Source: a virus
Length of the DNA stretch: 24,360 bases
IMG/VR virus record: IMGVR_UViG_3300025300_000094
Location: 1-24,360 of that record
Strand: one strand, 5' to 3'
Shown: one piece after another, positions 1 to 24,360 of the stretch
How the letters are laid out: every line of letters starts with the position of its first letter
How positions within the stretch are numbered: the first letter of the stretch is position 1
Program-made: the position numbers and the translations under genes
Notes under the pieces: model-generated
The model's database searches: none
Seen by the model: the letters and a program-made list of their open reading frames with translations, nothing else
Told to the model about the DNA's origin: nothing

Positions 1-1
1 G

Positions 2-202
2 GTAGGGGGGACGGGAGCATGGGAGATGCTGAAAAAGAAAGTGGGGAAAGAGGAAGCACTGAAGATGGGTGCTGGAAATGGTGGCCAGCTGAACCCGACG
101 TGGGTAGAGTGGCTCATGGGGTTCCCTCCCGGGTGGACCGACTTAAATCCCTCGGGAACGCCGTCGTCCCCCAATGCGCCGAATACATCGGAAGAAGGAT
201 AA
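2..202 (+). CDS. 3' end of a phage DNA methyltransferase (cytosine-5 type likely), cut by the window edge
   Basis: This frame is open from the first bases of the window to a TAA at 200-202, so only the last 66 residues are visible and the start lies upstream. Residues about 31-46 read LNPTWVEWLMGFPPGWTD, a signature near the C-terminus of phage DNA methyltransferases of the cytosine-5 group. After that motif the frame ends in a low-complexity tail (PSGTPSSPNAPNTSEEG). The minus-one frame over the same bases reads LKSLGNAVVPQCAEYIGRR, which matches the classical motif X (LGNAVVP) of cytosine-5 enzymes and runs on to a TGA at 220-222. The gene may therefore carry a one-base frameshift at about 135-140, or the enzyme may end early. 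The catalytic domain is outside the window, so the base specificity cannot be read. Confidence 0.6.
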   Translation, partial: VGGTGAWEMLKKKVGKEEALKMGAGNGGQLNPTWVEWLMGFPPGWTDLNPSGTPSSPNAPNTSEEG

Positions 203-208
203 TGTCCC

Positions 209-397
209 ATGACCAAGAGTGAGGAGATAACAGCCATCAAGATCCAGGCAGTGGAAGAGGGGCGCTTCCCACGCGAAGTTGCCGACCTCGCCATAGAGCA
301 CTACGAGAAGCACCTGAGCCAGCACTACGACATATACCCTAAAGACACGCCCCTGACCATGAAGGGGGACCCATGTTTGACAGATTCAAGAGGATAG
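209..397 (+). CDS. Small hypothetical protein, 62 aa
   Basis: I do not recognise this protein. It starts at an ATG 9 bases after a GAAGAAGG Shine-Dalgarno at 191-198, just behind the methyltransferase stop. It is charged and mostly helical in character (AIKIQAVEEGRFPREVADLAIEHYEKHLSQHYD), with no cysteines suggesting metal binding before the C-terminus and no membrane segment. Its end overlaps the next gene by 25 bases. Position between two DNA methyltransferases suggests an accessory early gene, but the sequence gives no function. Confidence 0.6.
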   Translation: MTKSEEITAIKIQAVEEGRFPREVADLAIEHYEKHLSQHYDIYPKDTPLTMKGDPCLTDSRG

Positions 398-711
398 GCA
401 AGGGCATCGCCAAGACCGCCATCATGGCCACACCCCAGGCTCGGGCACTCAAGGCCATCCACAAGCGTTTACAGGACCCTACAGACGACTTCGGCGTTGT
501 TGGGGACAAAGACCTGCTTGAGGTTATCGCCGCCCAGAAGATCCGCATCGAGGAGCAGGAGAAGAAGATGGCAGCCGACAGGGAGTTGCTGGCCGAGGTA
601 GCCGCCTCCAGTATCGAGTGGGATGCCGGAAAATACATAACCGTTCAGATTGACAAGGATACGTGGGAAGCCCTGCAGGAGATGCGCGATGGGGGGGGCC
701 AGCAGCCATGA
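373..711 (+). CDS. Hypothetical coiled-coil protein, 112 aa
   Basis: Not recognised. The ATG at 373 is preceded by AAGGGGGA at 362-369. The N-terminal 30 residues are basic (FKRIGKGIAKTAIMATPQARALKAIHKRL). Residues about 50-80 are rich in E, K, A and L with heptad-like spacing (KIRIEEQEKKMAADRELLAEV), suggesting a coiled coil. The C-terminal part (ITVQIDKDTWEALQEMRDGG) looks like a short beta-alpha unit. The stop codon overlaps the start of the DNA methyltransferase as ATGA, so the two are probably translationally coupled. Function is unknown. Confidence 0.7.
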   Translation: MFDRFKRIGKGIAKTAIMATPQARALKAIHKRLQDPTDDFGVVGDKDLLEVIAAQKIRIEEQEKKMAADRELLAEVAASSIEWDAGKYITVQIDKDTWEALQEMRDGGGQQP

Positions 712-2294
712 TCCTGGTTGGTAACGTCATAGAGAAGTTGTCGGAGATACGTGAAACTGTGCAGACGTGCGTGACGAGTCCTCCGTATTGGGGTCTGCGT
801 GACTACGGGGTTGAGGGTCAGCTTGGCCTTGAGAAGACGCCGCAGGAGTTTGTGGCGAATATGGTCGAGGTGTTTCGGGGTGTGAGGCGGGTGCTTCGGG
901 ATGATGGGACGCTGTGGCTGAACATCGGGGATAGCTACGCCTCGCAGCGAGGCGGAACACACCAACCAGCAGAAACCCTTGCGGGTGGCGTTGGAGGCAA
1001 AACTGAATCTGGCGCACGGGTCAACAGGTCCAGACACGACGGTTATAACCCAAGCCGTAACGCATCTGCGTTTGGGTTGAAGCACAAAGACCTCTGCCTC
1101 ATCCCTGAGAGGCTGGCGATTGCCCTTCAGGACGACGGCTGGTGGATACGCTCCCGTATCGCGTGGTGCAAGAAGTCGAGTATGCCCGAGAGCGTGACGG
1201 ACAGACCGACGTCGGCGTGGGAACACATCTGGCTTCTTACGAAGAGTGCCAAGTATTACTACGACGCAGAGGCCGTGAAGACGTCGAACGGTGCCAACCT
1301 CCGCAACTACTGGGTGTTAGGCCCCGAGCCGCTTAATAGTGCCGTCGTCTATGGCAGCTATCGCATAGCGTCAGCAAATTGTCGAGTGCATGATTGTCAG
1401 GCTTACCTGGAGCACGCTCTACGAGGTGGTGAACTACAAGTCTCTTCTGGTCCTGCCCACAGTCTTGGCATTGATGCCCGTCCCGATCAAGGGCAAGAAG
1501 GCGTTGCTTACGCCATACGCGAAGATCAGTACGGGTTTCTTTCTGATGTGTCTTTTGCCACTTCCCATAGCAACGAAATCCGCAGAATGGCCGATCAGTT
1601 AGCGCGGCGTGGGACTTCCGACGATAAATCTTCTCCCCACACTGAGTGCATTTCAGAGTCACACCATTCTTCCGCCACTTCCGACCACACTCCCGAGAGC
1701 AATACTTCGGGGGGTGACGCTTCAGATGGGACGGCGACTTGTCCTTCGGCTCAAACTCACGACCACATTCTTGGCATTGCAACATTTGAACCTCCTCCTG
1801 ACGGGTGTACCTGTAAATATCGGGGGAAGGTCGAAAAGAGACAAGACCATTATGCGGCCTTCCCCTCAGAGATACCCCGACGCTGCATCAAGGCCGGGAC
1901 GAGCCAGAAGGGGGCCTGTAGTGAGTGTGGGGCACCGTGGGAGAGGGTGACAGACAGGGAGCCAAGCCAATATGCTCAGGGCATGACGACGAGGACGCAC
2001 CGTGACGACACACAGCCGGGGAATGTTGGTAACACCCGCAACGAGAACGGCATTGTCCCCTACCTCAAGCCCGTGCAAGCTACCACCACCGGCTGGCAAC
2101 CCACCTGCGACTGTGACGCCGAGGTCGTCCCTTGCACCGTGCTGGACCCCTTTCTCGGAAGTGGGACGACCGCTGCCGTAGCACAGGAACTTGACAGGGA
2201 GTGGGTGGGCATAGAACTCAACCCCGAATACGCAGCACTGGCAGAGAAGCGCATAGCCTCTGTCGGGGCACCGCAGATCGGGCTGTCGATATGA
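708..2294 (+). CDS. Beta-class DNA methyltransferase (N4-cytosine or N6-adenine) with a ~171-residue in-frame insertion
   Basis: The enzyme transfers a methyl group from SAM to an exocyclic amino group on DNA, probably to protect phage DNA from restriction. I chose ATG 708, which overlaps the upstream stop as ATGA and gives the family-typical opening MILVGNVIEKL; an in-frame ATG at 663 is less likely. Motif IV is TSPPYWG at residues 23-29. LWLNIGDSYA and the SRIAWCKKS stretch follow. Motif I is DPFLGSGTT at 480-488, followed by WVGIELNPEYAALAEKRI. The order IV then I marks the beta class. A cysteine cluster (CSECG, later CDC) precedes motif I. Between NLRNYWVLGPEP (ending at base 1332) and HYAAFPSEIPRRC (from about 1846) lie about 171 residues unlike a methyltransferase. 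That DNA encodes an HNH endonuclease on the other strand. The reading frame stays open throughout, so the enzyme may tolerate the insert as a loop. Whether it is active cannot be told. Confidence 0.85.
   Translation: MILVGNVIEKLSEIRETVQTCVTSPPYWGLRDYGVEGQLGLEKTPQEFVANMVEVFRGVRRVLRDDGTLWLNIGDSYASQRGGTHQPAETLAGGVGGKTESGARVNRSRHDGYNPSRNASAFGLKHKDLCLIPERLAIALQDDGWWIRSRIAWCKKSSMPESVTDRPTSAWEHIWLLTKSAKYYYDAEAVKTSNGANLRNYWVLGPEPLNSAVVYGSYRIASANCRVHDCQAYLEHALRGGELQVSSGPAHSLGIDARPDQGQEGVAYAIREDQYGFLSDVSFATSHSNEIRRMADQLARRGTSDDKSSPHTECISESHHSSATSDHTPESNTSGGDASDGTATCPSAQTHDHILGIATFEPPPDGCTCKYRGKVEKRQDHYAAFPSEIPRRCIKAGTSQKGACSECGAPWERVTDREPSQYAQGMTTRTHRDDTQPGNVGNTRNENGIVPYLKPVQATTTGWQPTCDCDAEVVPCTVLDPFLGSGTTAAVAQELDREWVGIELNPEYAALAEKRIASVGAPQIGLSI
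1333..1785 (-). CDS. HNH homing-type endonuclease, antisense inside the DNA methyltransferase gene
   Basis: A complete 150-residue protein reads on the minus strand. Its N-terminal half has four CxxC-type pairs (C4/C7, C29/C33, C46/C49, C68/C72), suggesting zinc ribbons or knuckles for DNA binding. The C-terminal half is a classical HNH nuclease: RDGHQCQDCG at 101-110, the catalytic VVHH at 117-120, DNLLTLCDSCH at 135-145, and a final H149. Translation is well supported by AGGAGGAGG on the minus strand (plus-strand bases 1791-1799), 5 bases from the ATG. The stop codon falls exactly at the left junction of the insertion in the methyltransferase. HNH genes of this kind are usually selfish elements that cleave alleles lacking them. 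Sitting antisense while leaving the sense frame open is unusual. The call as an HNH nuclease is firm; homing is inferred. Confidence 0.9.
   Translation of the reverse strand: MLQCQECGREFEPKDKSPSHLKRHPPKYCSRECGRKWRKNGVTLKCTQCGEKIYRRKSHAALTDRPFCGFRCYGKWQKTHQKETRTDLRVWRKQRLLALDRDGHQCQDCGQDQKRLVVHHLVERAPGKPDNHALDNLLTLCDSCHRRRHY
1791..1799 (-). promoter_or_regulatory. Strong Shine-Dalgarno of the antisense HNH gene
   Basis: The minus strand reads AGGAGGAGG, then TTCAA, then the ATG of the HNH gene. This is a near-ideal ribosome binding site with 5-base spacing. It argues that the antisense frame is a translated gene and not a chance shadow. No convincing minus-strand promoter was seen just upstream. 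Confidence 0.8.
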
Positions 2295-2308
2295 CGATAG
2301 GAGATAAC

Positions 2309-2476
2309 ATGAGGGATGCTATGGCTACAGTATTCGAGGCCACCAAAGCCCGCGCTGTAGCCCTGTGTGAGAAGATGGCGCGTAGTGGCCAGAAGCACGG
2401 AGCCAGCAAGGAGTTTGTAGCGGGAGCCTATGCGGCAGCTGAAATTGTTCGGGATATGACCGAGGAGGAGCGATGA
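2309..2476 (+). CDS. Small hypothetical protein, 55 aa
   Basis: Not recognised. I prefer ATG 2309 because AGGAGAT lies at the right distance upstream (2297-2303). An alternative in-frame ATG at 2291 overlaps the methyltransferase stop as ATGA and would add six residues. The protein is alanine-rich and helical (MATVFEATKARAVALCEKMARSGQ ... AAAEIVRDMTEEER), without membrane segments or metal motifs. The end overlaps the next start as ATGA and carries that gene's Shine-Dalgarno (GGAGGAG). It is part of the early accessory operon. Confidence 0.6.
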   Translation: MRDAMATVFEATKARAVALCEKMARSGQKHGASKEFVAGAYAAAEIVRDMTEEER

Positions 2477-2706
2477 GGCCAGTAGGCCTAAAGGATACGA
2501 GAGAGGGCGGGATGACAATAGAAGACCTCAAGCAGAACCTGCGCCAGGCCGCAAAGAACCTCGCGAAGGCGCGAACCGTACAGGATCGGGAGAAAGCCCT
2601 GAATGACGAGGCCAGTGCCCGCACGGCCTACTCCCGGGCATGGACGAGCAGACTCTACAAGCTCCCCCATGCCGTCATAGACCGTATCAACAGAGACTTG
2701 GGGTAA
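2473..2706 (+). CDS. Small hypothetical helical protein, 77 aa
   Basis: Not recognised. Start ATG 2473 overlaps the previous stop as ATGA and follows GAGGAGGAG. An internal ATG at 2512 could serve but has a weaker site. The central part (TIEDLKQNLRQAAKNLAKARTVQDREKALNDEA) is highly charged with heptad-like repeats, suggesting a coiled coil, and is followed by a short basic-hydrophobic tail ending in AVIDRINRDLG. No catalytic motif is visible. Confidence 0.6.
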   Translation: MRPVGLKDTREGGMTIEDLKQNLRQAAKNLAKARTVQDREKALNDEASARTAYSRAWTSRLYKLPHAVIDRINRDLG

Positions 2707-2759
2707 CGGAGAACGGGGATGGTGAGGATGTCCTGGTCTACGGCTACGAGAAGCAATAG
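2640..2759 (+). CDS. Possible small overlapping ORF, 39 aa
   Basis: This frame begins with an ATG inside the preceding gene and continues through the 62-base gap to a TAG at 2757-2759. Its second half (VTENGDGEDVLVYGYEKQ) has a protein-like composition, while the first half, in the overlap, looks like out-of-frame sequence (CRHRPYQQRL). There is no clear ribosome binding site. It may be a tiny gene, the relic of one, or chance. Confidence 0.2.
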   Translation: MDEQTLQAPPCRHRPYQQRLGVTENGDGEDVLVYGYEKQ

Positions 2760-2768
2760 GAGAGTGAC

Positions 2769-3374
2769 GTGGAACTACGGGGCCAAAGAGCCAGAGCTGC
2801 CATGACTGAGGAGACTCTTGACCTTGAGGTCAATTATCTCAAGTGCTGCCTCGAGCCTCACGATATGACGGTATTCATGCCGGTTTTGCGAGCCTATGCC
2901 CGGGAGTGCGCGACGATTGCGGAGCTGGGAGTCAGGAAGGGCATGTCTACGATAGCCCTTCTTGCGGGGCTGCCGGCAGGTGGGAAGATGCAGTCCTTCG
3001 ATCAGGATCTGTGTGAGAATGCCGAGGCCCTGGAGGCTATGGCGGAGGGTGTGGGCACCAGGTGGATATTCCAGCAGTGCGACATCTATGACCTGCATCC
3101 GTGGCCGCTCAAGCCGGATCTGCTGTTTCTGGACTTCAACCACACGTATAAGGGCGTTACCACGCAGCTCGTTGAGTTTGGGAGCACGGCAAGGCGGTGG
3201 ATAATAGTTCACGATACGGTGTCATTTCCCGATGTTCGAGTGGCCATCGCTGACTGGCTGGCGGAGGCGGAGCAGCGGTGGGAGATAGAGCGGGAATATT
3301 GCGAGGGTGAGGGACTTGTGGTTCTCAGGAGGGAGCATGGCCGAGACGCCGGGAAGCGCGAAAATCCCAGATAA
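2769..3374 (+). CDS. Class I SAM-dependent methyltransferase, Methyltransf_24-like
   Basis: The protein has a Rossmann-fold SAM site, IAELGVRKGMST (residues 50-61; E52, G54 and G58 form the ExGxxxG motif). KMQSFDQDL follows as the next strand, then PDLLFLDFNHTYKGV, where the DFNHTY segment matches the D-x-x-H-x-Y pattern of this family. WIIVHDT comes near the end. This pattern is typical of small-molecule, sugar or cephalosporin-hydroxylase-like methyltransferases, not of DNA methyltransferases, as no SPPY or DPPY motif is present. I chose GTG 2769 because AGGAG lies at 2758-2762; ATG 2802 is an alternative that lacks a good site and would drop an unconvincing basic stretch. The 3' end overlaps the HNH gene by 38 bases. 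Its substrate is unknown; it might modify a sugar added by the glycosyltransferases further down. Confidence 0.7.
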   Translation: MELRGQRARAAMTEETLDLEVNYLKCCLEPHDMTVFMPVLRAYARECATIAELGVRKGMSTIALLAGLPAGGKMQSFDQDLCENAEALEAMAEGVGTRWIFQQCDIYDLHPWPLKPDLLFLDFNHTYKGVTTQLVEFGSTARRWIIVHDTVSFPDVRVAIADWLAEAEQRWEIEREYCEGEGLVVLRREHGRDAGKRENPR

Positions 3375-3681
3375 TCGCATTAAAACGGACCCCAAAGCCT
3401 CCGAGCTGTCGCAGGAGGTGATTTTGGCCCTTCTGGCGTCGAAAAACAAGCCGAATCCCAAGGATCGCGGCAAATACGAGAAGACCGAGCACTTCAGACG
3501 CCTGAAAGCCGCCGCCCTCGCGCTCTACAGGTCGTGCGTCTTGTGCAATGGGACGAAAAACCTCGTCGTGCATCACAGAAACTACCTAAATCTCTTTCAG
3601 GAGCACCTGACGGAGGACGTTGTCGTAGTTTGCAACTTCTGCCACGGCAAATATCACCGCGGACACCGAGGAAGATCATGA
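3337..3681 (+). CDS. HNH endonuclease next to the packaging genes, 114 aa
   Basis: I start this at ATG 3337, preceded by AGGAGGG at 3326-3332. The first 60 residues are polar and basic. The HNH core is SCVLC (C67, C70), LVVHH (H79, H80), an acidic turn (LTEDV), then VCNFCHGKYH (C99, C102, H103, H107). Four cysteines would hold a structural zinc and H79/H80 are the metal and catalytic residues. HNH proteins coded beside terminase genes are a known component of phage packaging, as with HK97 gp74, where they stimulate terminase cutting. The position just before a terminase nuclease domain fits that role, though a free-standing homing nuclease is the alternative. It overlaps the neighbours at both ends. 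Confidence 0.8.
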   Translation: MAETPGSAKIPDNRIKTDPKASELSQEVILALLASKNKPNPKDRGKYEKTEHFRRLKAAALALYRSCVLCNGTKNLVVHHRNYLNLFQEHLTEDVVVVCNFCHGKYHRGHRGRS

Positions 3682-4091
3682 GCACACCTAAAGTCAGCGT
3701 CACAAGACCCGAGCACCTCGTTCCCGGGGGCGTTTACCGCCTTTTTGGCTCCGAGGAGGGCAAAAACATACCTCCCCAGGCCATTCGCGTCGAATCTTCC
3801 GTAAAATACCGCGGAATCCTCGATACGGGGCATGTCGAGGTCACCTGGTTCACCGATTTGGGGGTTCAGGGTAAGCACAAGCATCGGGGGCTCCTCTTCC
3901 TTTCCGAGGTAAACATCCCCGAGCACGGGCATCACGACAGGCACCTTGAGAGAGTGTCCAGTGAGGAGCTCGCAAGGGCCGCGCAGGAGATGATGGGCGA
4001 GAATCGGAAGCAGGAGTATACCGAGATGGCCACGGACGACGAGGACTACCAGAATATGCTTAATGGTCGGACCAATAATGGCGGCAATTGA
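3678..4091 (+). CDS. Hypothetical protein, 137 aa
   Basis: Not recognised. Start ATG 3678 overlaps the HNH stop as ATGA, with GAGGAAG at 3668-3674. Residues 10-85 look beta-rich (LVPGGVYRLFGSEEG, IRVESSVKYRGIL, HVEVTWFTDLG, HRGLLFLSEVNIPEHG), as in a small barrel or SH3-like fold. The C-terminal 50 residues are charged and helical (RVSSEELARAAQEMMGENRKQEY), ending in an acidic Asn-rich tail. Its place between an HNH nuclease and a terminase nuclease might suggest a packaging accessory or small-terminase function, but no helix-turn-helix is evident. Confidence 0.65.
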   Translation: MSTPKVSVTRPEHLVPGGVYRLFGSEEGKNIPPQAIRVESSVKYRGILDTGHVEVTWFTDLGVQGKHKHRGLLFLSEVNIPEHGHHDRHLERVSSEELARAAQEMMGENRKQEYTEMATDDEDYQNMLNGRTNNGGN

Positions 4092-4653
4092 CGCTCCCAT
4101 CCTCCATGTGGGCGTAGATATTGGCTATCGAAGGGACACAAGTGCCGTTGTCGCCATGTACCGCCACCCCGAGTGGAACCAGCACTGCCTCTTCTGCCAT
4201 AAGGCGTGGACGCCACCTGTCCACATTCCCAATGTGACGGCCTACGTCCGCCTCCTCCTGTCCAAGGAGCGGGTTGCCGGCGTGTGGTTCGATCCCCACC
4301 AGTGGGCGGCGGAAGCCCAGCACCTTGCCGGGGAGGGATACGACCATCAGTTGCAGGAAGTGCAGCAGTCTGGCAGTTTCATGGTGGCCATCGGCAATAA
4401 CCTCTCAAACCTGATGCAGCGCGGCAACTTCCTGCTATACAAGAATGCGGAGGTGAGGAATCACTTCTCCTGGTGCGCCGCCAAGGCTACTGAGCGGGGA
4501 TACCGCATTGTCAAGCAGGATCAGTCGAAGCCCATAGACATCGTCGTGGCTATGGCCATGGCGGCGTGGGGGTCTTCTCAGGATCTTTCGCATATGACGC
4601 ATCCGACTTATGACCGGTCGGTGCATTCTGTGGGAGTGTTGGACCTTGCCTGA
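4063..4653 (+). CDS. Terminase large subunit nuclease domain, standing alone
   Basis: The protein matches the RuvC/RNase H-like nuclease of phage large terminases, which cuts concatemeric DNA during packaging. The first strand HVGVDIGYRRDTSAVVAM supplies D19. VAGVWFDPHQWAAEAQ supplies D77. The late segment VKQDQSKPIDIVVAMAMAAW supplies D159. These three aspartates fit the two-metal active site. The typical EVQQ...NNLSNLMQRGNFLLY...EVRNH segment lies between. The usual N-terminal ATPase domain (Walker A, Walker B) is missing from this gene and from every other gene in the window, so the terminase looks split. Start is uncertain: ATG 4063 overlaps the previous gene by 29 bases, and ATG 4078 is the alternative. 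Neither has a strong Shine-Dalgarno. Length is 196 residues against 450-600 for a full enzyme. Confidence 0.75.
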   Translation: MVGPIMAAIDAPILHVGVDIGYRRDTSAVVAMYRHPEWNQHCLFCHKAWTPPVHIPNVTAYVRLLLSKERVAGVWFDPHQWAAEAQHLAGEGYDHQLQEVQQSGSFMVAIGNNLSNLMQRGNFLLYKNAEVRNHFSWCAAKATERGYRIVKQDQSKPIDIVVAMAMAAWGSSQDLSHMTHPTYDRSVHSVGVLDLA

Positions 4654-5416
4654 CATCATCTTCCTGACAGCCCGAAATCTCGGCGAAGACCTGGAGCTCC
4701 TCTTTCAGGTCGAGGGGAAGCCCAACTTCTCCCATATCGTGCGCCGCACCGTCCTGGGTGTCGGATTTCCCGAAGTCAACGACTTAGGGCAGCGGAACCA
4801 CGCCTATGTGTGTGTGGCTGCCGAGAGAGTCTGGCCCAACGAGATGGAGGACTTTGGGAGGCCCGAGCGCCAGTATATCATCATTGACGAGGCCGAGGCC
4901 GTCATTCTCTCGGACCTGACGGCCCATATTGTGCGCCTTAAGGACACCTACCTCGCTACCACCGTCTACTGCCCCAATGACCCCATTGCCCTCGTTGAGG
5001 GCCTCAAGAGGGCCGAGGGCATAGCCTACTACCGGCAGGAGAGCACGCCAATGCTGCGGGATAAATTCCCCTCCTTCGTGTCCACGCTGACGAAGGCGGC
5101 AGTTCGCGATATCCCCGTGAACCTCGAGGCGGCACGTCAGGATATCAACAGGATGCTGGATGAGACACTGGCATACCCCGGCACGGATATTCCCATCTAC
5201 GGGGCTGGGGATGTCCCCCACCGCCGGCTGGTGACTCTGACGTCGGGCGTCAACTTCCATACGGAGAAGGCAGATCAGGCGGTGCAGAGGTCCGAGCCGC
5301 GGTATATCGTGCCCGTGTGGATGGCCGTAAATGGTCTGGATACGTCTATGGCGTGGGGCAACAGGCAGAAGAAGCAGGGACACGAATGGAAGGGGGCGGA
5401 ACGCAGTGGCTACTGA
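4646..5416 (+). CDS. Hypothetical protein of the packaging region, ~256 aa
   Basis: Not recognised. The best start is TTG 4646, which overlaps the terminase stop and follows GGGAG; no ATG sits near, and the first ATG in frame (4610) lies well inside the terminase gene. The N-terminal half mixes strands and helices and contains a QYIIIDEAEAVIL stretch (about 93-105) that resembles a Walker B strand, but no Walker A P-loop is present, so an ATPase call is not supported. The C-terminal half includes VNLEAARQDINRMLDETLAYPGTD and RYIVPVWMAVNGLD. Its constant position between terminase and portal suggests a head-assembly or packaging role, which is inference only. Confidence 0.6.
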   Translation: MPDIIFLTARNLGEDLELLFQVEGKPNFSHIVRRTVLGVGFPEVNDLGQRNHAYVCVAAERVWPNEMEDFGRPERQYIIIDEAEAVILSDLTAHIVRLKDTYLATTVYCPNDPIALVEGLKRAEGIAYYRQESTPMLRDKFPSFVSTLTKAAVRDIPVNLEAARQDINRMLDETLAYPGTDIPIYGAGDVPHRRLVTLTSGVNFHTEKADQAVQRSEPRYIVPVWMAVNGLDTSMAWGNRQKKQGHEWKGAERSGY

Positions 5417-5726
5417 TATGACCCTCGCCGACCTCTACCCCACCCTCGACTGGAGCACCTTCGAGGAAGATATTTCCGATCAGTCTAAGCAGGGCCTTCT
5501 CGACTGCGCCCTCTACATGCGAGCGTGTGCTTCTGATACCTGCAACTGGAAGGGTGTGCGCGAAGACAGCGGCATGGAATACTCCGCGTGTGCCTACTGC
5601 GGAGGCCCCCTGGTTGACGATCACGAAGCCCGCGAGCAGTTTCGCAAGCGCCTTGGAAATGTCTGGATACAGGTGCTGGGATGGCTCAAGGCACAAGGTC
5701 TTGTGGTCAATGGAGTTGACAAGTGA
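5406..5726 (+). CDS. Small cysteine-rich, zinc-ribbon-like protein, ~106 aa
   Basis: Not recognised as a named family. The likely start is GTG 5406 (AAGGGGG nine bases upstream) or ATG 5418; both overlap or abut the previous stop at 5416. Cysteines C-x4-C (CASDTC) and, about 20 residues on, C-x2-C (CAYCGGPL) followed by DDH could form a treble-clef or zinc-ribbon site. The C-terminus is helical and aromatic (RKRLGNVWIQVLGWLKAQGLVV). The last codons carry the -35 box of the promoter that serves the portal operon. Confidence 0.6.
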   Translation: MATDMTLADLYPTLDWSTFEEDISDQSKQGLLDCALYMRACASDTCNWKGVREDSGMEYSACAYCGGPLVDDHEAREQFRKRLGNVWIQVLGWLKAQGLVVNGVDK

Positions 5727-5745
5727 GATAAATATTCCTTATATT
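5716..5745 (+). promoter_or_regulatory. Near-consensus sigma70 promoter upstream of the portal operon
   Basis: A perfect -35 box TTGACA (5716-5721) is followed by an 18-base spacer and a -10 box TATATT (5740-5745, one mismatch to TATAAT). The local DNA is AT-rich in an otherwise GC-rich genome. Transcription would start near 5752. The -35 box lies in the last codons of the gene before. It is the clearest promoter I can see in the window and would drive the leader RNA and the head operon. Confidence 0.65.
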
Positions 5746-5751
5746 CGCATT

Positions 5752-5854
5752 TAAACCCCACTGGACGAGAAAATCCACACCCCCTATGGACCGTCCTGAA
5801 GTAACGACCGATGTGCGGATCGGGCGCAAGCCTGTGCCGTTGTTGGTCGTTTTT
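5752..5854 (+). ncRNA. Candidate structured leader or small RNA before the portal gene
   Basis: This transcript would run from the promoter at 5716-5745 to an intrinsic terminator. Two foldable elements are visible. The first pairs GGACG (5763-5767) with CGTCC (5792-5796), with an inner TCCA/TGGA helix. The second pairs AACGACC (5803-5809) with GGTCGTT (5845-5851) and contains CGG/CCG and the GNRA-capped hairpin CGGGC-GCAA-GCCTG (5821-5834). No convincing coding sequence occupies it. I do not recognise it as a known riboswitch or sRNA class. It could be a free sRNA of about 100 bases or an attenuated leader. Confidence 0.35.
5803..5854 (+). terminator. Intrinsic terminator-like hairpin in the portal leader
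   Basis: A 7-bp outer stem (AACGACC with GGTCGTT) encloses an inner GC-rich hairpin with a GCAA tetraloop, and a run of five T (5850-5854), then CTTT, ends it. This is the usual form of a rho-independent terminator. The 5' arm can also pair with 5863-5874 (GGTCG, bulge, TTAC), which would compete with the terminator, so read-through could be conditional. Confidence 0.45.
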
Positions 5855-5857
5855 CTT

Positions 5858-5919
5858 TGCCTGGTCGTAGTTACCAAATGAGGGCCGCACCCCTCCGGTG
5901 CTGCGGTCAGGCATTTTTT
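5858..5919 (+). terminator. Second terminator-like structure just before the portal RBS
   Basis: TGCCTG (5858-5863) can pair with CAGGCA (5908-5913), which is followed at once by six T (5914-5919). Between them CCGCA (5885-5889) can pair with TGCGG (5902-5906). The closing helix spans a 44-base interior, so this is a weaker prediction than the first hairpin. The portal Shine-Dalgarno begins three bases after the T run. Confidence 0.3.
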
Positions 5920-5933
5920 ACAAGGGGCACCTC

Positions 5934-8417
5934 TTGGCAGCACAACCTCCCGGTGGCAATGGCAATGGCGCTCTTCAGGGTCTGGATCTCTCCAGCCTCC
6001 TTGGCGAGATGTCGGGTCCTCAAAATGGTGAGGCCACAGGCCCCGAAGAGGTGCGCCAGGCTCCAACCTTCCCAGAACCGGAACCCCTGAAATACGATAA
6101 GACGGAGCAGCAGGACATCGCCGATATGTGCGTCCATCTCTACGACAATGGCGTCATTGCCCGCAATGTCTGGGCCGGCAAGCACCAGCTCTACGATCAG
6201 ATGTTCCGAGGTCGGGTTGAGGAGTTTGCAAACAGGACTGGTCCTTGGCCGGGGTCTTCGCACCTCCATGTGCAGATGCCCTACTGGCTGGTGGATGCCC
6301 TGAATGCGCGCCTCGTTCACACCCTCTGGAACCAGATGCCCCTCGTTCAGGGGGTATGGGAGGAAAACGACGATCAGGAGGTTGCCAGGGATGCCGCACA
6401 GCTTGTAGAGTGGCACCTGCAGCCCAAGCGCGCCAACGTCCGGGAGATGTGGTCGCGGGCCTCCAAGATCCGCCTTATCCACGGCAGCTCCGTATCTCTG
6501 ATATCCTACGTCAATGACAGCTTCCGCTATCGCGTGACAACGCCGCTACCGGAGGTGGCCACCCTCTTCAACGATGAGTTCGCCATTGACGAGGATACGG
6601 GGGAGCCCATAGAGGTTGCTGGCGAGGAGCAGGAGACGACGATAGAGGAAGGACCCCTGTATCGGGGTCCCGTTGTATATCCCCTTGAGTGGGATGACGT
6701 CGTTGCCCCCATAGGGTGCATGAACCTTCAGCCCCTGCGGATGAAGAACCCCGGAGGTGCCGACTGGGTGTTCGTCAGGCACTTTGAGACTCTCAGCCAG
6801 ATGAAGAAGAAGCACAAGGCCGGTATCTACTCGGAGATGTATGCCGACGACAGATACGAGGCTGATGCTGATGAGGGCATCAAGGACTGGTGGGTAGACA
6901 ATGCCGGCGACCAGACGCGAACGGGGCAAGGTGGCAGCCAGAACAACCAGCGCGTGCGCCAGCAGGATCAGATGGATGGCAACAACAGGTCGCAGGCCCA
7001 AAACCGAGCGGGCACACAGGAGCAGCGCAAGAATCCCGAGTTCGAGATACTGACATACTACGGGGCCTACAGACACCCCGACACGGGAGAAGACGAGGAG
7101 GTGGTATTCTTCGTCGCCAAGGACATGCCGAGGATTTTCCTCGGGGGCTTCATGCTCACCGACTTGGTATGGACCGGCGACAGGCCCCTGATGGAGATGC
7201 ACTACCAGACGCTCTCCAATCGCTTTTACTCTATGGGCGTCATGGAAATTGTGGAGCACCTGTCCGAGGAGCTCGACACCATCCACAATATGCGCGTGGA
7301 CGTGGGCATCGCCACGAACCTCCCGTGGTACTTCGTGCGGGCCTCCAGCTACATAGATCCCTCAACCATCGTCCTGAAGCCCCTGCAGCTTGTGCCTGTT
7401 GATGACCCCCGCGATATCGTCGCCCCGCAGGTGCAGAACGTCACCAGCTTCTACCACCAGGAAGAAAGCCTCCTGCTTACCATCATCGAGAGGGTGATGG
7501 GCATTACGGATCTCTTCCTTGGCATTTCGCCGCAATCGGGTGCAAGTGCGCGCCACGCCACAGGTTTCCTCGGAACAAAGGCAGAAGCCGAGGCAAGACT
7601 CGCCCAGCCCCTGTCGCAAGATGCCGAGAGCTTCTCCTTTATGGCGCGCATTATCTACAACCTCGAGATGCAGTGGGGGCCGCGGGAACGCAGCTTCCGC
7701 CTTGAGGGTGAGCGGTCGGCAGTATCCCGCGAGGGGCTGACACGCGACGACCTCTGGTTTCGGGGGATGTACGACTTCCGCCTTGGGGCCAACGTGGGGA
7801 TGATGTCGCAGCAGAACAGGTTCCAGCGCTCCCAGCAAGCCTTTCAGTTTCTCAGCCAGAATCCCCTGGTTACGCAGGACATGGGAAGACTATGGCAGGT
7901 GACCGCCGAAGTCCTCAGATCCATGGGATACCGCGATTACGAAATTGAGGAGTTCATAGGCCCCCATACCTCCGTATCGGCGGGAACCCTCAAGGATCAG
8001 GACGAAGAGCTCGCGCAGATGATCGAGCACAAGTTCGGACCGGGAACGCCCGCACCCATTCATCCTGGCGATAACGACCGTGACCATATGGACAAGATTA
8101 CGCTATTCCTGAATGGCCCCATCTGGGGAACTATAGACAACCCCAATGCGGAGCGGGCTATCAATGCCCACTACCAGCAGCACGCCCAGGCCGAGCAGCA
8201 GAAGAAGATGCAGCAGCAGCAGGGCGCGCAGCAGCAGATGACGGGACAGGGGCAGCAGCAACCACAACAGCAGGGGGCACCGCAGGGAGGTGCCGACCTT
8301 GCCAATCGAGCTGCGGCGCAGATACCCTCAGAGTCGGGGGTCAGCAACTTCGCGCAGACCTATCAGGCGCAGACCGCCAACAGTGCATCGGGCGGACCTC
8401 CGAACCTCGGACAGTAA
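5934..8417 (+). CDS. Portal protein, ~827 aa
   Basis: Portal proteins form the dodecameric ring at one head vertex through which DNA enters and leaves. The identification rests on the region WYFVRASSYIDPSTIVLKP through VTSFYHQEESLLLTIIERVMG and TDLFLGISPQSGASARHATG (middle of the protein), which resembles the stem and clip region of large podoviral portals. TDLVWTGDRPLMEMHYQT and FYSMGVMEIVEHLSEELD come just before. The last 100 residues are very rich in Gln (QQQQGAQQQ repeats), typical of the portal barrel or disordered tail. I start it at TTG 5934, preceded by AAGGGG at 5922-5927, giving the natural opening AAQPPGGNGNGAL; GTG 5898 in the terminator region is an alternative. Length is large for a portal but fits short-tailed phages. 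Confidence 0.85.
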   Translation: MAAQPPGGNGNGALQGLDLSSLLGEMSGPQNGEATGPEEVRQAPTFPEPEPLKYDKTEQQDIADMCVHLYDNGVIARNVWAGKHQLYDQMFRGRVEEFANRTGPWPGSSHLHVQMPYWLVDALNARLVHTLWNQMPLVQGVWEENDDQEVARDAAQLVEWHLQPKRANVREMWSRASKIRLIHGSSVSLISYVNDSFRYRVTTPLPEVATLFNDEFAIDEDTGEPIEVAGEEQETTIEEGPLYRGPVVYPLEWDDVVAPIGCMNLQPLRMKNPGGADWVFVRHFETLSQMKKKHKAGIYSEMYADDRYEADADEGIKDWWVDNAGDQTRTGQGGSQNNQRVRQQDQMDGNNRSQAQNRAGTQEQRKNPEFEILTYYGAYRHPDTGEDEEVVFFVAKDMPRIFLGGFMLTDLVWTGDRPLMEMHYQTLSNRFYSMGVMEIVEHLSEELDTIHNMRVDVGIATNLPWYFVRASSYIDPSTIVLKPLQLVPVDDPRDIVAPQVQNVTSFYHQEESLLLTIIERVMGITDLFLGISPQSGASARHATGFLGTKAEAEARLAQPLSQDAESFSFMARIIYNLEMQWGPRERSFRLEGERSAVSREGLTRDDLWFRGMYDFRLGANVGMMSQQNRFQRSQQAFQFLSQNPLVTQDMGRLWQVTAEVLRSMGYRDYEIEEFIGPHTSVSAGTLKDQDEELAQMIEHKFGPGTPAPIHPGDNDRDHMDKITLFLNGPIWGTIDNPNAERAINAHYQQHAQAEQQKKMQQQQGAQQQMTGQGQQQPQQQGAPQGGADLANRAAAQIPSESGVSNFAQTYQAQTANSASGGPPNLGQ

Positions 8418-8429
8418 GGGAGAAATAGA

Positions 8430-8666
8430 ATGGGTGATATCAAGGTCAAGAATGTTGTTGGATGGCATGGTTCTTCTAAGCCAGCGCCCAAAGTGCAGGG
8501 GGCTACTAAGGATCAGGTTCGGCGCAAGCAGACGGGTGCGGCCATCACCCCCTCCGAAGGGCAAAAGTACAAGGGGCTATTAGGAAAGAAAGCTAAAGCG
8601 ACTGTACCAGAGAAATCTAAGGTGAATGTGCGAAGAAGGGCTAAAGTGCGTGGGGGCAAGAAGTAG
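8430..8666 (+). CDS. Small, very basic head-operon protein, 78 aa
   Basis: Not recognised as a family. AAGGGAG lies 6-12 bases before ATG 8430. About a quarter of its residues are Lys or Arg, and the C-terminus is a basic, likely disordered tail (KKAKATVPEKSKVNVRRRAKVRGGKK). It sits between the portal and the ADP-ribosyltransferase gene. Such proteins in head operons may bind packaged DNA or the portal, but this is inference. The stop is immediately followed by the next ATG at 8667. Confidence 0.65.
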   Translation: MGDIKVKNVVGWHGSSKPAPKVQGATKDQVRRKQTGAAITPSEGQKYKGLLGKKAKATVPEKSKVNVRRRAKVRGGKK

Positions 8667-9890
8667 ATGGCAGGTCAATATGGACCCACACGTCAGGATG
8701 CGAACATCGACCCGCAGGCGGGGCGCTATAACCTGATGGCGGCTATGCAGGCTCTGGCAAAGAAGCTGCCCGCTATGCCGATGATAGCCACAGATAGAAT
8801 ATCACCTCACGCCCGCATGGCTCCGGGTGTCGCCGGGGGCAATGAGAGCTTTACCCTTCAGGACCTTGGAGGCTTGGCTGCCCAGATGGCCCCGGCGTCA
8901 GCCGATCCTTTTACGATGTTGGCCGAGGCTGGCCCCGTGGATGAACTGGCGGCTCCTCTTCTTGGGGCACTGACGGCAATGGTGAGGAAGAGTGACCCCA
9001 ATGCGCTGCGGAAGGTTTACCATGGGTCCCCACACAAAATACCTCCCGAACCGGGGTATCCCATGGGTCGGTTCAAGGATGAATTCATCGGCACGGGTGA
9101 GGGAGGGCGAGCAAAGGGGCATGGACATTATCAGGCTGAAAACCCAGAAACAGGAGAGTTTTATAGAGAAAGCCTTTCTGACCCAAAAATCGTTGATGCT
9201 CAAGGGCTTCCTGCAAAAGAACATGACACCGCGTCCGCGTGGCTTGAATCGGGAGGTTCTTATAAAGAAGCAAAGAAGCAACTTCAAAAAGAACTCAAGG
9301 ACTCTTCTGGGAGCACAGGAATGGTGGAGGGCCCATCCGGCACCTCCATTACAAGTGAAGAGTTTTTCAGAAATGCTCTCAGCGCCTTGGACCACATGGA
9401 GAAGAAAGGCATACGCATAGAAGACGCAGGGTACGTTTATGAATCGGCCCTGAAAGTCGCTGATGAGGATTTTCTTCTCTGGGATAAGGCCATAAGCCAA
9501 CAAAGCGAAAAGGTTAAAACTGCTATACAAAACCATGTTGAAAAACAAGCAAAAGACATAGAGGTGGATTTGTTGTCAAGCACCTGGCCTGAACACGCAA
9601 GGCTTGTCGCAGATACAACAAGAGAAAATTTATTAAAACGCACAGGCGGGGATTATCTGGAACATGTTGGAAGGAACGAGATAGGGACAAAAGAACTTCA
9701 GTCTTTGGGGATCAAGGGTGTCAAATTCCTTGATGCGGGAAGCCGCGACACAGGTAAAGGCACATTTAACTTCGTCGTCTTTGACCCCGAGGATCTTGAG
9801 ATACTCCGAATCCTCGGCATCACGGGAGCCGTGGGCCTTGGGGCAGCAGCGTCGCAGCAGGGACCTCCTACACCGGATGTAAATCTATGA
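8667..9890 (+). CDS. Protein with an ADP-ribosyltransferase-like domain (ART-PolyVal type), 407 aa
   Basis: Residues 1-110 are a polar, alanine-rich linker without recognised motifs. The putative domain starts with KVYHGSPHKI (116-125), has EFIGTGEGGRAKGHGHY (139-155) then AENPETGEFYRESL, and ends with GIKGVKFLDAGSRD and GTFNFVVFDPEDLEIL (about 346-380). These are the marker segments of the ADP-ribosyltransferase fold found in polyvalent phage and MuF-type proteins: the YHGSPH strand, the G-x-G-H-x-Y-x-AENPE segment, and the final VVFD strand. Such enzymes use NAD to modify host proteins; T4 Alt is a packaged example. The central part (9121-9660) has a GC content of about 40-45% by hand count, against about 60% in neighbouring head genes, suggesting recent acquisition. 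The final residues are Pro- and Ala-rich. Activity is not shown. Confidence 0.7.
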   Translation: MAGQYGPTRQDANIDPQAGRYNLMAAMQALAKKLPAMPMIATDRISPHARMAPGVAGGNESFTLQDLGGLAAQMAPASADPFTMLAEAGPVDELAAPLLGALTAMVRKSDPNALRKVYHGSPHKIPPEPGYPMGRFKDEFIGTGEGGRAKGHGHYQAENPETGEFYRESLSDPKIVDAQGLPAKEHDTASAWLESGGSYKEAKKQLQKELKDSSGSTGMVEGPSGTSITSEEFFRNALSALDHMEKKGIRIEDAGYVYESALKVADEDFLLWDKAISQQSEKVKTAIQNHVEKQAKDIEVDLLSSTWPEHARLVADTTRENLLKRTGGDYLEHVGRNEIGTKELQSLGIKGVKFLDAGSRDTGKGTFNFVVFDPEDLEILRILGITGAVGLGAAASQQGPPTPDVNL

Positions 9891-10189
9891 TAACCTCCCA
9901 AGAGCAGATGGACGTATATGAGACATCCCTGTCTCCGGGGTGGGACATCGTCCTCCGCGAGGTGATGACACGCCTCAACGAGTCAGCACAAGACGTCTTG
10001 AAAACCGTCAGGCCCGGCATCGACGCCGAGGAGCGCATGCACCGCGGAGGCCAGCATCAGGGGGTTCGCGATGTCTACGAGTTCTTGAGGAGAATGGAGA
10101 AAGATGCCACTACTGCAATTAGGGCCGGAAACAAAACGACGCATAGTGCAGAACAGGCTCAACAGCAGCAAGAGGTTCGGGTTCTTTGA
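9887..10189 (+). CDS. Hypothetical head-operon protein, 100 aa
   Basis: Not recognised. ATG 9887 overlaps the previous stop as ATGA. The protein is mostly helical and charged (GWDIVLREVMTRLNESAQDVLKTV, RDVYEFLRRMEKDATTAIRAG) and ends in a Gln-rich tail. Its last 86 bases overlap the next gene in a +1-related frame, and the tail seems to be cut where the next frame picks up. It could be the N-terminal part of one protein split by a frameshift. Confidence 0.6.
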   Translation: MITSQEQMDVYETSLSPGWDIVLREVMTRLNESAQDVLKTVRPGIDAEERMHRGGQHQGVRDVYEFLRRMEKDATTAIRAGNKTTHSAEQAQQQQEVRVL

Positions 10190-10355
10190 CTTTACAGACT
10201 CGCCACCGGAAGTCTTGGGACGTCCTACGCCCGAGCCGGTATTAATCGAAGAGGGCCTTACCGTCGGCCAGCTCCTCAAGGCAGCAGATATGCTCAGTGA
10301 GGAGGCGACACGTCGGGACCGCCTAAAGCAAGCGAAAGCGCAGCGCCAAACCTAA
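10104..10355 (+). CDS. Hypothetical protein, 83 aa, overlapping the previous gene by 86 bases
   Basis: Not recognised. ATG 10104 has GGAGAAAG just before it but too close to be ideal, and the first 24 residues lie wholly in the overlap. The protein-like part begins near KRFGFFDFTDSPPEVLGRP and continues with EEGLTVGQLLKAADMLSEEATRRDRLKQAKAQ, a helical basic tail. Either a separate gene or the second half of a frameshifted one. Confidence 0.55.
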   Translation: MPLLQLGPETKRRIVQNRLNSSKRFGFFDFTDSPPEVLGRPTPEPVLIEEGLTVGQLLKAADMLSEEATRRDRLKQAKAQRQT

Positions 10356-10358
10356 AAG

Positions 10359-10370
10359 AGGAGGTGATCC
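10359..10370 (+). promoter_or_regulatory. Extended Shine-Dalgarno complementary to 12 bases of the 16S rRNA tail
   Basis: AGGAGGTGATCC matches the full complement of the 16S rRNA 3' end (GGATCACCTCCT) over 12 bases without mismatch. It lies 4 bases from the ATG at 10375 when measured from its last base, or about 10 from the core GGAGG. Most Shine-Dalgarno sites match only 4-6 bases, so this site should be exceptionally strong or selected for something beyond initiation. Confidence 0.75.
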
Positions 10371-10374
10371 ACAC

Positions 10375-10506
10375 ATGCCCAAGGGCAAGTATGATGGTGG
10401 TGCAAAAACCCAACAGCAGGGCGCAGGCAAGAGAGCGTCCAAGGGTGGGATGAAGACAGCATCGAAGAAAGCCGGCAAGGGCAGTCCGAGCCGGAAGTTG
10501 TATTAA
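10375..10506 (+). CDS. Tiny lysine- and glycine-rich basic protein, 43 aa
   Basis: A complete ORF of 43 codons with the strongest ribosome binding site in the window. It contains about 11 Lys and 2-3 Arg, many Gly and Ser, and almost no hydrophobic residues (MPKGKYDGGAKTQQQG at the start, KAGKGSPSRKLY at the end). It looks intrinsically disordered and nucleic-acid binding or virion-internal in character. It resembles in style the 78-residue basic protein at 8430. High initiation strength plus the position directly before the scaffold gene suggests an abundant head-assembly component, which is inference. Confidence 0.7.
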   Translation: MPKGKYDGGAKTQQQGAGKRASKGGMKTASKKAGKGSPSRKLY

Positions 10507-10530
10507 CTAACTCGCCAGGAGCATGCGACA

Positions 10531-11487
10531 ATGCCCGAAGAAACACTTCAAGACAACGTAACACCACAAGGCGCTGGTGCCGCACCCGATAGTGCGGCAG
10601 GAAGTGAGCCTGCTTCCACCCCCGAGCCCGAGATACGGTACGCGTCCGCTGACACGATAGTTCAGCCCGATCCGAGCACGGATTCCGCAGACGATGGCGC
10701 ATCAGGCCAGGTGCCGTCTTATCGGCTGCGGGAGGAGACATCGCGACGCCGCGAGGCAGAGAATGCCGCGCAGCTTATCGCACAGCAAAACCTGATACTT
10801 CAAAACCAGCTGAACCAGCAGCAGCAGAGTGTGGCACCCGCCCCCGGCGTTCCCGATGAGCTCATAGAGCCCTTTGGGAATGACGAGGAAGGACAGAAGG
10901 CACTACGCGCTGTTCGCGGTGTCTCGCAGCATGAAACCCGAGAGGCTCTGGATCAGTTTCGTGGTGAGATACGCCAGGAGCTGCAGCAGGAGTTCGACAC
11001 GAAGCTCGGGTCCGTCACGGCGTCGATAACTATGGGCGAGGAGCTTGCAGGCATGAAGACTCGCGGCCTCATTGACGACAATGCGGAGAAGGAAATCGGA
11101 AGACGCATGGGTGAGCAGATACGCCAGAATCCGGCGTGGGGACAGAAGGGCAATCAGGAGCACCTTCTCAACAAGGTGTGGACGGACATGCTCCGCAGTG
11201 GAGACATCCGCCCAACGACGCAGCCCGCAACACCCCGCGAGGGGGGCAACAGCCCCCTGCAGCCCGGAGGTTCTCGCCCCACAGAAAAGCAGCTTCGCGA
11301 CAACAACGATGCGGAGCTTCGCGAGATTCAGGAACGCTTTCCCAATTCATTTCAGGGAAAGACGATTGAGCAGCTGCGCAGCCTCGGTGGCCCCCAGTCT
11401 TCGACGGTGGAGCACGGGTCCCGACAACCGCAGCAGCAGCAAACCCAGTTACCTTCACAACGCACCTTTGTGCACACTCGGGAGTAA
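10531..11487 (+). CDS. Putative scaffolding protein, 318 aa
   Basis: Scaffold proteins guide capsid assembly and are then lost. This call rests on position (portal and small genes before, capsid genes after) and composition. The N-terminal 65 residues are Pro/Ala/Ser/Asp-rich and acidic. Residues 65-100 form a Gln-rich coiled-coil stretch (REETSRRREAENAAQLIAQQN). The middle is helical and charged (QFRGEIRQELQQEFDTKLG), with a small conserved-looking EELAGMKTRGLIDDNAEKEIG region, and the tail is Gln-rich. GGAG lies nine bases before the ATG. No sequence motif proves the role, as scaffolds diverge fast. Confidence 0.6.
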   Translation: MPEETLQDNVTPQGAGAAPDSAAGSEPASTPEPEIRYASADTIVQPDPSTDSADDGASGQVPSYRLREETSRRREAENAAQLIAQQNLILQNQLNQQQQSVAPAPGVPDELIEPFGNDEEGQKALRAVRGVSQHETREALDQFRGEIRQELQQEFDTKLGSVTASITMGEELAGMKTRGLIDDNAEKEIGRRMGEQIRQNPAWGQKGNQEHLLNKVWTDMLRSGDIRPTTQPATPREGGNSPLQPGGSRPTEKQLRDNNDAELREIQERFPNSFQGKTIEQLRSLGGPQSSTVEHGSRQPQQQQTQLPSQRTFVHTRE

Positions 11488-11490
11488 TAG

Positions 11491-12276
11491 ATGCCTACCG
11501 ATAAACGTGAAGCCAAGGTAGTCACCAAGCCCTCCGTGGGAGCACAGTGGGCGGGAACAAAGCTGGACCCAAACGAGAGCGGCATGCTTCAGTGCCCCTT
11601 CTGTCCGTGGTCCCCGGTGACGGGGAGTCTCGGTGAGCAGAAGAATGCCCTCGGACACCACCTTGATGAGCAGCACGAAACCAAGCTGGAGTTCGCAAGG
11701 CTGCATTGGGCAGACCTCGGATGGGAAGCCTACGAGAAGATGAAAGAGCTCGAAGCTCGCGAGGAGCAGGAAATAGACTTTGAGGGCATGCTCCTCGGCG
11801 AGAGTTTCGATGAGTTCGATTATCTCTATGTGGGCAAGGAAGTCAAAGACAAGGTGCGAGGGCGTGGCGGTGTCTTGCGATGGGCAAGCGCCAAGAACGT
11901 CCAGCGCTACAAAGATTGGGGTATGCGCGTCGTAGAGCGTGGGGATGCGGAGATGCCAAGCCAGCAGTCCCGCGAGGATACGACAGCACGCGCCAATGAG
12001 CTTGTCTTGATGGAGATGCCAGCTCCCTTGCGCGAGAAGAGAAACGCACTGCGCCAGCAGAAGATTCGATCACAGGGTGCCACCGTGGGCCGTGCCGAGG
12101 ATCTTCAGAACAGCCAGAGCGACCTGGGGAAGAACGCTTATGAGCACTATCGGCGTCAGGGAGTGCCTCACGAAAATGCCATGCGTCTTTCGCGAAATGT
12201 CGAGGGTCGCGTGGCGTCGGGTGAGATATCCTTTGACATGGAACCAGGTGAAAACAGATACACGCATCGGAGGTAA
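11491..12276 (+). CDS. Head-region protein with an N-terminal C2H2-type zinc finger, 261 aa
   Basis: Not a named family. Residues about 35-65 contain CPFCPWSPVTGSLGEQK and GHHLDEQH, giving C-x2-C ... H-x(4-5)-H, a plausible zinc finger. The remainder is highly charged with helical stretches (LGWEAYEKMKELEAREEQEIDFEGML; LREKRNALRQQKIRSQG), and the C-terminus is YEHYRRQGVPHENAMRLSRN followed by acidic residues. Only a few bases separate it from the scaffold stop (11487) and from the following decoration-type gene. It may be a head-associated or DNA-binding structural protein. Confidence 0.6.
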   Translation: MPTDKREAKVVTKPSVGAQWAGTKLDPNESGMLQCPFCPWSPVTGSLGEQKNALGHHLDEQHETKLEFARLHWADLGWEAYEKMKELEAREEQEIDFEGMLLGESFDEFDYLYVGKEVKDKVRGRGGVLRWASAKNVQRYKDWGMRVVERGDAEMPSQQSREDTTARANELVLMEMPAPLREKRNALRQQKIRSQGATVGRAEDLQNSQSDLGKNAYEHYRRQGVPHENAMRLSRNVEGRVASGEISFDMEPGENRYTHRR

Positions 12277-12282
12277 TACCTA

Positions 12283-12774
12283 ATGGCCAACGTGGACCTT
12301 GCCTTTGGTTTCGTTGCCACACCCCTGCTGCGCGCTCGGCCCTACAGTGTCGGAGCCACCAACGCCACGATCCTCTACATCAACGACGTGGTAGCATTGG
12401 AGGCCACCGGCAACATGGTATCGGCGGCAGCAGCGTCAACACTGATTATCGGCAGCGTCCTGGGGTATACGAAAGCCTCAACGGGTGTGGATCTTCCCGT
12501 TGCTGATGCTCGAGCCCAGGAGTTTCACGCCCAAGATGACGGCACCGGCACGCCGACGCAGTCTATCATCGGGCTCATTTCTGACCACGTCGCTACGGCA
12601 GGATCGACCTACACGCGACTTTCCGCTCACGAATTGTCAGGCACGACAGCCGCGACGATTGGTGGATTCCAGCGCCTCGACTATGTAACCGACCCCGACA
12701 GTGCAGTGGCAGACTTTGCCATCTGGCGGGTTATCGGCGTCGAGACGATGTGGAACACGACCACAGGCATCTAA
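12283..12774 (+). CDS. Putative capsid decoration protein, 163 aa
   Basis: Beta-rich and Thr/Ala/Gly-rich throughout, with no charged or helical domains beyond the middle (VADARAQEFHAQDDGTGTPTQS, then IIGLISDHVATAGSTYTRLSAHEL). A gene of this length and composition directly before the major capsid gene, only 12 bases apart, is the usual place for a head decoration or stabilising protein. The name is by position and composition, not by a firm motif. The stop is at 12772-12774 and a Shine-Dalgarno for the capsid gene (AAGGGAG) follows. Confidence 0.5.
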   Translation: MANVDLAFGFVATPLLRARPYSVGATNATILYINDVVALEATGNMVSAAAASTLIIGSVLGYTKASTGVDLPVADARAQEFHAQDDGTGTPTQSIIGLISDHVATAGSTYTRLSAHELSGTTAATIGGFQRLDYVTDPDSAVADFAIWRVIGVETMWNTTTGI

Positions 12775-12786
12775 GGGAGCCAGAAA

Positions 12787-13695
12787 ATGCCAGCACTCGC
12801 CACTACCTCTGGTTTTCCTAATGACACCACCCTGCGCGGCATACACATGATCGTGTATCAGGCGTGGAGTCAGCGGGAGCCAGTGGGACGCAAGATCTTC
12901 AATGTCTACGACTCGGATCAGATTCGTGAGCACTCACTGACATTCGGAGGTCTGGGAATCATGACGCAGAAGGCCGAGGGGGCTGCTGTAGACTACACCT
13001 CCCCGGTTGAAGGTTTCCTCAACACGTATACCCACACGGTGTTCGCGTCGGCAGTTCGCATTACGATGGAACAGTGGGCTGACGACCTCTACAACGTGAT
13101 GGAAGACCAGCCGGCAGAACTCGGCAGGGCTGCATACGCCACAGAGGAAACCACGCTGGCGAACCACTTCAACAATGGGTTCGACAGTGGAGTTACAGGT
13201 GCCGATGGTGTGGAGCTCTTCTCCACGGCTCACGTCCGTGAGGACGGAGCGACCTATGCCAACGAGCTTTCAACAGCTGCGGACCTCTCGACCACGTCGT
13301 TGGAGCAGGCGCTGATCGACTTCCGCAACCAGCGGGATGGCGGCGGCAAGCGCCTGTCCATCAAGCCCGAGACACTGCTCGTACCGCCGGACCTTCAGTT
13401 CGCCGCTGTCCGCATTCTCGATTCCTCGCAGACACCCGAGGACAACACCAACGCTGTGCAGCCCATCAGCGGCTTGGGCCTGACGCTTCAGGTCTGGGAC
13501 TACCTGACGAACACGGACGACTGGTTCGTCTGTGCAGCGAAGGAAAACCACAAGCTCAACCTGTATGAGCGGGCCTCTTTCGCCACCAGTGACATTCTGG
13601 ACTTCGACACTGGCGACGTGAAGATCAAGGGCTTGTTCCGGCAGTCGAGTGGATGGGCAGACCCCCGCGGTCTGTTCGGAAGCCCAGGAGCGTAA
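12787..13695 (+). CDS. Major capsid protein (HK97 fold, Mu gpT-like), 302 aa
   Basis: The capsid lattice protein. A short start is followed by an N-terminal arm (QAWSQREPVGRKIFNVYDS), the E-loop-like TFGGLGIMTQKAEGAAVDY, then the long helix region EDQPAELGRAAYATEETTLANHFNNGF. The P-domain segment LFSTAHVREDGATYANELS is followed by FRNQRDGGGKRLSIKPETLLVPPDL, which resembles Mu gpT-type coat proteins, then QVWDYLTNTDDWFVCAA and LNLYERASFATSDILDFDTGDV near the C-terminus. Length and position agree. AAGGGAG precedes the ATG. Expect it to be the most abundant virion protein. Confidence 0.8.
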   Translation: MPALATTSGFPNDTTLRGIHMIVYQAWSQREPVGRKIFNVYDSDQIREHSLTFGGLGIMTQKAEGAAVDYTSPVEGFLNTYTHTVFASAVRITMEQWADDLYNVMEDQPAELGRAAYATEETTLANHFNNGFDSGVTGADGVELFSTAHVREDGATYANELSTAADLSTTSLEQALIDFRNQRDGGGKRLSIKPETLLVPPDLQFAAVRILDSSQTPEDNTNAVQPISGLGLTLQVWDYLTNTDDWFVCAAKENHKLNLYERASFATSDILDFDTGDVKIKGLFRQSSGWADPRGLFGSPGA

Positions 13696-13704
13696 TAAAC
13701 CTCG

Positions 13705-13730
13705 CCCGCAACGCTGACTCGCGGGTCACT
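13705..13730 (+). terminator. Weak hairpin after the major capsid gene
   Basis: CCCGC (13705-13709) can pair with GCGGG (13721-13725), followed by TCACTTTT. It may be a partial terminator or RNA-stabilising hairpin after the capsid gene. A second possible stem in the same 93-base gap pairs GGGGG (13738-13742) with CCCCC (13762-13766), in competition with GGC-GAAA-GCC (13754-13763). No promoter was seen in this gap. Confidence 0.25.
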
Positions 13731-13788
13731 TTTAGAGGGGGGTGAGTAGCCTCGGCGAAAGCCCCCGTACTCCACTGGAGAGAAAAAA

Positions 13789-14688
13789 ATGGCAAGACTT
13801 GACAAGGTTGACGGCAAGTGGGTCAACTTGGAGAAGCCGGGCGGGAAGGTCATCTTCGTTGGTGGCGGCACGGTTGCGGTGGGAGGGGTTGGGGCTTCCG
13901 ACACTTATCCTGGCACTCGCCCCGAGGCACCCAAGAGCACCATCGACGGTACCAGCGGGGCCATCAACAACTGCGTCAGCGGTCGTGGTGACACCATCGT
14001 CATCCTGCCGGGAAGCATCACTGTTACGGTGGCTATTGCCCTTGATGTTGCAGACCTGACGCTTACGGGCATCGAGAGCGGTGCGTCCATCAACCCTTCG
14101 GCGATTCTAAGCTCGCTCGCCGCCTCTTCGGATCTTATCAACGTGACGGCGGCAAATGTCGTCATCGAGCACCTGCACTTCAAAGCCAGCACGGCGGCGA
14201 CAACCTCGCGCATTGATGCTGGTGCGGCATCTCTGACGATTCGCAACAACACGTTCCTGTGTGGTGCGTACGACCTTGAGACGATTACAGTGCCGGCGGC
14301 TGGTGACGACCTGCTGGTTGAGGGCAACAGGTTCCAGGTTACTGCCAACGGCCCTGACGCTGCCATTGAGATTGAGGCAGCGGGAGTAAACGGCCTGACG
14401 GTTCGCAACAATGTCTTCCACGGAGCCACTGATGCAAATGCTTGGGATGTTGGTGCCATCAACTCTGGCGTTGCTCACACTGATTGTCTGATTACTGGCA
14501 ACATTTCGACATTCGGGCCGGCCATCATATTCTCGGCAGCTGCTCTGGGGATGATTTCTGGAAACCACATGGGCGAAGGCACCCTTGGTTCGATGCTTGA
14601 CCCTGGTTCTACCATGTGTTCGGAAAACTACGAGGCTGATGCCATAGATCAGACCGCACGGCTATTTCCAACCACGGCAGCATCGTAG
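13789..14688 (+). CDS. Right-handed beta-helix protein, 299 aa
   Basis: After a short N-terminal domain (about 1-45) and a glycine-rich turn (VGGGTVAVGGVG), the protein repeats a beta-helix rung pattern of about 22-28 residues: DLTLTGIESGA, VVIEHLHFKAS, SLTIRNNTFLCG, DLLVEGNRFQV, GLTVRNNVFHG, DCLITGNISTF and LGMISGNHMGEG. The alternation of short hydrophobic strands with N and G at the turns is typical of pectate-lyase-like beta-helices, used in tail spikes and phage surface proteins. Its place immediately behind the capsid gene, not in the tail, makes a head fibre or capsid decoration possible. No catalytic residues can be assigned. Confidence 0.65.
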   Translation: MARLDKVDGKWVNLEKPGGKVIFVGGGTVAVGGVGASDTYPGTRPEAPKSTIDGTSGAINNCVSGRGDTIVILPGSITVTVAIALDVADLTLTGIESGASINPSAILSSLAASSDLINVTAANVVIEHLHFKASTAATTSRIDAGAASLTIRNNTFLCGAYDLETITVPAAGDDLLVEGNRFQVTANGPDAAIEIEAAGVNGLTVRNNVFHGATDANAWDVGAINSGVAHTDCLITGNISTFGPAIIFSAAALGMISGNHMGEGTLGSMLDPGSTMCSENYEADAIDQTARLFPTTAAS

Positions 14689-14704
14689 GAAGGGAGAATG
14701 GCCC

Positions 14705-14890
14705 ATGGCCGTATCCAAGGCAGCAGAAGAGTTTATCAAGCACGAATGCCAGGAGCACGGCAGGACATCTGCGGAGGTTGTGCGTCGTTGGGGAAAGACC
14801 TATCCCAACGACGTGTTTACCAAGTCCGAAGCAGACGCCGTGCTTGGCATCAAGCCCGCAAAGAAGGCCAAGAAAGCGAAAAGGGGCTAA
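14705..14890 (+). CDS. Small hypothetical protein with basic tail, 61 aa
   Basis: Not recognised. ATG 14705 follows AGGAAGGGAG by about nine bases; another ATG at 14698 in a different frame is too close to the site. The first 45 residues are helical (KAAEEFIKHECQEHGRTSAEVVRRWG), and the end is a lysine-rich tail (KPAKKAKKAKRG) like those of the other small basic genes here. Three bases separate it from the next start. Confidence 0.6.
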   Translation: MAVSKAAEEFIKHECQEHGRTSAEVVRRWGKTYPNDVFTKSEADAVLGIKPAKKAKKAKRG

Positions 14891-14893
14891 CCT

Positions 14894-15292
14894 ATGGCCG
14901 CACCCACACCATCCACGTATAGCAGGAATGTCGGACACGGAGGCTTTATCAGCTGGAATGCCGTGTGGACAGACGGGAACCAACTCACGGACACCGTTGT
15001 GCTCGACCTCTCCGCTCTCGAATACACCAGCTCGTTGACTATCCAGCGTGTTGCGTGGATGGCAACGGCCGGCATCACGTTTACGCTGGAGTTCGATGAT
15101 GACTCCTCTGACGAGTTTATCCTCTCCAGCGCTCTTGCGCCAACGGACCAGCAGGATATAGACTTCACCTGGAATGGCCTGGATGGTGTGGTGATGACGG
15201 CCACAGGAGGGACGGGCGATTTGCTCATTACCACCCTGTCGGCAGCCGATGCTGATGAAATCAACTTGTTCGTATGGTATCGGGTCGATTAG
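14894..15292 (+). CDS. Hypothetical beta-rich structural protein, 132 aa
   Basis: Not recognised. It begins MAAPTPSTYSRNVGHGGFISW and has a strand pattern with acidic turns (TVVLDLSALEYTSSLTIQRVAWMATAGITFTLEF), then DIDFTWNGLDGVVMTATGG and DEINLFVWYRVD at the end. This composition suits a small virion beta-sandwich. It lies in the capsid-to-tail stretch and has only a weak Shine-Dalgarno. Confidence 0.6.
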   Translation: MAAPTPSTYSRNVGHGGFISWNAVWTDGNQLTDTVVLDLSALEYTSSLTIQRVAWMATAGITFTLEFDDDSSDEFILSSALAPTDQQDIDFTWNGLDGVVMTATGGTGDLLITTLSAADADEINLFVWYRVD

Positions 15293-15301
15293 TTGAACTA
15301 A

Positions 15302-15424
15302 GTTCTCAGACAACGGCACTACGGGGACGCTCATGCCTACAGAGACGGTATCTGTGGGCATGAGCTTGCCGCCGACTACGACAAGCACATCAACAAATAT
15401 ATCTTCGAGGAGCTTATGCGATGA
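15302..15424 (+). pseudogene. Protein-like open stretch without a start codon (possible gene remnant)
   Basis: The 128-base gap before the first glycosyltransferase has one open frame with a natural-looking C-terminus: HAYRDGICGHELAADYDKH, then INKYIFEELMR and a TGA that overlaps the next ATG as ATGA. No ATG, GTG, TTG or CTG occurs upstream in this frame before the stop at 15299-15301. It could be the remnant of a deleted gene, an unusual start, or chance shaped by the 37-base hairpin it contains. Confidence 0.25.
15329..15365. repeat. 37-base inverted repeat / stem-loop
   Basis: GCTCATGCCTACAGA (15329-15343) is the reverse complement of TCTGTGGGCATGAGC (15351-15365) over all 15 positions apart from one G-T wobble, with a 7-base loop GACGGTA. 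No T run follows, so it is not a classical terminator. It separates the structural genes from the glycosyltransferase pair and could be an RNA processing or stabilising hairpin or a protein-binding palindrome. Confidence 0.85.
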
Positions 15425-16251
15425 ACGTCATGATGCGCCTGATGACTCGCGGTGACGCTATGCCCTCGTCAATAGCGCGCATGCAATGGTGTCGCTCCCA
15501 TGGCTGGGATGCTGACATGCACGTCAACAAGGTGGGCATAGACATCGCACGGTCGGAGGTCATCGCCAAGGCCCGCGAGAGCAATGCCGACTACCTCATT
15601 ATGGTTGATGACGATGTCGTCCCTACTGATCGGATACTCAGGCTCCCCGAGCACGGTGTTCCCGTAGTTTCGGGGTGCGTGCCCTCCTGGAGTTTCGGCA
15701 AGCTCTTCTGGTGCATCTTCGACCTTGACGAAGACGGCACCTACAGATCCGTTACAGACTTCACCGAAGACCATTCGCTACAGCAGGTATACTCAGTGGG
15801 GGGAGCGCTTCTATGTATCAGGCGCGATGTCTTAGAGGACACGTCGCAAGATCCCCTGTTTCTGTTCCGGCGAAACTCCGACGGGACAGTGGCGCACTTC
15901 GGCGGCGAGGACTGCCACTTCTGCCAGAAGGTCCACAGGATGGGATATCCGATTTACGCAGACCCGGGGATGGTGGGGGAGCATACGCCACGCATCGAGC
16001 TGGTCAGAACACTGGTGGAAAATGCAGATCCTAATACCGACGGTGGGCTTATCACCGTGGCTCGCTACGACACTCGCCAGTATGGTTGCGAGCTACCCGT
16101 CAGTGACTCCTACCGTCGTATGCGCGAGCAGCGACGCGGAGACGACGGACCTCCTCCTGAGCCAGCCGTGCAGCCCCCTGTTTCCGAGCGAGCCACTAAC
16201 GTGGACGGAGGCAGTGAACTACGGGCTGCATCATTTGGGAGACGAGGATGA
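15421..16251 (+). CDS. Glycosyltransferase, GT-A fold, 276 aa
   Basis: The enzyme should move a sugar from a nucleotide-sugar to an acceptor. Evidence: GIDIARSEVIAKARESNADYLIMVDDDVVP, with the DxD-type metal site DDD at 63-65. VYSVGGALLCIRRDVL (about 123-137) is followed by HFGGEDCHFCQKVHRMGYPIYADPG (159-183, GGED) and GEHT at 186-189, the conserved late histidine. Residues beyond 200 are a Pro-, Arg- and Glu-rich tail that lies in the 230-base overlap with the next gene, so that tail may be dispensable. No strong Shine-Dalgarno precedes ATG 15421. The acceptor could be a phage surface protein, host cell wall or modified DNA; nothing in the sequence decides. Confidence 0.8.
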   Translation: MNVMMRLMTRGDAMPSSIARMQWCRSHGWDADMHVNKVGIDIARSEVIAKARESNADYLIMVDDDVVPTDRILRLPEHGVPVVSGCVPSWSFGKLFWCIFDLDEDGTYRSVTDFTEDHSLQQVYSVGGALLCIRRDVLEDTSQDPLFLFRRNSDGTVAHFGGEDCHFCQKVHRMGYPIYADPGMVGEHTPRIELVRTLVENADPNTDGGLITVARYDTRQYGCELPVSDSYRRMREQRRGDDGPPPEPAVQPPVSERATNVDGGSELRAASFGRRG

Positions 16252-16699
16252 TGTCGTAGTCTGCAATGACGACATTGCCATACTTACACCGCAGTGGCTG
16301 GACGTATGGCAAGAGCACCTCGACACCAAGCGCGGAGCAGTGGGGGCCATAGGCCCCATTAGCAATAACGTCTTGAACATGCAGAGGATCGGATACCGTG
16401 CCGCGGAGATTCAGGCACTTCCATTCATCAGCTTCTTCTGTGTTTGTCTGGCAAAAGAAGCCCTGCAGGCGGTGGGTGGCCTGGATGAGCGTTTTGGCAA
16501 CGGCCCTTTTGACGATCTGGATTGGAGCGAGAGAGCCAAAGCCGAAGACTTCATACTTCTTGTAGACCGGAGGGTGTGGGTGTGGCATTACGGGAGCCAG
16601 TCAATGGAGAGGTCGCCGGATTCCCAGGACAGGGCGGCAGCCCGAGCCTTGTTGGTGAAGAAGCACCCGACGGTCGAGGAGCATCTTCCCCCAACTTAA
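16022..16699 (+). CDS. Second glycosyltransferase, GT2-like, 225 aa
   Basis: A different GT-A enzyme that begins 230 bases inside its neighbour. The N-terminus MQILIPTVGLSPWLATTLASM and SVTPTVVCASSDAETTDLL look like the first two strand-helix units of GT2 enzymes, so the early start is likely to be real. WTEAVNYGLHHL is followed by DVVVCNDDIAILTPQWL (NDD metal site at 82-84), GAIGPISNN, FCVCLAKEALQAVGGLDERFG, the DDLDW pair at 164-168 and VWVWHYGSQS with H189. GGTGG precedes the start by about four bases. Together with the gene before, it makes a two-enzyme sugar-transfer cassette. Confidence 0.8.
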   Translation: MQILIPTVGLSPWLATTLASMVASYPSVTPTVVCASSDAETTDLLLSQPCSPLFPSEPLTWTEAVNYGLHHLGDEDDVVVCNDDIAILTPQWLDVWQEHLDTKRGAVGAIGPISNNVLNMQRIGYRAAEIQALPFISFFCVCLAKEALQAVGGLDERFGNGPFDDLDWSERAKAEDFILLVDRRVWVWHYGSQSMERSPDSQDRAAARALLVKKHPTVEEHLPPT

Positions 16700-16701
16700 G
16701 C

Positions 16702-16839
16702 GTGCCGAAAGATAAGCTGTTCGAGATAGAGAAGCGCTTTCAGAGCATGGCGGGGCATTTGAGAGAAGCGCAGAAGGCTCGCGACCATTGGTATAAAAAG
16801 TGGTACACGGAAACTAACCAGGCAGAGAGGGTGGAGTAA
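16702..16839 (+). CDS. Small coiled-coil protein, 45 aa
   Basis: Not recognised. The only sensible start is GTG 16702, three bases after the glycosyltransferase stop, without a clear Shine-Dalgarno. The product is one charged helix with aromatic residues (KLFEIEKRFQSMAGHLREAQ; HWYKKWYTETN). Upstream of GTG the frame is out-of-frame glycosyltransferase sequence. It ends right against the next ATG at 16840. It may be a small regulator or an assembly helper. Confidence 0.5.
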   Translation: MPKDKLFEIEKRFQSMAGHLREAQKARDHWYKKWYTETNQAERVE

Positions 16840-17835
16840 ATGTCGCTATCGCTTGGAGATTCTGTAAACAGGGGCCTGCGGGTTATTGGTGATCCGGATG
16901 TCGCCTCTTTCACTTCTACAAACCAACTCCAGAACCTCCTTATCGACGCTGCCAATGAGGCGGTCCACGACCTTGTCGAGGCTGCCCGCTTTCGGTGGGC
17001 TTTGTTTCGTGACCAGATTGTCACCAAAGACGACCTGACGACGGGCCGCGTATCTGCAACCAACGGATCTACGACGGTTACCTCCCTTGACGACGACAAT
17101 GCAAACGCCAACAACTTCACAAATGTGGCTGCCGGCGACTTCATACGCATAGGCGCGGACCTCACATCCTACGAAGTATCCACGATAAACACGGCCTCTT
17201 CTCCCGATACGCTGGTGCTTGCCGACAGCTACGTTGGAACGACAACGACGGGGTCGGCATATACCATCCTCAAGGACGTCTACGCCATAAGCATTGCCAG
17301 CCTCGATGAGATTCTATACTTCTCCTATGGTGACAGTGCCAGCTTCACTGGCGGCGATGAAATCAAGCAGACCTCCATACAGCATATCAACGACCTGTCG
17401 GGTGGTGACCTCCACCGGGATACGAGTGGTACGCCCTCTTGGTGTACGCAGATAGGCGTCGATACCTCTGACAACCCGCGGTGGCTCTTCTGGCCCTATC
17501 CCAAGGACGCCTACCTTATTACGGCGTGGGCTACGCTGAAGTGGACATCCAACACGATATTCGCCACTAAGATGTTCGGCGGCGACGCCCCGGATATAGC
17601 CTATGACGCCGTGGCCCACAAGATCAAGGAGCGGGCGTGCCTCTATGATGAGGACCACGCCCAGGCGGGGTATTGGGGACAGCAGTATGAGCGGGCACGT
17701 ATGCAGCTGGTGGCGCGGGAGCAGAGGAAGTACCGCGAGGGAACGAATATGACCGTGGAAACATACAGACGCAATACCATGCGGACCTATGGCATAAACA
17801 CGCAGTCGTCCATTCTCTTTGACAGGGTATCGTGA
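16840..17835 (+). CDS. Head-to-tail adaptor or tail-tube protein of a short-tailed phage, 331 aa
   Basis: The N-terminal helices (LGDSVNRGLRVIGDPD, LQNLLIDAANEAVHDLVEAARFRW) and the C-terminal helical part (YDAVAHKIKERACLYDEDHAQAGYWG, QQYERARMQLVAREQRK) embrace a beta-rich insert (TTGRVSATNGSTTVTSLDDDNA ... AYTILKDVYAIS). This helix-beta-helix plan and the place before the nozzle protein fit podoviral adaptor proteins of the T7 gp11 or P22 gp4 kind, which link portal and tail. The start abuts the previous stop. Family assignment is by plan and position; no single motif proves it. Confidence 0.6.
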   Translation: MSLSLGDSVNRGLRVIGDPDVASFTSTNQLQNLLIDAANEAVHDLVEAARFRWALFRDQIVTKDDLTTGRVSATNGSTTVTSLDDDNANANNFTNVAAGDFIRIGADLTSYEVSTINTASSPDTLVLADSYVGTTTTGSAYTILKDVYAISIASLDEILYFSYGDSASFTGGDEIKQTSIQHINDLSGGDLHRDTSGTPSWCTQIGVDTSDNPRWLFWPYPKDAYLITAWATLKWTSNTIFATKMFGGDAPDIAYDAVAHKIKERACLYDEDHAQAGYWGQQYERARMQLVAREQRKYREGTNMTVETYRRNTMRTYGINTQSSILFDRVS

Positions 17836-18140
17836 GCTACGGGGCCATCACAGTTCCCGCCACGACCAACGGAATACAGATCGTTGCCGCGAACAAGAGG
17901 CGCACGGAACTGCGCGTCTTCAACAACGGAAGTGCCACCATCTTTCTTGCTGAAAACAACAGCCTGACGACGAGCACCGGATACCCTCTTGCTAGTGGGA
18001 AAGAGAGGGTGTGGAAGATGGAGGGTGCCGCATGGCCAGACCGCGATGCCCTGTTGTATACGGGTGCTGTCTTTGGCATTGTCGCCTCGAGCACCGTAGA
18101 CCTGCGATACTGGGAAACCGATGATACGGGGGCTATCTAA
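17832..18140 (+). CDS. Small beta-sandwich tail-region protein, 102 aa
   Basis: GTG 17832 overlaps the previous stop as GTGA, with AGGG just upstream. The pattern AANKRRTELRVFNNGSATIFLAENNSLTTSTGYPLASG recalls a common small phage protein whose core reads as 'xxNRRxLxVxNNGSAxIFLG', usually next to tail or connector genes. The C-terminal part (GIVASSTVDLRYWETDD) ends in a short strand. The exact role is not known. Its stop is directly followed by the nozzle start. Confidence 0.6.
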   Translation: MSYGAITVPATTNGIQIVAANKRRTELRVFNNGSATIFLAENNSLTTSTGYPLASGKERVWKMEGAAWPDRDALLYTGAVFGIVASSTVDLRYWETDDTGAI

Positions 18141-19745
18141 ATGGCGACAAGAGGACAAAGAGGCTATGCCGTAGAGCGCCATTACGACTTTGGGCAGGGC
18201 ATATACCGCCAGACCTCACCCATTGATCCGAAGTTTCCCGACGGGGCCGTCTTCAATGCTATGAATATGGTCTACGATGGGGATACCAATAACCTTCAGT
18301 CTATGTATGGATCTTCGGAGCTCGGCAGTGCCGCGGGGACGCACGCCATCAACGGCCTCTTCGATTACCACACCGGAACGAAGCTGATAAAAACAAATGA
18401 GAACGGGGACATCTATCAGTGCAATACCGGGACGTGGGCAGCTGTCAGTGGAGCGCGAGCTACGGGCAACAACGCCACAGAAGGCACCCGGTGGTATGGG
18501 GAGATGTTCTACGGGCAGACGACAGGTGAAAACCTGCTGATCCTCTGCAACGGCATTGATGCTCCTCTTCGCTATGATACGACGAATGGAGCTGTGAACC
18601 TCGATGGCAGCCCCCAGAGCACTGGCAACTTCCCGACCGCCTGGCAGAGCCGCTTGTGGACGGCCTCGGGGTCCACGCTCGCATATTCGGCTGTCGATGA
18701 CTGTGAGGACTGGTCTACGGCTGGCGGTGGTGGCACGATCAGCGTATCGCGAGGCTCCGATGGTGACATCCTGGGAATTTCGGCCTTCGCCAATCACCTC
18801 TTTATCTTCAAGCGCAGCAGCGTCTACCGCATTCCGCCAACGCAGGTTTTTTCGAGCCTCTACATCCAGGAGGTGACGGGCGTCAATGGGCTGGTGAGCG
18901 GCAAGACCCTTGTGGAGGGCGAGATAGGGGACCGCAATGTCCTGATGTGGATGAGCGAGAATGCCATTGAGGCCATAGGTCCCAGCAATGCCACGGGAGG
19001 CTTTGAGCCTTTCGAGGTATCGCGATGGATCGAGCCCCTCTATGACAACCGGAATATTACGTCAATGGGTACTGCCTGGAGCAACTACAACATGGGACGC
19101 AAGGAGTTCTATGGCTTCGTGCCGTGGGGCACCAAGACTGTGCCATCGGTAGGCTTTATTGGGAATATGAGCCGCGCCGGCAAGGCTCCGCGGTGGACGC
19201 AGATGAACCGCAACAACCTGACGGCGGGCGTAGTATTCAACGGAGATGCCAGCCAGTCAACATCGGCGACCCTCGATAACATTCAGTATGCTGGCGACAA
19301 CAGTGGCAAGGTGTATCGCATGCACGACACCGCCACTGCCGTGAATTTTCAGTGGGACGGGTCTGCAGTGCTGTCGCAGTTCCAGACGAAATACTACCTT
19401 CAGAATGCTCCGGGTCACATGAAGCGCTACGGGTGGACCTTCGTGTCTGCCGACAAGATTGGTGGCAACACGGTGAACGTAAACCGCATTCTTCTGCGCC
19501 AGGGGCTGCCGGTGGTGGTTGCTGGCAACGAGGTGCCCTACACCATCACGGGCGTCAAAGGCTGGGGCGACGGGGAGTGGGGTGTGGAGCCGTGGGGTGG
19601 TGCCGGCGTGGCGGGAGAGCGCATTCGCATGACCAGCGCCAATCGGGGAACGGGTTTGAGCTTGATGGTGAGCAGCAACCACTTTTTCAGGGTTAAGGGC
19701 GTGTCTATCAGCAGCAAGATGCTGAGTGACAAAATCGCCGCCTAA
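18141..19745 (+). CDS. Tail nozzle / tubular protein of a short-tailed phage, 534 aa
   Basis: A large beta-rich protein. Repeating blade-like units can be seen (GLFDYHTGTKLIKTNENGDIYQ; GENLLILCNGIDAPLRYDT; SRLWTASGSTLAYSAVDDCEDW; ISAFANHLFIFKRSSVYRI; VLMWMSENAIEAIGPS; NIQYAGDNSGKVYRMHDTAT), typical of the beta-propeller hub of podoviral nozzle proteins such as T7 gp12 or P22 gp10. The C-terminal part has a run of tryptophans and glycines (GWGDGEWGVEPWGGAG), then a final strand region (MVSSNHFFRVKGVSI). It follows the adaptor-like gene as in such phages. Confidence 0.65.
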   Translation: MATRGQRGYAVERHYDFGQGIYRQTSPIDPKFPDGAVFNAMNMVYDGDTNNLQSMYGSSELGSAAGTHAINGLFDYHTGTKLIKTNENGDIYQCNTGTWAAVSGARATGNNATEGTRWYGEMFYGQTTGENLLILCNGIDAPLRYDTTNGAVNLDGSPQSTGNFPTAWQSRLWTASGSTLAYSAVDDCEDWSTAGGGGTISVSRGSDGDILGISAFANHLFIFKRSSVYRIPPTQVFSSLYIQEVTGVNGLVSGKTLVEGEIGDRNVLMWMSENAIEAIGPSNATGGFEPFEVSRWIEPLYDNRNITSMGTAWSNYNMGRKEFYGFVPWGTKTVPSVGFIGNMSRAGKAPRWTQMNRNNLTAGVVFNGDASQSTSATLDNIQYAGDNSGKVYRMHDTATAVNFQWDGSAVLSQFQTKYYLQNAPGHMKRYGWTFVSADKIGGNTVNVNRILLRQGLPVVVAGNEVPYTITGVKGWGDGEWGVEPWGGAGVAGERIRMTSANRGTGLSLMVSSNHFFRVKGVSISSKMLSDKIAA

Positions 19746-19757
19746 TAAGGAGACACC

Positions 19758-21635
19758 ATGGCAACTGCCGTACGCGACTCCATGACCGACAACAGTGTGA
19801 AGGATGGCACCGGAGATCCTATTGAGGGGTCTGAGGTTGACGCCAACCCGAATACTCTTGCCGACATCCTCGATGGCACTTCAGCCGTAAACCTTGGAGG
19901 TGCCGGAACTGTCAATGTCGTCGGGCCTACTGTCATCAAAAATACGCTGACGGTTGGTGTTAATGATACGGGCCATGATGTAAAATTGTTTGGTGCTTCT
20001 GCCGGGGCTTTTATGGAGTGGGACGAGTCTGCCGACGAGCTTGAGATTCGCGGTGCCACGGCGGCGGGACCGGGGAAGCTGCTTATCTCTACGGGGGAGC
20101 TTACCAATGTAGACGGTGGGATTCTGGGAAGGATAGACTTCCAGGCACCCCTCGACTCTGCCGGCACCGCTGCCATCCTTGTGGCTGCGAGTATCTGGGC
20201 CGAAGCCGATGATACCTTCGCTTCAGGGCTTAATGACGCGGACCTTGTCTTTGCGGTATCCGAGTCGGAGACGGCGGTGGAGCGCATGAGGTTGGCGTGG
20301 GACGGCACAACCACGGAACTCAACTTCCCACAAGTTTGTAACATATCATCCGGTGGAGACATCACCCTGACGGCTACAGGCGATGTAAATCTGCCCGCCA
20401 ATGTAGGCATGACTTTTGGTAATGACGGTGAGAAGATAGAGGGCGATGGCACCGACCTGACGATTGCCGGGAACAACATAAACCTGACGGCAGTGGCGGA
20501 TATTGTTGTTCCGGCGGATGTGGGCATTACCTTCGGGTCCGGCGAGAAAATAGAAGGAGATTCCACAGACCTGACGGTCACGTCTGGCGGGGCTATTAAT
20601 CTTACGGCGACTACGGATATCGTCGTTCCTGCGAACGTAGGTATCACCTTCGGGGACGATGGCGAGAAGATTGAGGGTGATGGCACCAACCTCACGGTAG
20701 CCTCCAGTGGTCTACTGACCCTTACTGCTACGGGGAACACGGTGGTCACCAACAACGCTTTGGTGAGTGGAACCCTGACCAGCACGGGTGTCCTGTCTGT
20801 TGATGATACCACAGAGTCTACGTCTTCGACGACGGGTTCCATACACACAGATGGCGGCGTGGGTATCGCCAAGGACCTCATACTGAGCGGCACTTCTCAA
20901 GTGTTCATCGGGGACACTGCCAACGCCAAGCAGACCGTGGGCCTCACCATTAACGGCGTTGCCACCGACGATGAAGCTGTTTCTCTCAAGTCTTCTACCG
21001 ACATAGCCCACGGCATCACCGACATTACGGAAACAGATACGTGGTACTTTCTGGCCAAGAACAGCCCCACGGCAGGGGGCGCAGCTATTGCGGGGCTTTC
21101 GGAAGGAACGGTAGCTATTGAGATTGAGGGCTACATCACTACCGCCGACACCAGCGACACCACCGGTTCCTCTGGTGCCATCACGGACCGCACCTTCCTG
21201 AAGTCCGGCACGGGAACTGCCGATGTAGGGGCCACGGGCAACGTCTATGCTTTCAAAAATAACGCCACGGCACTGCTGGTGATAAAGGGCAACGGTGCCC
21301 TCCATGCCACAAACATCACCTCGGGGTCTGGCGATCTTGACGGTGTGCAGCTTGACAATGAAGACGATGTGGGCCTCATTCGTACTATGGAGCGGCACAC
21401 ACACAGCGATGCAGGCGTGGTGATGACGAAGTGGGATGACGAAGTGACGGCAAATGAAGCTGATCTACGGAGGGTGGGTGTTCTGGTTGGAGATTTTTAC
21501 AGCATCCAGAGATACCAGTCTCTGCTTGGCGGTGGCATCTGGCAGAATCGCGTGCGTATGAACGGCCTTGCTGAAGCTATAGAGTCACGAATACTACAAC
21601 TGGAGTCCAAAATCAAACTATTGGAGGCAGCCTGA
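19758..21635 (+). CDS. Tail fibre protein with tandem repeats and a C-terminal coiled coil, 625 aa
   Basis: A receptor-contact or structural fibre. The N-terminal part (about 1-210) is beta-rich with a probable virion-attachment segment. Residues 213-330 hold three repeats of 39-40 residues, each opening PA(N/D)VG(M/I)TFG and continuing with (G)EKIEGD(G/S)T(D/N)LT. A half-copy (GGDITLTATGDVNL) comes before them. After further Ser/Thr/Gly-rich beta stretches (TGSIHTDGGVGIAKDLILSGT, LSEGTVAIEIEGYITT), the last 30 residues (GLAEAIESRILQLESKIKLLEA) form a coiled coil, likely for trimer formation. A Shine-Dalgarno AAGGAG precedes ATG 19758. Its order after the nozzle fits a tail fibre or spike. 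Confidence 0.75.
   Translation: MATAVRDSMTDNSVKDGTGDPIEGSEVDANPNTLADILDGTSAVNLGGAGTVNVVGPTVIKNTLTVGVNDTGHDVKLFGASAGAFMEWDESADELEIRGATAAGPGKLLISTGELTNVDGGILGRIDFQAPLDSAGTAAILVAASIWAEADDTFASGLNDADLVFAVSESETAVERMRLAWDGTTTELNFPQVCNISSGGDITLTATGDVNLPANVGMTFGNDGEKIEGDGTDLTIAGNNINLTAVADIVVPADVGITFGSGEKIEGDSTDLTVTSGGAINLTATTDIVVPANVGITFGDDGEKIEGDGTNLTVASSGLLTLTATGNTVVTNNALVSGTLTSTGVLSVDDTTESTSSTTGSIHTDGGVGIAKDLILSGTSQVFIGDTANAKQTVGLTINGVATDDEAVSLKSSTDIAHGITDITETDTWYFLAKNSPTAGGAAIAGLSEGTVAIEIEGYITTADTSDTTGSSGAITDRTFLKSGTGTADVGATGNVYAFKNNATALLVIKGNGALHATNITSGSGDLDGVQLDNEDDVGLIRTMERHTHSDAGVVMTKWDDEVTANEADLRRVGVLVGDFYSIQRYQSLLGGGIWQNRVRMNGLAEAIESRILQLESKIKLLEAA
20394..20747 (+). repeat. Three in-frame tandem repeats of about 117-120 bases in the tail fibre
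   Basis: Copies begin at 20394, 20511 and 20628 (residues 213, 252 and 291). Each encodes a TFG turn, EKIEGD-type turn and two strands. DNA identity between copies is partial, with many synonymous changes, so the repeat is old or is maintained at the protein level. Copy number could vary between related phages. Confidence 0.8.
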
Positions 21636-21913
21636 TGGCTACAAACACGAATTTGAAAAGCGCCCTCTCTTTTGGCGCTGACAACGCCTTTGGGATTTCG
21701 GCAAAGACAACGGGCAACGCCTCCTTGCTGCGGGCACAGGCGTGGTTTGAGGCGAAATACAGCGAGGAACTGACAGCGGTGAGTCGTGGTGGTGCTGGTG
21801 AGTCTACGGCCGACGACCTTGCTGCCTATTTGTGGCGACAGATAGCAGGGCAGGTGAAGAGCTATGAGCGTGGCGTCTCCGAAGCTGCAGTCACACAACC
21901 AGGAGAATTCTAA
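21635..21913 (+). CDS. Hypothetical protein, 92 aa
   Basis: Not recognised. Its ATG overlaps the fibre stop as TGATG, with GGAGG eight bases upstream. The product has a helical centre (NASLLRAQAWFEAKYSEELTAVSRGG) and a helix near the end (ADDLAAYLWRQIAGQVKSYERGV). It may be a fibre-associated protein or a small chaperone, as such genes often follow fibres, but no motif supports this. Confidence 0.6.
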   Translation: MATNTNLKSALSFGADNAFGISAKTTGNASLLRAQAWFEAKYSEELTAVSRGGAGESTADDLAAYLWRQIAGQVKSYERGVSEAAVTQPGEF

Positions 21914-21916
21914 GGC

Positions 21917-22126
21917 ATGACCAAGGGAGAACTGGAGAAGCAGGGAGCAGAGATACAGACACAGTTGAACGACCTGGGCATCGACCTGCTATCCAAGAAT
22001 CAGATGGGCGTCAAGCTCCTCACTCAGCAGGAGTTGATAGCCATTAGGATCAAGGACGGGGACTACGAGACTGAAATCCCCGAGCCTGACCCGATTGGCA
22101 CTGAAGTCATAGACAACGACGTATAA
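21917..22126 (+). CDS. Hypothetical protein, 69 aa
   Basis: Not recognised. Charged helical N-terminal part (KGELEKQGAEIQTQLNDLGIDLL), then a short strand-rich stretch and an acidic Pro-containing tail (IPEPDPIGTEVIDNDV). GGAGAAT lies upstream at 21901-21907. It sits between the fibre genes and the lysis genes and is of unknown function. Confidence 0.55.
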   Translation: MTKGELEKQGAEIQTQLNDLGIDLLSKNQMGVKLLTQQELIAIRIKDGDYETEIPEPDPIGTEVIDNDV

Positions 22127-22136
22127 GGGGGTGCAG

Positions 22137-22316
22137 GTGGAATTTTTGACGGCACATCTGGAGATGTTCGTGATCGGCTTCTTCGTTCTCGAAAAGGTCG
22201 TGAAACTGACTCCGACGCGGTATGACGACATCGTGTTCGACATGCTGCTCAGTCCGATTGCGGAGCGGCTCGGTATCAAAAAAAAAGCCGACGCATTGGA
22301 CTCGCAGTCGAAGTAG
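22137..22316 (+). CDS. Small single-span membrane protein, holin-like candidate, ~59 aa
   Basis: The N-terminal half is a hydrophobic segment (FLTAHLEMFVIGFFVLEKVV) that could span the membrane, followed by LTPTRYDDIVFDMLLSPIAERLGIKKK. The pattern 'hydrophobic span - EKVVKLTPTxYDDxI' is common in small phage membrane proteins coded near lysis genes. I prefer GTG 22137 with AAGGGGGT just upstream; GTG 22131 is an in-frame alternative, and neither is certain. Lysis by pore formation or a helper role is inferred from size, span and neighbours. Confidence 0.5.
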   Translation: MEFLTAHLEMFVIGFFVLEKVVKLTPTRYDDIVFDMLLSPIAERLGIKKKADALDSQSK

Positions 22317-22327
22317 GGAAGGCGCTT

Positions 22328-22387
22328 GTGCCGAGACCGGTGAGAGTAGTTGGGGGGTTGTTAAAGAAGGTGTGGAGGCGAAGATGA
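22328..22387 (+). CDS. Possible 19-residue cationic peptide
   Basis: GTG 22328 follows GGGAAGG by about five bases, and a 19-residue peptide (VPRPVRVVGGLLKKVWRRR) ends at a TGA overlapping an ATG. It is strongly basic with an amphipathic core. The 111-base gap otherwise holds nothing. It may be chance. Confidence 0.2.
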   Translation: MPRPVRVVGGLLKKVWRRR

Positions 22388-22427
22388 AGTTCCTCGCACA
22401 AATTAAACCGGGGTCGGGAGCAGGACC

Positions 22428-22934
22428 GTGCAAAACAAAATCGGCAACGAGCGTTACTATCGGCAGCAGCTGGAACTCGCCACCACAGACGAAGAGCGGG
22501 AGCGGTGGGCCGATGCCCTGGCCAACTTTCTGGAGATGGAGCGTCGGGCTAAGGATAAGACGAAGAAACGAAGTCGGACTAAAAAAACCCAACGAAAAGT
22601 TCAACAATCTAAGCAACGGGGAGTATCACCTCTCAGCGCAATCGCAGCAGCCCTGTTGGCGATGAAAGAATCTGAGGCATATGAGAAGCTTGTCGGAAAC
22701 GATGTCGCTCAGACGGCTTGGAGCGGAACCGGGGCGGTCGCCGCAACTGGTGGAGTTGTCGCCTTCACGGATAGCTACTCCGAACTGAAGGCGTCGGGGC
22801 TTCCTGCGGACGTTTTGTCAGTGGCAGAGGTTGCCGTATCGCATGAGTGGACGTTTGGAGAGGCCATTATAATTGCGGGTGTTGGGGGTATCGTCGCAAC
22901 GTTCGTCGCCCTCTATAAACTGACAAAGGAATGA
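22428..22934 (+). CDS. Lysis-region membrane protein, 168 aa, holin candidate
   Basis: Start GTG 22428 follows GGGAGCAGGA. Residues 1-65 are hydrophilic and strongly basic (RAKDKTKKRSRTKKTQRKV). Later hydrophobic segments are SPLSAIAAALLAM (67-79), a weaker GTGAVAATGGVVAF (about 100-113) and a clear C-terminal span GEAIIIAGVGGIVATFVALY (143-163). Size and place before the endolysin suggest a holin or holin-like protein. The long basic N-terminus is unusual for a holin, so another membrane role is possible. Confidence 0.5.
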   Translation: MQNKIGNERYYRQQLELATTDEERERWADALANFLEMERRAKDKTKKRSRTKKTQRKVQQSKQRGVSPLSAIAAALLAMKESEAYEKLVGNDVAQTAWSGTGAVAATGGVVAFTDSYSELKASGLPADVLSVAEVAVSHEWTFGEAIIIAGVGGIVATFVALYKLTKE

Positions 22935-22940
22935 AAAAAC

Positions 22941-23294
22941 GTGGGTGAGTTGCTGAGTTCTGGCACTGAGGCTCTTGGGCTTATATCTCCCGAATGGCGA
23001 CCGTTTCTTGTTTTGTTGTTCGTGGGGATTGGCTGGCGTGTTGCGGTGCGGCGCGGATGGGTAAATGGCGGGAGTGGGGGAATTACGGAAGACGAAATCC
23101 AAGACCTGCTTGCCCCCCTTAAAAAGGATCTTGAGGAAGACGTCGTGGCGACACGCGAACTGGCCGGGGAGGTCAGGGACGTGGTCGAGCAACTGAACCG
23201 AAACGTGAACACAGCCGTCGTGGTGTTGGACAAAGTTGATGCGCTGCGGGATATTCTCGTTGCCCTGGATGCAAAAATTGGGATGAGGACGTGA
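22941..23294 (+). CDS. Membrane-anchored coiled-coil protein, spanin or holin accessory candidate, 117 aa
   Basis: Start GTG 22941, with AAAGGAA at 22924-22930. A short N-terminal part leads to a hydrophobic span (FLVLLFVGIGWRVAV, residues about 22-36), then a basic turn, and a long charged helix (ITEDEIQDLLAPLKKDLEED to VDALRDILVALDAKIG) with heptad-like spacing. An N-terminal membrane anchor followed by a coiled coil is the plan of inner-membrane spanin subunits, and no overlapping lipoprotein partner was found, so this is only a candidate. It lies directly before the endolysin. Confidence 0.45.
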   Translation: MGELLSSGTEALGLISPEWRPFLVLLFVGIGWRVAVRRGWVNGGSGGITEDEIQDLLAPLKKDLEEDVVATRELAGEVRDVVEQLNRNVNTAVVVLDKVDALRDILVALDAKIGMRT

Positions 23295-23335
23295 GATGAC
23301 GAAGGGGCTTCTGGATAATATGAGGATTTCCACCA

Positions 23336-23722
23336 ATGGGTAATATCTCTAAGCATTTCAGCGACTACGAGTTTGCCTGCCCTTGCTGCGGCGTGTGTAA
23401 GGTGTCCGAAAAGTTCCTTATCAAGCTGGATAAACTCAGGGGCCTTCTGGGACGGGCAGTCACAATTACGTCCGGGTGTCGGTGCGTAAAACATAATGCC
23501 GATCTCAGGGCGCGAGGCTATCACAGTGTCGATGGATCGGCTCATACGATTACAGATAAGCAAGAATGCGAAGCCGCTGATATTGAGTGCGCCAGCAGTA
23601 GAAGCAGACGAGATCTTCTTATCCTGTGTCATTCCATCTTTAATCGTGTTGGGGTTGCACAGTCCTTTGTTCATGTTGATGATGACGATAGTAAAGACGA
23701 AAACGTGACGTGGGTCTATTGA
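23336..23722 (+). CDS. Endolysin: zinc peptidase of the M15 family, 128 aa
   Basis: A cell-wall peptidase that cuts peptidoglycan cross-links to release progeny. The opening SKHFSDYEFACPCCG and the strand VTITSGCRCVKHN are standard for M15A enzymes. The zinc site is H70 (SAH), D82 (EAADI) and H113 (FVHVD). Between H70 and D82 are eleven residues (TITDKQECEAA), about five more than the usual SxHxxGxAxD spacing, so the metal loop is longer. The final strand ends in TWVY. GAGGAT lies about 13 bases ahead of ATG 23336, a weak site. It is the likely lytic enzyme of the cassette. Confidence 0.8.
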   Translation: MGNISKHFSDYEFACPCCGVCKVSEKFLIKLDKLRGLLGRAVTITSGCRCVKHNADLRARGYHSVDGSAHTITDKQECEAADIECASSRSRRDLLILCHSIFNRVGVAQSFVHVDDDDSKDENVTWVY

Positions 23723-23736
23723 TAGAGGAATAAAAC

Positions 23737-24360
23737 ATGGCAACAACAGCTGATGTTATAGCGTGGATGTCGAGCCAAGGCTCGCCTATCCAAGCGAAAG
23801 ACGCCCATAAGTGGATTCAGCTATACGAGCGTCGCAATCCGGGCCAGAAGGTCGAGGTGGCTGCTCCAGCCCGTGCTCCGTTACCGGGAGAACCCGGTTA
23901 CGTTTCGCCTATTTCTGTCGGATCAGGAGGTCAAAGATGGGCACAGCCACCTCCAAGCCAGCCACCTCCGATCCAGCCACCTATTGGCGTTGATACAGGA
24001 CCACCAGTTGTTCAGCCAACAGGCGCACCTCCTGCAGGAGCTTTAGGGAAGGCGACGGGTGCTCAAACGACGACCGGACTGCCGGGGGATGTGCTGGCCG
24101 CGACAATGCGAAACATAGGTGTCAATCCCGCCTTGAGTGAGGTCCGACAGCCGGCGAAGGATGCTGTAGCGGCCTTCTCGGGTGCATACGATCCCGCAGA
24201 CCCGGGGAATACGTCCGATGCCTTTACGGCGATGATAAATTCGGCTGTTGGGAACTATGCACCCCCGGATGGTGGTGGCGGTGGAGACTTGGGTGGTGGC
24301 GGTGGAGTGGTAGGTGGAGGTGGTGGTGGCGGTGGAGTGGTAGGTGGCGGTGGTGGTGGC
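23737..24360 (+). CDS. Proline- and glycine-rich protein, 5' part, cut by the window end
   Basis: The start ATG 23737 has AGAGGAA eight bases upstream. The frame is open to the last base of the window (208 codons). Residues 1-40 form a compact domain (TADVIAWMSSQGSPIQAKDAHKWIQLYERRNPG) that may bind a partner. Residues 45-100 are Pro/Gln-rich (QPPPSQPPPIQPP), and 115-190 mix helix and loop (AATMRNIGVNPALSEVRQPAKDA). From residue about 180 the chain is nearly pure glycine with VV spacers. I do not recognise a family; virion structural protein or internal protein is possible. The start lies 15 bases behind the endolysin. Confidence 0.65.
   Translation, partial: MATTADVIAWMSSQGSPIQAKDAHKWIQLYERRNPGQKVEVAAPARAPLPGEPGYVSPISVGSGGQRWAQPPPSQPPPIQPPIGVDTGPPVVQPTGAPPAGALGKATGAQTTTGLPGDVLAATMRNIGVNPALSEVRQPAKDAVAAFSGAYDPADPGNTSDAFTAMINSAVGNYAPPDGGGGGDLGGGGGVVGGGGGGGGVVGGGGGG
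24271..24360 (+). repeat. Degenerate GGT/GGC repeats coding a glycine-rich stretch, cut by the window edge
   Basis: Units of roughly 21-30 bases (GGTGGTGGCGGTGGAGTGGT and variants) repeat with small changes, coding GGGGG blocks parted by DL or VV. Runs of this kind slip easily in replication. The true end is beyond the window. Confidence 0.8.

Follow-up and report, generated by a model that had tools for sequence, protein, structure and literature searches.

Most of what is known about when temperate phages express their late genes comes from protein antitermination of the lambda type. In that system the Q protein acts at the qut site within the pR' promoter, and RNA polymerase then reads through the terminator cassette (PMC6266700). 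As this terminator lies between the promoter and the late genes, late expression needs read-through. Contacts between RNA loops are used in other systems. Antisense attenuators begin by loop-loop kissing with a hairpin of the leader that they control (PMC4878617), and phi29-type pRNAs assemble via loop-loop contacts (PMC5340915). The put RNA of HK022 has a length of about 70 nt and contains a pair of stem-loops (PMC9378689). Here we describe a putative conditional terminator in the leader of a phage structural operon that shares features with each of these systems.

The window, by which we mean the whole 24,360-nucleotide stretch of DNA that was analyzed, is a 24.4-kb virus fragment that contains terminase fragments, a portal gene, and a capsid gene. 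On its plus strand is a sigma-70-type promoter, TTGACA-N18-TATATT (5716-5745), with the -35 element at 5716-5721, the -10 element at 5740-5745, and an 18-nt spacer between them. It matches 11 of the 12 sigma-70 consensus positions, and no other site in the window scores so high. The first gene downstream of the leader is that of the portal (5934-8417, plus strand), which was recognized through PHROG 332 (1e-10) and PHROG 1216, a portal family (1e-7). Its translation signals (5922-5936, plus strand) comprise a Shine-Dalgarno sequence, AAGGGG, at 5922-5927 and a TTG start at 5934 that is backed by aligned starts in the relatives L003, L005, and L007. By tblastn, the window portal shows only 26.6% identity to two spring-water phage records, and a search with the DNA of 5600-6100 gave no match to named phages. 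Other genes of the region are also of note. The large terminase appears to be split into an ATPase-like part (1378-2376 in L007) and a nuclease-like part (4063-4653 in the window, 3903-4466 in L007), with an HNH endonuclease-like gene (3307-3681 in the window) sitting between the two (L007 region 1378-4466). Two glycosyltransferase-like genes lie amid structural genes at 15421-16699 of the window, the first below the Pfam cut-off and the second without a Pfam match.

Directly upstream of the leader is a small conserved ORF (5418-5726, plus strand) whose end overlaps the -35 element. A motif in its product, TLxDLYxxLDWS, is kept ahead of the portal promoter in many relatives. The product also has cysteines resembling a zinc ribbon, which the window clade retains and which are missing in L150 and L151. 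We regard this ORF as a doubtful candidate for a Q-type antiterminator, given the missing zinc ribbon, the lack of a Pfam or PHROG match, and PDB fold matches that were poor and not confident (best E 0.07); the window in which it was found is a fragment. Among the proteins scanned, no Q-like or other anti-termination protein was identified and no phage RNA polymerase was recognized.

The predicted leader RNA spans 5752-5919 on the plus strand (about 165 nt, with its start placed from the promoter) and is highly structured. The initial annotation, which was made from the sequence alone, had pointed to the promoter, to a structured leader ahead of the portal, and to three hairpin stems, and all of these are present at the predicted places. 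It had also suggested thermodynamic folding and an Rfam search. The fold of 5752-5921 has an energy of -72.3 kcal/mol, far better than that of shuffled sequence (z -5.47, with 0 of 200 shuffles as good), and z-scores in the relatives L003-L007 range from -6.2 to -8.7. The Rfam search found no family at gathering score, the best sub-threshold match being at chance level (13.8 bits vs 80). The 5' hairpin, P0 (5763-5796, plus strand), is formed by GGACG/CGTCC (arms 5763-5767 and 5792-5796), and a P0-like hairpin is found in most lineages but is absent in L007. It is followed by the first terminator-like hairpin, H1 (5803-5854, plus strand), with the stem AACGACC/GGTCGTT (arms 5803-5809 and 5845-5851) and a T5 tract at 5850-5854 that overlaps the 3' arm. 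The second terminator-like hairpin, H2 (5858-5919, plus strand), has arms at 5858-5870 and 5901-5913 and a T6 tract at 5914-5919 that stops two bases 5' of the Shine-Dalgarno sequence. The initial annotation had rightly drawn a TGCCTG/CAGGCA stem followed at once by T6 but had understated it, as the stem is at least 13 bp long. Neither H1 nor H2 was listed as a whole hairpin by a generic terminator scan, which considers only an uninterrupted stem with a loop of 3-8 nt.

Two smaller hairpins lie within these structures. An alternative fold for the 5' arm of H1 is the hairpin H1a (5808-5823, plus strand; stem CCGAU/AUCGG, loop GUGCGG), and H1a and the closed H1 stem are mutually exclusive. The apical hairpin of H2, H2a (5880-5895, plus strand; stem GAGGG/CCCUC, loop CCGCAC), has a pairing probability of 0.82-0.98 in six of the seven lineages that carry the element. 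In L007 the closing pair as drawn reaches only 0.03, and the fold favors an 8-nt loop on a shorter stem. The loop of H1a, which we call L1 (5813-5818), is complementary to the loop of H2a, L2 (5885-5890).

Scans based on the portal, the capsid, and the small ORF identified the whole element in seven lineages, namely the window (with the near-identical L002), L003, L005/L006, L007, L150, L151, and L154, and the window portal shares 55-86% identity with those of the other six. The order of promoter, H1, H2, and portal is kept in all seven, and the TTGACA promoter is conserved in L003, L005-L007, L150, L151, and L154. The H1 stem is rebuilt with other bases in L150, L151, and L154, the stem pairs of H1a covary across lineages, and T-rich terminator tails are found in every lineage, with that of L151 the weakest. 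Even the near-identical contigs L005 and L006 differ by a U to C change in the H2 5' arm (L005 position 484) that turns a U.G pair into C-G and keeps the stem. Most matches to a loosely defined DNA pattern for H1 were due to chance and the pattern was discarded, and a stricter one returned only the known lineages. Scans for prophage copies in GTDB genomes found none. The 39.8-kb relative behind L007 encodes an integrase, a Cro/C1-type regulator, and a tRNA-Arg gene, and we therefore regard it as temperate-type. This tRNA-Arg (CCG) gene (L193 10882-10958) lies beside the integrase gene and is a likely attachment site.

More distant relatives retain only parts of this arrangement. L140, L174, and L205 have the promoter and a single strong terminator close before the portal, and L175, L178, L180, and L181 have TTGACA close to the portal without terminators. 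The promoter is thus kept with one terminator or none, suggesting that it most likely serves the portal operon, and by this comparison the terminators look like control added to it. Kissing loops of the same design were sought in L140, L156, L174, L205, and L207, and none were found. In L140 (about 1134-1265) and L205 (about 2126-2281), a short basic ORF of some 43-51 codons lies between promoter and terminator, in the place that the kissing RNA occupies in the window clade.

The complementarity of L1 and L2 is maintained while their letters change. The pair is GUGCGG/CCGCAC in the window, an exact complement, GUGCUG/CAGCAC in L003, GUGCAG/CUGCAC in both L005 and L007, whose loops are identical, GGAUAGG/CCUAUCC in L150, GGGUAGG/CCUACCU with one G-U in L151, and GAGCAG/CUGCUC in L154. 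The seven lineages thus carry six distinct pairs of 6-7 nt loops, every one of them complementary, and at the six positions shared by all lineages 42 of 42 cells are Watson-Crick. When L2 was reassigned among the lineages, this count was reached by only 2 of 5040 arrangements, the true one and the swap of the two identical loops. Some such loop pair arises, per lineage, in 2.8-7.9% of dinucleotide shuffles and in 1.7-5.7% of structure-preserving shuffles, against seven of seven real lineages, and when the window itself was tiled, 15 of 285 tiles contained one. At these rates a single lineage proves nothing, and the case rests on all seven having the pair in the equivalent position while its letters change. 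Since the lineages are related, multiplying their individual rates does not yield a probability, and the set is small, with four of the seven sharing most of the loop. The complementarity is limited to the loops and does not extend as antisense. The 3' side of H2 also has a copy of the L1 letters in L003 and L005, giving L2 a second possible partner there, and is without one in the window and L007, and L1 matches L2 in every lineage. In L150 and L154, the H2 5' arm contains L1 a second time.

The initial annotation had read the leader as a conditional attenuator or a small RNA gene, and the conserved order of promoter, terminators, and portal, together with the covariation, agrees with that general view. 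The switch that it proposed between the two 5' arms, in which 5801-5809 pairs with 5863-5874, did not survive comparison. The pairing exists in the window and is not conserved, as L003 and L006 have a C (GGCCGT) opposite A, in L006 through the U to C change that sets it apart from L005, and nothing comparable is present in L150, L151, or L154. Compensatory changes are found in the stems and in the L1:L2 loops instead, and the conserved alternative is the predicted local hairpin H1a within the 5' half of H1, its loop complementary to the apical loop of H2.

Folding calculations indicate when such a contact could act. At equilibrium, the form with H1 is better than that with H1a by 9-21 kcal/mol before kissing energy is counted, and isolated L1:L2 duplexes have energies of about -8 to -10 kcal/mol. 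The gain from H1 is thus similar to or greater than the likely energy of a 6-7 bp loop-loop helix, so L1:L2 is unlikely to win on one finished molecule, and these energies disfavor cis pairing as the prevailing state once the RNA is complete. During transcript growth, H1a is the predicted structure for 4-18 nt in five of the seven lineages, after which H1 takes over; in L150 and L151, H1a never reaches a probability of 0.5. With H1a predicted to be transient, an effect on RNA still being transcribed is favored over a stable fold like that of pRNA, and if L1:L2 is active, these calculations suggest that it most likely acts on nascent RNA within a short time window. Pairing within the same molecule cannot affect H1, because RNA polymerase is already beyond H1 when it makes L2, and in the window clade L1:L2 pairing does not open H2.

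On these grounds we prefer to interpret the leader of the late (structural) operon as a conditional terminator in which L1:L2 loop pairing controls H1, and we give this interpretation a probability of about 0.45, carried mostly by a conditional-termination leader with functional loop pairing and less by the direction of the effect and the step in trans. The conditional-termination step is suggested by layout and conservation, and the covariation suggests that L1 and L2 meet. A host-type promoter would start transcription about 180 bases before the portal, and H1 and H2, as tandem intrinsic terminators, would halt most transcripts ahead of the portal ribosome site, making the late genes dependent on the leader. 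In the emerging RNA, the 5' arm of H1 would fold first as H1a, which must be undone before H1 can form. L2 of a finished leader RNA could then pair with L1 of a nascent one, holding H1a and weakening H1, and the contact would thereby promote read-through. It is tempting to extend this to a late switch made only of RNA that counts its own product, although we think such a switch rather improbable. As phage genomes multiply, leader RNA that had ended at the terminators would accumulate and display L2 at the apex of H2; by kissing L1 of new nascent leaders it would hold H1a and let RNA polymerase enter the structural genes. Both terminators would be opened by this one RNA in L150 and L154, where H2 contains L1 a second time. 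In the part of the literature that we covered, no phage late leader with kissing terminators was found. If true, our interpretation would imply that phages so far known only through metagenomes can time the late step by RNA, and the leader may be a source of natural parts comparable to engineered transcription-activating RNAs.

Other explanations have to be weighed against conditional termination by loop pairing. Promoter and terminators could correspond to pR'-tR', with a phage antiterminator protein allowing passage and the loop pairing a mere structural detail. The layout is the same, promoter and single terminator are kept without kissing loops in L140, L174, and L205, and the relative behind L007 is temperate-type, all in favor of such protein control, which we nevertheless consider unlikely: the proteins scanned include no Q-like candidate, the small ORF having no family match and no zinc ribbon in L150 and L151, and the covariation of L1 and L2 would go unexplained. 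Alternatively, the 5752-5919 RNA may itself be the product, a stable small RNA that its kissing loops either make compact or join into multimers, as in phi29 pRNA. Such a gene would have its own promoter and terminators, as seen here, and would yield an RNA of about 165 nt, similar in length to phi29 pRNA, with complementary loops that change in step amid sequence drift; its place between terminase and portal might even hint at a packaging role. We nevertheless consider this improbable, since the stable fold sequesters L1 within H1 and leaves it unavailable for multimers, distant relatives have promoter and terminator without the RNA, and no Rfam family matched at gathering score.

It is also conceivable that two ordinary terminators simply end upstream transcription, the promoter and the loop complementarity having no regulatory meaning. 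Strong terminators are common between gene modules and a chance loop pair is expected at 2-6% per lineage, but plain insulation of this kind is quite improbable given a conserved promoter upstream of the terminators and loops that covary in six sequence pairs. Lastly, the hairpins might protect or pace the portal mRNA by blocking decay or ribosome access rather than by terminating transcription. The end of H2 and its T tract two bases 5' of the Shine-Dalgarno sequence would suit this role, but both hairpins have T tracts, which neither decay nor translation control would need, making it very improbable.

Conditional termination by loop pairing can now be set beside the systems described at the outset. 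The leader resembles HK022 put in that a phage transcript has two hairpins close to its 5' end and in the proposed read-through of terminators without a dedicated protein, while put acts on early transcripts, stays bound to RNA polymerase, and is not known to have kissing loops (PMC9378689). The layout differs as well, and the hairpins here are terminator-like with T tracts of their own, so we do not classify the leader as a put element. With phi29-type pRNA it shares two complementary loops whose sequence varies between phages (PMC5340915). In pRNA, however, a three-way junction presents the loops in exposed positions, where they join one molecule to another, whereas L1 is buried in H1, the stable fold of the leader is without such a junction, and this RNA is part of the leader of a late operon, all of which place it outside the pRNAs. 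The likeness to lambda pR'-tR', where 6S RNA is made, lies in a sigma-70 promoter followed by intrinsic terminators before a late operon, here recognized from sequence features; the differences are that no Q-like protein was seen among the proteins scanned, that the hairpins are in tandem with covarying loops, and that they lie directly before the portal. Compared with attenuators of the pT181 type, there is no separate antisense RNA, as L2 is in the same transcript and on the same strand, the complementarity ends at the loop, and the effect that we propose is anti-termination. The leader nonetheless recalls these attenuators, where loop contact with the 5' hairpin of a nascent leader decides the fate of an intrinsic terminator (PMC4878617), a parallel that here consists of loop complementarity and the mutual exclusion of H1a and H1.
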